From assembly GCA_030158675.1 (NCBI GenBank), contig JAOASL010000016.1, positions 1 to 58,512 on the forward strand: a DNA stretch of 58,512 bases. The letters are read 5' to 3'. The notes under the pieces were generated by a model. The model was given only the letters and a program-made list of their open reading frames with translations. It did no database searches and was not told where the DNA came from. This document shows, in pieces, positions 1 to 58,512 of this stretch. A program made the translations under genes and the position numbers. The stretch is from Burkholderiaceae bacterium. Lineage in GTDB: Bacteria > Pseudomonadota > Gammaproteobacteria > Burkholderiales > Burkholderiaceae_D. Numbering within the stretch: position 1 is the first letter of the stretch; each line of letters begins with the position of its first letter.

Positions 1-1
1 T

Positions 2-246
2 ATGAACATCCTGTTTGTCCATCAGAATTTTCCCGGGCAGTTTAAATTTCTGGTGCCGGAGCTGGCACAACAGGGTCATCAGGTCAGTGCGCTGACGATG
101 CGTAAAGTCGATGGGCCGGCCTGCTGGCCGATGCGGATGCCCTTCAGCGACTGGGACGGAATGCCCGCGTATTCGCGCGCAGCCAATACGATCTGCAGAC
201 GGTATGCCTGCCGGCGCAGTTGAAGTGGGTGCAGTCGCTGTCGTAG
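2..246 (+). pseudogene. Glycosyltransferase family 4 remnant, internally deleted
   Basis: The first ~37 codons from the ATG at 2 read as a glycosyltransferase N-terminus (MNILFVHQNFPGQF, then a GHQVSALTMRK strand). From about 121 a different frame reads a typical glycosyltransferase C-terminus (LADADALQRLGRNARVFAR, ending in WVQSLS) and stops at 246. A normal family member is roughly 400 residues, so the middle ~300 codons are gone and the two ends are joined out of frame. The literal ATG frame runs to 223 but is nonsense after the junction near 115-121. The gene is therefore dead. It sits just beyond the 3' end of the type I secretion operon, and with the sugar-transferase-like gene at 7562 it suggests a decayed polysaccharide locus. 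Family assignment rests on the two end motifs. Confidence 0.75.
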
Positions 247-280
247 CAGGCAACGACAGCAAAGCGGGGCAAGTCCTTGA

Positions 281-316
281 GATCAGGCCGAATCGCCGCA
301 CGGGCGACCCGGCCTG
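281..316. terminator. Possible hairpin terminator between convergent remnants
   Basis: Nested inverted repeats AGGCCG (285-290) with CGGCCT (310-315), and TCGCC (293-297) with GGCGA (303-307), lie between the glycosyltransferase remnant and the convergent 3' end of the hlyD-type gene. No T-run follows on either strand, so this is a structured spacer and only possibly a terminator. Confidence 0.25.
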
Positions 317-327
317 TGGCACTCAGA

Positions 328-1695
328 TCACTCTTCCTTCATCGCTGCCGCAATACGCTTGGTCAGCGGATGCAGCAGATAGGTCAGCAGCGAGCGCTCA
401 CCGGTCTTGATCAGTACTTCCGCATTCATGCCCGGTTGCAGATGGCGGTCGCCGAGTTTCTTGAGGCCTTCCGGAGTCAGGCTGACGCGCGCCAGGTAGT
501 ACGACACTGTGCCGCCGGGGCCCTGCTCGGACACGACATCGCTGGAGATCGAGTTGATCTTGCCGTCGACGACCAGCTGCGGCGAATTGGCGAACGCGGA
601 GAAGCGCACGGCCACCGGATCGCTGGCGCTCACGCGGTCGATCACCTGAGTCGGTACACGTGCTTCCAGTACCACGCCTTCTTCGTTCGGCACGATGTCC
701 ATCAGTTTCTGGCCGGGGGTGGCGACGCCACCGATTGATGCGATCGCGATACCCACGACCTGCCCGTCGACCGGTGCCTTGATCTTTACGCGGCCGAGTT
801 CCGCAGTCATTGCGGCCAGTTTTTCACTGCCCGCCTGCACTTCGCGGCGAACGTCGGCAAGTTGGGCAGCGACTTCTTTCGTGCCATCGGTCTGCCGAAG
901 CGCCTTGCGCAGTTTGATCTCGGCAATCGTGCGCTCGGTGCGTGACTTCGACCCATTCAGATCAGCCAGGGTTGCGCTCAATTCTGCTTGCTGCTGTTCC
1001 AGCATCAGCAGCTGGTTGCGCGGCACATAGCCGTCAGCCGCGAGGTCGGCGATATTCTTGAGTTGCTCATTGAGCTTTTGTGCTTGCACCTTGCGGTTTT
1101 CCAGTTGCAGCCGGGTGCCTGCCAGCAGCGCTTCCTGCCCGGCGATGGATTCGTCGAATGCGGCCAGTTCGCTGCGCAGCGACGCACGGCGTGACTGAAA
1201 CAGCTGCGTTTGCGTGACGATATGCTGCCTGATCACGGGGTCGTGATCGGCAGCGAGCAGGTCCGGGTGATAGCTAATGCTGTCGCGACGCTCCATTTCG
1301 GACAACAGCCGGCTTTCTGCGGCGCGTTGCCCCATATAGTTCTGGCGCACCGTTTCGAAGTTTGCACGGGTCGCGCCATCGTCCAGCTCGATCAGCAGGT
1401 CGCCCGCCTTGACGCGCTGGCCTTCGCGCACCGCGACCTGACTGATGATGCCGCCGTACTGGTGCTGTATCGCCTTGCGCTTGGTATCGATAGTGACCGT
1501 GGCGGTGGCCGGCACGCCTTCGTCGAGCGGCGCGTAGGCCGCCCAGGCGAGGAAGCCGCCGAAGCCGATGACTAGCGCGATAAAGCCCAGACGTATCGTC
1601 GAGCGGGTGTCGGTGGGAAGGTCCGGGGTCAGTTCGACCACGTTGGTGGCGTCGCTGGCATTCTGCTTCGAGAGCCGGAGCGGGGTGTTCTTCAT
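328..1695 (-). CDS. Type I secretion periplasmic adaptor (HlyD/PrtE family)
   Basis: A 455-residue membrane-fusion protein linking the inner-membrane ABC exporter to the TolC-type outer-membrane channel. One N-terminal membrane segment (about residues 34-56) is followed by the first half of a lipoyl/barrel-sandwich domain (HQYGGIISQVAVREGQRVKAG). Then come a long coiled-coil hairpin rich in Glu, Gln, Leu and Arg (about 90-290), the second lipoyl half (KIKAPVDGQVVGI) and a C-terminal beta domain. An AAGGAAA ribosome-binding site precedes the ATG. It is the last gene of the operon, 14 nt after the second ABC gene. The length is normal for the PrtE/PrsE group. The secreted substrate is not encoded in this window. 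Confidence 0.93.
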   Translation of the reverse strand: MKNTPLRLSKQNASDATNVVELTPDLPTDTRSTIRLGFIALVIGFGGFLAWAAYAPLDEGVPATATVTIDTKRKAIQHQYGGIISQVAVREGQRVKAGDLLIELDDGATRANFETVRQNYMGQRAAESRLLSEMERRDSISYHPDLLAADHDPVIRQHIVTQTQLFQSRRASLRSELAAFDESIAGQEALLAGTRLQLENRKVQAQKLNEQLKNIADLAADGYVPRNQLLMLEQQQAELSATLADLNGSKSRTERTIAEIKLRKALRQTDGTKEVAAQLADVRREVQAGSEKLAAMTAELGRVKIKAPVDGQVVGIAIASIGGVATPGQKLMDIVPNEEGVVLEARVPTQVIDRVSASDPVAVRFSAFANSPQLVVDGKINSISSDVVSEQGPGGTVSYYLARVSLTPEGLKKLGDRHLQPGMNAEVLIKTGERSLLTYLLHPLTKRIAAAMKEE

Positions 1696-1709
1696 AGTGT
1701 CTTTCCTTG

Positions 1710-3437
1710 TCAGCTGGCGGCGGGTGCCTGGGCGATTTGCCCGGCGGTGCCGCCGATGTCGATTTTTCCGAATTGGGCGATGCGTCCGTCAGCCATCACG
1801 ACGACGCGGTCGGCGAGCGCCAGCAGGTTACGCTGGTGCAGCACCATAAAGATGGTCTTGCCTTCTGCCTTCAGGTCAACGATGGCGCGGGCCAGGGCAG
1901 CCTCGCCGAGCTCGTCGAGGTTGGCATTGGGTTCGTCGAGCACGACGACGTCCGGCGATCCATAGATGGCGCGGGCCAGCGCAAGCCGCTGGCGCTGGCC
2001 GCCGGACAGCAGCCGGCCGGCCTGGCCGACCGGGGTGTCGTAGCCCATCGGCAGGCGCAAGATCATGTCGTGGATATCGGCACGCCGAGCCGCATCGATG
2101 ACGGCATCGGAATCAACCTCGGTGAAGCGGCAGATATTTTCAGCGACCGTTCCGTCAAAAAGCTCGATGTCCTGAGGCAGGTAGCCGAAGTGAGGGCCAA
2201 GCTCATCGCGTGACCAGTCGCGCAGGTTGACACCGTCGAGCAGCACCTGTCCTGTAATGTGCGGCCAGATGCCGAGCAGGCAGCGCGCAAAGGTGGACTT
2301 GCCGGCGCCTGACGGACCGACGATGCCGATGACTTCGCCAGCCTCGAACTCGATATCGATCTTGTCGAGGATCGGGGCTTTTCTTTGCGGTGCGGTGGCA
2401 GACAACTGGCGCACAGTGACCTGGCCTTTGACCTCACCCGCCATATGGCTGGGCGAGCGTTCCGGATATTGGTCGAGCAGTTTGCCGATCTCGCTGTAGG
2501 CCTGCTTGGCCTGGCCGTACTCCTTCCAGGTGCTGACCAGCACGCTGATCGGGCGCAGTGCATTGCCCATCAAGACATTCGATGCAACCATCGCGCCCAT
2601 CGTCAGTTCGCCGCGGATCGCCAGCCACGCACTGAGCGCGAGGATCAGCGATTGCTGGCTGTACTGCACGAATTTCGTGAAGGCGCCGGCCTTGGTGGCG
2701 CGGTCTTGCGCCTGCCAGTGCGCGTTCGCATGTTCGCGGTAGAGCAGCAGCCAGCGCCGCTTCAGGTTGCCGAGCATCCCCAGTGCATGAACCACCTCGG
2801 CATTGCGCAGCTTGCCGGCCAGGTAGGTCGTGGTGTCGCCTTCGGCAGAGGTCGCTTGTGCCAGCTTTTTGGAGGTCAGCTTGCTGTTCAGGAAGGCGAA
2901 AAGCGCGAGCAGCAGGGTGAAACAGATCCCGAACAGTCCCAGTAGCGGATGCATCGCATACAGCACCGCCAGATAGATAGGTGTCCACGGAAGGTCGAAC
3001 ATCGCGATCACGCCGTTCCCGGTCAGGAATTGCCGCAGGCGGGTCAGCGATGAAAAGGTGTTCACGTTATCGCCACGTGACTGTTCGAGGTTGGCTTCGA
3101 AGTTGGCGTGGAAGATGCGCGTATTGAGCTGCTCATCGAAACGAACGCCGGCGCGAACCAGCAGGCGTGAGCGGATCCATTCGGTGAAGGCCATCACCCC
3201 GACGAACAGCGCGGTGACCAATGTTAATCCGATGAGCGTCAATTCGCTCTGGCTGAGCATGACGCGATCAAAGATCTGCAGCATGTACAGCGTTGGCGTC
3301 AGCGTCAGCAGGTTGGCGATCAGGCTGAACACGCCGACCCAGATCAGCTCTTTGCGGAAGGACAGCAGCATCGTCGTCAGCGACGGCAGCGAGGCGGGAT
3401 TCTGCTGCGCGTTATTGGGAAGCGCGAGCGGCGTCAT
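1710..3437 (-). CDS. Type I secretion ABC permease/ATPase, second of a tandem pair (PrtD-like)
   Basis: A 575-residue half-exporter with an N-terminal membrane domain (about residues 1-310) fused to a nucleotide-binding domain. The ATPase motifs are intact: Walker A GPSGAGKS (~372), signature LSGGQRQR (~476), Walker B VVVLDEPNANLDE, and a switch His in MVLHQR. There is no N-terminal C39 peptidase domain, so the substrate should be an RTX-type protein with an uncleaved C-terminal signal, as known for the PrtD family. The start overlaps the stop of the preceding ABC gene by 4 nt (ATGA), implying translational coupling. Both ABC proteins have complete ATP sites and may form a heterodimer, which is inference. 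Confidence 0.93.
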   Translation of the reverse strand: MTPLALPNNAQQNPASLPSLTTMLLSFRKELIWVGVFSLIANLLTLTPTLYMLQIFDRVMLSQSELTLIGLTLVTALFVGVMAFTEWIRSRLLVRAGVRFDEQLNTRIFHANFEANLEQSRGDNVNTFSSLTRLRQFLTGNGVIAMFDLPWTPIYLAVLYAMHPLLGLFGICFTLLLALFAFLNSKLTSKKLAQATSAEGDTTTYLAGKLRNAEVVHALGMLGNLKRRWLLLYREHANAHWQAQDRATKAGAFTKFVQYSQQSLILALSAWLAIRGELTMGAMVASNVLMGNALRPISVLVSTWKEYGQAKQAYSEIGKLLDQYPERSPSHMAGEVKGQVTVRQLSATAPQRKAPILDKIDIEFEAGEVIGIVGPSGAGKSTFARCLLGIWPHITGQVLLDGVNLRDWSRDELGPHFGYLPQDIELFDGTVAENICRFTEVDSDAVIDAARRADIHDMILRLPMGYDTPVGQAGRLLSGGQRQRLALARAIYGSPDVVVLDEPNANLDELGEAALARAIVDLKAEGKTIFMVLHQRNLLALADRVVVMADGRIAQFGKIDIGGTAGQIAQAPAAS

Positions 3438-5206
3438 GCGGCACCTCCGGCGACCTGGGCCGGCGCAGCGGCCGATGGGGTGGCCGGTATTGCCCGGGGG
3501 GTAGTCGCTTTGCGCAATGCGGCCAGCACCTCGTCACGCGGGCCGAACGCCGCCACCTGGCCATCGCGCAGCGCCAGGATCTTGTCTGCGGCCGGCAGCA
3601 CGCTGGCTCGGTGGGTAATGACGATGGTGGTGCACTTGCGTGATTTCAGGAACATCAGGGTATTCATCAGGGCTTGTTCACCAGCCTCGTCGAGGCTGGA
3701 ATTGGGTTCATCGAGAAGCACGAAATTCGGGTTGCCATAGATGGCGCGCGCCAGACCGACGCGTTGTCGCTGACCGCCGGACAAGGTCGCGCCTTCTTCA
3801 CCGATCAGGGTGTCGAATCCGTTCGGCAATGCGTTCACCATCGCGGTCAGCCCGACCAGTTCGGTTGCGGTCTTCACTTGGTCGAGGTCGACATCGCTGA
3901 AGCGGGCGATGTTTTCGGCGAGGGTGCCGTCAAACAGTTCTACCGTCTGCGGCAGGTAGCCGAGATGCGGCCCGAGTTCGTCCTTGTCCCAGGCGTGCAG
4001 GTCCGCGCCATCGAGACGTACCTTGCCGGAGAGCGTCGGCCAGATGCCCATCAAGACGCGCGCGAGCGCCGTCTTGCCTGCGGCGGACGGCCCGATCAGC
4101 ATCAGGGTTTCGCCCGGCTGCAATGCGAAGCTCACTCCCTTGATGATCGGCAGGTTCGTGCCAGGCGCCGGCGCGACGACGCCTTCGACGGACAGGCGAC
4201 CTACGGGTGCCGGCAGCGACATTGGCTTGTGCTCTGACGGGCCGGTACCGAGGAACTCGTCGAGACGGCGATAGGAGTCGCGGGCGTTGACGACGGTACG
4301 CCACTGCGCTACCAGCTGCACCAGCGGCGTCAGCACCCGGCCGCCGAGCGTGGACGCAACGATCATCAGGCCGCCGCCGCCGAGCAGATGGCCTTTCACG
4401 CTCAGCCAGCACGACAAGCCGAGAATCAGCGAGCCTTGCATGGTCTGGATAAACTTGGACGCGGCCGAATTGGTGCCGGCGGTATCCGACGCGGACGCCT
4501 GCAGTCTGAGGAAGGTGCGCTGGCGAGAAATCCAGCGCTGGTAAATGCTGTCGCGCATGCCCATCGCCGAGATCACCTGGGCATTGCGCAGCGCGCCGCT
4601 GGCGTATGACTGCGCCGAGATGGCCGCCTGATTGGCCTCGGTCAGCACCGGTACGGTCTTGCGCTCGGTACTGAGACCGATCAGGAACTGCACGACCGCA
4701 CCAAACAAGGCCGCCAGGCCGAGCAACGGGTTGATGATGGCAACGATGATCAGAAATATCAGCGAGGACGGCAGGTCCATCATCGCCGTGATCGCCGGCG
4801 ATCCAATGAATTCACGCACGGTGCGCAGGTCGGTGAAAGGCTGGGTCGAGCCGGCGCCATAACGCAAGCTGGCCGAAAATGCCGCATCGTGAATGTGTTC
4901 GCGCAGGGCCGCGTCGATGCGCCAGCCTGCCTGCTGCAACAAGCGGCTGCGCAGCACATCCATCACTTCCATCAGGAGGTAGGCACCGATCACGCACAAG
5001 AGCAGCGACACCAGGGTGACGCCGCTGCGGCTGGTGACGGCCCGGTTGTAGACTTCGAGCATGAAGAGGGTCGGCGCCAGTACCAATACGGTATTGGCGA
5101 GGCCAAATGTGAGCACCTTGCGGAAGATCGGCATTTGCGCCCGGATGGTTTTTCCCAGCAGCGGGGCGACCTGCTGGCTTGCCGTGTTTGGCGGCTTGGT
5201 AGTCAT
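3434..5206 (-). CDS. Type I secretion ABC permease/ATPase, first of a tandem pair (PrtD-like)
   Basis: A 590-residue half-exporter, paralogous to the gene that follows it. The N-terminal membrane domain begins after about residue 25. The nucleotide-binding domain has Walker A GPSAAGKT (~368), signature LSGGQRQR (~474), Walker B VLLDEPNSSLDE and a switch His in VITHRAS. No C39 peptidase domain is present. The C-terminus carries a Pro/Ala-rich tail absent from the partner. Its start overlaps the stop of the upstream orphan gene by 4 nt and its stop overlaps the next ABC start by 4 nt, so three genes appear translationally linked. Type I systems usually use one such gene as a homodimer. Two in a row is less common and worth noting. 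Confidence 0.93.
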   Translation of the reverse strand: MTTKPPNTASQQVAPLLGKTIRAQMPIFRKVLTFGLANTVLVLAPTLFMLEVYNRAVTSRSGVTLVSLLLCVIGAYLLMEVMDVLRSRLLQQAGWRIDAALREHIHDAAFSASLRYGAGSTQPFTDLRTVREFIGSPAITAMMDLPSSLIFLIIVAIINPLLGLAALFGAVVQFLIGLSTERKTVPVLTEANQAAISAQSYASGALRNAQVISAMGMRDSIYQRWISRQRTFLRLQASASDTAGTNSAASKFIQTMQGSLILGLSCWLSVKGHLLGGGGLMIVASTLGGRVLTPLVQLVAQWRTVVNARDSYRRLDEFLGTGPSEHKPMSLPAPVGRLSVEGVVAPAPGTNLPIIKGVSFALQPGETLMLIGPSAAGKTALARVLMGIWPTLSGKVRLDGADLHAWDKDELGPHLGYLPQTVELFDGTLAENIARFSDVDLDQVKTATELVGLTAMVNALPNGFDTLIGEEGATLSGGQRQRVGLARAIYGNPNFVLLDEPNSSLDEAGEQALMNTLMFLKSRKCTTIVITHRASVLPAADKILALRDGQVAAFGPRDEVLAALRKATTPRAIPATPSAAAPAQVAGGAA

Positions 5207-5925
5207 GCGACTTCTCCCAATTCTTTGACTTGATCGGTCGCGCCCTCGTCGAGCAGGACCACATATTCGGGTAATTCAGCCTTTGCTGCAGTTGCCTTTG
5301 CTGCAGTTGCCTTTCGGACAGGCGGTTCTGCGTCGTCGCCCTCGGCAGCAAACACGAAGCGCAACAGGAACTGGTCACTCTGGCTAAGCAGCAGGATTTC
5401 GCGCAGCCGCTCCTGCCGGAAACGCTGCTCATCGGCTTCGCTGATACTGAGTCGGAAGCGGATCCTGCCGTCGAGTGTCAGCATCGATACGATGCCGTTG
5501 CGGATGCTGAGCGTGTGCCGGTCGAAAAAGACCGGGGCATCCGCAGCAAAGCGCATCTGCGGCAGCGGACGCTCACCCAGCCGCGCGATATTGAGCGGAC
5601 TGGCGGGCGACTGGAAAATGATGCGGCAAGTGCGTGATACCAGGTGGATCGCATTGCAGATCATCTGAGAGCCCAGCTGCGGGAAGCGCTCGCGCAGGCT
5701 GCGGTACACCAGATGGTGTAGCGCGACGCGGTTCCAGCAGCGGGTTGCCCGCATCGTCGGTTCGATCGCATTGCAGACATCGGCGAATGCCTGCTGCAGC
5801 TGTTTCAGCTGGGCGGCAATGGCTGGCGGTGCATCCAATGGGATGGACAACGGTTTGGGCGTGCGCGCTTTCTTGCCGGGGGCGCGCTTCGGCGGCTCGC
5901 GGGGGACGACTGGTTTGGGTTGCAT
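5203..5925 (-). CDS. RuvC-less TnpB N-terminal-like protein inside a type I secretion operon
   Basis: A 240-residue protein with no obvious role in secretion. Residues 41-104 are helical and carry a CN(x)11WN motif, ALHHLVYRSLRERF and LGSQMICNAIHLV. Residues 128-195 are beta-rich and read FFDRHTLSIRNGIVSMLTLD then GRIRF. Both blocks follow the pattern I know from the N-terminal half of IS605/IS1341-family TnpB proteins (LxKLVYxxLRExFxLSAQMxxxAI, then PYDxRxLSxxxxxVSLxTLxGR). The catalytic RuvC and zinc-ribbon half is absent, so it cannot be an active nuclease. The N-terminus is basic and Pro-rich (1-35), and the tail has an ATAAK duplication (206-215). It lies 41 nt after tolC and overlaps the first ABC gene by 4 nt. 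Homology to TnpB is from motif recall; the function is unknown. Confidence 0.7.
   Translation of the reverse strand: MQPKPVVPREPPKRAPGKKARTPKPLSIPLDAPPAIAAQLKQLQQAFADVCNAIEPTMRATRCWNRVALHHLVYRSLRERFPQLGSQMICNAIHLVSRTCRIIFQSPASPLNIARLGERPLPQMRFAADAPVFFDRHTLSIRNGIVSMLTLDGRIRFRLSISEADEQRFRQERLREILLLSQSDQFLLRFVFAAEGDDAEPPVRKATAAKATAAKAELPEYVVLLDEGATDQVKELGEVA
5281..5310. repeat. Perfect 15-bp tandem duplication within the TnpB-like gene
   Basis: The unit ctttgctgcagttgc occurs twice in a row (5281-5295 and 5296-5310) and encodes the repeated Ala/Thr/Lys linker of the TnpB-like protein. Being in frame, it changes only linker length. Such units can vary in copy number between strains. Confidence 0.8.
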
Positions 5926-5966
5926 TGTTGGTGCGATCTGCTTTCTCTGAAGGTATCGGCCGGAAT

Positions 5967-7352
5967 TTATGGACGCGCTTCAAAGCAGATTGCGATCTTG
6001 CCAAGATCCTCGCCTGACAGCATGCCAGCGGCGGCGTGCAGCTTCAGGAAGGCCAACAGATAGCCATGGCGCGCTTCGGACAGGTCGCGCCGCGACGTGT
6101 AAAGCTGCTGCAGCGCGGTCAGTACATCCAGGTTCACGCGCTGGCCACCGGCGACACTTTTGCGGGTCGCTTCTACCGCCTCGGCTGCAGAGCGCACCGC
6201 CTGTTCCATTGCGGCCATCCGGATGCGGCCGCTCTTGACCAGCTGAAATTGCTTGCGGACCTCGACGAGGGCTTTTTGCAAGGCCGAGTCATAACCGGCC
6301 TGGCCCGCGCCGAGGCGAGCGGCGGCTTGCCGCGTCTGCGCGTTCACGCTGCCACCGCTGTAGATCGGCAGTGTCAATTGCACGCCGATTGAGTTGACTG
6401 TCGACTCCTGGTTGAAGGTGAACAGCGAGTCGGACGTATTCTTGCTGTGCGAAGCGATCAGATCGACACGCGGATAGTGGCCGGCACGGGTGCGTTCCAC
6501 TTCAGTTCTGGAGTACTCCACGGAGTGGCGCTGCGCACGCACATCCGGATTGCCTGCCGTTGTGATGGCCTCCCATTCCGCCAGCGTTTCCGGTGCCAAT
6601 TTCAGTTCCGGCATGATCGCTGCCAGTGTATCGAGTGCTCCGGGATCGCCGCCGACGATCACGGCCAGTTCGTCTCGGCGATTTTTTACGACGTCTTCTG
6701 CTTCAAGCACGCCCGCCTGAGCCACTTCAAAGCGCGCACGGGTTTCAAGCACGTCGGTGCGCGTGCCCGCTCCTTTTTCAAACATGTTCTGGTTGGCGAT
6801 CTGGTTCTCTTGGTAGGCATCGCGCTGAGCTGTCGCCAGCCGCAACTGGTCTTCAGCCAGCAGCGCTGCTAGGTAGGCAGTGGTCAGTCGATCAATCAGG
6901 TCTTGCGAATCACCGGCGAATTTGGCCTCACTGAAGCCATATTGCTCCTTGCTGCCTTTGTAGCGCTGCCAACCGTCGAGGTTGAACAATGGCTGTCGCA
7001 CCTGTATCGTCGCGACTTTGCTGGTGTACTGCGGGTTATCTTTCTGCTCGGTGCCATTGGCCGCCGTGATGGTGCGGCTTGCGTCGTTTTTGCTGTGGTT
7101 GTACGAGGCCGAGACGCTGGGCAGCAGGTTGGCAAGGCCCAGCGCTTCGTATTCATCGCCTGCCGCCCGGTTATAGCGGGCGCCCTGGAACGTCGGGTCT
7201 TTTTCAATGGCGGTCTGGTAAGCATCCATCAGGCTCAGTGCATGGCTTGGCAGAGGCGCAGCGACGGCGGCGATCAGTGCGGCGATCACTTTGAGTTGCG
7301 GAGTAAGGCGCTTGGCGGGTCGAATCGACCGTTTTACGAAGTAAAGTGGCAT
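5967..7352 (-). CDS. TolC-family outer-membrane channel of the type I secretion system
   Basis: A 461-residue outer-membrane efflux protein. From the ATG at 7352 there is a basic n-region (KRSIRPAKR), a hydrophobic core and an SHA cleavage site before LSLMDAYQ, the usual mature start of TolC homologues. Two tandem outer-membrane-efflux repeats follow, with the characteristic helix starts YQTAIEKDPTFQGARYN and FEKGAGTRTDVLETRARFEV. An upstream in-frame start at 7490 exists, but it would place about 46 extra residues ahead of the signal peptide and would cover the regulatory site, so I reject it. It is the first gene of the secretion operon and probably sets its promoter. No strong ribosome-binding site is visible, so the start is moderately sure. 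Confidence 0.92.
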   Translation of the reverse strand: MPLYFVKRSIRPAKRLTPQLKVIAALIAAVAAPLPSHALSLMDAYQTAIEKDPTFQGARYNRAAGDEYEALGLANLLPSVSASYNHSKNDASRTITAANGTEQKDNPQYTSKVATIQVRQPLFNLDGWQRYKGSKEQYGFSEAKFAGDSQDLIDRLTTAYLAALLAEDQLRLATAQRDAYQENQIANQNMFEKGAGTRTDVLETRARFEVAQAGVLEAEDVVKNRRDELAVIVGGDPGALDTLAAIMPELKLAPETLAEWEAITTAGNPDVRAQRHSVEYSRTEVERTRAGHYPRVDLIASHSKNTSDSLFTFNQESTVNSIGVQLTLPIYSGGSVNAQTRQAAARLGAGQAGYDSALQKALVEVRKQFQLVKSGRIRMAAMEQAVRSAAEAVEATRKSVAGGQRVNLDVLTALQQLYTSRRDLSEARHGYLLAFLKLHAAAGMLSGEDLGKIAICFEARP

Positions 7353-7424
7353 GAGATGGCTGGAATGTTTGAATTGTTTTACTGCCGGAATGCTAACCTG
7401 ACGCGTTGATTTGATGGTGCAAAT

Positions 7425-7460
7425 TGCCGTGCATATATGAAGTTCCGAACTGTAGGTGGC
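7425..7460 (-). promoter_or_regulatory. Candidate promoter of the type I secretion operon
   Basis: A TATATG/CATATA hexamer at 7432-7439 (read on the minus strand) lies upstream of tolC. The transcription start it would give is near 7425, placing the TGTGA-N6-TCACA site about 59 bp upstream, close to the classic class I activator position. No good -35 box is visible, which fits an activator-dependent promoter. This is inference. Confidence 0.35.
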
Positions 7461-7475
7461 GGCGTTGATCGATAT

Positions 7476-7491
7476 TGTGATGGCCGTCACA
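7476..7491. promoter_or_regulatory. Perfect CRP-type binding site TGTGA-N6-TCACA
   Basis: TGTGATGGCCGTCACA matches the consensus of the CRP/Vfr/Clp branch of the CRP-FNR family perfectly in both half-sites. It sits alone in the 209-bp divergent spacer between tolC and the sugar-transferase-like gene, about 124 bp from the tolC ATG and 71 bp from the other start. Which CRP-family protein binds, and whether the effector is cAMP, cannot be told from the sequence. Confidence 0.6.
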
Positions 7492-7561
7492 TTTTGGTGT
7501 CCGTGGTGGTGCGGTTAGCGTTCTGCCCTCGCACGATTATTTTTGAGCGCCGGAGACCGCA

Positions 7562-8182
7562 TTGAAAACTGAATTGACCATGAAACGAACCGCTGACCTC
7601 GTGCTGGCCGCGCTGATCGGCCTGATTTTGCTGTTGCCGTCACTACTGGTCGCGCTGCTGCTGAAGCGCGATGGCGGGCCGGTATTGGTGCGGCCGCATC
7701 GTGTCGGTCGCAATGGCCGCATGGTGAAAGCTTTTGAATTCCGCACGGCGATATCGGCGCCGGGTGCCATGGAGACGGTGGGCGGTTGCGAAGGCGAGCA
7801 CGTCACGCCGCTCGGGGCGCTGCTGCGCCGTACCGGCATCGTGCGCTGGCCAATGTGGTTGAGTGTGTTGCGAGGCGATTTCAGTGTGGTTGGCCCGCGC
7901 GCCGAAATGCCACGCTATGTCGGTTGCTATCCCACGGATATTCGCAAGCGTGTTCTGTCGATCAAGCCGGGCCTGATTGATCTGGCGACGGTGGAATTCC
8001 GCGATGAGCAGCGGCTGCTGCAAGGTCTGGAGGGCGAAGCGCTGGAGACGGCGTATCTGGAGAAGGTACTGCCGTTACGGCTCGATTATGCGCAGCGTTA
8101 TATCGAGCGGCGTGGTTTTGCTACTGATCTCGGTATTTTGCTGCGTACGCTGATGTTGCCCCTTCGAGGCTGTAGAGCCTGA
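7562..8182 (+). CDS. Sugar-transferase-like protein lacking the catalytic Asp-Glu dyad
   Basis: A 206-residue protein of the bacterial sugar transferase family (small phosphoglycosyl transferases such as PglC and the C-terminal half of WcaJ). It has one N-terminal membrane helix (about 11-35), then HRVGRNGRMVKAFEFRTA, a variant of the family's RVGRNGxxFxxYKFRTM, and SVLRGDFSVVGPRAEMP. In family members the segment before xVLxGD reads TxxDELPQL, with the DE pair catalytic. Here it is TGIVRWPMWL, so residues 94-95 are Val-Arg. The protein is probably inactive as a transferase. I chose the TTG start at 7562 because GGAG lies 6 nt upstream; an ATG at 7580 is the alternative. It is divergent from the secretion operon across a CRP-type site. 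Confidence 0.85.
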   Translation: MKTELTMKRTADLVLAALIGLILLLPSLLVALLLKRDGGPVLVRPHRVGRNGRMVKAFEFRTAISAPGAMETVGGCEGEHVTPLGALLRRTGIVRWPMWLSVLRGDFSVVGPRAEMPRYVGCYPTDIRKRVLSIKPGLIDLATVEFRDEQRLLQGLEGEALETAYLEKVLPLRLDYAQRYIERRGFATDLGILLRTLMLPLRGCRA

Positions 8183-8202
8183 CGGGACAGGCTCTACAGC
8201 CT
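8167..8202. repeat. Perfect 15-bp inverted repeat spanning a stop codon
   Basis: AGGCTGTAGAGCCTG (8167-8181) pairs perfectly with CAGGCTCTACAGCCT (8188-8202) across a 6-nt loop. The repeat encodes the last residues and part of the stop codon of the sugar-transferase-like gene. No T-run follows, so it is not a standard terminator. It could be a REP-type element or an mRNA-stabilising stem. Confidence 0.85.
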
Positions 8203-8228
8203 GTCGTTCGCTGCGATGCCTGAAAAAC

Positions 8229-8262
8229 AAAGGCCGCCCATCGGGGCGGCCTTTGTTTTGGG
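8229..8262. terminator. Bidirectional intrinsic terminator
   Basis: An 11-bp perfect stem (aaaggccgccc 8229-8239 with gggcggccttt 8244-8254) and a 4-nt loop lie between convergent genes. T-rich tracts follow on both strands (tttgtttt on plus; tttgttttt on minus), so it should end both the sugar-transferase-like gene and hns. Confidence 0.9.
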
Positions 8263-8274
8263 GTACGGCAGATA

Positions 8275-8586
8275 TCAGGCGGCGTTCGTGATCAGGAACT
8301 GAGCCTTGTCACGGCCGGCCATCCACTTCGGTGGCTTGCCGCGGCCACTCCAGGTTTCACCGGTCGTATGGTTGCGATATTTCGGTGCCACCGGGCGGCG
8401 CGTGGCCTTCACCGGCTTGCGCTTGGCGCCGCCGGCACCGATGCCCAGGTCTTCCGGCGAAATGCCATATTCATTCATCTTCGCGTGAATTTCTGCAATC
8501 GCTGAAGAGATCTCATTGCGTCGTGCCTGTTCAGCTTCCTTTTGCAGCTTTTCAATTTGACTTTGCAATTCTTTGTAAGTCGTCAT
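8275..8586 (-). CDS. H-NS family nucleoid-associated protein
   Basis: A 103-residue nucleoid protein expected to bind and silence AT-rich DNA. The N-terminal half is a charged coiled coil for oligomerisation (about 1-40, KELQSQIEKLQKEAEQARR). The C-terminal domain has YRNHTTGETWSGRGKPPKWM, the DNA-binding loop of betaproteobacterial H-NS proteins of the BpH3/Bv3F type; the residues between are a basic linker (KRKPVKATRRP). The ribosome-binding site AGAGGAAT precedes the ATG. It is monocistronic, with its own promoter and a shared terminator. Sitting beside a decayed polysaccharide/secretion region it could silence that region, but this is only a suggestion. Confidence 0.95.
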   Translation of the reverse strand: MTTYKELQSQIEKLQKEAEQARRNEISSAIAEIHAKMNEYGISPEDLGIGAGGAKRKPVKATRRPVAPKYRNHTTGETWSGRGKPPKWMAGRDKAQFLITNAA

Positions 8587-8658
8587 GGTATTCCTCTATT
8601 AATAGGGTTGCAGATGGTCAAGGGCTGCCGGAAAACGGTCGCCAGCACCAGCCGGCGA

Positions 8659-8686
8659 ATTATATGCGAAGTATTAAAAATGTGAA
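8659..8686 (-). promoter_or_regulatory. Promoter of the H-NS gene
   Basis: On the minus strand, TTCACA (8681-8686) and a perfect TATAAT (8659-8664) are 16 nt apart, giving a start near 8652 and a leader of about 65 nt. Confidence 0.65.
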
Positions 8687-8756
8687 TGTGTCAGCACACT
8701 AATAATTCACGTGATTATGCAAACGCATGATTTTAAAGAATTTTATCTAAATCATG
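8682..8756. promoter_or_regulatory. Inverted repeats upstream of the H-NS gene (candidate operator)
   Basis: GTGAAT (8682-8687) and ATTCAC (8705-8710) enclose GTGT-cagc-ACAC (8687-8698) and overlap the -35 box. Further upstream CATGATTT (8726-8733) mirrors AAATCATG (8749-8756). The stretch is clearly more AT-rich than its surroundings, the kind of DNA H-NS proteins bind, so autoregulation is plausible but not shown. Confidence 0.4.
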
Positions 8757-9214
8757 TTAGTTTTGAGAAACATGTGTTTCGACCCTGACGGCTTGCGCAA
8801 ATGATTTTCGGCCAATTGATCCAAGTGATTTCCTGCAAGCCTGAGTCGACTCCGGATTTTTTCATTGCATGTGCCGGATGCCATTGATCTTCATTCAATC
8901 TGGTGCGGTTTTTTCACAGGCAATGCACGCCGATTGGGAATGCATGTATTACCTGATGACGACCCAAGTCCATGGGACTTTGCGGCGACGGGAGATAACG
9001 GCGGTCGGTTGATTAGCGTGATTACGCGTTGTGCCGGCAAAGCCGGGCACGGAGATAATCCCGGGCTGGGCCGTCCGGCCTGAAATGGCACGCTGGCCTG
9101 GAATGCTGCGGCTTCATTTACGGCGAGCGGTTGTGACCGAGCCGGCGTGCCAGCCGGATGCCGGGGGTAAGCGATGCGTGCCGGTGTCTGCAGTCTGCGG
9201 TAATGGCGAGGCGT
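8757..9214. other. Non-coding stretch between pth and the H-NS promoter region
   Basis: About 460 bp between the 3' end of pth and the H-NS upstream region. Short open frames exist on both strands (for example 8865-9083 plus and 8891-9091 minus), but they have no ribosome-binding sites and no recognisable domains. I see no RNA gene, repeat or terminator that I can support. Confidence 0.5.
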
Positions 9215-9811
9215 TTAATTCTTGCCGGAGCCGCTGCTGTGCAGCGTCATCATGGCTTGCTCGTGGCGCCCCTCGCATAACAGCGGGATCACGTTGAGGG
9301 CCTTGTCGATCGCCTGGTCGATCTGCGTTTGTTCTTCAGCGCGCGGTCGGTGCAGCACAAAATCCACCACTGCCTGCTGCAGCTTCAGTTCGCGCGGGTG
9401 GCCGATGCCGATTCGAAGTCGCCAGTAGTCCTGCGTGCCGAGCGCAGCAGTGATGTCCTTGAGCCCGTTGTGGCCACCCGAGGAGCCGCCCATTTTCAGT
9501 TTCGCAGCACCGGGTGGCAGGTCGAGTTCGTCATGTACGACCAGCACTTCGTCCGGGGCGATTTTGTAAAAGCGCGTAATAGCGCCGACGGATTGTCCCG
9601 AGCGATTCATGAAGGTCTGTGGCTCAAGCAGCCAGACCTCATTGCCGCCGATCCGTGTTTTGGCGGCCAGCGCGTTGAAGCGCGCTTCCTTGCGCAATTC
9701 ACCACGCGCGAGCTGGTCGATCAGCCAGAAGCCGGCATTGTGCCGGGTCAGTGCGTATTCGGCGCCCGGATTGCCGAGGCCGACGATCAGGCGGATAGGT
9801 GCGCTGGACAT
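9215..9811 (-). CDS. pth: Peptidyl-tRNA hydrolase
   Basis: A 198-residue enzyme that releases tRNA from prematurely dropped peptidyl-tRNA. Family motifs are all visible: LIVGLGNPG near the N-terminus, the catalytic His in TRHNAGF, Asn in FMNRSG, Asp in [11 protein letters not shown], and [11 protein letters not shown] start it at the ATG at 9811, six residues before LIVGLGNPG; a TTG at 9829 would add six residues but has no better ribosome-binding site. It follows rplY on the same strand with an intrinsic terminator between them, so it may depend on read-through or its own promoter. The prs-rplY-pth order is standard in Burkholderiales. Confidence 0.96.
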
Positions 9812-9900
9812 GGAAGTGTTGTCGGTCAAAAGTCGCGGTCAAAAACCGCAATCAAACTATCGCAATGAATAAGCCCGATTATCAGGGATGGCATGCGCGT

Positions 9901-9930
9901 AAAAAAGCCCGCCGCAAGGACGGGCTTTTC
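9901..9930 (-). terminator. Intrinsic terminator after rplY
   Basis: A stem of aaaagcccg (9903-9911) and cgggctttt (9921-9929) lies just beyond the rplY stop codon. Read on the minus strand it ends in a T6 run. Confidence 0.8.
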
Positions 9931-9949
9931 GTTGCTGACGCAAAGAGGA

Positions 9950-10546
9950 TTACTTCGCCTCTTCGCCTTCAGCTGCATCCGCCTTCGCGCCACGCGGAAT
10001 GACCGCGGTAGCGATGGTCGGATTCTCTTTCGCGTGCACGGCGGCGACGCCGGCCGGCAGCTTCAGGTCGGCCACGTGGAAAGACGCGCCGTCGGTCATG
10101 TTCGACAGGTCGACCTCGATGAACTCCGGCAGATCCTTCGGCAGGCAGCTGACGTCGAGTTCATTCAGGACGTGGCTGATCACGCCGCCGGACAGCTTCA
10201 CGACCGGTGCGATATCGGCGTTGATGAAGTGCAGCGGCACTTTCACGTGCAGCTTGGCGTTCGGATCGACGCGCTGGAAATCGATGTGCAGCACCAGTTG
10301 CTTGTAGGCGTGCACCTGGAAGTCGCGCAGCACGACCTTCTCGCTCTTGCCATCGATTTTCATGTCGAGGATGGACGAGTGGAACGCTTCTTTCTTCAGC
10401 GCGTGGTACAGCGCATTGTGGTCAAGCGAGATCGCGACCGGCGTTTCGGTGCCACCGTAAACGATGCCCGGTGTCTGACCCGCACGGCGCAGGCGGCGGC
10501 TCGCTCCGGACCCCTGCTCGGTACGTGGGAATGCAATAACTTCCAT
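9950..10546 (-). CDS. rplY: 50S ribosomal protein L25, long (Ctc) form
   Basis: A 198-residue L25/general stress protein Ctc that binds 5S rRNA in the large subunit. The N-terminal L25 domain contains [20 protein letters not shown] and the C-terminal Ctc (TL5-type) domain reads from about residue 95. The C-terminal Glu/Ala tail ([12 protein letters not shown]) is typical of the proteobacterial long form. It is transcribed after prs and before pth. A terminator-like stem follows prs 60 nt upstream, so some independent initiation is likely. Confidence 0.96.
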
Positions 10547-10606
10547 GATGACTCCTGTGGCGGGCTTGCGCCCTGAGGTGAATGTCCCCCGCGACCAGGG
10601 GACATG

Positions 10607-10633
10607 AAAAAGGGCGTCGCTATCGCGTCGCCC
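10607..10633 (-). terminator. Intrinsic terminator after prs
   Basis: A stem of gggcgtcgc (10612-10620) and gcgtcgccc (10625-10633) with one mismatch and loop tatc is followed on the minus strand by a T5 run (10607-10611). It sits ten bases after the prs stop codon. Confidence 0.65.
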
Positions 10634-10642
10634 CGAAATTGT

Positions 10643-11608
10643 TTAGCCTGCTGCCTCGTCTTCTGCGAACAGCGACATCACCGAATCGCCCTTGCTGATG
10701 CGGCGGATGGTCTCGGCCAGCAGTGGCGCACAGCTCAGCTGGCGGATCTTGCCGCAAGCCTTGGCGGCGTCGCTCAGCGGGATGGTGTTGGTGACGACCA
10801 GTTCGTCGAGCGGCGATTTCTGGATGCGCTCGATCGCCGGGCCGGACAGTACCGGATGCGTACAGTAGGCCACAACTTTCTTCGCGCCACGCTCCTTGAG
10901 CACTTCGGCCGCCTTGGTCAGCGTGCCTGCGGTGTCGACCATGTCGTCCATGATCACGCAATTGCGGCCGTCGACTTCACCGATAATGTGCATCACTTCG
11001 GACACGTTGGCCTTCGGCCGGCGCTTGTCGATGATCGCGAGGTCGCAGCCGAGCTTTTTTGCCAGCGCGCGCGCGCGCACCACACCGCCAACATCGGGCG
11101 ACACCACCAGCAGATCTTCGTAGCTTTTTTTGACGAGATCTTCGAGCAGTACCGGCGATGCGTAAATGTTATCGACCGGGATGTCGAAGAAGCCCTGGAT
11201 CTGGTCTGCGTGCAGGTCCATGATCAGCACGCGGCCGACGCCGACATCCTGCAGCATGTTGGCCACCACCTTGGCCGAGATTGCGACGCGCGCCGAGCGC
11301 GGGCGGCGATCCTGGCGCGCATAGCCGTAGTACGGCAGCACGGCGGTGATGCGGCCGGCCGACGCGCGCTTGAGCGCATCGACCATCAGCATGATTTCCA
11401 TCAGGTTGTCATTGGTCGGCGCACAGGTCGACTGCAGCACGTACACGTCCTTGCCGCGCACGTTCTCGTTGATTTCGACCATGATCTCGCCATCGGAGAA
11501 TCGGGTGACGACCGCTTTGCCGAGCGGGATACCGATCTGCTGTGCGACACCTGCGGCAAGTTCCGTGGTGCCGGTGCCGGTGAAGACCATCAGGTTCTCG
11601 TGGGCCAT
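10643..11608 (-). CDS. prs: Ribose-phosphate pyrophosphokinase
   Basis: A 321-residue PRPP synthetase making 5-phosphoribosyl-1-pyrophosphate from ribose-5-phosphate and ATP for nucleotide, His and Trp synthesis. The N-terminus reads [12 protein letters not shown]. The flexible catalytic loop ([19 protein letters not shown]), the metal-binding [12 protein letters not shown] and the PRPP loop [13 protein letters not shown] are all present. The open frame extends 53 codons further upstream, but MAHENLMVF at 11608 is the normal start and the upstream part overlaps a terminator. It follows tRNA-Gln and precedes rplY. Confidence 0.97.
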
Positions 11609-11680
11609 GGTTGCTGAATTACCTAGGGTTGTAAAAGCCGAGTCGATCGGGCGAGGCGTCATGCGCGGTCTCTCAGATCG

Positions 11681-11715
11681 AAAAACGCCTGCGGCTCGGT
11701 AGAGCATCGCAGGCG
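11681..11715 (-). terminator. Intrinsic terminator downstream of tRNA-Gln
   Basis: An 8-bp perfect stem, CGCCTGCG (11686-11693) with CGCAGGCG (11708-11715), is followed on the minus strand by a T5 run (11681-11685). It separates the tRNA gene from prs. Confidence 0.75.
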
Positions 11716-11777
11716 GCGTTCGGCTTTTATTACGTTTTGTCGGGGCTTGCGGCAATTTTGCCGGCAAGCCGATTTAA

Positions 11778-11854
11778 TGGCAGGGGAACAAGGATTCGAA
11801 CCTTGGAATGCCGGAATCAAAATCCGGTGCCTTAACCAACTTGGCGATTCCCCT
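11778..11854 (-). tRNA. tRNA-Gln (anticodon TTG)
   Basis: Read on the minus strand it has the acceptor arm AGGGGAA/TTCCCCT, a D arm, the anticodon stem-loop CCGGATTTTGATTCCGG with anticodon TTG, a TTCGAAT T-loop and an encoded CCA (77 nt with CCA). The identity is glutamine. It lies 41 nt after ispE. No integrase or attachment-site duplication is next to it. Confidence 0.95.
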
Positions 11855-11895
11855 ACGCAACCTGTTGTCCGGCCGATCGGTCAGACGAATTCATA

Positions 11896-12762
11896 TTACG
11901 ACAACAACAGCGGAGCCAGCGGGTGAGCATCCAGCGTCCTGGTTTTCCAGCTGCGCCATTGGGATGGCACTTGCCGAAACACCGTCTCCGCATCGCTTTC
12001 CGATGCAAAGGCAGCAAACACACAGGCACCGGAGCCGGTCATCCGTGCATCACCATGGTCCGACAGCCATTCGAGGGCGTCTGCGACCGGAGGAAATGCG
12101 TGGGCGGCTACTGCTTGCAAGTCGTTTTTCCCAAACACCGGGAGGCGACTGGAAAAGTCCGATATTTTGATGGGTTTGGTGTTCCGTGTCAATTCGTTTG
12201 ATTGAAAAATTACCGGCGTCGGTACCGGGATGCCCGGATGAATCACGACAAACCACGCCTGCGGGGTCGTGATCGAGGTCAGCCGCTCGCCGATTCCTTC
12301 CACAAAGGCATTCTGCCCGAGCAGAAAGAACGGCACATCCGCTCCCAGTTGCAAGCCCAGTTGCATCAGCTCGGCGCGGTGCAGACCGGTCTGCCAAAGA
12401 TGGTTCAGCGCGATCAGCGCGGTGGCCGCATCCGACGACCCGCCGCCAATGCCGCCGCCCATTGGCAGATGCTTGTCGATGGCGATGTCGGCACCCGGCA
12501 CAGTCATGCCGCGCCCGGCGGCGGCGGCCTGCAGCAGCCGGGCTGCGCGCATGGTCAGGTCGGAATCGGCCGGCACACCGGCAATATCGGTCGTACGCAC
12601 GAGCGCACCATCGTCACGCAAGTCGAAGTGCAGTTCGTCACGCAGATCGATCAGCTGAAATACCGACTGCAGCAGGTGATAGCCGTCGTCACGCCGGCCG
12701 GTTACGTGCAGGAACAGGTTCAGCTTGGCTGGCGCCGCGCAGTGATGCAACGAAGTCTGCAC
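11896..12762 (-). CDS. ispE: 4-diphosphocytidyl-2-C-methyl-D-erythritol kinase
   Basis: A 288-residue GHMP kinase phosphorylating CDP-methylerythritol in the non-mevalonate isoprenoid pathway. It has [19 protein letters not shown] at the N-terminus, the ATP-binding loop [14 protein letters not shown] (about 100-113) and the C-terminal [12 protein letters not shown] glycine loop. The start is a GTG, 3 nt after the lolB stop codon. The lolB-ispE-tRNA-Gln-prs order is the usual one in this bacterial group. Confidence 0.96.
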
Positions 12763-12765
12763 CCG

Positions 12766-13347
12766 TCAGTTCCCGTCGCCCCAGTCGTCGATGACCACGC
12801 GCAGCGTGATGTCGTCTCGCACTGCATCGACGCGTTTAGGCACGGCGACATCGCCGCTGGCCTGCCAGCTTGGATAGCTGAGCTGCCAGCCGTCGCTCTC
12901 GAAGTGTTCTTGTCCCTCCGGCATCGCGGCCTGCAGCGTGCCGCCGGGGGCACGTACGAAGCCTTGCAGCCAGTAGCGCAGGCCGTCGACCGGCAGTGGC
13001 CAGCCGAGCGCCAGTTCGGTCAGATCGTCCGGGCTGACGGCCTGGCGCCGCACGCCGTTGGATTGCTCGAGCATGGCAAGACCCGGCGCAATGCTGATGC
13101 GCGCGATGGTCTGGCCGAGCGGCGAATAAAGCTCGATGTCGGTCTTGTCGCGCCGCTGGTTCCACAGAAACTTGCCCTGCACCGACTGTGTCTTGCCTTG
13201 CACCGGATAGCGCACCGACAGCCGTCCGGCCAGCGTGACTTCATCGACATAGCTGCGCACGCCCCCGGGCAGCGGCACGACCGACGTGCAGCCGGCCAGC
13301 GCTGCCAGCGCGAGCGTTATCGAAAACAGAACCAGTCGTCGCATCAT
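12766..13347 (-). CDS. lolB: Outer-membrane lipoprotein insertion protein LolB
   Basis: A 193-residue lipoprotein that accepts lipoproteins from LolA and inserts them into the outer membrane. The signal peptide ends in the lipobox LAGC, so Cys19 is the lipidated residue, and SVV follows it, with no inner-membrane retention Asp at +2. The body reads TLAGRLSVRYPVQGKTQSVQ and FLWNQRRDKTDIELYSPLGQ, characteristic of LolB. It sits between the TPR gene (5-nt gap) and ispE (3-nt gap), so all three form one operon. Confidence 0.93.
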   Translation of the reverse strand: MMRRLVLFSITLALAALAGCTSVVPLPGGVRSYVDEVTLAGRLSVRYPVQGKTQSVQGKFLWNQRRDKTDIELYSPLGQTIARISIAPGLAMLEQSNGVRRQAVSPDDLTELALGWPLPVDGLRYWLQGFVRAPGGTLQAAMPEGQEHFESDGWQLSYPSWQASGDVAVPKRVDAVRDDITLRVVIDDWGDGN

Positions 13348-13352
13348 GCGGT

Positions 13353-15080
13353 TCAGAGCTTGACTTGCAGACGCTGCAGCGTGCCCTTCAGCGTGTTGTT
13401 TGCCGGGTCTTTCGCATTGGCGTCACGCCACAGCTGGCGCGCCTCATTCTCCCGGCCCAGTACCCACAGGACCTCGCCCAGGTGGGCGGCAATCTCGGGA
13501 TCGGCCTTCAGGCCGAACGCGCGTCGCAGCGTCTTCTCGGCGTCTTCGTAGCGGCCGAGACGGAATTCGGCCCAGCCAAGGCTGTCCATGATGAACGGAT
13601 CTTCGGGCGCGAGCGTGCTGGCCTTGCGAATCAGGTCGTACGCTTCCTGTAGACGGATGTTGCGATCGGCCAGCGAGTAGCCGAGCGCGTTGTACGCATG
13701 CTGGTTGTCGGGCGCGACCTCGATGAGGCGGCGCAGTTCGCGTTCCATCAGTTCGAGCTGGTTGGCTTTCTCGGCCAGCATCGCGTGCTCATAGAGCAGG
13801 TCGACGTTGTCCTTCAGCGAAACCAGCCCGTCGGCCACCAGCCGGAGTGCGTCATCGAGCCGGCCGGCATCGCGCAGCAACTGTGCTTCACTGACGATCA
13901 GCCGTGCGCGTTCGTCATCGCCTTCGATGTCGGCTTCGCGCAGGACTGCGCGGGCGTCATCCAGCCGGCCGCTCCTGGCCAGCAGCTGGGCGCGCTTGCT
14001 TAATGCGGCGATGTAATTGGACGGATTGCCCGAGCCCACCATCTCCAGCCATTTCAGCGCGCTGGCGTGGTCGTTGCGCTCTTCGGCGATCTGCGCCAGC
14101 ACCAGCAGCGCCTGGCTTGCATCGCGCTCGCGGTCGGGTTCGCCGCCGAGCGTCGCGATATAGGCGGACAGGTATTTTTCGGCAGCAGGCAAGTCGGCCG
14201 CCTGCACTGACAGCAGGCCGAGCGCATACAGCGTGGTCTGGTCATTCGGATACTGCGTCAGCAGCGTTTCGAATTCGGCGCGCGCTTCGGCCGCGCGGTT
14301 CTGCTCGAACAGCATGCGTGAGTAGGCCAGCCGGACCTCACGCGACTTCGGGTTCGCTGCCAGGAAACCGGACAGCATCGTTGCGGCTTCTGCCTTGTCT
14401 TCAATGATTTGCGCAAGGGTCAGCGCGGCCAGCTCGGACGCAGGGTGCCGGGCCAGCGCGGCACGCGCGTCGGACAGCGCCAGCGCCCGTTCGCCGCTGA
14501 CCATCGCGGTTTGCGCCAGCGTCAGCAGGGCCTCCAGCGATTCGGTATAGGGCTCAAGCAGTTCGCGCAGCAGTGCGGTGCCGCGCTTGCGATCCGTCAC
14601 ACGCGCCAGCTGCCGCTGTACCGTGGAAATCGCGGTCGGCAAAGCTTCCGGCGTGCTGGCTGCCAGCTGTTGGGCGAGCAGTTGCTTGGCTTCGTCGGTA
14701 CGGTTGTTGGCGATCAGCAGCCCGATCAGCGTCTGTCCGGCATCGTCCGCATGTGGAGCCAACTCGCGCCACACGCGCGCCGCTTTCAGCGCCTCGGCAT
14801 TGAGCGAACCGGCCGCCGCGAATTCGACGGCGCGGCGCGCCAGTCGCGGATCGCGCGTACTGCGCGCCAGCGCCAGCATGGTCGCGTAGGCGGAGAACGC
14901 TTCGCCGCGCTGAAAAGCGAGTTCAGCCGCGAGGTACTTGTACATCACCTCCGGACTCAGCAAAGTATTTGGCAGCGCCTCTGCTTTGGTGGTCTTGCCC
15001 GTCGTCGCGGGCGCGGCCTGTACGGTGGCGGCTGACGTCAGCAGCGCGGACAGGGTTAAAATGATCGACAGTTTTTTCAA
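13353..15080 (-). CDS. Exported tetratricopeptide-repeat protein
   Basis: A 575-residue TPR protein at the head of the lolB-ispE operon. It begins with a signal peptide (KKLSIILTLSALL, cleavage after VQA), and TPR units run over most of the length, for example AEARAEFETLLTQYPNDQTT and APDNQHAYNALGYSLADRN near the C-terminus. The start is a TTG at 15080 with GGGA about 8 nt upstream. The open frame continues to 15266, but that would overlap mutM on the other strand and hide the signal peptide. Such proteins beside lolB are common in betaproteobacteria and are probably envelope-assembly partners; no specific function is established. Confidence 0.88.
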   Translation of the reverse strand: MKKLSIILTLSALLTSAATVQAAPATTGKTTKAEALPNTLLSPEVMYKYLAAELAFQRGEAFSAYATMLALARSTRDPRLARRAVEFAAAGSLNAEALKAARVWRELAPHADDAGQTLIGLLIANNRTDEAKQLLAQQLAASTPEALPTAISTVQRQLARVTDRKRGTALLRELLEPYTESLEALLTLAQTAMVSGERALALSDARAALARHPASELAALTLAQIIEDKAEAATMLSGFLAANPKSREVRLAYSRMLFEQNRAAEARAEFETLLTQYPNDQTTLYALGLLSVQAADLPAAEKYLSAYIATLGGEPDRERDASQALLVLAQIAEERNDHASALKWLEMVGSGNPSNYIAALSKRAQLLARSGRLDDARAVLREADIEGDDERARLIVSEAQLLRDAGRLDDALRLVADGLVSLKDNVDLLYEHAMLAEKANQLELMERELRRLIEVAPDNQHAYNALGYSLADRNIRLQEAYDLIRKASTLAPEDPFIMDSLGWAEFRLGRYEDAEKTLRRAFGLKADPEIAAHLGEVLWVLGRENEARQLWRDANAKDPANNTLKGTLQRLQVKL

Positions 15081-15215
15081 TTGAATTCCCGTGCGATGAG
15101 GCGCGACCTGAAGCGGCACGCCAACTCGGATATGGCAGATGAAGAAGGATTTTACGCCGAAAGCCGCGAACGCCTGATGCCCCCGGTTTGACCTGCATTG
15201 CCACGGATCCTTCGC

Positions 15216-16037
15216 ATGCCTGAACTCCCAGAAGTTGAAGTCACCCGGCGCGGTATCGCCCCCCATGTCGAGGGCCGTACCGTGACCGGTATCGTCTTGC
15301 GCCGCAGCGGGCTGCGCTGGCCATTCCCGGCCGGATTGTCCGAGCTGTTAAACGGGCGGGTCGTGCGCTCGACTGCGCGACGCGGCAAATATCTGCTACT
15401 GCATTTCGATCACGGCACCCTGATCATCCATCTCGGCATGTCAGGTCACTTGCGCGTGCTGCCGTCCGGGCTGGCGCCGGAAAAGCACGACCATGTCGAC
15501 CTCGGGTTCGGCGTGGACATGATTCGTTTCACCGATCCGCGCCGCTTCGGCGCGGTGCTCTGGCATTCGCAGACGGACGGCGATGTCGAACAGCATCTGC
15601 TGTTGCGCAGCCTTGGCGTCGAGCCGCTCGGCTGCCCCGACCTGGTCGAGCGCTTGTATCGCGGCACGCGCGGGCGCAGCGCGGCGATCAAGCAGGTGCT
15701 GCTGGCGGGAGATATCGTGGTCGGCGTCGGCAATATCTATGCATGCGAGAGCCTGTTCGAGTCGGGCATTCATCCGACCACGGCGGCCGGACGCATAGCG
15801 CGTGTGCGCTATGCGCGACTGGCGCAGGCGATACAGCGCGTGCTGGCGGCGGCGATCGAACAGGGCGGCAGCAGCCTGCGGGACTTCATTGGCGCTGACG
15901 GCGCGTCCGGCTATTTTCAGCAGAGTTACTTTGTCTATGACCGCGAGGGCGAGCCCTGCCGGCAGTGCCGCGCCGTTGTGCGCCGTATCGTGCAGGGCCA
16001 GCGCTCGACTTTCTACTGTGCGCACTGCCAGCACTAG
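15216..16037 (+). CDS. mutM: Formamidopyrimidine-DNA glycosylase
   Basis: A 273-residue base-excision enzyme removing 8-oxoguanine paired with C. It has the obligatory MPELPEVE N-terminus (Pro2 nucleophile, Glu3), Lys in [20 protein letters not shown] for the helix-two-turn-helix, and a C-terminal zinc finger (CRQC and CAHC). An ATG six codons upstream (15198) exists, but Pro must be residue 2 after Met removal, so 15216 is right. It is divergent from the TPR gene and 6 nt ahead of mutY; the pair are the two arms of oxidised-guanine defence. Confidence 0.98.
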
Positions 16038-16043
16038 CCGACC

Positions 16044-17147
16044 ATGAAACGACTTGCCGACAGCGCCCCCGCATCCGCCGACCGCGGGTTTTCCGACCAG
16101 TTGATCGCCTGGCAAAAACAGCACGGCCGTCACCGGCTGCCATGGCAACAGACACGCGATGCGTACCGCATCTGGTTGTCCGAGATCATGCTGCAGCAGA
16201 CGCAGGTGGCCACGGTAATACCGTACTACCAGCGTTTCCTGCAGCGTTTTCCCGACGTATCCGCGCTGGCGAACGCCCCTGTGGAAGAGGTGATGGCCTT
16301 ATGGGCCGGGCTCGGGTATTACACCCGTGCGCGCAACCTGCACCGCTGCGCGCAGGCCGTGGTCGAGCGTCATGGTGGTCACTTTCCGTCCGCTGTCGAC
16401 CAACTGGCGGACTTGCCCGGCATCGGTCAGTCGACGGCGGCGGCGATTGCCGCGTTCGCCTACGGCGCGCGTGCCGCCATCCTCGATGGCAATGTGAAGC
16501 GCGTGTTCTGCCGCGTGTTCGGCATTGAAGGTTTTCCCGGACTGGCGGCGGTCGAGCGTCAGCTGTGGTTGCGCGCGGAGACGCTGCTGCCGGCGCAGGA
16601 TATCGAGTCGTACACGCAAGGACTGATGGATCTGGGCGCGACGCTGTGCACGCGCAGTCGGCCTCGCTGCGGTGACTGCCCGACGCAGGCGCGCTGCGTG
16701 GCTTATGCGAGCGGTCGCACCGCCGAGCTGCCCGAGCGCAAACCCAGGAAGGCGACGCCGGAAAAAGCGACCGTGATGCTGCTGGTGCTGCATGACGGAG
16801 AGCTTCTGCTCGAGCAACGGCCGCCGTCGGGCATCTGGGGCGGGCTGATGTCGCTGCCCGAGCTGGAGCGGTTGGGCGCGGACGCGGGAAGTGCCGATCT
16901 GGAGGCCGAGGTGGGCATGGCGCTGGCGTCGTTCGGCAAGGTGGCCGGCATGGAGCCGCTGCCAGAGTTCATGCATGCGTTCACGCATTACCGGCTGCGC
17001 GTCACGCCTTTGCGGGTGCGGCTGATGGCGCGCAGCGCTGTCGCCGCGCAGCGTGCCTATGCGTGGATGCCGCTGGATGCCGCGGCCGATGCCGGCTTGC
17101 CTTCGCCGGTGAAAAAGCTGGTCGAGTGGTTGCGGCGCGCAGGCTAG
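16044..17147 (+). CDS. mutY: A/G-specific adenine DNA glycosylase
   Basis: A 367-residue enzyme that removes adenine mispaired with 8-oxoguanine. The sequence shows SEIMLQQTQVATV with the catalytic Glu, the helix-hairpin-helix LPGIGQSTAAAIA, the catalytic Asp in AILDGNVKRV, and an iron-sulfur cluster motif C-x6-C-x2-C-x5-C (about residues 200-216). A C-terminal Nudix-like domain recognises 8-oxoguanine. It is co-transcribed with mutM (6-nt gap) and convergent with the LON-domain gene. Confidence 0.97.
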   Translation: MKRLADSAPASADRGFSDQLIAWQKQHGRHRLPWQQTRDAYRIWLSEIMLQQTQVATVIPYYQRFLQRFPDVSALANAPVEEVMALWAGLGYYTRARNLHRCAQAVVERHGGHFPSAVDQLADLPGIGQSTAAAIAAFAYGARAAILDGNVKRVFCRVFGIEGFPGLAAVERQLWLRAETLLPAQDIESYTQGLMDLGATLCTRSRPRCGDCPTQARCVAYASGRTAELPERKPRKATPEKATVMLLVLHDGELLLEQRPPSGIWGGLMSLPELERLGADAGSADLEAEVGMALASFGKVAGMEPLPEFMHAFTHYRLRVTPLRVRLMARSAVAAQRAYAWMPLDAAADAGLPSPVKKLVEWLRRAG

Positions 17148-17187
17148 GGCGCCGTCCGCGCCGTCTGTCGCTTGCCGCTGCATTCGC

Positions 17188-17814
17188 TCAGATCACGCCA
17201 TTCTCGCGCAGGTAGTTCTCAATCTGGCTTAGCCGCGCAGCAGCGTCGGTCATTTCCAGCAGCTGCTGCTTTTCGTCGAGCGCTATCGGCAGCATCTCCG
17301 CCCATCGATTCGCGACCCAGCCGGCCTCGTCCAGATGGTGAGGTTCCGGGAAGGGACTGATGAACTCTTCGCCGTCATCGGTCTGCGCCCGCTGCTGCAG
17401 ATCGGCGATGATCACGCGCAGTACGTTCGCGCACAGCGGCAGCGATTCGCCGCCATCAGCGGCGGCATCGTCTGCGGCGATCGCTTCAGTGCGCGCTTCC
17501 ATCAGCTGGTTGGGCAGGGTGCGCAATTCGATGATGCGAAAGCGTTCGCCGCCGCGGGTGTTCAGTAGCAGCACGCCGAACTCCGGCATGTCCCATTCGA
17601 CGATGTGGGCGAGCGTACCGATCGCGTGCGGCTCGGCGGCCGTACCGACTTCGCTGCCGGCTTGGATGGCGACCACGCCGAACGGTGCATCGGTCTTCAT
17701 TCGCTCGCGCACCATGTCCACATAGCGGGTTTCGAACACGCGCAGCGGCAGTACGCCATCGGGGAACAGCACCGTCTTCAGGGGAAACAGGGGCAACCAG
17801 CGGTCGGTGCTCAT
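17188..17814 (-). CDS. LON-substrate-binding-domain protein
   Basis: A 208-residue protein made only of the Lon N-terminal (substrate-binding, PUA-like) domain: LPLFPLKTVLFPDGVLPLRV then FETRYVDMV at the start. No AAA+ or protease domain follows, which is usual for this stand-alone family. The function is not established. I use the ATG at 17814; the open frame continues to 17892 and would overlap rapZ. It follows rapZ on the same strand after 40 nt. Confidence 0.9.
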   Translation of the reverse strand: MSTDRWLPLFPLKTVLFPDGVLPLRVFETRYVDMVRERMKTDAPFGVVAIQAGSEVGTAAEPHAIGTLAHIVEWDMPEFGVLLLNTRGGERFRIIELRTLPNQLMEARTEAIAADDAAADGGESLPLCANVLRVIIADLQQRAQTDDGEEFISPFPEPHHLDEAGWVANRWAEMLPIALDEKQQLLEMTDAAARLSQIENYLRENGVI

Positions 17815-17854
17815 GGCCGGCCCCGGCGGCTGCGACAGGTGTGCATCGGCATGA

Positions 17855-18721
17855 TTAGTCCAGTTCGCGGTGGCGCACCAGCACGCGCGCACGGTCGCGG
17901 AAGTCGCTCGCCAGTCGTTCGACCATGAACACCGACCGGTGCTGTCCGCCGGTGCAGCCGATCGCCACGGTCAGGTAGCTGCGGTTGTCGCGCTTGAAGG
18001 CGGGCAGCCATTTGCCGACGAAAGCGCGGATGTCTGCGAGCAGGTCCAGTGCTTCCGGCTGTCCGTCAAGGAAGTCGACCACGGGCTGATCCTTGCCCGT
18101 CAGCGGGCGCAGATTCTTGTCGTAATACGGATTCGGCACCACGCGCACGTCGAACACCAGGTCGGCGTCGAGCGGCACGCCATACTTGAATGCAAACGAT
18201 TCGAACAACAGTGACAGCGGCGCGTGATGGCCGTTCTGTATCAGTTCCCGGATCCAGGCGCGCAGCTGATTGGCCGACAGCCCCGAGGTGTCGATCAGGT
18301 GACCCAGCCCTTCGATTTCGGCCAGCATTTCACGTTCCTGCCGGATGCATTCAATCAGGGTCGGTGTTTGCTCCTGGGGCACGTCCAGCGCCATCCGGTG
18401 CGACAGCGGATGGCTGCGCCGGGTTTCTGAAAAGCGGGTGATCAGCGATTCGGTTTTGGCGGTCAGGAAGACCACATCGACCGCATGACCCTCGGCCTTC
18501 ATCCAGCTGATCGCAGCGGGCAAATCGGACAGCGAGGCCGCGCTGCGCGCATCGACGGCAACGGCCAGTTTGTCCTCGCCTTCGGCCACGCGCGTCTCGA
18601 CCAGCGCGCGCAACAGTGAGGGGGGGAGGTTGTCGACACAGAAGTAGCCGGCGTCTTCGAGTGCGTTCAGACCGACGGATTTGCCGGAGCCGGAGATGCC
18701 GGTGAGAAGAATGATGCGCAT
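17855..18721 (-). CDS. rapZ: RNase adapter / nucleotide-binding protein RapZ
   Basis: A 288-residue RapZ/YvcJ protein. The N-terminal Walker A is GISGSGKS (residues 8-15), and a VFLTAKTESLITRFSETRR segment follows. The C-terminal domain has GCTGGQHRSVFMVERLA, the conserved RNA-binding/phosphate-binding region. In E. coli it delivers the sRNA GlmZ to RNase E for GlmS control. In betaproteobacteria its partner is not known. It follows hprK, and ptsN-hprK-rapZ is the usual order. Confidence 0.96.
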   Translation of the reverse strand: MRIILLTGISGSGKSVGLNALEDAGYFCVDNLPPSLLRALVETRVAEGEDKLAVAVDARSAASLSDLPAAISWMKAEGHAVDVVFLTAKTESLITRFSETRRSHPLSHRMALDVPQEQTPTLIECIRQEREMLAEIEGLGHLIDTSGLSANQLRAWIRELIQNGHHAPLSLLFESFAFKYGVPLDADLVFDVRVVPNPYYDKNLRPLTGKDQPVVDFLDGQPEALDLLADIRAFVGKWLPAFKRDNRSYLTVAIGCTGGQHRSVFMVERLASDFRDRARVLVRHRELD

Positions 18722-18836
18722 CCCCGCATGATAGCGGAAAGATCCTGAAGAACGATTCGACGCAGCAATCTGAGTGCGGCGGCAGATGGCCTCAGGGCCG
18801 ATCAGTGCGGGTGCGGCCGCGCATGAGCACCGTCGG

Positions 18837-19775
18837 TCACTCGCCGTCCATCGCGCGCTGCTGGCGCTCCATGAAATTGGCCAGCGTATCGATGCCGCGC
18901 ATTTGCAGGATGTTGTTGCGTACCGCGGCTTCGAGCAGCACGGCGATGTTGCGGCCGGCTTCGACCGGAATCACGACCTTGCGGATCGGTAGTCCAAGCA
19001 CGTCCTGCGTCTGCTGGTTTAATGGCAGACGCTCGTAGTTTTCCTCGAGGGTCTTGCGACGCACCAGATGCACGATCAGCTTCAGCCGCATTTTGCGGCG
19101 CACGGCGGTTTCACCAAAGATGGTCTTGATGTCCAGCAGGCCGAGGCCGCGCACTTCGAGCAGGTTCTGCAGCAGCGGCGGGCAGCGCCCTTCGATCATG
19201 TTCGGCGCGATGCGGGCAAACTCGACCGCATCGTCGGCGACCAGGCCGTGGTTGCGCGAGATCAGTTCCAGTCCGAGTTCGCTCTTGCCGAGGCCGGATT
19301 CACCCGTAATCAGCACGCCCACGCCAAGCACATCCATGAACACGCCGTGCATGGTCACGCGGCTGGCAAGCTTCTTCGACAGGTAGACGCGCAGGTAGTC
19401 GATCACCTGCGCCGCCGGCAGCGGCGTCGACAGCAAGGGAATGTTGTGCTCGTTGCAGACTTGCAGAATGTAGGGATGCGGTTCGAGCGACTGCGCGATG
19501 ATGAAAGCCGGCGGCGAGCCGGCTACCAGTTCGCGGGTCTGGAACATCCGGCTGTTTTCCGAGATGCGCAGGAAGTAGTCGTTTTCCTGCTGGCCGAACA
19601 CCTGGATTCGGCCCGGGTGAATCAGGTTCAGGTGGCCGACCTGATCGGCGGCCGACGCGGCGTCACCGTAGATGACGCGGTCGCTGCCCGATTGTCCTGC
19701 CAGCCAGCCCAGCCGCAATGATTCGTGGTTGTCTTCGTACAGCTGCTGGATGGACAGGGGAATATTGGAGGGCAT
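18837..19775 (-). CDS. hprK: HPr kinase/phosphorylase
   Basis: A 312-residue bifunctional enzyme that phosphorylates HPr on Ser46 and reverses the reaction. The sequence has Walker [18 protein letters not shown], followed by LVADDAVEF with the catalytic Asp region, and the capping motif [15 protein letters not shown]. It lies 2 nt after ptsN. In betaproteobacteria HprK works with the nitrogen-type PTS rather than a full sugar PTS; that statement is family knowledge, not visible here. Confidence 0.97.
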
Positions 19776-19777
19776 GC

Positions 19778-20251
19778 TCAGGCGGGGCTGCGTTCGGACG
19801 GTTGCCAGCTCACCAGGCGCTGGTGTAGCGCTTCCGGATCGCTGTTTTCGTTCATCGCGGCCCGGAAGGCCTTGTCGGAAAACATTTCGGCGATCTCGGA
19901 CAGGATTTCCAGATGCTGCTGTGTCACGTTGTCCGGGATCAGCAGGAAAATCAGCAGGGTGACCGGCTCGCCGTCCGGCGACTCGAAAGGTATCGGCTCG
20001 GCCAGTCGCACGAAGGCGGCCAGCGGCGCTTTCAGTCCACGGATGCGGCCGTGTGGCACGGCCACGCCATGGCCCAGGCCCGTCGAGCCCAGACGCTCCC
20101 GCGCGAACAGATTATCCGACACGGTCGAGCGCGCGATACCGCAGTTGTTTTCGAAGATCAGACCAGCCTGCTCAAATGCGCGCTTCTTGCTGGAACATTC
20201 CAGGTTGAGCACGACATTCTTTGCCGGCAGGATTTGGCTGAATTGGGTCAT
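19778..20251 (-). CDS. ptsN: Nitrogen-PTS enzyme IIA
   Basis: A 157-residue EIIA-Ntr, a regulatory phosphoacceptor. The phosphorylated His lies in GVAVPHGRI after STGLGHG. I start at the ATG at 20251 (MTQFSQILP); an ATG four codons upstream is also possible. It is first in ptsN-hprK-rapZ. In many relatives rpoN and hpf precede ptsN, but here the upstream neighbour is queF, so the operon start has been separated from them and a local promoter is present. Confidence 0.95.
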
Positions 20252-20283
20252 GATGCATTGCACAAAAATGGCGTTTGCCCGGC

Positions 20284-20313
20284 ATTATAGGAGCTTTCCC
20301 ATGCCGGCGTGAA
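20284..20313 (-). promoter_or_regulatory. Promoter of ptsN-hprK-rapZ
   Basis: On the minus strand, TTCACG (20308-20313) and a perfect TATAAT (20284-20289) are separated by 18 nt, about 33 bp ahead of the ptsN ATG. Confidence 0.55.
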
Positions 20314-20449
20314 AAATGTCAGCAGGCTGCTTTTGGGAGACAACAGGCGCTGATTTTGCAGGGCGCTCAATCTATACCCCGCCAAAAACGATAGCAATTG
20401 CTTTGACGTTAAGCCCGATACAAAGTTGATCATTATTCCTGTTCTTGCA

Positions 20450-21289
20450 TCACTGGCGCGCATTGCGCTCATTCGACGGCATCCGTGACAGCGAAAAATT
20501 ACTGCGCCATGGATTGATGTCGATGCCGCCACGGCGGGTATAGCGGGCTGTCACCAGCAACTTCACGGGCTGGCACTGGCGCAGGATGTCGATGAAGATG
20601 CGCTCGACGCACTGCTCATGGAATTCCTGATGGTTGCGAAAGCCGATCAGGTATCGCAGCAGCCCTTCCTGATTGATCGGCTGGCCCACATAGCGGATCT
20701 GCACGCTGGCCCAGTCCGGCTGGTTCGTTACGAGGCAGTTCGATTTCAGCAAATGCGATACCAGTGTCTCCTCGATCGGCGCCTCGTCGGCACGCACTGT
20801 CAGCAGCGACGGCAAAGGTTCGTAGCGGTCAATCTCGATGTCGAGCCGGTCGAGCAGCAAGCCGTCTGGCTCGCCCATGCGCAGCTTGCCAAAGTCTTCG
20901 GCGAGCGTCAGTGTCACCTGCACGGCGGCGCCGAATGCAGTCGACAGATCGGCACGCAGCAGCTCGCGCACCGCGTCCGGGCCGGCGATCTTCGACTGGT
21001 TCAGGGAGTTGAAATAGAGCTTCATCGATTTCGACTCGACAATGTGCGGCGAGTCCGCCGGCACTTGCAGTGTCGCGATCGCGACCTGCGGCTTGCCGCG
21101 CATGTTCAGCCAGGACACCTCATAGGCATTCCAGACATCCATGCCAAAGAAGGGCAGCGTGCCGCTGAGGCCCAGCTCGGCGCGCTTGTCTGCGCGCGGA
21201 ATGGAAAACAGCAGCGTCGGGTCGTAACTTGCCTGATACGGAGTGGGCTTGCCGAGTGGTGAGTCGGAAGGGATGTTGGGTGAAGTCAT
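20450..21289 (-). CDS. queF: NADPH-dependent 7-cyano-7-deazaguanine reductase (long form)
   Basis: A 279-residue queuosine-pathway enzyme reducing preQ0 to preQ1. It has the QueF motif [16 protein letters not shown] in the N-terminal half, and in the C-terminal half the catalytic Cys in [11 protein letters not shown] and the ending [15 protein letters not shown]. The length matches the double-domain type II QueF of proteobacteria. The ATG at 21289 is chosen over 21340 because conserved sequence begins soon after. It follows ilvA on the same strand after about 70 nt. Confidence 0.96.
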
Positions 21290-21358
21290 GAGGGCCGACT
21301 GTCTGGGGATCATCGTCACGCTGGAAAAACCAGGCGGCAACGGAGAAAAATAAAAGTA

Positions 21359-22882
21359 TCAGAGGAACAGTTTGTAAGCCGGATTCCCGCTTTCATCCCA
21401 CGCACGATATCCCAGCGTCGCCAGGAACGCACGGAAGTCCTTCATCTCTTTCTTCGGCACCTGCAGTCCGACCAGCACCCGACCGACGTCACCGCCCTGG
21501 CTGCGATAGTGGAACAGGCTGATGTTCCAGTTCGGCGCGATGCTGTCGAGGAAGCGCATCAGCGCGCCAGGACGCTCGGGGAATTCGAAGCGATACAGGA
21601 TTTCGTCATGCGCCAGCGCGCTCTTGCCGCCGACCAGATGGCGGATGTGCAGCTTCGCCAGCTCATCCTGCGTCAGGTCGATCGTGCGGAAGCCGTGTTT
21701 CTCGAAGTGTTTGCTGATCTTGCCGGATTCGTCGCGGTCCGCGATCTGCAGGCCGACGAATACATGGGCCTGCTCTGCGTCGCTGATCCGGTAGTTGAAT
21801 TCCGTCACTGCGCGCGCGCCGATCAGCTGGCAGAAACGCTTGAAGCTGCCACGCTCCTCGGGGATCGTGACGGCGAACACCGCCTCATGCGCCTCGCCGA
21901 CCTCGGCGCGCTCGGCGACGAAACGCAGCCGGTCGAAATTCATGTTCGCGCCGCAGGCGATCGCCACCAGCGTCTCGTCGCGCACCGGGTTGCGCGATTT
22001 GGCTGACCGTTCGACATAGGCTTTCGCCCCGGCCACCGCCAGTGCGCCGGCCGGCTCCAGGATGCTGCGCGTGTCGGTGAACACGTCCTTGATCGCCGCG
22101 CAGACCGCATCGGTGTCGACCAGGATGATCTCGTCAACGACCTGTCTGGCCAGGCGGAAGGTCTCCTCGCCCACCTGCTTGACTGCCGTGCCATCGGAGA
22201 ACAGGCCGACATCGTGCAGCGTCACGCGGCGTCCGGCCGCCAGCGAGCGCGCCATCGCGTCCGAGTCGGTGGTCTGCACGCCGATCACCTTGATCTCCGG
22301 TCGCACTGCCTTGATGTAGGCGCCGACACCGCCGATCAGGCCGCCACCGCCGATGGCGACGAATACCGCGTGAATCGGTCCCGCATGCTGACGCAGGATT
22401 TCCATCGCGATCGTGCCCTGGCCGGCGATCACGTCGGGATCGTCGAACGGATGCACGAAGGTCAGCTTGTGTTTTTTTTCCAGCGTGAGCGCATGCTGGT
22501 AAGCGTCCGAATACGAGTCGCCGGCCAGCACTACCTCGCCGCCGCGCGCGCGCACTGCATCGACCTTCACGGTCGGCGTGGTGGTCGGCATCACAATTAC
22601 GGCGCGGCAGCCCAGGGTCTTGGCAGACAGCGCCACACCTTGCGCATGATTGCCGGCCGACGCGCAGATCACGCCGCGCTTCAGTTGTGCCGGCGTCAGT
22701 TGCGCCATCTTGTTGTACGCGCCACGCAGCTTGAAGCTGAACACGCTTTGCATATCCTCGCGCTTGAAATAGATCGGATTGCCGATCCGACCGGACAGCG
22801 CGGGTGCCAGCTCCAGCGGAGTTTCGATCGCCACGTCATAGACGCGTGACGTCAGTATTTTTTTCAGATAATCGGTCGTCAT
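21359..22882 (-). CDS. ilvA: Threonine ammonia-lyase, biosynthetic
   Basis: A 507-residue PLP enzyme converting threonine to 2-oxobutanoate, the first step to isoleucine. The PLP lysine lies in FSFKLRGAYN, the substrate loop is SAGNHAQGVALSA, and the phosphate loop is GGGGLIGG. The C-terminal third has two ACT-like regulatory domains (from about residue 325; for example FPERPGALMRFLDSIAPNWN), the sites of isoleucine/valine control in this family. A TATAAT box on the minus strand lies only 8 nt upstream of the ATG, so the transcript may be nearly leaderless. Confidence 0.96.
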   Translation of the reverse strand: MTTDYLKKILTSRVYDVAIETPLELAPALSGRIGNPIYFKREDMQSVFSFKLRGAYNKMAQLTPAQLKRGVICASAGNHAQGVALSAKTLGCRAVIVMPTTTPTVKVDAVRARGGEVVLAGDSYSDAYQHALTLEKKHKLTFVHPFDDPDVIAGQGTIAMEILRQHAGPIHAVFVAIGGGGLIGGVGAYIKAVRPEIKVIGVQTTDSDAMARSLAAGRRVTLHDVGLFSDGTAVKQVGEETFRLARQVVDEIILVDTDAVCAAIKDVFTDTRSILEPAGALAVAGAKAYVERSAKSRNPVRDETLVAIACGANMNFDRLRFVAERAEVGEAHEAVFAVTIPEERGSFKRFCQLIGARAVTEFNYRISDAEQAHVFVGLQIADRDESGKISKHFEKHGFRTIDLTQDELAKLHIRHLVGGKSALAHDEILYRFEFPERPGALMRFLDSIAPNWNISLFHYRSQGGDVGRVLVGLQVPKKEMKDFRAFLATLGYRAWDESGNPAYKLFL

Positions 22883-22890
22883 GGCGGCTC

Positions 22891-22898
22891 ATTATAAT
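22891..22898. promoter_or_regulatory. Overlapping -10 boxes for divergent ilvA and yqaA-type gene
   Basis: ATTATAAT reads TATAAT on both strands (22893-22898 plus, 22891-22896 minus). It is central to the 57-bp spacer between two divergent genes. -35 elements are weak on both sides. Confidence 0.4.
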
Positions 22899-22939
22899 TG
22901 AGGCCCTTTGGCGCCCCTTAACACCTACTTTCATTTCGG

Positions 22940-23422
22940 ATGCTCGCTTCGGTCATGGCCGCTTTGCTGAATGCGCTCGCACTGCCTGCGTTCAGCCTGC
23001 CCGCGTTGTTCCTGGTCGCGTTGGTATCGGCGACGCTGTTGCCGATGGGATCCGAGCCTGCGCTGTTTGCGCTCGTCAAGCTGCAGCCCGGCATATTCTG
23101 GCCGGCGGTACTGGTGGCGACCGCTGGTAATACGGTAGGCGGCGCCATCAGCTGGGCGATGGGACTGAGCGCAAAAAAAGCCTTTGCCGAAGAGCGCCAG
23201 ACCCGCTGGTTCGGCTGGTTGCAGCGCTTCGGTCCGAAGACCCTGATGCTGTCCTGGCTGCCCGTGATCGGTGACCCGCTGTGCGCGTTGGCCGGCTGGC
23301 TGAAGATGCCGTTCTGGCCGTGTGTGCTGTACATGGCGCTTGGCAAGTTCGCGCGTTACCTGAGTGTCACCGGCCTGCTGCTGGCGATACCGGAAGGCGT
23401 CTGGCACCGCTTGCTGGCGTGA
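22940..23422 (+). CDS. YqaA-family (DedA-like) inner-membrane protein
   Basis: A 160-residue membrane protein with about four hydrophobic segments. Signature stretches are TLLPMGSEPALFALV, TAGNTVGGAISWAMG and SWLPVIGDPLCALAGWL, which match the YqaA subgroup of the DedA/SNARE-associated superfamily. DedA-related proteins act in phospholipid flipping and proton-dependent envelope homeostasis; the exact role of YqaA is not settled. Divergent from ilvA, and upstream of the large oxidoreductase on the same strand. Confidence 0.87.
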   Translation: MLASVMAALLNALALPAFSLPALFLVALVSATLLPMGSEPALFALVKLQPGIFWPAVLVATAGNTVGGAISWAMGLSAKKAFAEERQTRWFGWLQRFGPKTLMLSWLPVIGDPLCALAGWLKMPFWPCVLYMALGKFARYLSVTGLLLAIPEGVWHRLLA

Positions 23423-23538
23423 AGCGGCTGCTTCCTGCCAGCTAAAGCCCCGGAGCGATCAGGGCTTCTGCAGCGTCCTTGTGCATCGCAATACGTTAAA
23501 ATGCGTCTTTAGCTTCTCAGGCATTGTTTTCTCCTCTG

Positions 23539-26500
23539 ATGAACGCCCCCGCGCAAATCCAATCCTTGCTCTCCGACGCGCCCGCCGGCAGTTTGCCGAC
23601 GCGCTTGCGCGAAATTCCCTACAACTACACGTCGTTCTCTGACCGCGAGATCGTGATTCGCCTGCTCGGTGAAACCGCATGGGACCTGATCTCGCAGTTG
23701 CGCAGCTTGCGCCAGACCGGCCGCTCCGCGCGCATGCTGTACGAGGTGCTTGGCGATGTCTGGGTGGTGCGGCGCAATCCCTACCTGCAGGACGACCTGC
23801 TCGACAATCCGTCACGCCGCGAAGCCCTGATCGACGCGATGATCCATCGCCTCAATGAGGTGGAGCGTCGCCGCGTCTTCGCTGAAGGGGATGAAACGCT
23901 CGAGCCCGAGATCCGGCAGCGCAAGCAGCACGTCGGCACACTGATCGAGCTCGCGCGCAAGGCGGTCGAAGATTTCGCCGCCGAGTTCAGGCTGATGCAG
24001 GATTTGCGCCGGCGTACCAAACGCGTGCTTGGTCGCTACACCGCCGCAGACAACATCAAGTTCGACGGCCTCTCTCGCGTGTCGCACGTGACCGATGCGA
24101 CGGACTGGCGCGTCGAGTATCCGTTTGTCGTGTTGACGCCCGACTCCGAAGACGAAATGGCCGGCCTGGTCAAGGGCTGTATCGAGCTCGGCCTGACCAT
24201 CATTCCACGCGGCGGTGGCACCGGCTACACGGGCGGCGCGATTCCGCTCACCCCGATGTCGGCCGTCATCAATACCGAAAAGCTCGAAGAGCTCGGTGCA
24301 GTCGAGATGCTGCGGCTGCCCGGTGTTGATCGCGACTACGCGACCATCTATTCCGGCGCCGGCGTCGTCACCAAGCGCGTGTCCGATGCGGCCGAGAAGG
24401 CCGGCTTCGTATTCGCCGTCGACCCGACTTCAGCCGAGGCCTCCTGCATCGGCGGCAATATCGCGATGAACGCCGGCGGCAAGAAGGCCGTGCTGTGGGG
24501 CACCGCGCTCGACAACCTCGCCAGCTGGCGCATGGTTGACCCGAACGGCGACTGGCTTGAAGTCACTCGGCTCGACCATAACCTCGGCAAGATCCATGAC
24601 GACCCGGTGGCGCGTTTCCGGCTCGAGTGGACGCATCCGGCCGAGCGCGGCCGTCGCAATCAGCCGTTCCGCACCGAGATCCTCGATATCGCCGGCCGCA
24701 CCTTCCGCAAGGAAGGCCTTGGCAAGGATGTCACCGACAAATTCCTCGCCGGCCTGCCCGGCGTGCAGAAGGAAGGCACCGACGGCCTGATCACGTCTGC
24801 GCGCTGGATTTTGCACAAGATGCCGAAGTACGCGCGCACGGTGTGCCTTGAATTTTTTGGTCAGGCGCGCGACGCGATTCCGTCGATCGTCGAGATCAAG
24901 GATTTTCTCGACGCCGAGACAAAAAAAGGCGGCGCGATCCTCGCCGGCCTCGAACATCTCGACGAACGCTATCTGCGTGCGGTCGGCTATGCGACCAAAT
25001 CCAAGCGCGGCGTACTGCCGAAGATGGCGCTGTTCGGCGACATTGTCGGTGACGACGAAGATGCGGTCGCCCGCGCCACCTCGGAGGTGATCCGGCTGGC
25101 CAATACGCGTGTCGGCGAGGGCTTCGTTGCCGTCAGCCCTGAGGCGCGCAAGAAATTCTGGCTTGACCGCGCGCGCACTGCGGCGATCGCGCGCCATACC
25201 AACGCGTTCAAGATTAACGAGGACGTGGTAATTCCGCTCGACCGCATGGGCGAATACACCGACGGCATTGAGCGCATCAACATCGAACTGTCGATCCGCA
25301 ACAAGTTGAAACTGCTGGAGGCGCTGTCGGCCTTTTTCACGAAGGGCAATCTCCCGCTCGGCAAGAGCGACGACAGCGAAGGCTTCGACATTCCGCCGGC
25401 TGAATTGCTGGAAGACCGCGTAGCCGAAGCAGCCACGCTGCTCGACAAGGTACATGCGCGCTGGTCGTGGCTGCTGGCAAACTTTGATCAGAAGCTCGAT
25501 GGTGCACAGGACACGCTGGCTGCACTGGGCCTCGAGAGTCTGGCGGCGGCCGTCAATGCGCGCACTGCGGCCCAGCCCGGTGCGAGCATCTTTGACCTGC
25601 TGCAGGACCGCACGATTCGTGTGTCCTGGAAGGCCGAAGTGCGGGCCCTGCTGCGACAGATCTTCAACGGCGCGGCCTTCAAGCTGATCGTTGAGGAATG
25701 CTCGGCGATCCACAAGCGTGTGCTGCGCGGCCGCGTGTTCGTCGCGCTGCACATGCATGCCGGCGATGGCAACGTGCACACCAACCTGCCGGTGAACTCC
25801 GACGACTATGAAATGCTGAAGACCGCGCATGCGGCGGTCGAGCGCATCATGGCGCTGGCGCGCTCGCTCAATGGCGTGATCTCCGGCGAGCATGGCATTG
25901 GCATTACCAAGCTTGAATTCCTGACCGACGCCGAGATCGGCGAGTTCCGCGCCTACAAGCAGCGCATCGACCCCGAGGGCCGCTTCAACAAAGGCAAGCT
26001 GCTCGAAGACGCCGACCTGCGCAATGCGTATACGCCGTCGTTCGGCCTGATGGGACACGAGTCGCTGATCATGCAGCAGAGCGATATTGGCGCAATCGCT
26101 GCCAGCGTGAAGGACTGCCTGCGCTGTGGCAAGTGCAAGCCGGTGTGCGCGACTCACGTGCCGCGCGCGAACCTGCTCTATTCGCCGCGCAACAAGATCC
26201 TCGCCACCTCGTTGCTGATCGAAGCCTTCCTCTATGAAGAGCAGACCCGGCGCGGCATCTCGATTCGCCATTGGGAAGAGTTCGAGGATGTCGGCGCGCA
26301 CTGCACGGTCTGTCACAAGTGCGTGAACCCGTGCCCGGTTGACATCGACTTCGGCGATGTGTCGATGAACATGCGCAATCTGCTGCGCAAGATGGGCAAG
26401 AAATCATTCAACCCGGGCACGGCCGCGTCGATGTTTTTCCTGAACGCGACCGATCCGGCAACGATCAACGCGACCCGTCAGGTCATGATCGGCTGGGGTT

Positions 26501-27528
26501 ACAAGGCGCAGCGCTTTGCCAATGACTTGTTCAAAAAGTTTGCGAAGAAGCAGACCAGGACGCCGCCGGCCACCGTCGGCAAACCGCCGGTGCGCGAGCA
26601 GGTGATCCATTTCATCAACAAGAAGATGCCGGGCAATCTGCCGAAGAAGACGGCGCGCGCGCTGCTCGATATCGAGGACGACAAGTTCGTGCCGATCATT
26701 CGCGACCCGAAGGCGACCACGGTCGACAGTGAGGCAGTGTTCTACTTCCCCGGTTGCGGCTCGGAGCGCCTGTTCTCGCAGGTCGGTCTGGCAACGCAGG
26801 CGATGCTGTGGCATTCGGGCGTGCAGACCGTGCTGCCGCCGGGCTATCTGTGCTGTGGTTATCCGCAGCGCGGTGGCGGCGATTTCGAGAAGGCCGAGAA
26901 GATCATCACCGACAATCGCGTGTTGTTTCATCGCATGGCCAACACGCTGAATTATCTCGACATCAAGACCGTCGTCGTCTCCTGTGGCACCTGCTATGAC
27001 CAGTTGCAAGGTTATGAATTCGACAAGATTTTCCCGGGCTGCCGCATCCTCGACATTCATGAATATCTGCTCGAAAAGGGCGTAAAGCTTGAGGGCGTGA
27101 GCGGCACTCGTTACATGTATCACGATCCCTGCCATAGCCCGATGAAGCAACAGGATCCGCTGAAAACGGTGAACAGCCTGATCAGTACGATTGATGCGCA
27201 GAAGATCGAGAAGAACGAGCGTTGCTGCGGCGAGTCCGGCACGCTGGCCGTGACGCGTCCGGACATCTCGACGCAGGTGCGCTTCCGCAAGGAAGCCGAG
27301 ATGCTGAAAGGTGCCGACAAGCTGCGCGCGGACGGTTTCCAGGGCGACGTGAAGATCCTGACTTCGTGCCCGTCGTGCCTGCAGGGGCTGTCGCGCTTCA
27401 ATGAAGACTCGGGCACCGAGGCCGACTATATCGTGGTCGAGATTGCGCGCCACCTGCTCGGCGAAAACTGGCTGCCCGATTATGTCGGTCGCGCCAACGA
27501 TGGCGGTATCGAACGGGTGCTGGTCTGA
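23539..27528 (+). CDS. Giant FAD/Fe-S oxidoreductase (DUF3683, D-lactate/glycolate dehydrogenase type)
   Basis: A 1329-residue fused respiratory-type dehydrogenase. An N-terminal DUF3683-like region covers about 1-165. The FAD-binding PCMH domain has [13 protein letters not shown] (~227-240), and the FAD-oxidase C-terminal domain ends in [15 protein letters not shown]. Two 4Fe-4S motifs follow, [11 protein letters not shown] (~860) and [12 protein letters not shown] (~922). Two CCG cysteine-rich modules come last ([10 protein letters not shown] ~1073 with [17 protein letters not shown] ~1198 with CCGESGTL). This combines GlcD, GlcF and an extra module in one chain. The likely substrate is a 2-hydroxy acid; which one cannot be read from sequence. 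The start at 23539 (MNAPAQIQ) is preferred to a Met five codons upstream. The HIT gene follows 2 nt later. Confidence 0.9.
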
Positions 27529-27530
27529 TC

Positions 27531-27971
27531 ATGAGTGTCACCGTGACAGGCTGCGAGCTGTGCGAAACCCCGGGCGGCGAGGTGCTGCACCAGGGCGCGC
27601 AATTTCGCGTGGTGCTGGTTGATGACGCCAGCTATCCGGGCTTTTGCCGAGTGATCTGGCGTGACCACGTGAAGGAAATGACCGACCTGCCCGAGCTCGA
27701 TCGCATGTTGCTGATGGACGTGCTGTGGCAGGTTGAGCAGGTCGTGCGCGACGTGATGCAGCCGGAAAAGATCAACCTCGCCAGTTTCGGCACTATGGTG
27801 CCGCACCTGCACTGGCACGTGATCCCGCGTTATACCGACGACCCGCATTTTCCGGCGCCGGTCTGGGCTTCGTCGCAGCGTCCGGCGCAGCAGGCATCGC
27901 TGCAGGTACGGCGCGAGCGGCTCGATGCGTTGCGTGCCAAAATGCGGCAACGGCTGGCCACCTATCTGTGA
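27531..27971 (+). CDS. HIT-family nucleotide hydrolase
   Basis: A 146-residue histidine-triad protein. The triad reads HLHWHVIPRY (about residues 87-96) with the catalytic central His, preceded by NLASFGTMVP. A Cys pair near the N-terminus (CELCETPGG) resembles a zinc-binding site found in some HIT proteins. Substrates in this family are dinucleotide polyphosphates or nucleoside phosphoramidates. It starts 2 nt after the giant oxidoreductase stop, so the two are co-translated. Confidence 0.92.
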   Translation: MSVTVTGCELCETPGGEVLHQGAQFRVVLVDDASYPGFCRVIWRDHVKEMTDLPELDRMLLMDVLWQVEQVVRDVMQPEKINLASFGTMVPHLHWHVIPRYTDDPHFPAPVWASSQRPAQQASLQVRRERLDALRAKMRQRLATYL

Positions 27972-28025
27972 CCTGGCCCAGAGCCTGGCGGTGATGCCAG
28001 GTCGCCGCATGACAAGGACAACGCT

Positions 28026-28433
28026 GTGAGCACATTTCCCATCCCCACTTCCATTACCCTGCATCGCGCATCGCGCACGCTCGAACTGAGTTATGACGAC
28101 GTCAGCTACGCGTTACCTTTCGAATTCCTGCGCGTGCTGTCGCCATCGGCCGAGGTGCGCGGCCATGGTCCGGGGCAAGAGACGCTGCAGACGGGTAAGC
28201 GTCTGGTCGAAATCAAGGGCGTCGAGCCAGTCGGTCATTACGCGATCCGCCCGGTGTTTTCGGACGGGCACGACAGCGGTATCTACTCATGGGATCTGCT
28301 GTACGACTTCTGCGTCCGCCACGACGCATTGTGGGAAGACTACCTTCAGAAGCTGGAAGCGGCCGGCTTCGCAGGCGAAGCCGGCCGGGATGCGCCGATG
28401 TTGGTGAAGGGCGGTGGCTGCGCGTCTCACTAA
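28026..28433 (+). CDS. DUF971 protein (gamma-butyrobetaine hydroxylase-like N-terminal domain)
   Basis: A 135-residue protein consisting of one DUF971 domain: TLELSYDDVSYALPFEFLRV, then VEIKGVEPVGHYAIRPVFSD, GHDSGIYSWDLLYDF and a Cys/His-containing tail (GGGCASH). The family is often encoded beside ubiE or Fe-S assembly genes; its biochemical role is not established. The start is a GTG at 28026. Relatives usually have ubiE immediately downstream, but here a 3.5-kb ankyrin gene on the other strand separates them. Confidence 0.9.
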   Translation: MSTFPIPTSITLHRASRTLELSYDDVSYALPFEFLRVLSPSAEVRGHGPGQETLQTGKRLVEIKGVEPVGHYAIRPVFSDGHDSGIYSWDLLYDFCVRHDALWEDYLQKLEAAGFAGEAGRDAPMLVKGGGCASH

Positions 28434-28450
28434 GCGCAGGGGTCAGCACG

Positions 28451-28500
28451 CGCCCGTCTGTGTGATGGGCGATGCGGCAAGACCGCAGACAATACGGGCG
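28451..28500. repeat. Structured spacer between DUF971 and the ankyrin gene
   Basis: CGCCCGT (28451-28457) pairs with ACGGGCG (28494-28500), and inside it GCGG (28474-28477) pairs with CCGC (28483-28486). No T-run follows, so I would not call it a confident terminator. It sits at the left boundary of the inserted ankyrin gene. Confidence 0.35.
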
Positions 28501-28547
28501 TACGACAAGGTGCCGCTAACGCCGCCAGTGGCATTTTGATAGAGAGT

Positions 28548-31500
28548 CTAAGTCGTGCTGTGCGCCGCGTGGATGAAGCGCTCCGGGTGGATGAACTGTG
28601 CGAGCATGTGCAGCTGGCGGAACATCAGATTTGCATACGTCTTCGCAGTGGCCGGCGAAACCCCTGCCAGACTCAGCACGCTGTCCTCGGTAGCCGACAG
28701 CCTGTCAACGCGCATGTCAAGCGCATCACGGAACTCGCTCAGCAACGCATCGGCCAGCGAGGAATCAGTCGCCGCCGGCGACACAGGGGCGTTGGCTAAT
28801 GAGGAGAAATCGATGTTCATGTCGAAGCCCATCGGGTTCTCGTTTAACTCCAGTTCCCACTCCAGCCCCGGCCCCGGCGCATCGTCGGCGACGGTGGTCG
28901 ACGAATTATGCATACGGGCGTTGCCGATCGCGACAGGCGCCTGTCGGTCCGCTACGTTCTGCCAGGCACGCATCCAGGCAGCTTCGATGTTTATCGCGAG
29001 TGTTGAGTAGACGCCTTCGAACACCAGCGCGCTGGCGATCTCGCCAACCGGGATCGCCGGCAGCTTCAGTGCAGCAGGATAGTCCTTGCCGGCCAGAGCC
29101 TTGCTGGCGCAGAGCGAGAACAAATTTTCGAAGATCGGCGTGATCAGCCTGTCCTCGCGACTGGTCGCGACCTCGGTCCGATGCATCAGCCATTGCGATG
29201 AGTGCGTCGCCAGCGTTGTCTGCCATTGGGTATCGATGGGTGCGTCGCGGTAGTGCGCTACAAATTTCTCGGCCAGCGTATCGCGCTCTTTGCCGAGCAT
29301 CACGTAAAACCCGTCAAGGGCGGCCTGGAATACTCGCTCGGAGCCAGCCACGCGCTGTCCGAACAAGGCAGTGCGCATCTGCAGAAGCTCGCGCAGCAAT
29401 GGCACCAGCAGGTCGATCAGGGCGCTCGTGATACCGATAGCTGCCATGTATAACCTCACTTGTGATTCAGTTTGCTCATCCAGCTCCGGCTTCGTCTGGG
29501 TAAGTAGTTTAAGTCTGCATTCGTCCATCACACGTTCTTCCTGAGCCATCAGGCGGGATATGTCCATGACTCCCGTTGCATTCACTCGGCTGAAATGCAT
29601 GCTCAGGTCGCGCATCACCGGATTTTGCTGCTTGAGCAGCAGGTCGGATAACAGTACGCTAGAGTTTTCCTGATGCGCCAGCGTACGGTAGAGTCGTTCA
29701 ATGATATGGCTGCTGATCCGCCGGTCTATAGCGTCGATATTCGTGAAGGCATAATGCAACGCATTCTTGCCTTTCTTGTTTGCTTGTCCGATGCGCATGC
29801 CTGTATTTAACAGCAGGTCGATGGCGATCACATCAGAAGCCTTTGTGGCGAGGATGAGTGCGTCATTTCCGTCCTTGTCGACATGGTGAAGAGGCGTGTT
29901 TTTGCTGAGCAGCTTCATAAGGATCTGGTGGCGTGCTTCCGATCGTGCGTTAGCGAAGTCGCTGTTCGAATAGGAAATGGCCAGCAAAGGGTTCTCACGT
30001 GCAGGGAGCTCCGCTATCAAGGGGTTCGTGAAGCCGACATCGCAGAGAATGCGAACCATCTCGGGCTGGTTTTCGCGGATTGCACTGTTCAATGCCCGAA
30101 TCCAATAGACAGATTTCGAAGGGACGAACAGCGGAAAGATTCGCAGAAATACCGGCAGGCTCGAGCTCTCGATGGCGGAGATCAGTGCGTTCTCCTCTGA
30201 CGACTGCAGCGGGTCCGGGTTCGCTCCCTTGTCCAGCAGGAATTCCACGGCTTCGAACGCGCCCGATGCGCAGGCATCGATCAATGCTGTGGGGCCGTTC
30301 GGGGAGGTGCTATTGACCGTCCCGCCATGCTCCAGCAGATAGGCCAGCATAGCCGTCCGGTTTGCAGCTGCCGCTGCGTTCAGCGGCGGCACCTGGGATG
30401 CCGGCGCCTGTTGTGCGGCGCCGCGCGCAAGCAGGTATTTGTACAGCTGAATATCTCCGAAGTACGCTACGTGACTCAATACGGAATAGCCACTTCGATC
30501 TGTCTTGTCTAGCCGGGCACCGGCCGTCACCAGAAGTTGACAGGTCTTCCGCCAGCCCTTGTCCGCTGCGACCAGGAGTGCGGAACTGTCTGGCGTTGGC
30601 TCAATATTCGCTCCCTGACCGATCAGGAAGGCACAGGTGGCGGTATGCCCCTTTTTGGCGGCAGAAAGCAGCGCACCGGAGGTCCAGCCATTCGGCTGAA
30701 GCAGTGCTCCATGCTCCAGCAACAATGCGCAGACGGCTGTGCGTCCTTGGGCCGCAGCGAGGATGAGGGCAGTTTCGTCGGAGCCGTTGGCATTGTCCGC
30801 CGCAATACCAAAATCAAGCAGGCATCGGACGATCTCGGTTGCGCCGGCCGCCGCCGCCGCTCTCATCGTTTCGGCGGCATACGGTTTCTGAGCGACGTTT
30901 GTTTCCCGTGCGAGCAATGCATTGAAGATGTCCGGGTCACCCCACTGAGCGGCGATAACCAATGCGGCATCGTCGGAAGAATCCGGCGACTCGGACTGCT
31001 CCGCCTGCCACTGCAGCAGCTTGTCCTGCAGTGCCGCTCGATCGAAGTGGGTCGTATAGATGACCAGCCCATTTTTATCAGATTCTTTGATGTGAATAGC
31101 GCCGCATTCCACGAGCCAGTTTTTCAGCAGATCCGATCCATCCTCTGACGGACTCGTTATTGTGCGCAAAAAAAACCGCCCGGCGCTTGGCCTGTGCTCG
31201 GGGGAGAAAAGCACGCAGAGCGCCGTATCGGCATCGCCTCGCCGAAAGCTGTCGATAATCTGGTGGAACTCGGTGCCCGAGAGGCCATCCCTGACCATAG
31301 ACTGCCAGTGTTCCGGTGCTACATCGCTGTTGCCGGCGCGGATGGAGGCTTCCGTGAGCCAGCCGACGGTGAATGCGCCCGCCCCCTGTGCCCAATACGC
31401 GCATTCGTCTGTGAGGACATCAATGACTTCATGAGCGCCCGCGAGTGCGGCGCGCGCTACGATCTGGCGAAGCAGTTCACCGGCGGATTTCCCCATGCCC

Positions 31501-32087
31501 GTGGCCAGCAGCGAGCGCACCCATTCCGGCTGGTTCGCCAGGCTTGCTGCTTCGAGGCAGGCGGCAAAGGCACCGAATGCGGCAGGCACAAAGGTCTCGC
31601 GCCCCAGGAACTGTTTACCGTCACGCAAGCGCAAAAGCTTCAGGCAGGTAATCGCCACCTGGAATTCCAGGTTCTCTGCAGGCGGCAAGGTGAGCCAGAG
31701 GAAGTCGCCCTGGCTGTGCACGATCTGGCCGCCATGTTTTCTGACGAGCGCGATGAGGTCCGCGTCGTGGTGGCGGCTGAAGGTTTCGCAAGCCGGGCCG
31801 GAGACTGCGGTCCGCGGGCGTTTCAGCGCGGGCGCGGCTGAGGGCAGCGGTTCCTGTCCGTTCGCGTCGGCGGCCACTTCCCGCCATTGACGTTTGATGC
31901 CGTGACGGGTCTGGCGCTCTTCGTCGCTGTCGCTATGGGTCGTCTCCTGGCTGAAATCGTCATCGTCCGGACTCTGGCTGAGGCTGGGGGGCGATCCGTT
32001 GTCGCGGTTCGCGACCGGCGGCTCCTCGTGTTCAGCCGGAGGGGGAGGCTGGTCGTATCGAACGGTGGGGGAATTAGGGTTGATCAT
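28548..32087 (-). CDS. Large ankyrin-repeat protein with effector-like N-terminus
   Basis: An 1179-residue protein with no signal peptide or membrane segments. Residues 1-60 are a low-complexity Pro/Ser/Asp/Glu stretch. Basic clusters KRQWR (65-69) and KRPR (89-92) resemble a eukaryotic nuclear-localisation signal. About ten to twelve ankyrin units run from roughly 370 to 810 (for example DETALILAAAQGRTAVCALL and PTALIDACASGAFEAVEFLL). The last ~370 residues are helical with no domain I recognise. It lies on the opposite strand between DUF971 and ubiE, usually neighbours. By eye its base composition is less GC-rich than its flanks, suggesting acquisition. A secreted effector is possible; no hrp/PIP box was seen upstream, so the secretion route is unknown. 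Confidence 0.88.
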   Translation of the reverse strand: MINPNSPTVRYDQPPPPAEHEEPPVANRDNGSPPSLSQSPDDDDFSQETTHSDSDEERQTRHGIKRQWREVAADANGQEPLPSAAPALKRPRTAVSGPACETFSRHHDADLIALVRKHGGQIVHSQGDFLWLTLPPAENLEFQVAITCLKLLRLRDGKQFLGRETFVPAAFGAFAACLEAASLANQPEWVRSLLATGMGKSAGELLRQIVARAALAGAHEVIDVLTDECAYWAQGAGAFTVGWLTEASIRAGNSDVAPEHWQSMVRDGLSGTEFHQIIDSFRRGDADTALCVLFSPEHRPSAGRFFLRTITSPSEDGSDLLKNWLVECGAIHIKESDKNGLVIYTTHFDRAALQDKLLQWQAEQSESPDSSDDAALVIAAQWGDPDIFNALLARETNVAQKPYAAETMRAAAAAGATEIVRCLLDFGIAADNANGSDETALILAAAQGRTAVCALLLEHGALLQPNGWTSGALLSAAKKGHTATCAFLIGQGANIEPTPDSSALLVAADKGWRKTCQLLVTAGARLDKTDRSGYSVLSHVAYFGDIQLYKYLLARGAAQQAPASQVPPLNAAAAANRTAMLAYLLEHGGTVNSTSPNGPTALIDACASGAFEAVEFLLDKGANPDPLQSSEENALISAIESSSLPVFLRIFPLFVPSKSVYWIRALNSAIRENQPEMVRILCDVGFTNPLIAELPARENPLLAISYSNSDFANARSEARHQILMKLLSKNTPLHHVDKDGNDALILATKASDVIAIDLLLNTGMRIGQANKKGKNALHYAFTNIDAIDRRISSHIIERLYRTLAHQENSSVLLSDLLLKQQNPVMRDLSMHFSRVNATGVMDISRLMAQEERVMDECRLKLLTQTKPELDEQTESQVRLYMAAIGITSALIDLLVPLLRELLQMRTALFGQRVAGSERVFQAALDGFYVMLGKERDTLAEKFVAHYRDAPIDTQWQTTLATHSSQWLMHRTEVATSREDRLITPIFENLFSLCASKALAGKDYPAALKLPAIPVGEIASALVFEGVYSTLAINIEAAWMRAWQNVADRQAPVAIGNARMHNSSTTVADDAPGPGLEWELELNENPMGFDMNIDFSSLANAPVSPAATDSSLADALLSEFRDALDMRVDRLSATEDSVLSLAGVSPATAKTYANLMFRQLHMLAQFIHPERFIHAAHSTT

Positions 32088-32198
32088 GCTGGGTCCTCAG
32101 GTGAAAGTCACGGGCCAATGGGTCCGCGTGCGCGCGATGAGTAGGGACGGGGGCAGTTTGGTTCCTGCGCCGCCGCCGGAAGACCGTAGCCTGCCTTG

Positions 32199-32204
32199 TA
32201 TAAT
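32199..32204 (+). promoter_or_regulatory. -10 box for ubiE
   Basis: A perfect TATAAT lies 40 bp before the ubiE ATG with TTG just ahead of it. No good -35 is visible. Confidence 0.4.
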
Positions 32205-32243
32205 GTGCAGCCTCTTCCGGCTCCCTCGCGCGCGTCCCCTGAC

Positions 32244-32975
32244 ATGACCCAGACCCATTTCGGCTTCCAGCAAATCCCCGAAGAACAGAAGATGAAGAAG
32301 GTCGCCGAAGTGTTTCATTCGGTGGCGGCGAAGTACGATGTGATGAATGACCTGATGTCGGCGGGCCTGCATCGCCTCTGGAAAGCGTTCACCGTGGGCC
32401 AGGCCGGCATCCGGCCCGGGTTCAAGGTGCTCGATATCGCTGCGGGTACCGGTGACCTGACCCGGGCGTTTGCGAAACGCGCCGGCCCGACCGGTGAGGT
32501 CTGGCACACTGACATCAATGAATCGATGCTGCGCGTCGGCCGCGACCGCCTGATCGACACAGGGCTGCTGCTGCCGACGCTGATCTGCAATGCCGAAAAG
32601 CTGCCTTTCCCGGATAATTATTTCGACCGCGTGTCGGTGGCCTTCGGCCTGCGCAACATGACGCACAAGGACGCGGCGCTGGCCGAGATGTGTCGTGTGC
32701 TTAAACCCGGCGGCAAGCTGCTGGTGCTTGAATTTTCCAAAGTAACGCCCGCGCTGCAGAAGCCGTACGACCTGTATTCATTCAAAGTGCTGCCCTGGCT
32801 GGGCAAGCAGATCGCCAACGATGCGGAAAGCTATCGCTATCTGGCCGAGTCGATCCGCATGCATCCTGACCAGGAAACGCTGAAGCAGATGCTGCGGGAT
32901 GCCGGGCTGGAGCACGTCGACTACTTCAATCTAACCGGCGGTGTGGCCGCGTTGCATGTGGGCGTGAAGCTGTAA
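32244..32975 (+). CDS. ubiE: Ubiquinone/menaquinone biosynthesis C-methyltransferase
   Basis: A 243-residue SAM-dependent methyltransferase. The sequence has [20 protein letters not shown], motif [16 protein letters not shown], the post-I acid in [10 protein letters not shown], and [15 protein letters not shown] followed by [17 protein letters not shown], all UbiE hallmarks. I start at the ATG at 32244; a Met 16 codons upstream overlaps the promoter. ubiJ and ubiB follow on the same strand (gaps of 25 nt and a 4-nt overlap), forming a ubiquinone operon. Confidence 0.98.
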
Positions 32976-33000
32976 GCCCGGATCTCGCGACGACCAGAAC

Positions 33001-33591
33001 ATGACCACGCTCGAGCGCCTGCTGTCGGCAACCCTGAATCACCTGCTGTCGCGCCAGCCTGCGCTGCGCCACAAGCTCGCCGCGCATGGCGGCAAGCGTG
33101 CTTTTATCGACACCGGCGCAGTACGGCTGCAATTGGCGATCGCGGCGGACGGTCTGCTGCAACCTGCCGGCGATTCAGCCGCCAGCGTCACCATTCGCAT
33201 CAATCCGGCGGACTTGCCGCAGGTACTGGCGAACATGGATCGCGCCTTCTCCTACGTGAACATCAGCGGGGACGCCGACTTCGCGCGTACGATCTCCGAG
33301 GTGGTGAAGGGGCTGCGCTGGGAAGCCGAGGAGGACCTCGCGCCGCTGGTCGGTGATATCGCCGCAGTGCGGATCGTGCAGGCCGCGCGCGAGGCCGCCG
33401 CAGTGGCCACGATCGGCGGCCGCAAGCTGGCCGAGAACCTGGCCGAATACCTGCTCGAAGAAAATCCGACGCTGCTATACCGCCGGGCCGGCGATGACTT
33501 CACCCACGCTGTCGCCACGCTGCGCGACGATGTCGAACGGCTGTCCAAGCGCATCGCGCTGATCGACAAGACGACCGGAGGCGCCGCGTGA
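33001..33591 (+). CDS. ubiJ: Ubiquinone biosynthesis accessory factor UbiJ
   Basis: A 196-residue protein with an N-terminal SCP2-type lipid-binding domain ([40 protein letters not shown]) and a C-terminal helical/coiled segment ([15 protein letters not shown]). In E. coli UbiJ with UbiK organises the soluble Ubi complex and binds the quinone intermediate. Its place between ubiE and ubiB is diagnostic. Its stop overlaps the GTG start of ubiB by 4 nt. Confidence 0.93.
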
Positions 33592-35147
33592 GCGCCCGCC
33601 TGTTGCGGGTGCTGAAGATCATTCGCGTCGCCCTGCACTACGGGCTGGACGAAATGGTGATGCGTGGCGTCAAGCGCCCTGTGCCGCTGCGTCTGCTGTC
33701 CGGCCTGCTGTTCTGGCGCGACCTGTCGGCACCGCGCGGCGTGCGGCTGCGGCGCGCGCTCGAGGAGCTCGGCCCGATCTTCGTGAAGTTCGGGCAGGTA
33801 CTGTCGACGCGACGCGATCTGATGCCGGCCGACCTCGCCGATGAACTCGCGCGGCTGCAGGATCGCGTGCCGCCGTTCGCATCCGAGCTGGCGGTTGCGG
33901 AGATCACGCGTGCTCTGGGCAAGCCTCCTGAGGAACTGTTCGGCACGTTCTCGCGTGAGCCGGTGGCGTCCGCATCGGTCGCGCAGGTGCATTTCGCGAC
34001 GCTGAAGGATGGCACCGAGGTCGCGGTCAAGGTGCTGCGGCCCGGCGTGCACCGTGCAGTCAGTGGCGACGTCGCGCTAATGCACATCATCGCCGGCTGG
34101 GTGCATCGCTGGTCTGCTGATGGCCGCCGGCTGCGACCGCGCGAGGTGGTCGCCGAGTTCGACAAGTACCTGCATGACGAGCTCGACCTGATGCGCGAAG
34201 CTGCGAACGCCAGCCAGCTGCGTCGCAATTTCGACGATTCGCCTCTGCTGCTGGTGCCGGAGATGTTCTGGGATTACTGCGCCGAATCGGTGATCGTGAT
34301 GGAGCGCATGCACGGCATACCGATCTCGCAGACTGCGCGTTTGCGCGAGGCCGGTGTGGATCTGAAAAAGCTGTCAAGCGATGGCGTTGAGATCTTCTTT
34401 ACGCAGGTGTTCCGGCACGGCTTCTTCCATGCGGATATGCATCCCGGGAATATCCTGGTGTCGACTGACCCGAAAACCTTCGGCCGCTATATCGCACTCG
34501 ATTTCGGTATCGTCGGCACCTTGGTGGATGTCGACAAGGATTACCTGTCGCAGAACTTCCTTGCGTTCTTCCGCCGCGACTACAAGCGCGTCGCGCTCGC
34601 CCACATCGAGTCCGGCTGGGCGCCGAAGGACACCCGGGTCGATGAACTCGAGTCCGCGGTGCGCGCCTGCTGTGAACCCATTTTCGACCGGCCGCTGGCG
34701 CAGATATCGTTCGGCCAGGTGCTGCTGCGTCTGTTCCAGACCTCGCGGCGCTTCAATATCGAGGTGCAGCCGCAGCTGGTGCTGCTGCAGAAAACGCTGC
34801 TCAACATCGAAGGGCTGGGTCGGCAGCTTGATCCGGAACTGGACCTGTGGCTGACTGCCAAGCCTATTCTCGAACAATGGATGCGGGAACAAATCGGCTG
34901 GCGCGGCTTCATCGACCGGCTGAAGGTCGAGGCACCGCAGTACGCACATATCCTGCCGCAGCTGCCGCGCCTGGTGCAGCAGGCACTGATTGCACAGGCG
35001 CAGCCGCGCAGCGACGAGGGCGAGCTGTTGCGGCGCCTGATTGGCGAGCAGCGGCGCACGCAGCGGGTGCTCGGATTTGCGTTGTACTTTGTCGGTGGCT
35101 TGCTGATCGGGGTGCTGCTGGCGCCGCTGCTATACGCCTTCTATTGA
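33588..35147 (+). CDS. ubiB: Ubiquinone biosynthesis kinase-like protein UbiB
   Basis: A 519-residue ABC1/ADCK/UbiB atypical kinase/ATPase required for ubiquinone synthesis. The family-specific KxGQ motif is in [19 protein letters not shown], the catalytic Lys in [10 protein letters not shown], the [10 protein letters not shown] loop and the DFG-like LDFGIVG are present. C-terminal hydrophobic segments ([20 protein letters not shown]) anchor it in the inner membrane. It starts with GTG, overlapping ubiJ by 4 nt. Confidence 0.97.
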
Positions 35148-35230
35148 GCGAGGCCGCCCGGCGCTTGCGGCCGGTCTGGCGTCCCGCTCGGCGGCTTGCA
35201 TAACGGGCGCTGCTGTGGCGGCTCTTCCAC

Positions 35231-35236
35231 TATAAT
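35231..35236 (+). promoter_or_regulatory. -10 box upstream of the symporter gene
   Basis: A perfect TATAAT is found 54 bp before the symporter ATG in the 142-bp spacer after ubiB. The -35 region is poor. Confidence 0.35.
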
Positions 35237-35289
35237 CGCCCGCAATTTGCAGCCCCTCGGGATGCCGTTTACCGCCTGACTCGCTTCTC

Positions 35290-36738
35290 ATGAATACACT
35301 GCTCTGGTTCGTCATCCTGTACTGGGTGATCTCGGTCGGCATTGGCCTGTATGCGGCGCGCTATGTGAATTCGTCCAGCGATTTCGCGCTGGCCGGCCGG
35401 TCGCTGCCGATGTATGTCGTGACCGCGACGGTGTTCGCGACCTGGTTCGGCTCGGAGACTGTGCTGGGCATCCCGGCGACCTTCATCAAGGAAGGTCTGG
35501 GCGGCGTGGTGGCCGATCCGTTCGGGTCGTCGCTGTGCCTGGTGTTGGTTGGCCTGTTTTTCGCGCGCAAGCTGTACCGGATGAACCTGCTGACCATTGG
35601 TGATTACTACCGGCAGCGTTTCGGTCGCACGGTCGAGGTGCTGGTCACGCTGGGCATCGTGGTCTCGTATCTGGGCTGGGTAGCGGCGCAGATCAAGGCC
35701 CTGGGCCTGGTGTTCGCGGTGGTGTCGGGCGGCTACATCACCCCCGAAACAGGCATGGTGATCGGCGCGGGCAGCGTGCTGATTTATACGCTGATGGGCG
35801 GCATGTGGTCGGTAGCGATCACGGATTTCCTGCAGATGATCATCATCGTCATCGGCATGCTGTACATCGGCTGGGAAGTGTCCGGCATGGTCGGCGGTGC
35901 CGGCACCGTGATCGCGCATGCGGCCGCGGCCGGCAAGCTGGAATTCTGGCCGCAACCGAGCGCCCGCGAAGTGCTGTGGTTCTTCGCTGCGTGGATCACG
36001 ATGATGCTTGGCTCCATTCCGCAGCAGGACGTGTTCCAGCGCGTATCGTCGTCGCGTACCGAGCAAATCGCCGGCAATGCGTCGGTGCTGGGCGGCGTGC
36101 TCTACTTCCTGTTCGCGTTCATACCGATGTTCCTTGCCTATTCGGCAACCCTGATCGATCCCGCCATGGTCGAATCCCTGATCGACACCGACCCGCAGAA
36201 AATCCTGCCCACGCTGATCATGACCAAAATGCCAGTGCTGGCGCAGGTCATGTTCTTCGGCGCATTGCTGTCGGCGATCAAGAGCTGCGCCAGCGCGACG
36301 CTGCTGGCGCCGTCAGTCACCTTTACCGAAAACATCCTGAAGGGCATGTTGCCGAGGCAGAGCGATCGCCAGTTCCTGCTCAGCATGCGGGTGGTGGTGC
36401 TCGTCTTCACCGTCATTGTCACGCTGTTCGCGCTCAATACCGAGGCCAGCATCTACAAGATGGTCGAGAACGCCTATAAGGTCACGCTGGTGGCCGCTTT
36501 TGTCCCGCTGGTGCTGGGTCTGTACTGGCGCCGCGCGACCGCGCAGGGTGCGCTGGCTTCCATCGTGTTGGGCGTCGGCAGCTGGGTGGGCTGCGAGATC
36601 GTCGCGCCCGACGGCCTGTTCCCGCCGCAGCTGGTCGGTGTGCTGTGCAGCCTGACGGGCATGCTGGCCGGCTCGCTGCTGCCGCAGTGGCATCTACCGG
36701 CCGATCGGGCGTCGGCCGGTACGCCGGCTGCGCACTGA
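35290..36738 (+). CDS. Sodium:solute symporter family transporter
   Basis: A 482-residue integral membrane protein with about 13 hydrophobic helices. The family motifs are ALAGRSLPMYVVTATVFATW near helix 2, YTLMGGMWSVAITDFLQMI in helix 6, and SIPQQDVFQRVSSSR after helix 7, as in the SSS (LeuT-fold) family. The substrate cannot be predicted: the sequence resembles neither PutP nor PanF closely enough for me to call it. It lies between ubiB and fmdB and is probably an independent unit. Confidence 0.92.
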   Translation: MNTLLWFVILYWVISVGIGLYAARYVNSSSDFALAGRSLPMYVVTATVFATWFGSETVLGIPATFIKEGLGGVVADPFGSSLCLVLVGLFFARKLYRMNLLTIGDYYRQRFGRTVEVLVTLGIVVSYLGWVAAQIKALGLVFAVVSGGYITPETGMVIGAGSVLIYTLMGGMWSVAITDFLQMIIIVIGMLYIGWEVSGMVGGAGTVIAHAAAAGKLEFWPQPSAREVLWFFAAWITMMLGSIPQQDVFQRVSSSRTEQIAGNASVLGGVLYFLFAFIPMFLAYSATLIDPAMVESLIDTDPQKILPTLIMTKMPVLAQVMFFGALLSAIKSCASATLLAPSVTFTENILKGMLPRQSDRQFLLSMRVVVLVFTVIVTLFALNTEASIYKMVENAYKVTLVAAFVPLVLGLYWRRATAQGALASIVLGVGSWVGCEIVAPDGLFPPQLVGVLCSLTGMLAGSLLPQWHLPADRASAGTPAAH

Positions 36739-36762
36739 AGCGGGTTCGCCCTGTAAACCCTT

Positions 36763-36768
36763 TATAAT
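36763..36768 (+). promoter_or_regulatory. -10 box upstream of fmdB
   Basis: TATAAT lies 35 bp before the fmdB ATG and about 25 bp after the symporter stop. No clear -35 box is present. Confidence 0.35.
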
Positions 36769-36803
36769 TCAAGGTTTTCAAAATTTTGCAGGGAGGAAGC
36801 ACA

Positions 36804-37136
36804 ATGCCTATCTACGCTTATCGCTGCGAAGCATGCGGCTTCGCCAAAGACGTTCTGCAGAAAATCTCCGATACGCCGCTGACCGATTGCCCCGACTGCG
36901 GCAAGCCGTCGTTCAGAAAGCAGGTCACCGCCGCCGGTTTCCAGCTCAAGGGCACCGGCTGGTATGTCACTGATTTTCGTAGCGGTTCCGGCGGCGCCAA
37001 TGCGCCGGCGAGCGCCAAATCCGACAGTGGCAGTGGTAGCACCAACGCCAGTGCGCCGGCCGCGTCGGACAGCGCCGGCACTGCCGGCACGCCTGCTACC
37101 GCGGGTGACGGCAAACCACCGGCTGCTGCAGCCTGA
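36804..37136 (+). CDS. FmdB-family zinc-ribbon protein
   Basis: A 110-residue protein. The N-terminal zinc ribbon is MPIYAYRCEACGFAKDVLQK with a second CxxC pair in CPDCGKPSF. QVTAAGFQLKGTGWYVTDF follows, the family signature. The last ~45 residues are a Ser/Gly/Ala/Pro low-complexity tail. A strong GGAGG lies 8 nt before the ATG at 36804. The FmdB domain is thought to be regulatory, but its target is unknown. The fmdB-DUF502-aspS order is conserved across Burkholderiales. Confidence 0.92.
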   Translation: MPIYAYRCEACGFAKDVLQKISDTPLTDCPDCGKPSFRKQVTAAGFQLKGTGWYVTDFRSGSGGANAPASAKSDSGSGSTNASAPAASDSAGTAGTPATAGDGKPPAAAA

Positions 37137-37148
37137 CGGACAAAGCTC

Positions 37149-37778
37149 ATGCGCAAGTATTTCATCACCGGCCTGCTGGTCCTGGTGCCACTGGTCATCA
37201 CGCTGTGGGTGCTGAATCTCATCATCGGCACGCTTGACCAGTCCTTGATGCTGCTGCCTCCGAGGCTGCAGCCGGAATCGCTGTTCGGCTTTCACTTGCC
37301 GGGTTTTGGCACGGTACTCACGCTGCTGATCGTGCTGCTGACCGGGCTGGTCACCCGCAATATCATCGGCAACCGTTTGCTGATCCTGTGGGAACTGCTG
37401 CTGCAGCGCATCCCGGTGGTGAATTCGATCTATTCCAGCGTGAAGCAGGTGTCGGACACCTTGTTCTCGTCGTCCGGCAACGCCTTTCGCAAGGCGCTGC
37501 TGGTGCAGTACCCGCGCGAGGGCGCATGGACCATCGCGTTCCAGACCGGCGTGCCCGGTGGCGACGTGACGAACCATCTGCAGGGCGACTATGTCAGCGT
37601 GTATGTGCCGACGACACCGAACCCGACCTCCGGCTTTTTCCTGATGTACCGGCGCTCCGATGTGATCGAGCTCGACATGACCGTCGACGAGGCGCTGAAG
37701 TACATCGTGTCCATGGGTGTCGTGGCACCGCCGGCGAAAAAAGCCGCGCCGCTGCCCGCGCCCGACCATCCCCAATGA
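37149..37778 (+). CDS. DUF502 inner-membrane protein
   Basis: A 209-residue protein. Two N-terminal hydrophobic helices (FITGLLVLVPLVITLWVLNL; TVLTLLIVLLTGLVTRNIIG) are followed by a soluble domain with RIPVVNSIYSSVKQVSDTLF, VQYPREGAWTIAF and VPTTPNPTSGFFLMYRRSDV, all typical of DUF502. The function is unknown. It lies 12 nt after fmdB and 24 nt before aspS, in one operon. Confidence 0.92.
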   Translation: MRKYFITGLLVLVPLVITLWVLNLIIGTLDQSLMLLPPRLQPESLFGFHLPGFGTVLTLLIVLLTGLVTRNIIGNRLLILWELLLQRIPVVNSIYSSVKQVSDTLFSSSGNAFRKALLVQYPREGAWTIAFQTGVPGGDVTNHLQGDYVSVYVPTTPNPTSGFFLMYRRSDVIELDMTVDEALKYIVSMGVVAPPAKKAAPLPAPDHPQ

Positions 37779-37802
37779 TCCTGATCAATCGAGACTGAAA
37801 AC

Positions 37803-39620
37803 ATGTCAATGCGAACAAATTACTGCGGCCTGACTACCGAGGCGCAGCTGGGACAGATCGTCAGCCTGTGCGGCTGGGTACACCGCCGCCGCGACCATGG
37901 CGGCGTGATCTTCATCGACCTGCGCGACCGCGAAGGCCTGGTGCAGGTGGTCTGCGACCCGGACCGTGCCGACATGTTCAAGGCCGCCGAGTCGGTCCGC
38001 AATGAATTCTGCCTGCGCATCACCGGACTCGTGCGCGCGCGTCCGGCCGGCACCGAGAATGCCGGACTCATCTCCGGCAAGATCGAGGTGCTGTGCCATG
38101 AACTCGAAGTGCTGAACCCGTCGGTGACGCCGCCGTTCCAGCTCGACGACGACAATCTGTCCGAGACCACGCGCCTGACGCATCGGGTGCTCGACCTGCG
38201 CCGTCCGCAGATGCAAAACAACCTGCGCCTGCGCTACCGGGTTTCGATGGAGGTGCGCAAATTTCTCGACTCGAACGGCTTCATCGACATCGAAACGCCG
38301 ATGCTGACCAAGTCGACGCCGGAAGGCGCGCGGGATTATCTGGTGCCGTCGCGCGTGAACGCCGGCAGCTTCTTTGCGCTGCCGCAGTCGCCGCAGCTGT
38401 TCAAGCAGCTGCTGATGGTCGCCAACTTCGACCGCTACTACCAGATCACCAAGTGCTTCCGTGACGAAGACCTGCGCGCGGACCGCCAGCCCGAATTCAC
38501 CCAGATCGACTGCGAGACTTCGTTCCTGTCCGAGCAGGAAATCCGCGACATGTTCGAGGGCATGATCCGCGGCGTGTTCAAGAACGTGCTGAATGTCGAC
38601 CTGCCGAATCCGTTCCCGGTGATGGACTTCGCCACCGCGATGGGCATGTATGGTTCGGACAAGCCGGACATGCGCGTCCGGCTTGAGTTCACCGAGCTGA
38701 CCGAAGTGATGAAGGATGTCGACTTCAAGGTCTTCTCCGGTGCGGCCAACATGGAAGGCGGCCGCGTGGTTGGCCTGCGCGTGCCGGGCGGCGCGAAAGA
38801 AAACGGCGGCATGCCGCGCTCCGAGATCGATGCGTACACGCAGTTCGTCGCGATCTATGGCGCCCGGGGCCTCGCGTACATCAAGGTCAACGAGAAAGCC
38901 AAGGGCCGTGACGGCCTGCAGTCGCCGATTGTCAAAAACCTGCATGATGCCGCACTCGCGCAAATTCTCGAGCTTACCGGCGCGCAGGACGGCGACCTGA
39001 TCTTCTTCGGCGCTGACAAAGCCAAGGTAGTGAATGACGCCATCGGCGCATTGCGCGTGAAAATCGGCCACAGCGACTTCGGTCGCAAGAACGGCCTGTT
39101 CGACGATGACTGGCGTCCGCTCTGGGTGGTCGATTTCCCGATGTTCGAATTCGATGATGAAGCCAATCGCTGGAACGCGCTGCACCACCCGTTCACCGCG
39201 CCGAAGGCCGGTCACGAAGACTTCATTGAGACCGCCCCGGGCCGCGCGATCGCGCAGGCCTATGACATGGTGCTCAATGGTTGGGAACTCGGCGGCGGCT
39301 CGGTGCGTATTCATCGCGCCGACGTACAGAGCAAGGTGTTCAAGGCACTCAACATCAACGATGACGAGGCACGCATCAAGTTCGGCTTCCTGCTGGATGC
39401 GTTGCAGTATGGCGCGCCGCCGCACGGTGGTCTGGCGTTCGGCCTCGATCGTCTGGTCACGATGATGACCGGTGCCGAGTCGATCCGCGACGTGATCGCC
39501 TTCCCGAAGACCCAGCGCGCCCAGTGTCTGCTGACGCAGGCGCCGTCCGAGGTTGACGAGAAACAGCTGCGCGAGCTGCACATCCGCCTGCGGGCGACGG
39601 AGCCGGCGGTCAAGGCCTGA
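37803..39620 (+). CDS. aspS: Aspartate--tRNA ligase
   Basis: A 605-residue class II synthetase of the long bacterial type. The N-terminal OB fold covers about 1-110 ([20 protein letters not shown]). Motif 2 is [18 protein letters not shown], a GAD insertion domain occupies the middle, and motif 3 is [15 protein letters not shown]. It charges tRNA-Asp. In bacteria without asparaginyl-tRNA synthetase it can also charge tRNA-Asn for the amidotransferase route, but the window cannot decide this. An ATG two codons downstream is an alternative start. An intrinsic terminator follows. Confidence 0.98.
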
Positions 39621-39663
39621 CGCGCATCCTGGTCCGGATAACTGATCTGGACCATCGGTCCGG

Positions 39664-39704
39664 AAAAACCGGCCGGCGGACTGTGTCCCCGGCCGGTTTT
39701 TCTT
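39664..39704 (+). terminator. Intrinsic terminator after aspS
   Basis: A 13-bp perfect stem, aaaaaccggccgg (39664-39676) with ccggccggttttt (39689-39701), is followed by more Ts. It closes the fmdB-DUF502-aspS operon. Confidence 0.9.
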
Positions 39705-39829
39705 TGCGCTCAAGCGAGTCTGCGAACTGCCCTTGCATTTTCGTGCAACCGGTCGGCCAGCCGCCAATGCCTTTCTTCAATCGGGGCATAATGTCCGTGT
39801 CAGCCCCCATGTCCCAATGCACATCAGCC

Positions 39830-40303
39830 ATGCCCGTCCACAAGATTCCTGAATCCGTCCTCGTCGTGATCCACAGCGCCGACTTGCACGTGCTGCTGAT
39901 CGAGCGTGCCGACCGGCCCGGCTTCTGGCAGTCGGTGACGGGCTCGAAAGATGCCGTTGACGAGCCGCTGCGCGCGACTGCGGTGCGTGAGGTGTTCGAG
40001 GAAACCGGCATCCGCATCGGCGGCGAACGTGTGCCGTCCCATCATCTGCAGGACTGGCAAGTGTCGAATGTGTATGAAATCTATCCGGTCTGGCGACATC
40101 GCTACGCGCCCGGTGTGACGCATAACACCGAGCATGTGTTCGGACTGCAGGTGCCACGCGACATTGACGTGATTCTTGCGCCGCGCGAGCATCTTCACTA
40201 TCGCTGGTTGCCCTGGCGCGAAGCCGCCGACCAGTGTTTCTCGCCGTCGAACGCGGAAGCCATCTTGCAGCTGCCGCGCCATGCCGAATCCGCTGCGGCC
40301 TGA
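39830..40303 (+). CDS. nudB: Dihydroneopterin triphosphate diphosphatase
   Basis: A 157-residue Nudix hydrolase removing pyrophosphate from dihydroneopterin triphosphate in folate synthesis. The start MPVHKIPESVLVVIHS is typical of NudB. The Nudix box runs GSKDAVDEPLRATAVREV then FEETGI. HNTEHVFGLQVPRD and HLHYRWLPWREA complete the fold. Upstream in-frame starts at 39791 and 39809 exist; 39830 gives the usual NudB length, but the start is only moderately sure. It follows aspS after a terminator. Confidence 0.92.
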   Translation: MPVHKIPESVLVVIHSADLHVLLIERADRPGFWQSVTGSKDAVDEPLRATAVREVFEETGIRIGGERVPSHHLQDWQVSNVYEIYPVWRHRYAPGVTHNTEHVFGLQVPRDIDVILAPREHLHYRWLPWREAADQCFSPSNAEAILQLPRHAESAAA

Positions 40304-40318
40304 CGCGAGTCCGCCCAG

Positions 40319-41161
40319 ATGAAACTTCGCATCGCCACCTGGAATATTCACAAGGGCATCAGCGCGCTGGGCAAGCGTCCGCGCGTGCATGGCATCAAGC
40401 AGGCGCTGGCGGGGATTGCCGCCGACGTGGTCTTCCTGCAGGAAGTGCAGGGCCGGCATGACCTGCTGGCGCTGAAGCACGCGAGTTGGCCCTCGAAGGG
40501 GCAGCATGAATTTCTGGCCGGCGATACGCAGCACTGCGCGTACGGTATGAACGCGGTGTATGACCACGGCCATCATGGCAATGCCTTGCTGTCTAGCTAT
40601 CCGATCGCGTCGGCCTGCAACCATGATGTGTCCGACCATGCATTCGAGTCGCGGGGCATCTTGCATTGCGTGCTCGCGCTCGGTGCTGCGGAAGTCCATT
40701 GTTATGTGGTTCATCTTGGCCTGTTCGCCGGCAGCCGGCTGCGACAGACTGATGCACTGATCGAAGCGGTACAGGCGACCGCGCCGCCCGATGCGCCGCT
40801 GCTGATCGCCGGCGATTTCAACGACTGGAGCAATGCGCTGTCGGATACGCTGCGCGAGCGGCTCGACGTGGTCGAAGTTTTTGACGAGCGCATGTCATCG
40901 TCGCGCTTCGGCGCTTACCTGCGCCGGCTCGCCGGACGCGGACCGAAGCTGGCGCCGGCGCGCACCTTCCCGGCGGCGATGCCTTTCCTGCAGCTCGACC
41001 GTATGTATGTCCGCGGCTTTCGCGTGCTCGGCGCGAGCGTACTGCATGGCGCCAGCTGGGCGAGATTGTCAGACCATGCGCCGATCGTCGCCGAACTGCA
41101 GATCGAGACCGTTACCCCAGCGGCCGTGCCGCAGCGCGACACCGAGCCTGCGCATGGCTAG
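40319..41161 (+). CDS. Endonuclease/exonuclease/phosphatase (EEP) family hydrolase, YbhP-like
   Basis: A 280-residue metal-dependent hydrolase. EEP motifs are RIATWNIHKGI (metal Asn), VFLQEVQG (metal Glu), ESRGILHC, HLGLFAGSRLRQ, AGDFNDWSN (Asp/Asn) and LSDHAPIVAEL (catalytic Asp-His). It overlaps the start of the cardiolipin synthase gene by 8 nt. The same EEP-synthase pairing occurs as ybhP-clsB in E. coli, so a role in lipid headgroup chemistry is likelier than DNA cleavage. The exact substrate is unknown. Confidence 0.92.
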   Translation: MKLRIATWNIHKGISALGKRPRVHGIKQALAGIAADVVFLQEVQGRHDLLALKHASWPSKGQHEFLAGDTQHCAYGMNAVYDHGHHGNALLSSYPIASACNHDVSDHAFESRGILHCVLALGAAEVHCYVVHLGLFAGSRLRQTDALIEAVQATAPPDAPLLIAGDFNDWSNALSDTLRERLDVVEVFDERMSSSRFGAYLRRLAGRGPKLAPARTFPAAMPFLQLDRMYVRGFRVLGASVLHGASWARLSDHAPIVAELQIETVTPAAVPQRDTEPAHG

Positions 41162-42317
41162 CTACAGCCACGGCAATCATTTGTCGTTGCTGCACCGGGG
41201 CGCGGAATTTTTCCCCGCATTGATCGCGGCCTGCGATGCGGCCCGTGACGAGATTTTTGTCGAGACCTATATCTTCGCGTCCGATCCCACCGGCGAGCGT
41301 GTGAAAGCGGCACTGCTGCGGGCCGCCGCGCGCGGCGTTGCGGTGCATGTCCTGGTGGACTGGCTCGGAACCGGCCGCGCCGACACGGCATGGCTGCGCG
41401 CTGAACTGGCACCGGCCGGCGTGCGCTTTGCCGCTTTTAACCCGTGGTTCCGGCGTGGGGTGGCGCGCTCGCACCGCAAGATCGTGGTGGTTGACCGCCG
41501 CCTGGCCTTTCTCGGCGGACTCAATATCAACGATGACCTGCTGTCCGACGACGACGACCGCATGCCGCTGCCGGCGCCGCGCTGGGATTTCGCAGTCAGC
41601 ATCGCCGGCCCGCTGGTCGACGCGATTCACGTCGAGGTCACGGCGCAGTGGCAGCGGCTGGGGCCCCGCCCCTTGCGCGCGCGCATCGAGAACCTGCGCG
41701 ATTACATGGTCCGGGCGCGCCCGCTGCGCGCAGTGCAGGTTTACGAGGCGGCGCTGGTGGTACGCGACAACCTGCGCAACCGGCGCGCCATACAGAGCGC
41801 GCTACTGCAGGCGTTGGGCCGTGCCGACCGCAGCGCGTTGCTGGTCACGCCGTATTTCGCGCCGGGACGCAAGTTGCGCAAGGCGATGCTGATAGCGGCG
41901 CAGCGTGGCATCGAGGTCACGCTGCTGATTGGCGTCGGGCAGTTCGTGATGCAGGATGCGGTCGCGCAATCTTTTTACCCGCGGCTGGTAGGTGCCGGCG
42001 TACACATCGTTGAATATCGCCGCACGCAACTGCATGGCAAGGTCGCGGTGATCGATGACGACTGGGCGACCGTCGGCTCAAGCAATTTCGACGGACTGTC
42101 ACTGTTCGTCAATCACGAGGCCAACATTATCGTGCGCGACCGGGAGTTTGCGACGGCGCTGCGCGATTATGTCCTGCGGGGTGTTGCCGACGGCGTGGCC
42201 GTCAGCGCGGCCGATGTGGCGCGGTTGTCCTGGCCGCGCCGCGCGTGGAATCGTTTTGCTTACGGCTTGTATCGCGCGGTGCTACAGGTGTTGACACTGG
42301 GCAGCTATACGCGCTGA
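41154..42317 (+). CDS. clsB: Cardiolipin synthase B (phospholipase D superfamily)
   Basis: A 387-residue phosphatidyl transferase. Two HKD motifs are present: SHRKIVVVDRRLAFLGGLN (about residues 104-122) and LHGKVAVIDDDWATVGSSNF (about 293-312). The N-terminus lacks the two membrane helices of ClsA, and GNHLSLLHRGAEFFPALI is the usual ClsB start. An Arg-rich region between the HKD halves fits membrane association. It begins inside the last codons of the EEP gene (8-nt overlap). The open frame reaches back to 40833, but that part is out-of-frame shadow of the EEP gene. Confidence 0.95.
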   Translation: MASYSHGNHLSLLHRGAEFFPALIAACDAARDEIFVETYIFASDPTGERVKAALLRAAARGVAVHVLVDWLGTGRADTAWLRAELAPAGVRFAAFNPWFRRGVARSHRKIVVVDRRLAFLGGLNINDDLLSDDDDRMPLPAPRWDFAVSIAGPLVDAIHVEVTAQWQRLGPRPLRARIENLRDYMVRARPLRAVQVYEAALVVRDNLRNRRAIQSALLQALGRADRSALLVTPYFAPGRKLRKAMLIAAQRGIEVTLLIGVGQFVMQDAVAQSFYPRLVGAGVHIVEYRRTQLHGKVAVIDDDWATVGSSNFDGLSLFVNHEANIIVRDREFATALRDYVLRGVADGVAVSAADVARLSWPRRAWNRFAYGLYRAVLQVLTLGSYTR

Positions 42318-42351
42318 ACGCTGCGCGGGTTCCGCTCTACAATTCGTCCCC

Positions 42352-42726
42352 ATGGACACTATCCGGATCGACAAATGGCTGTGGGCTGCGCGCTTCTTCA
42401 AGACGCGCTCGCTGGCCACTGACGCGGTCGAGCGCGGCCGCGTGAAGCTCAATGACGAACGCTGCAAGCCGGCGCGCAACCTGAAGGTCGGCGACCTGCT
42501 CGACATCGACAACGGCAGCAGCGAATGGCAGGTGCAGGTGCTGGGGCTGTCGGATCAGCGCGGACCGGCGCCGTCGGCCCGCCTGCTGTACGAAGAAACG
42601 CCGGCCGGCGTGCAGCGGCGCGAGCAGGCCGCCGAACGCCGCCAGTTGTTCGCCGAGCCGGCCGACCAGATCCGCGGGCGGCCGACCAAGCGCGACCGGC
42701 GCCAGTTGGATCGATCACGCGATTGA
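42352..42726 (+). CDS. hslR: S4-domain RNA-binding heat-shock protein (Hsp15)
   Basis: A 124-residue protein with an N-terminal S4 domain (RIDKWLWAARFFKTRSLATD, then RVKLNDERCKPARNLKVGD) and a very basic, probably disordered C-terminal tail (RGRPTKRDRRQLDRSRD). In E. coli Hsp15 binds 50S subunits that carry stalled nascent chains after heat shock. It follows clsB by 34 nt on the same strand. Confidence 0.93.
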   Translation: MDTIRIDKWLWAARFFKTRSLATDAVERGRVKLNDERCKPARNLKVGDLLDIDNGSSEWQVQVLGLSDQRGPAPSARLLYEETPAGVQRREQAAERRQLFAEPADQIRGRPTKRDRRQLDRSRD

Positions 42727-42736
42727 ACGCCGCTAG

Positions 42737-42778
42737 TTGACCGCGCGACCGGGCTTGCGTGCATAATGGCACGATCGT
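42737..42778 (+). promoter_or_regulatory. Promoter and possible operator of the TetR gene
   Basis: TTGACC (42737-42742) and CATAAT (42762-42767) are 19 nt apart, with the palindrome ACGATCGT (42771-42778) just downstream. The palindrome could be the autoregulatory operator; the evidence is composition only. Confidence 0.4.
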
Positions 42779-42794
42779 TCGATTTTTCTCATCC

Positions 42795-43421
42795 ATGTCC
42801 GAATCCCTGCACAAGCCCTTACGCAAAGGTGAGCAGACACGCGCCAGCATCCTCGAGGCAGCGCTTGCCAGTGCCAGCCGGGAGGGGCTCGAGGGTTTGA
42901 CCATCGGCTCGCTGGCCGAGCGCATGGGCATGAGCAAGTCGGGCGTGTTTGCGCATTTCGGCTCGCGTGAAGAGCTGCAGATCGCCGTGCTGAAGTTGTA
43001 TCACCATCAGTTCGAACAGGAAGTGTTCTTCCCCAGCATGCGTGAGCCGCGCGGATTGCCGCGGCTGCAAAGCCTGTTCCGGCGGTGGGTCGAGCGCGTC
43101 AGCCGGGAAATTGCGTCCGGCTGCATCTACATCAGCGGCGCGGTCGAGTATGACGACCGACCCGGCCCGATTCGCGACCAGCTGGTCGGCATGGTGCGCA
43201 CCTGGCAGCAGTCATTGCAGCGCGCGGCGCGGCAGGCGACCGGCGAAGGGCATTTGCTGCCCGATGCCGATGCCGAGCAACTGGTCTTCGAGATGTACGG
43301 GCTCGTGCTGGCCTTGCATCACGATGCGCGCTTTCTGAAAAGTCCCGGCAGCGCCGCGCGCGCGCATGCCGGTTTTGTGCGACTGATCGCCGGTGTGGCC
43401 TGTAGCGGGCTTTCGCCTTAG
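42795..43421 (+). CDS. TetR/AcrR-family transcriptional regulator
   Basis: A 208-residue repressor-type protein. The N-terminal TetR helix-turn-helix spans about residues 15-60 (TRASILEAALASASREGLEG, LTIGSLAERMGMSKSGVFAH, FGSREEL), and a helical ligand-binding domain follows (RRWVERVSREIASGCIYISG). It lies directly upstream of an acyl-CoA dehydrogenase and an enoyl-CoA hydratase on the same strand, so it probably controls them in response to an acyl-CoA or fatty acid. That is inference from position. The ATG at 42795 is chosen over 42759. Confidence 0.93.
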   Translation: MSESLHKPLRKGEQTRASILEAALASASREGLEGLTIGSLAERMGMSKSGVFAHFGSREELQIAVLKLYHHQFEQEVFFPSMREPRGLPRLQSLFRRWVERVSREIASGCIYISGAVEYDDRPGPIRDQLVGMVRTWQQSLQRAARQATGEGHLLPDADAEQLVFEMYGLVLALHHDARFLKSPGSAARAHAGFVRLIAGVACSGLSP

Positions 43422-43515
43422 CGCAGCGCCGATCGCCGCCTGTGCGGAATCACATCCACCGTCACGCGCAAACCCGATAGCCTAGTTCCTGACATTGCCT
43501 GCCAAGGAGACCGCC

Positions 43516-45306
43516 ATGCCCGGCTATACCCCACCTCTGCGCGATATGCGCTTTGTATTGCATGAACTGCTGCAAGTCAGCGAAGAGCTCGCCCGTCTGC
43601 CGCCGCATGCGGGACTGGATGCCGACACGATCAACCAGGTGCTCGACGAGGGGGGCAAGTTTGCGTCCGGCGTGCTGTTCCCGCTGAACCAGTCGGGCGA
43701 CCGCGACGGATGCCAGTTTGATCCGACCACCCGCAGCGTGACCGCGCCGCACGGATTTTGCGACGCCTACCGCCAGTTCGTCGATGCCGGCTGGCCATCG
43801 CTGGCCTGTGATCCGGAATTCGGCGGGCAGGGACTGCCGGTTGTGCTGAACAACGCGCTGTACGAAATGCTGAACGCCGCGAACCAGGCCTGGACCATGT
43901 ATCCCGGGCTCTCGCACGGTGCGTACGAATGCCTGCGCGCGCACGGCACGCCTGCGCAGAAAACGCTGTATCTGCCGAAGCTGGTGTCGGGCGAATGGAC
44001 CGGCACGATGTGCCTGACCGAGCCGCACTGCGGCACCGACCTCGGCCTGCTGAAGACCCGCGCGCTGCCGCAGCCTGACGGCAGCTACCGCCTTTCCGGC
44101 GGCAAGATTTTCATCTCGGCCGGCGAGCATGACCTGTCGGCCAACATCGTGCATCTCGTGCTGGCGCGCTTGCCCGATGCGCCGGCGGGCACGCGCGGCA
44201 TCTCGCTGTTCGTCGTGCCGAAGTTCCTGCCCGGCCCTGACGGCGAACCCGGCGCGCGCAATGCGATCCATTGCGGTGCGCTTGAGGACAAGATGGGCAT
44301 CCACGGCAACGCAACCTGCCAGATGCATCTCGATGACGCGAGCGGCTGGCTGGTCGGCGAGCCGGATCGCGGTCTGAACGCAATGTTCGTGATGATGAAT
44401 GCGGCACGCCTTGGCGTCGGCATGCAGTCGCTCGGCCTGACCGAAGTCGCTTACCAGAATGCGGCAGCCTACGCACGTGAGCGTCTGCAGGGGCGCAGCC
44501 TGACCGGACCCAAGGCGGCCGACCGGCCGGCCGACCCCATCCTGGTGCATCCCGATGTGCGCCGCATGCTGCTGACCGCGCGCGCCTATGCGGAGGGCGG
44601 GCGGGCGTTCAGTTCTTATGTGGCGCTGATGCTCGACCGCGAGCAGCATCATCCGGATTTGGCAGTGCGACAGGAAGCGGCCGATGAGGTGGCGCTGCTG
44701 ACGCCCATCGCCAAGGCTTTCCTGACCGACAATGCATGGATCGCCTGCTCGGAAGCGCTGCAAGTCTTCGGTGGCCACGGCTATATCGCCGAGTGGGGCA
44801 TGGAGCAGTATCTGCGCGACGCGCGCATCAACATGATCTACGAAGGCACGAACACGATCCAGTCACTCGACCTGCTGGCGCGCAAGGTGTTGGCCGACAA
44901 TGGCGCGAAGCTACGCAAGTTTGGCGGGAAGATCCGCGCCTTCATCGAAGAGCACAGTGCCGACCCACGGCTGTCCGGTTTTGTCACGCCGCTTGCCGAG
45001 CTGGGCGACAAGCTCGGCAAGTTGTCGCTCGAGATCGGCATGAAGGCGATGCAGGATCGCGACGAAGTGGGCGCGGCTGCCGTGCCTTACCTGAGAGTTG
45101 CCGGGCACTGGGTGTTCGCATATTTCTTTGCGCGCATGGCGCAGATCGCGATCGAGCGCGAGTCCGGTGGTGATGATTTTTACAAGGCCAAGCTGGCGGT
45201 CGCGCAGTTTTATTTCGAGCGCTTGTTGCCGGAGACGGCGATGCTGATCCGGCAGGCCCGGTCGGGTGCGGGCAATCTGATGGCGATGGACGCGGCGCTG
45301 TTCTGA
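43516..45306 (+). CDS. Acyl-CoA dehydrogenase (large, C-terminally extended type)
   Basis: A 596-residue FAD enzyme of the FadE/AidB-like long acyl-CoA dehydrogenase group. The N-terminal helix bundle and TMCLTEPHCGTDLGLLKTRA (FAD-binding beta domain) are followed by QVFGGHGYIAEWGMEQYLRD and the catalytic Glu in INMIYEGTNTIQSLDLLAR. The last ~130 residues form the extra C-terminal domain of this group (KAKLAVAQFYFERLLPETAM). AAGGAG precedes the ATG at 43516. It is upstream of an enoyl-CoA hydratase, making two consecutive beta-oxidation steps. Chain-length preference is not visible. Confidence 0.95.
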   Translation: MPGYTPPLRDMRFVLHELLQVSEELARLPPHAGLDADTINQVLDEGGKFASGVLFPLNQSGDRDGCQFDPTTRSVTAPHGFCDAYRQFVDAGWPSLACDPEFGGQGLPVVLNNALYEMLNAANQAWTMYPGLSHGAYECLRAHGTPAQKTLYLPKLVSGEWTGTMCLTEPHCGTDLGLLKTRALPQPDGSYRLSGGKIFISAGEHDLSANIVHLVLARLPDAPAGTRGISLFVVPKFLPGPDGEPGARNAIHCGALEDKMGIHGNATCQMHLDDASGWLVGEPDRGLNAMFVMMNAARLGVGMQSLGLTEVAYQNAAAYARERLQGRSLTGPKAADRPADPILVHPDVRRMLLTARAYAEGGRAFSSYVALMLDREQHHPDLAVRQEAADEVALLTPIAKAFLTDNAWIACSEALQVFGGHGYIAEWGMEQYLRDARINMIYEGTNTIQSLDLLARKVLADNGAKLRKFGGKIRAFIEEHSADPRLSGFVTPLAELGDKLGKLSLEIGMKAMQDRDEVGAAAVPYLRVAGHWVFAYFFARMAQIAIERESGGDDFYKAKLAVAQFYFERLLPETAMLIRQARSGAGNLMAMDAALF

Positions 45307-45339
45307 CATGCGGTGCCGGTAATTTTGAGGGAGAGCAGA

Positions 45340-46095
45340 ATGGCAGTGCGGTTTGAGGTCAACGAACGGGTAGCGACAATCGCGTTCAGTCGCCCGGAGA
45401 AAAAAAATGCGATCACGTCGACGATGTACCAGTCGCTTGCCGGTGGGCTGACGGAGGCCTGCGCCAATCCGGCGGTACGAGTCATCGTGATCACCGGCGA
45501 CGGCGGCGCCTTCACCGCCGGCAATGACCTGGCGGATTTCCTGCAGCGCCCGCCGCAGGGCGAGGGCAGTCCGGTCGCCCAGTTCATGACGGCGTTGCGC
45601 ACCGTGAGCAAGCCGGTGATCGCCGCCGTGCCGGGCCTGGCCATCGGCATCGGCACCACGCTGCTGATGCATTGCGATCTGGTCTATGCAGCGCAGGAAG
45701 CGAAGTTCGCGATGCCGTTTGCGCAGCTCGGACTATGTCCAGAGTTTGCGTCCAGTGTGCTGCTGCCGCGCATCGCGGGCTACCAGCGCGCAGCGGAAAA
45801 GCTGTTGCTCGGCGAAGCCTTCGATGCGAACGAAGCCGAGCGCATGGGTCTGGTCAATCGCGTGCTGGCCGCTGCTGAGCTGATGCCCTTCGTTGGCCAG
45901 CAGGCCGCCAAACTGGCCGCATTGCCGGTCGAATCATTGCGCATCACCAGGCAGCTGATGCGTGCTGACCTGCAGACGCCGGTGGCGGCCGCCATGCTGA
46001 CCGAACTGCAGCACTTCACCCGCCTGCTTGACGGGCCGGCCGCAAAGGAAGCCTTCTCGGCTTTTCTTGAGAAACGCAAGCCGGTTTTCGACTGA
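45340..46095 (+). CDS. Enoyl-CoA hydratase/isomerase family protein
   Basis: A 251-residue crotonase-fold protein. RPEKKNAITSTMYQSLAGGL, the oxyanion-hole stretch GGAFTAGNDLADF, and PGLAIGIGTTLLMHCDLVYA are present, with the catalytic-type Glu in GLCPEFASSVLLPRI. GGGAGAG lies just before the ATG at 45340. It lies 33 nt after the acyl-CoA dehydrogenase, likely in the same operon under the TetR regulator. Hydratase versus isomerase activity cannot be decided. Confidence 0.94.
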   Translation: MAVRFEVNERVATIAFSRPEKKNAITSTMYQSLAGGLTEACANPAVRVIVITGDGGAFTAGNDLADFLQRPPQGEGSPVAQFMTALRTVSKPVIAAVPGLAIGIGTTLLMHCDLVYAAQEAKFAMPFAQLGLCPEFASSVLLPRIAGYQRAAEKLLLGEAFDANEAERMGLVNRVLAAAELMPFVGQQAAKLAALPVESLRITRQLMRADLQTPVAAAMLTELQHFTRLLDGPAAKEAFSAFLEKRKPVFD

Positions 46096-46169
46096 ACGTG
46101 GCTCCTGGCGGGGAGCCGCATGCGCGCCGCCGTCGCGGTATTCTCTGGGTGGGCCCTGCGCACAGCAGG

Positions 46170-46175
46170 TACAAT
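46170..46175 (+). promoter_or_regulatory. -10 box of rnpB
   Basis: TACAAT lies 7 nt before the predicted 5' end of the RNase P RNA. The -35 region is not clear. Confidence 0.45.
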
Positions 46176-46181
46176 GCGCGC

Positions 46182-46493
46182 GTGAAGCAGGCCAGACAGT
46201 CGCTGGCAATCGCAAGATTGCGGGAGGAAGGTCCGGACTCCACAGAGCAGGGTGACGGCTAACGGCCGTCCGCCGTGAGGCGCGGAATAGGGCCACAGAG
46301 ACGAGCGTATTTAGTTACGGTGAAACGCGGTAACCTCCACCCGGAGCAATTCCAAATAGGCACGCGATGATGCTGCTCGCGGAGCGTGCGGGTAGGAAGC
46401 TTGAGCGCCGGAGTAATTCGGCGCCTAGAGGAATGACTGTCACGCCATCCGCAAGGACGGCGCCACAGAATCCGGCCTATCGGCCTGCTTCAC
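46182..46493 (+). ncRNA. rnpB: RNase P RNA (bacterial class A)
   Basis: About 312 nt. The 5' end (GTGAAGCAGGCC) and 3' end (GGCCTGCTTCAC) form the P1 stem. The core contains GGAGGAAGGTCCGGACTCCA (P4 region), GGGTGACGG, GCGGTAACCTCCACCCGG and ACAGAA near the 3' end, all conserved in class A RNase P RNA. A T5 run follows P1 directly (46494-46498), serving as terminator. It processes tRNA 5' ends. Small open frames inside it (for example from 46367) are not real. Confidence 0.96.
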
Positions 46494-46758
46494 TTTTTAC
46501 TCTTCGTCCGCCCGGTCGGGTTGGACTTTGTGCTTCGCCCGCACCGTACCGCTGGCCGGCAGGCTGGCGGCGTTTTGCGATCAGCCAATGGGCCAGCCGC
46601 GCTGCGCGCTCTGTCGCGCTCAGGCCGACCTCCGCACGCAGTGCCTCCAAACGCCGGGTTCGCGCAGGTTGTCGCAGCCTTTCCAGTCCCGGACTTGTCA
46701 TGCACATACATGTGCAAAACTCATCCTCCACTTTCAATACGATCTCTAAGTCCTTCAT
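46477..46758 (-). CDS. Small open frame of uncertain reality
   Basis: A 93-residue frame antisense to the rnpB 3' end. It has a Cys-rich start (EFCTCMCM) and an Arg-rich helical middle (RRLEALRAEVGLSATERAAR). I recognise no domain, see no ribosome-binding site, and other frames in the same stretch are equally open. It is listed only because the stretch from rnpB to the mraZ promoter otherwise holds nothing. Confidence 0.2.
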   Translation of the reverse strand: MKDLEIVLKVEDEFCTCMCMTSPGLERLRQPARTRRLEALRAEVGLSATERAARLAHWLIAKRRQPAGQRYGAGEAQSPTRPGGRRVKSEAGR

Positions 46759-46853
46759 TTGTCAGGCTTATTGAGTCAACAAGCTGCATCAGGTAAGTCT
46801 GCTAAGTCCTTGACTTCATTGGAAAAAATCGGTGTTTCGCAGTACCAATTTCC
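46494..46853. other. Spacer between rnpB and the mraZ promoter
   Basis: About 360 bp. The first part is the rnpB T-run. The second half is noticeably AT-richer and holds two copies of ctaagtcctt (46746-46755 and 46803-46812). TTGACT at 46810-46815 could be a second -35 box, but no -10 matches it at normal spacing. No convincing gene is present. Confidence 0.5.
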
Positions 46854-46880
46854 TTGACCGGACATTCTCCATCCTCTAAA
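46854..46880 (+). promoter_or_regulatory. Candidate promoter of the division/cell-wall cluster
   Basis: TTGACC (46854-46859) and TCTAAA (46875-46880), spacer 15 nt, lie immediately before the MraZ boxes and about 110 bp before the mraZ start. The spacing is short, so confidence is moderate. Confidence 0.5.
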
Positions 46881-46916
46881 GTGGGCGGCAGTGTGAAAAA
46901 GTGTCTTTTTGTGGGG
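46881..46916 (+). promoter_or_regulatory. MraZ operator: four boxes at 10-nt period
   Basis: GTGGG, GTGTG, GTGTC and GTGGG begin at 46881, 46891, 46901 and 46911, exactly 10 nt apart with 5-nt spacers. Known MraZ operators are direct TGGGN repeats separated by 5 nt. The outer boxes fit the consensus; the two inner boxes deviate (TGTGA, TGTCT). The array lies directly downstream of the candidate promoter, so MraZ should autorepress the cluster here. Confidence 0.75.
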
Positions 46917-46990
46917 CGAAATTCCTTGGGTCATTCGCCTGATCGAACGCACTTTCATTAACCGAACTTCAACCTTGAGGGCTTGTCCGC

Positions 46991-47419
46991 GTGTATCAGG
47001 GAGCGTCAGCGCTGAGCATGGATGCGAAGGGACGGATGTCGATTCCGGCCCGGCATCGGGATGCGCTTGCTGTGCAGTGCGAAGGTCGCGTCACGCTGAC
47101 CAGGCATCCGCACGGCTGCCTGCTGCTGTTCCCTCGTCCGGTGTGGGAGCAGCATCGTGAACAGATCGCGAACTGGCCGATGTCGGCGCGCGCATGGCAG
47201 CGCATCTTCCTCGGCAACGCCAGTGATGTCGAGATGGATGGCGCCGGCCGCATCCTGATCTCGCCCGAGTTGCGCACTGCCGTTGGTCTGACGCGCGAGG
47301 TCATGCTGCTCGGCATGGGCAGCCACTTCGAAATCTGGGATGCGGCGAAGCTCGAAGAGAGCGAGGCGCAGGCGATCGCCGGCGGCATGCCGGATGTGTT
47401 GAGCGATTTTTCCTTCTGA
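46991..47419 (+). CDS. mraZ: Transcriptional regulator MraZ
   Basis: A 142-residue ring-forming DNA-binding protein of the AbrB-like fold and first gene of the division cluster. Two repeats each begin with the DxxGR signature: [19 protein letters not shown] near the N-terminus and [20 protein letters not shown] in the second half. The start is a GTG at 46991. Its predicted binding boxes lie 75-110 bp upstream. It is 9 nt ahead of rsmH. Confidence 0.97.
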
Positions 47420-47428
47420 CGGCGGCCC

Positions 47429-48397
47429 ATGACAGAGCTAACGGTGCCCGCTGACTCGCACCGCACGGTGCTGCTGGACGAGGCGGTTGACGCGCTCGCG
47501 GTTCATGACGCGCGCCGCGACGGCATCTTTGTCGACGGCACCTTCGGCCGCGGCGGGCATAGCCGCCTGATTTTGTCGCAGCTGTCGGCGCACGGCCGGC
47601 TGATCGCTTTCGACAAAGACACCCAAGCAGTCGCGGTTGCGCAGCGACTGGCTCGTGACGACACCCGTTTTGCGATCGAACACGATAGCTTCGCGACGCT
47701 GGACGCCACGCTGTCGACGCGCGGGATTGCGCAGGTCGATGGCGTGCTGCTCGATCTTGGCATTTCGTCGCCGCAGGTCGATCAGGCAGTGCGCGGCTTT
47801 TCATTTCGTGCCGACGGTCCGCTGGACATGCGCATGGACACCACGCGCGGTATGCCCGCGTCCGAGTGGCTGGCCACAGAAACGCAGGACAACCTTGAGA
47901 AAGTGATTCGCGAGTATGGGGAAGAACGGTTTGCTTTTCAGATTGCAAAGGCGATTGTTGCTCGCCGGGCCGTCGAGCCCCTTAGCAGCACCGGACAGCT
48001 CGCCGCGCTCGTGGCTGGTGCCGTCAAGACCCGTGAAAAAGGCAAAGACCCGGCCACCCGGACTTTTCAGGCTGTACGGATTTTCATCAATCAGGAACTG
48101 GAAGACCTTGAGGCAGGCCTGACGCAGGCGTTCAACCGCCTCTCGCCTTTCGGAAGATTGGTGGTGATCAGCTTTCACTCGCTGGAAGACCGCATCGTGA
48201 AGCGTTTCATGGCCTCGAAGGCCAACGTGCCGCAGCCCGACCGGCGCCTGCCGATCCGCGCATCCGAATTGCCTCAGCCTGAAGCGCGGCTGCTCGGCAA
48301 GATGAAGCCCGGCGCGGCCGAAGTGGCGGCCAATCCGCGTTCCCGTTCCGCCGTGATGCGCTGTGCAATGCGCTTGCCGCAGGGAGCGGGCGCATGA
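47429..48397 (+). CDS. rsmH: 16S rRNA (cytosine(1402)-N(4))-methyltransferase
   Basis: A 322-residue SAM methyltransferase modifying the ribosomal P site. [16 protein letters not shown] is motif [21 protein letters not shown] follows, then the DMRMD segment, and [17 protein letters not shown] is near the C-terminus. All are RsmH hallmarks. It lies between mraZ and ftsL; its stop overlaps the ftsL start by 4 nt. Confidence 0.98.
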
Positions 48398-48666
48398 GCA
48401 ACCGTGCGCTGATCTTCGTCGGCGGCCCGCTGGTCGTGTGCTCGCTGCTTCTGGTGAATTCCCAGTATCAGGCGCGTCGCCTGTTTATCGAGATCGAGCG
48501 CGCGCAGGTGCGTAAGGAAAAGCTCGAGGCCGAATGGGATCAGCTGCAGTATGAACAGTCGGCACTGGCCGACCATTCGCGCATCGATCGTATCGCCCGC
48601 ACCCACCTCGCGATGAGTGCCCCGGGCCCCGCCCGCACGCAGTACCTGACCGCCGGAGGCCGATGA
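48394..48666 (+). CDS. ftsL: Cell division protein FtsL
   Basis: A 90-residue bitopic protein. One membrane helix ([17 protein letters not shown]) is followed by a periplasmic coiled coil ([20 protein letters not shown]) and the FtsL-type ending [20 protein letters not shown]. It forms the FtsQLB complex with FtsB and FtsQ. It overlaps rsmH and ftsI by 4 nt each. Confidence 0.94.
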
Positions 48667-50420
48667 TGCGCGCACCCAGCCGCAAGGCCGCTGCGCGCGG
48701 GGTCAGTTTTTCGGCCAGCCCGGTGTTGGCGGTGAAGTTGCCGCCGTGGCGCTCGCGCATCGCGCTGTTCCTGATCTTTGCGTTGTTCCTGCTGGTGGCG
48801 GTGCGTGCATTCTGGCTGCAGGCGCTATCGACCGAGTTTCTGCAGGAGAAAGGGCGCTCGCGTTATCTGCACACCATCGATCTGCCGGCGGTGCGCGGCA
48901 AGATCATCGACCGTCAAGGCGAAGTGCTGGCCTCGTCGCTGCAGGTGAAAACCATCGGCGTGATTCCAAAGGCCTTCAGCGCGACCGACGATCAGGTGCG
49001 CGATCTCGCCAAGCTGCTCGAGATGCCCGTGCCGGAACTGAAGAAAAAGCTGGTATCCGACCGCAGCTTTGTTTTCCTGAAGCGGCAGGTCGATGTCGGC
49101 GTGGCCGAGCGCATTGCAAAGATGGGCTTGCCCGGCATTGATACGCGCCAGGAATACAAGCGGTTCTATCCGGCCGGTCAGGTGGCGGCGCACATCCTTG
49201 GCTTCACGAATGTCGAAGATAGCGGGCAGGAAGGCATGGAGCTGGCGCAGCAGGCAACGCTGGGCGGCGCTGCGGGCAGTCGGCGCGTCATTCGCGACCG
49301 GCTTGGCCGCATCATTGAAGATATCGGCTATGTGCGCGAGCCGCAGGACGGCCGCGACCTGACGTTGTCGATCGATAGCAAGATCCAGTACACGGCGTTC
49401 GCCGAACTGCAGCGCGCGATTGACCAGCATCATGCGAAGGCCGGTGCCGTGGTGGTGCTCGACGTGAAGACCGGCGAAGTACTGGCGCTGGCCAATCTGC
49501 CGACCTACAACCCGAACACGCGCCACGGACTGACTGGCGAGCAATTGCGCAACCGCGTAATAACGGACATCTATGAGCCTGGTTCTACACTGAAGCCGTT
49601 CACGGTTGCGCTGGCGCTGGAAAAAGGTGTGGCGACGCCGCACACGATGTTCGATACGCCGCAGCGGCTGACGATCGGCGCGGCCTCGATCGGCGACGCC
49701 CATGCGCATTCGACCAGCATGTCCGTCAGCGAAATTATTCAGAAGTCCTCCAACGTCGGTACGGTACGCATAGCAATGAAATTCGAGCCGCGCGAGATGT
49801 GGGACATGTTCACCTCGGTCGGCTTCGGTCAGGCGCCGCGGCTCGGATTTCCGGGAGCCGCCGCCGGCCGCCTGCGGTCGTATAAACACTGGCGTCCGAT
49901 CGAGCAGGCGACCATGAGTTATGGTCACGGGGTGTCGGTGTCGCTTGTCCAGGTTGCCCGCGCCTACATGATCTTCGCCCGCAATGGCGAGATGGTGCCG
50001 CTGTCGCTGCAGAAGCTGTCTCAGCCGCCGCAGCCGCAGCGCGTGATCTCGGAAAAGACGGCGCAGCAGATGCGCGACATGATGGAAAAAGTAGTCGGTC
50101 CCGATGGCACCGCACCGCTGGCCCAGGTCAGCGGCTACCGTGTGGCCGGCAAGACCGGCACTGCGCACAAGCTGGAAAACGGCCGCTATGTGAGCAAGTA
50201 TGTCGCGTCCTTCGTCGGCTTCGCGCCGGTCTCCGATCCGCGCATCATCATCGCTGTCATGATCGACGAGCCGACCAATGGCAAGCACTTCGGCGGTCAG
50301 GTTGCCGCGCCCGTATTTGCCAATATCGCCGCCGGCGCGCTGCGCGCCATGAACGTGCCGCCGGATACGAGCGTGGCGAACGTGATCATGCCGGACCAGA
50401 CGGTCGCGGAGAGCATGTGA
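48663..50420 (+). CDS. ftsI: Septal peptidoglycan transpeptidase (PBP3)
   Basis: A 585-residue class B penicillin-binding protein. An N-terminal membrane anchor (about 27-46) is followed by the dimerisation/pedestal domain. The transpeptidase domain has the catalytic Ser308 in GSTLKPF, SSN at about 362-364 and KTGT at about 497. It cross-links septal peptidoglycan with FtsW as its glycosyltransferase partner. Two adjacent ATG codons (48663 and 48666) are possible starts; the first overlaps ftsL by 4 nt. Confidence 0.98.
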   Translation: MMRAPSRKAAARGVSFSASPVLAVKLPPWRSRIALFLIFALFLLVAVRAFWLQALSTEFLQEKGRSRYLHTIDLPAVRGKIIDRQGEVLASSLQVKTIGVIPKAFSATDDQVRDLAKLLEMPVPELKKKLVSDRSFVFLKRQVDVGVAERIAKMGLPGIDTRQEYKRFYPAGQVAAHILGFTNVEDSGQEGMELAQQATLGGAAGSRRVIRDRLGRIIEDIGYVREPQDGRDLTLSIDSKIQYTAFAELQRAIDQHHAKAGAVVVLDVKTGEVLALANLPTYNPNTRHGLTGEQLRNRVITDIYEPGSTLKPFTVALALEKGVATPHTMFDTPQRLTIGAASIGDAHAHSTSMSVSEIIQKSSNVGTVRIAMKFEPREMWDMFTSVGFGQAPRLGFPGAAAGRLRSYKHWRPIEQATMSYGHGVSVSLVQVARAYMIFARNGEMVPLSLQKLSQPPQPQRVISEKTAQQMRDMMEKVVGPDGTAPLAQVSGYRVAGKTGTAHKLENGRYVSKYVASFVGFAPVSDPRIIIAVMIDEPTNGKHFGGQVAAPVFANIAAGALRAMNVPPDTSVANVIMPDQTVAESM

Positions 50421-51949
50421 TGACGGCGCTCTCTGCCATCGCCGACGTGATCGACTGGCTGCGCGCGGCCGTGCCGTCCGCGCAGCTGTCGCTTGATTCG
50501 CGCCGTATCCTTCAAGGTGATGTGTTCATCGCCTGCCCCGGCGAGTCTGGCGACGGGCGCGATTTCATCGCGCTGGCCATTGAGGCCGGTGCGCGTGCCG
50601 TGCTGTTCGATGATGCCGGCGGCTTTCAGTGGGCACCTGAGTGGGCCGTGCCGCATCGCGCGGTGCCCGGACTGGCGAAGCTCGCGGGCCGTATTGCCCA
50701 TGCGTGGTACGGTCGTCCGGACGACGGCCTGTTCAGCGTCGCCGTGACCGGCACCAATGGCAAGACGTCGTGCACGCAATGGCTGGGTCAGGCGCTGTCG
50801 CGCCGTGATTTGCCGACAGTGGTCGTTGGCACACTCGGCATCGGCATGTTCAGCCGCGGCAGCAGTGGACCTTTCTCGGCGACCGGCTTTACCACGCCGG
50901 ATGCGGTGCAGTTGCATCGCAAGCTCTCCGAGCAGCGCGCGAAAGGCATGCTCGCGCTGGCGATCGAGGCGTCGTCGATCGGGCTGGCCCAGGGCCGCAT
51001 GGATGAGCTGCACATCGACTGTGCGGTGCTAACCAATTTCACGCGCGACCACCTTGATTTCCACGGCACGATGGAAGCGTACGAGCTCGCCAAGGCGAAG
51101 CTGTTCGACTGGCCCGGCCTGAAGCAGGCCGTGATCAATCTCGACGATCCGGTTGGGCCGCGCATGATTGCGCGCATGCGCAGCACCAATCCGGCCGTGC
51201 AGCTTATTGGTTACAGCATCGACGGTGCATCGGATGGCAGTCTGCCTTTGCTGTCGGCGACCGACATCCGCATCGGCCAGAACGGCACCACTTTCCAGCT
51301 GGCGTCGCCTTACGGCAGCGGTAATGTGCGCACACAATTGATCGGTCGTTTCAACGTCAGCAATGCGCTCGCTATCGCCGGCGTATTGTTCGCGCGCGGC
51401 TATGGCTGGGACATCGTCGTCGGCCTGCTTGAATCGCTGGTGGCCGTGCCCGGCCGCATGCAACAACTGGGTGGCAGTGACGGCCCCCTGGTGGTGATTG
51501 ACTATGCGCACACGCCCGACGCGTTGCGCAAGGCGATCGATACGCTGCGTGCGGTCGCGCAGGCCCGTCAGGGCAAGCTCTGGTGCGTGTTCGGCTGCGG
51601 CGGCGACCGCGATTCCGGCAAGCGCCCAGAGATGGGACGCGAAGCCAGCGGCGCCGACCAGATCATCGTCACCAGTGATAATCCGCGCAGCGAAGCGCCG
51701 GAAATCATCATCGGGCAGATCGTCGCCGGTGTGTCCGAAGGTGAGCACACGAAATTGCAGGTGATCCAGGATCGCGCGACCGCCATCCTGTCGGCGATCC
51801 GCAATGCGGGCAAGACCGATGTGATCCTGGTGGCCGGCAAGGGTCACGAGGACTATCAGGAAATCAAGGGCCGGCGTCTGCCTTTCCGCGATGCCGACCA
51901 CGCGGCGCTGGCGCTGGCCACGCGCGCTACCCGTTTCGGAGGCCACTGA
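50420..51949 (+). CDS. murE: UDP-MurNAc-L-Ala-D-Glu--meso-diaminopimelate ligase
   Basis: A 509-residue Mur ligase adding the third stem-peptide residue. The ATP loop is VTGTNGKTSCTQWL and the carbamylated-lysine region lies around TNFTRDHLDFHGTMEAY. DNPRSEAPEIII carries the DNPR motif specific for meso-diaminopimelate rather than lysine. The ATG at 50420 overlaps the ftsI stop by 1 nt; a GTG at 50417 would give a 4-nt overlap and is equally acceptable. Confidence 0.97.
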   Translation: MTALSAIADVIDWLRAAVPSAQLSLDSRRILQGDVFIACPGESGDGRDFIALAIEAGARAVLFDDAGGFQWAPEWAVPHRAVPGLAKLAGRIAHAWYGRPDDGLFSVAVTGTNGKTSCTQWLGQALSRRDLPTVVVGTLGIGMFSRGSSGPFSATGFTTPDAVQLHRKLSEQRAKGMLALAIEASSIGLAQGRMDELHIDCAVLTNFTRDHLDFHGTMEAYELAKAKLFDWPGLKQAVINLDDPVGPRMIARMRSTNPAVQLIGYSIDGASDGSLPLLSATDIRIGQNGTTFQLASPYGSGNVRTQLIGRFNVSNALAIAGVLFARGYGWDIVVGLLESLVAVPGRMQQLGGSDGPLVVIDYAHTPDALRKAIDTLRAVAQARQGKLWCVFGCGGDRDSGKRPEMGREASGADQIIVTSDNPRSEAPEIIIGQIVAGVSEGEHTKLQVIQDRATAILSAIRNAGKTDVILVAGKGHEDYQEIKGRRLPFRDADHAALALATRATRFGGH

Positions 51950-53310
51950 TGCAGGCCGATCTCGCCGAATTCGTCTCTGCCATTCCCGGCGCCACGTTGT
52001 CGGCGCCTGCGCGCTTTCGTGGCGTATCGACCAATAGCCAGACGATGGAAGCCGGCAATCTGTTCGTCGCGCTGCGTGGCGAACGTTTCGATGCGCACGA
52101 TTTTCTGGCCGACGTCGTCGCGCGCGGTGCGGCCGCCGTGGTGGTCGACCGCGTGCCGGCAGCCTTTTCGCTGCCGGCGCTGGTCGTGCCCGACACGCGC
52201 CATGCGCTCGGGCAGATTGCGCAGGTGTGGCGCCGCCGCTTCGCCATCCCGCTGATCGGTGTCGCCGGCAGCAATGGCAAGACCACGGTCAAGGAAATGA
52301 TTGCGTCCATTCTGGTCACGGCCTTCGGTGAAGATCAGGTGCTCGCCACGCGCGGCAACCTGAACAACGAGATCGGCGTGCCGCTGACCTTGTTCCGGCT
52401 GCAGGCGAACCATCGCGCCGCCGTGATCGAGATGGGCATGAACCATCCGGGCGAGATCGCGCGGCTGGCCGAGATCGCTGCGCCGACCGTCGGCCTGGTC
52501 AACAACGCGCAGCGCGAGCATCAGGAATTCATGGCCAGCGTGGCCGCGGTTGCCGAGGAAAACGGCGCCGTGATCCGCGCGCTTGCCGGGGACGGCTGCG
52601 CAGTATTCCCGGCCGACGATGACTACGCGTCAATGTGGCATGGCGATGCCGGCGCGCGCCGCAAGATCACTTTCGGACTGCAGGGGGATGCGGGCATCAC
52701 TTGCCATTGGCAGCCGCTGGATTTCGGCAGCCAGCTGACGATCGATGCGCAGGGCATGCGCTTTGATGTGTCGCTGTCGGCGGCTGGTGTGCACAACGTG
52801 CGCAATGCGCTGGCGGCCTGCGCGGCGACGCTGGCGATCGGCATCGACGCACGCAGCATCGTGCGCGGACTCGAGCGATTTACGCCCGTCGCCGGACGCC
52901 TGCAGAAAAAGCGGGCAACCAGCGGCGCGACCGTGATCGACGATACCTATAACGCCAATCCCGACTCGGTGCGCGCCGCCATTGACGTGCTGGCGGCAGC
53001 GCCGTCGCCACGCCTGCTGGTCCTGGGCGACATGGGCGAAGTCGGCGACGAAGGCGTGGCCTTCCACGAAGAGATTGGCGCGTATGCGCGCGCACGACAG
53101 ATAGACCAGCTTTATTCACTGGGCAAGCTGGCCCGCCACGCGAGCCTCGCGTTCGGCAGCACCGCCCGGCATTTCGACGACATGGAACAACTGAATGACG
53201 AAGTCGCGCGCGCGCCGTCCGGCGCGAGCGTGCTCGTAAAGGGCTCGCGCTTCATGAAAATGGAACGCGTGGTACAGCGCCTGACCGGCGCGCAAGCAGG
53301 AGGTCACTGA
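51949..53310 (+). CDS. murF: UDP-MurNAc-tripeptide--D-Ala-D-Ala ligase
   Basis: A 453-residue Mur ligase completing the UDP-MurNAc-pentapeptide. [18 protein letters not shown] is the ATP loop, [16 protein letters not shown] the MurF-specific segment, and [20 protein letters not shown] plus [16 protein letters not shown] the C-terminal domain. It overlaps the murE stop by 1 nt (TGATG) and is 1 nt ahead of mraY. Confidence 0.98.
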
Positions 53311-53311
53311 C

Positions 53312-54481
53312 ATGCTGCTGTGGCTTGCACAACATTTCCAGGACCAGATCGGCGCGCTGCGGGTCTTCAACTTCATTACCTTCCGCGCGGTGTTCGCGAC
53401 GCTGACGGCATTGCTGATCGGCTTGCTCGCCGGCCCGGCAGTGATCCGCATGCTGACCGACCTGAAAGTCGGACAGGCGGTGCGCACCGACGGTCCACAG
53501 ACCCATCTGGTCAAGTCCGGGACGCCGACCATGGGCGGCGCGCTGATCCTGATCGGCATCGCCATCGCGGTGCTGCTATGGGGCGACTGGAGCAACCGCC
53601 TGCTGTGGCCGGTGCTGATCGTCACGCTCGGTTTCGGTGTGATCGGCTGGGTCGATGATTACCGCAAGGTGGTCTACAAAGACCCGAACGGCATGCGTTC
53701 GCGAGAAAAGTATTTCTGGCAGTCCCTGATCGGACTGGCCGCGGCCTTCTATCTGGCTTTCTCGGTGTCTGGTCCGACCAATGCGCAGGTGTGGGAACTG
53801 TTCATGGCCTGGGTGAAGTCGGGGTTTGCGATGGACCTGCCGCCGAAGGCCGACCTGATCGTGCCATTCTTCAAGACTATCAGTTATCCGCTCGGTGTCT
53901 GGGGCTTCATTGCGCTGACTTATTTCGTCATTGTCGGTACCAGCAATGCCGTGAACCTGACCGATGGTCTCGACGGTCTGGCGATCATGCCGACTGTGAT
54001 GGTCGGCTCGGCGCTCGGCATCTTTGCCTACCTGACCGGCAGCGCGACCTATGCGAAATACCTGCTGATTCCGCACATCCCGGGCGCAGGCGAATTGCTG
54101 ATCTTTTGCGGCGCGATGGCCGGTGCCGGCCTGGCCTTCCTGTGGTTCAACGCTTACCCGGCGCAGGTGTTCATGGGCGATGTCGGCGCGCTCGCGCTTG
54201 GCGGCGCGCTCGGCACCATCGCGGTGGTAGTCCGGCAGGAGATCGTGCTGTTCATCATGGGCGGCGTGTTCGTCGTCGAGACGCTGTCGGTGATGTTGCA
54301 GGTCGCTTACTTCAAATACACCAAGATGCGCACCGGTGTCGGCAAGCGTGTGCTGCTGATGGCGCCGCTGCATCACCACTACGAACAAAAGGGCTGGAAA
54401 GAAACGCAGGTCGTGGTGCGTTTCTGGATCATTACGATGATGCTGGTGCTGGTCGGGCTGTCGACGCTGAAGCTTCGGTAA
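53312..54481 (+). CDS. mraY: Phospho-N-acetylmuramoyl-pentapeptide transferase
   Basis: A 389-residue integral membrane enzyme making lipid I on undecaprenyl phosphate. About ten membrane helices are present. MraY motifs are [35 protein letters not shown] (catalytic Asp-Asp), [30 protein letters not shown] and [18 protein letters not shown]. It lies 1 nt after murF; a 64-nt gap precedes murD. Confidence 0.98.
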
Positions 54482-54545
54482 GCGGCACGGCAAGGCCGGC
54501 AAGATAAATGCAGTTCACAAGCAAGCGATAGAAAGACACAGGCGG

Positions 54546-56033
54546 ATGCACTACGAAGGCAAACAGGTACTGGTGCTTGGGCTCGGTGAATCCGGCCTGG
54601 CGATGGCGTTGTGGCTCGCGCGCTGCGGCGCGCGCGTGCGCGTCGCCGACACCCGTGCCGCGCCGGAGCGTTTGCAGTCTTTGCTGGATGCGCATCCGGA
54701 TGCAGAGTTCGTCGCCGGTGAGTTTGGTGCATCGCTGCTCGACGGCGTGGATGCCATGGCGCTCAGCCCGGGGCTGGCGCCTGGCCGCGAGCTGGCCGCA
54801 ATCCTGCCGGCGGCACAGGAAAAAAATATTCCGGTCTGTGGCGAGATCGAACTGTTCGCGCAGGCACTGGCTGCGCTGCAGGCAGAGCGCGGCTATGCAC
54901 CGAAAGTGCTGGCCATCACAGGCACCAATGGCAAGACCACGGTGACCAGTCTGACCGGCCATCTGTGCCGCGCTGCCGGCCTTACAGTGCAGGTCGCCGG
55001 CAATATCAGTCCAGCCGCGCTGGATGTGCTGCGGCAGGCGATCGCCGACGACAAGCTGCCGCAGTGCTGGGTGCTCGAGCTGTCCAGCTTTCAGCTGTAC
55101 GGCACCCATACGCTCAACGCCGACGCGGCAACCGTACTGAACCTGACGCAAGACCATCTCGACTGGCACGGCGACATGCCTGCCTATGCCGCAGCGAAGG
55201 AGCGCATCTTTGGCGCCAACACTGTGCGTGTGCTCAACCGCGACGATGTGCGCGTGATGCAGATGGTCAGCCCGCTGGCGTCGGTGGTGACTTTCGGCAC
55301 CGATGCGCCGTCCGCGCCGGACTGCCTTGGCCTGTCGACCGACGGCGGCATGGAATGGCTGATGCTGGCCGTGGCGCACGACGACGGCGAGAAAAAGAAG
55401 CGCGGCAAGCCGCAGCCGGATGTCGAGATTCTGCAGAACCGCCTGATGCCGGTCGACGCACTGAAGATCCGTGGCCGCCACAACGCGACCAATGTGCTCG
55501 CTGCACTGGCGCTGTGCCGCGCGATCGACCTGCCGCTGGCGCCGCTGCTGCATGCGGCGCGCCAGTACGCCGGCGAGCCGCACCGGGTGGAACTGGTGGC
55601 GACGATTGCCGGTGTCGAGTACATCGACGACAGCAAGGGCACCAATGTCGGCGCCACTGTAGCTGCGCTCGAGGGGCTGGGCGGCGGGCGTGGTGCGCAC
55701 CTGATCCTGATCGCCGGCGGCGAGGGCAAGGGGCAGGATTTCGCGCCGCTGATGCCTGTCGTTGCGCGTCATGTGAAGGCGGTATTGCTGATCGGTCGCG
55801 ATGCGCCGCAGATCCGCGCGGCGCTCGACAACTCTGGCGTGCAGCTGAACGACTGCGACACCCTGCCGCAGGCCGTGCAGGTGGCGGCCACGCTGGCTCA
55901 GGAAGGTGACAAGGTGTTACTGTCGCCGGCCTGCGCCAGCCTCGACATGTTCACCAATTATGCGCATCGCGCGCAGGTGTTCATCGATACCGTGCGCGAG
56001 ATCGGCCTCGATCGCGGCGAGGTGGTCGTATGA
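54546..56033 (+). CDS. murD: UDP-MurNAc-L-alanine--D-glutamate ligase
   Basis: A 495-residue Mur ligase adding D-Glu. [19 protein letters not shown] forms the N-terminal Rossmann part, [18 protein letters not shown] the ATP loop, [20 protein letters not shown] the central domain, and [20 protein letters not shown] the C-terminal domain. The length is slightly above the usual ~440-460, with an insertion around residues 265-290 (a Lys/Arg-rich stretch [16 protein letters not shown]). The stop overlaps the ftsW start. Confidence 0.97.
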
Positions 56034-57238
56034 GAATGGCGCTGCCTTTCTTCGGCAACAAAGACGGTTCGCCGGCTGACGGCAGCCTGGGTCAGCGGTC
56101 CAGCATGCGCGAATATGACCAGGCGCTGCTCTGGGTCACGCTGCTGTTGCTGTTGCTCGGCATGGTCATGGTGTACTCCGCATCGGTCAGCCTGCCGGAT
56201 TCGCCGAAGTACGCAAATTACAAAAATCATCATTTCCTGCTGAGGCAGGCGGCCTTCATTGGCTTTGGTTTGCTGGCGGGCGCGTTCGCCTTCCGTATGC
56301 GCATCGAGCAATGGGAAAAATGGACGCCGTTCCTGTTTGTCGGCGCATTGCTGCTGATGTTCCTTGTGCTGGTGCCCGGCATCGGCAAAGGCGTGAACGG
56401 TGCGCGCCGCTGGATCGGGCTGGGTGGCTTCAGCCTGCAGCCGTCCGAGCTGATGAAATTAATGATGGTGTTCTACGCGGCCGACTTCACGGTGCGCAAG
56501 CAGCAGTACATGCATAGCTTGTCGAAGGGCTTTTTCCCGATGGCCGCTGCCGTCGCTTTCTGCGGCGGCCTGCTGATGCTGCAGCCCGACCTGGGTGCGT
56601 TCGGCGTGATTGTCTGTATCGCGATGGGCATCCTGTTCCTTGGCGGCTTCAACATCATCTGGTTCGCGGGCATGCTCGGCGTACTGGCTTCAGTGTTCTT
56701 CATGATCATCCTGATCTCGCCCTGGCGCTATGAGCGAATGGTCGCCTTCCTGAGTCCGTGGGAAGTGGAAAACGCGCAGGGCAAAGCCTTCCAGCTCACC
56801 CATTCACTGATCGCGTTCGGTCGCGGCGAACTGTTCGGCGTCGGTTTGGGCGGCAGCGTCGAAAAGCTGCATTACCTGCCGGAGGCGCACACCGACTTTC
56901 TGCTGGCCGTGATCGGGGAAGAGCTCGGCCTGGCCGGCGTCCTGACGGTGACTGCGCTGTTCTACTGGATCGTGCGCCGCGCATTCGAAATCGGCCGCCA
57001 GTCGATCGCCGCCGAAAAATTCTTCGCCGGCTTGGTCGCCAAGGGCATCGGCATCTGGATCGGCACGCAGGTGGTGATCAACATGGGCGTAAACGTCGGG
57101 CTGCTGCCAACCAAGGGACTGACCTTGCCGCTGATGTCGTATGGCGGATCGGGTATTGCGATCAACTGCATCGGGCTGGCAGTATTGCTGAGAATTGATT
57201 ATGAAAATCGCGTGATGATGCGCGGAGGGCGCGCATGA
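56030..57238 (+). CDS. ftsW: Septal peptidoglycan glycosyltransferase FtsW
   Basis: A 402-residue SEDS polymerase with about ten membrane helices. It contains [20 protein letters not shown] and SELMKL, then [19 protein letters not shown], and [18 protein letters not shown] near the C-terminus. It polymerises lipid II with FtsI. It overlaps murD by 4 nt. Its last 24 bases (57215-57238) are repeated exactly at 57346-57369, immediately before and into murG; the usual direct ftsW-murG overlap is therefore interrupted. Confidence 0.97.
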
Positions 57239-57369
57239 TCGATCAAGCCATGGTCATCAGCAGGCTCACGCGATTTCGGCGGAGGCTAACTTCGCGCAGC
57301 GAAGTTAAGTGCGCGCCAGCGCACGGCCGCAGCCAAAACAACGCCATGATGCGCGGAGGGCGCGCATGA
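57215..57369. repeat. 24-bp direct repeats flanking a 107-bp insert between ftsW and murG
   Basis: The last 24 bases of ftsW (57215-57238) recur exactly at 57346-57369, a 131-nt period. The 107 bp between them contain two adjacent hairpins: TAACTTCGC-gca-GCGAAGTTA (57287-57307) and GTGCGC-gcca-GCGCAC (57309-57324). This is the layout of a short hairpin-bearing insertion with target duplication. Confidence 0.85.
57235..57369 (+). CDS. 44-codon mini-ORF bridging ftsW and murG
   Basis: It begins at the ATG overlapping the ftsW stop (ATGA, 57235-57238) and ends with a TGA overlapping the murG ATG (57366-57369). The peptide is basic ([17 protein letters not shown]) and ends in MMRGGRA, the same as the FtsW tail, because of the 24-bp repeat. 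It may simply relay translating ribosomes to murG after the insertion. Whether the peptide has any function is unknown. Confidence 0.4.
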
Positions 57370-58436
57370 AGCACCTCCTCATCATGGCCGCCGGCACCGG
57401 CGGACACATCTTCCCTGGTCTTGCGATCGCCGACACGATGCGCGCACGCGGCTGGAAGGTGTCGTGGCTGGGCACCCGGCACGGGATGGAAGCCGGCATT
57501 GTGCCGCAGCACGGTATTGATTTCGATGCGATTGATTTTGCCGGCCTGCGTGGCAAGGGCCTGAAACACCTGCTGACCGGCGCGCTGAAGATGGTCGCCG
57601 GATTTCTGCGCTGCCGCGCGATCCTGCGCGCGCGCAAGCCGGATGTCGTGCTCGGCATGGGGGGGTATGTGACGGTGCCCGGCGGTATCGCCGCGTCGCT
57701 GACAGGCTGTCCGCTCGTGCTGATGAATGCGGACGCCGCGCTGCTGATGTCGAATAAGGCGCTGCTGCCGTTCGCGAAAAAAATCCTGTTCGGTTTCGCC
57801 GCGCGTGACGCACAGAGCGACAAGGCGCAGGTGACGGGCAATCCGGTGCGCCACGAGATCGCCACACTGCCGCCGCCTGCAAACCGCTACGCACGGCGTA
57901 GTGGCCCGCTGAACCTTCTCGTCATTGGCGGCAGCCTCGGCGCGAAGGTACTGAACGACACCATTCCGGCCGCGCTTGCGCTGTTGCCCGAAGCTGCGCG
58001 GCCGCGTGTCGTGCACCAGTCCGGCAAGCAGCACATCGAGGCGTTGAAAAAAAATTATGCGCAGGCGGGTGTGGCCGCCGAGGTGGTCGACTTCATCGAT
58101 GACATGGCTTCTCGCTACGTGGTCGCTGATCTCGTGGTCTGCCGGGCCGGCGCGATCACCGTGGCGGAACTTTGCGCGGCCGGCGTTGCCAGTGTGCTGG
58201 TGCCGCTGGTGGTGTCGACGACTTCCCACCAGCGCGACAACGCGCAATGGATGGCTGACAGCGACGCTGCGATCCACCTGCCACAGGCCGGGATGGATGC
58301 AACGGCACTGGCCCGCTTGTTGCAAGAAATGACGCGCGCGCGCTGCCAGCAGATGGCAGAGGCCGCGCACCGCCTGGGCCGGCGCGATGCAAACGATGTG
58401 ATCGCGCAGGTACTGGAAGAATTGGGAAACAAATGA
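57366..58436 (+). CDS. murG: UDP-GlcNAc--lipid I N-acetylglucosaminyltransferase
   Basis: A 356-residue peripheral membrane glycosyltransferase making lipid II. The N-terminal glycine loop is [18 protein letters not shown], then [43 protein letters not shown], and the donor-binding [15 protein letters not shown]. The ATG at 57366 overlaps the mini-ORF stop; an in-frame frame extends to 57309 but lies in the inserted DNA. It overlaps the murC start by 4 nt. Confidence 0.97.
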
Positions 58437-58512
58437 AACACAAGGTCAAACACATAGATTTCGTTGGCATCGGCGGCCGAGCAGCGCGGTCGCGCTGCGC
58501 TGTTGATAGCGG
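58433..58512 (+). CDS. murC: UDP-MurNAc--L-alanine ligase, 5' fragment that diverges after GIGG
   Basis: The first 15 codons (58433-58477) read [15 protein letters not shown], the normal MurC N-terminus and start of its NAD-like Gly-rich loop, which should continue SGMSGIAEVL. Instead the frame continues [11 protein letters not shown] to the end of the sequence, with no MurC similarity. The last 35 nt hold a perfect hairpin, GCAGCGCG-gt-CGCGCTGC (58481-58498). MurC is essential, so either an insertion or a chimeric sequence end explains this. The overlap with murG (4 nt) supports the start. Confidence 0.7.

Follow-up and report, generated by a model that had tools for sequence, protein, structure and literature searches.

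A TnpB-derived protein consisting of the WED and REC lobe accompanies type I secretion operons and may be a protein-only regulator of them

TnpB is the ancestor of CRISPR-Cas12, and the target of an IS200/IS605 element, which lies directly 5' of its left end, serves as the TAM. To our knowledge, the known domestications of TnpB (TldR and Cas12) all keep an RNA guide. The TldR proteins are the nearest described thing to the protein reported here, which we call TnpBN. As far as the consulted sections of the TldR report go (PMC13418256), the two have in common derivation from TnpB, an expected lack of nuclease activity, a location beside non-transposon genes and, as a prediction in the case of TnpBN, probable control of transcription from a promoter that contains a TAM. 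In the same sections, TldR proteins contain an inactivated RuvC that is still present, and a guide RNA is encoded next to the gene, whereas in TnpBN RuvC is absent altogether, no guide RNA was seen and the likely target is its own operon. TnpBN was not classed as a TldR protein because neither a mutated but present RuvC nor an adjacent guide RNA was found; it may nevertheless work in part like TldR. With TnpB of the IS200/IS605 elements, for which we drew on part of the ISDra2 account (PMC10097598), TnpBN shares the WED and REC lobe and a motif starting with TTCAT, the inferred target of related elements, but no RuvC, zinc finger, element ends or reRNA/omega-RNA were found. The REC lobe of Cas12f (type V-F), another RNA-guided nuclease, gave no phmmer sequence match to TnpBN. 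In the openly accessible literature searched, we found no account of a TnpB lacking RuvC within a secretion operon, nor of a TnpB that binds its own operator.

We analysed a stretch of 58,512 nucleotides (G000:C15, referred to as the window) from a bacterial genome of 3.0 Mb in 49 contigs. The minus strand of the window carries an operon in the order tolC, 240-aa gene, two PrtD-type ABC genes and hlyD, with the following features.

7432..7441, minus strand: TTCATATATG, a putative operator upstream of the operon; the probable tolC start (ATG at 7349) follows after about 92 nt
5967..7490 as listed ORF, minus strand: tolC-type outer membrane channel, first gene of the operon (TIGR01844, 3.4e-95)
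5203..5925, minus strand: TnpBN, 240 aa with an ATG start, a TnpB protein with the REC lobe only; residues 22-195 predicted to be WED and REC, no RuvC
3434..5206, minus strand: PrtD-type ABC exporter 1, overlapping the TnpBN stop codon (TIGR01842, 9.8e-183)
1710..3437, minus strand: PrtD-type ABC exporter 2 (TIGR01842, 1.8e-192)
328..1695, minus strand: HlyD-type adaptor (TIGR01843, 8.9e-102)

The start of tolC at 7349 was judged by eye from the position of the signal peptide. A gap of 41 nt separates the end of tolC (5967) from the TnpBN gene, whose stop codon shares an ATGA with the start codon of the first ABC gene. Gene coordinates, the distance to tolC and the stop-start coupling were thus all as given in the original prediction, on the minus strand. 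The ABC, HlyD and TolC components of type I secretion are all present in the window at scores above the curated NCBIfam cut-offs, as in PrtD/HlyD/TolC operons; unlike in those, an extra TnpB-lobe gene lies immediately before the ABC gene, and it is absent from the orthologous operons of five congeners. An H-NS-type gene (8275-8586, minus strand) and a divergent sugar transferase gene (7562-8182, plus strand) flank the operon, and in the TnpBN-less congeners L106 and L108 genes of both types lie on the same contig as the ABC genes.

The window protein showed no match to Pfam or NCBIfam at E<=1 and none to PADLOC, and a phmmer search of the PDB returned a single chance match (E 1.1). The A2 profile had no PDB match at E<=0.1, and in a Pfam scan of 12 family members the best match of any was to one unrelated family (E 0.075); the TnpBN family, as scanned in these 12 members, is without a Pfam entry. 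Because the family libraries were blind to the protein, its TnpB ancestry was visible only via relatives in whole genomes. A survey of 195 genomes at the family level gave a match in five and yielded three congeners and one distant relative, L005. The latter (L005:1504-2646) encodes a complete TnpB of 380 aa from the same bacterial family (Pfam TNB 7e-24, OrfB_IS605 4e-10), which aligned to residues 27-155 of the window protein with 41% identity over 129 aa (E 8e-22) and matched the L006 orthologue with E 1e-23. Eight TnpBs from viral contigs matched the window protein with E 3e-34 to 4e-27, the closest, a phage TnpB, with up to 45% identity over 132 aa (E 3e-34). With the full L005 TnpB as the query, the TnpBN gene was the only match at E<=1 in the window's genome. 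Together with the predicted fold, these matches to complete TnpBs bear out the claimed origin: the 240-aa gene is TnpB-derived.

The predicted fold of TnpBN matched residues 3-175 of the ISDra2 TnpB chain, which make up the WED and REC lobe; by this model, the fold is that of the REC lobe only (WED plus REC). All 14 family members are 198-245 aa long and end before RuvC, with its catalytic D-E-D, and the RuvC half of a TnpB found no match in the family loci or in the window's genome, which agrees with the earlier statement that this half is completely missing. The TNB zinc finger was absent from the window protein and the 12 members scanned with Pfam. Transposon ends, whose absence had also been claimed, were represented in the window by nothing more than chance-like matches to the ends of two related TnpB elements (15 nt, E 0.22; 37 nt, E 0.61). 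In the portion of the ISDra2 account used here (PMC10097598), the TAM duplex sits in the cleft between WED and REC and the RNA scaffold on WED and RuvC, so that the part retained in TnpBN corresponds to the DNA-reading part.

TnpBN was found in 14 genomes, of which 13 belong to one order and one lies outside it (G886). The genus survey detected it in 6 of 21 genomes. In the order survey 17 of 399 genomes had a match at E<=1e-3, and eight of these had the short form; of the other nine matches, the five inspected were full TnpBs or cut-off copies, and four were weak (G215, G351, G483 and G581). Two of 369 genomes in the class survey matched at E<=1e-30, one of them being G886. The window's genome was present in all three surveys, and the total of 14 is without double counting. 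An exporter ABC gene like that of the window follows TnpBN directly in 14/14 genomes, a stable association with non-transposon genes that upholds the predicted fixation in a secretion locus. HlyD follows in 13 of the 14, and the L008 contig ends before the hlyD position. The position of tolC varied: it precedes TnpBN in the window, L006, L008, L047 and L049, comes after hlyD in L046, L048, L050, L051 and L139 (with a weak match in L045), and is found behind a divergent RTX gene in L009, L010 and L053. Homologues are therefore not always placed between tolC and the ABC pair, and what stays constant is the place of TnpBN immediately before the first ABC gene. One ABC gene, rather than two, was seen after TnpBN in L048 and L139.

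A single branch (support 98/96; recovered in 99% of 200 bootstrap trees) separated the 14 short proteins from 13 TnpB lobes in a tree of both, which fits a single origin in this unrooted tree, in which L139 has a long branch. The dN/dS of the three least diverged TnpBN pairs was 0.053, 0.060 and 0.064 (dS 0.49, 1.03 and 0.95), compared to 0.022 for ABC1 of the first of these pairs, and that of the remaining pairs was 0.09-0.45 at dS of about 0.9 to 2.7. TnpBN is thus under purifying selection.

Comparison of upstream regions revealed TCCTATATGA (other strand TCATATAGGA) in inverted arrangement or as two or three copies 12, 14 or 16 bp apart, and the DNA motif TTCATATAGG or TTCATATATG is present upstream of all 14 TnpBN operons. 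The TTCATATATG version occurs in the window, L006 and L051; three operons and L139 have ATATG in place of ATAGG. The motif was defined on 13 of the 14 loci, with some gene starts estimated, and L139 was found after its definition by the protein profile alone and bears the motif over its start codon. The form TCATATA[GT]G was found within about 400 bp upstream of the operon in 14/14 loci with TnpBN and in 0/5 orthologous operons without it (7 regions; congeners with ABC1 at 58-70% identity), with a shuffle probability of 0-0.0125 per region. The five TnpBN-less loci overall contained only three one-mismatch matches, all behind the operon start, and in L107 tolC adjoins ABC1 with nothing between. 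Gene and motif are linked in all loci examined, and the TnpBN family can be recognised by protein and motif together. A conserved motif in the upstream region of its own operon, linked to the gene itself, is one feature of an autoregulatory DNA-binding protein, and the occurrence at 14/14 operons against 0/5 without the gene supports the option of an operon regulator put forward in the original prediction.

The motif in tandem was detected in 4 of 399 genomes of the order, in all four at the TnpBN operon (backwards control, 0), and in none of 20 genomes of the class; the other four TnpBN genomes of the order draw contain inverted (G206, G433), palindromic (G467) or single (G000) sites. Of the 35 matches to TTCATATAKG in the 14 whole genomes, 26 lie at the operon, with two palindromes counted once per strand, and the backwards control returned 0 in all 14. 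Eight of these genomes, the window's included, have no TTCATATAKG away from the operon, and TTCATATA[GT]G has one match in the 3.0 Mb of the window's genome, at this operon. A wider regulon was considered and rejected, as the nine off-operon matches in the 14 genomes were all single; six lie inside long frames, none was seen to precede a TnpB or exporter gene, and no shared function was apparent (frames judged by eye). Copies at the operons are spaced 12, 14, 16 or 35 bp apart in both orientations, which is an unusual freedom for one dimeric repressor, and the first base of the motif varies (CTCAT or ATCAT copies in L053, L045, L115 and L116). The motif overlaps the TnpBN start codon in L045, L046, L050, L051 and L139. 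In L050, TATAAT lies between two inverted copies, the second of which is over the start codon (by eye), so that a bound protein would cover the polymerase site (overlap judged by eye); in a sigma-70 promoter scan of L050 no promoter passed.

The motif was also present at the start codon in 8 of 10 distinct tnpB genes from viral contigs (L111, L112, L114-L116, L118, L119 and L121, with L113 and L117 lacking it; L120, a copy of L119, was left out), genes that are non-independent since most were found with L114 as the query. Most of these copies are located close behind a TATnnT-like box. The start codons of viral-contig tnpB genes that bear the motif look leaderless. None of nine bacterial tnpB starts carried the motif (two starts uncertain), giving 8/19 overall. 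At tnpB starts the motif is in part constrained anyway because ATGAA is partly coding (Met-Lys), a constraint from which the secretion-operon copies, which lie outside start codons and in both orientations, are free. When viral contigs were scanned for the motif with a -10 box and a Met-Lys start, three of 15 matches were tnpB (contigs of L111, L119 and L120) and the remaining 12 were short chance frames or an unrelated gene, which indicates that a single motif alone is not specific; in tandem, the motif had no match in viral contigs. It is possible that TnpBs control their own expression via the start-codon motif.

The first five bases of the motif, TTCAT, are the likely TAM of related elements. 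At the left edges of related TnpB elements, TTCAT was found right after the variable flank at 11 of 12 readable edges (6/7 in G223, the seventh being truncated; 2/3 in G350, the third being masked; 3/3 in G297), and the twelfth, a left-end-like stretch in G252, has ATCAT. Three viral elements start with (N)TCAT (by eye). Given that IS200/IS605 targets occupy this position, the motif resembles a TAM followed by about five bases, and the first base varies in both. A search for an empty site that would prove TTCAT as the target had no match in nine congeners of G223, and the TAM assignment therefore rests on the constancy of the left edges.

REC helices 2-3 (residues 62-97) were the best kept region between the short proteins and TnpBs (cross-identity 0.61-0.62; row L113 was left out of the table), with W64, R66, L69, H70, Y74, R78, L84-Q87 and C90 nearly fixed. 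The WED helix and the last strands were poorly kept (0.06-0.15) and changed from net positive in TnpBs to net negative in the short proteins. In the part of the ISDra2 account drawn on here (PMC10097598), five of the seven TAM-reading residues lie in REC (Y52, S56, K76, F77 and Q80). Helices corresponding to most of the TAM-reading part are preserved in TnpBN, an agreement at the level of helices, since the seven residues cannot be mapped one by one onto the window protein. Conservation of REC helices 2-3 and not of the WED helix and last strands is the pattern expected if DNA reading was retained and RNA holding lost. The charge of the whole protein is -2 to +4 in 12 of 14 members (window, +8.9; L051, +10.1), compared to +7 to +15 for TnpB REC lobes. 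The lower charge fits a loss of RNA binding and could also mean a loss of DNA binding.

We consider it probable, from sequence comparisons, that TnpBN is a protein-only, TAM-reading autorepressor of its secretion operon; the kept DNA-reading helices, the lower charge and the TATAAT between inverted copies in L050 led us to commit to this reading. The WED and REC lobe of a TnpB would have persisted as a TAM reader after loss of the nuclease half and would bind DNA sequence-specifically with no need for a guide RNA. The sites recognised would be TTCATATA(G/T)G, that is, the TTCAT target motif of TnpB relatives and about five more bases, occurring singly, in tandem or as inverted copies at the promoter of the type I secretion operon to which TnpBN belongs. 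TnpBN would control the operon from there, most likely by blocking RNA polymerase (autorepression). We infer that TnpBN itself binds the motif, needs no RNA, and represses rather than activates. The site was probably inherited, as related phage tnpB genes bear the motif over their own start codon. We give an even chance to the broader proposal that the REC lobe alone is an RNA-free reader of TAM and flank, that phage TnpBs control themselves with it, and that cells captured the lobe together with its operator.

A TldR-like repressor guided by an RNA encoded in trans, with the seed AUAGGA beside a TTCAT TAM, would instead make the 11-nt motif a TAM plus a 6-nt seed. In the consulted sections of the TldR report (PMC13418256), silencing depends on seed nucleotides 1-6, and since TTCAT with six conserved bases is also what a TAM and such a seed would leave, we keep this alternative, as an unlikely one. 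TnpBN lacks the RuvC surface on which most of the scaffold is held, however, the WED helix and last strands have lost both conservation and positive charge, and the ATATG variant departs from the proposed seed. No ATAGGA occurs beyond the operators in L009, L010, L046, L047 and L049 (9.5-17 kb each), and the stretches of the remaining loci have 0-2 scattered copies. The best match of the right ends of two related elements near the genes was 27 nt (E 0.018, L010), Rfam at gathering scores reported only a tRNA in window 1-12000, and in eight viral TnpB elements the sequence that follows the right end (placed by eye) starts with something other than ATAGGA. The searches by Rfam (window 1-12000), right-end homology (two elements) and ATAGGA scan thus gave no guide RNA (reRNA/omega-RNA) candidate in the loci. 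TnpBN could also be a secretion accessory without nucleic-acid function, for example an ABC exporter adaptor, with the motif belonging to another regulator. The invariant position beside the ABC gene and the loss of positive charge would suit such a role, which we nonetheless regard as unlikely too: all five orthologous exporter operons that have no TnpBN also lack the motif, and 8 of 10 tnpB genes from viral contigs (exporters were not searched among their neighbours) carry it, so that it follows the TnpB lobe and not the exporter; within the protein, REC helices 2-3 hold the residues that are kept best. Control of translation by binding of RNA on the operon mRNA would explain why several copies overlap a start codon, as in viral tnpB genes, but copies in both orientations and away from start codons (e.g. 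L008, L047, L048 and L049) are hardly allowed for an RNA site, and the part of WED presumed to face the RNA shows no conservation, which makes this reading very improbable. The evidence speaks more for a protein-only regulator that reads DNA than for one that is guided by RNA (TldR-type) or binds RNA.

There is a fair chance that the protein-only regulator proposed for TnpBN differs in mechanism from known TnpB-derived regulators. Here only the DNA-reading lobe survives, together with a site whose first bases are the likely TAM, and part of an RNA-guided nuclease appears to have turned into an ordinary DNA-binding gene switch. If binding is true, this would be a new route from an RNA-guided nuclease to a plain transcription factor, would provide a compact DNA reader of about 175 residues that descends from a nuclease, and would hint that TnpBs control their own expression through the TAM. 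If the lobe reads the TAM without RNA, TAM reading would be an ancient DNA-binding function that can stand by itself, and PAM reading by Cas12 would go back to it.

Several TnpBN secretion operons are accompanied, after hlyD or before TnpBN, by genes of a second small family, whose proteins in L009 and L010 have 168-184 aa and no Pfam match at E<=0.1. In addition, RTX/DUF4214 proteins, one with a trypsin-like domain, adjoin the operon in L009, L010 and L053 and are likely cargo; DUF4214 had no match in the window's genome.

L009:762-1316, minus strand: second small family member
L010:1913-2419, minus strand: second small family member
L053:4875-5411, minus strand: second small family member
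L047:10819-11346, minus strand: second small family member
L045:4136-4621, plus strand: second small family member
L009:6981-8006, plus strand: RTX/DUF4214 gene
L010:8186-9211, plus strand: RTX/DUF4214 gene
L053:11059-12081, plus strand: RTX/DUF4214 gene
L010:526-1893, minus strand: RTX/DUF4214 gene
L053:3494-4186, minus strand: RTX/DUF4214 gene

FecR-like, CHASE2/adenylate-cyclase-like and Crp-like genes adjoin the orthologous operon in L006 (727-5172; by eye). Among the complete TnpBs, that of G162 (L011:5944-7086) lies between conjugation (tra)-like genes (by eye), and the phage TnpB elements L115:3001-4155, L116:2751-3905 and L121:3001-4155 have diverse 3' flanks after a GTTAC end (by eye), which are probably different guides in related viruses.
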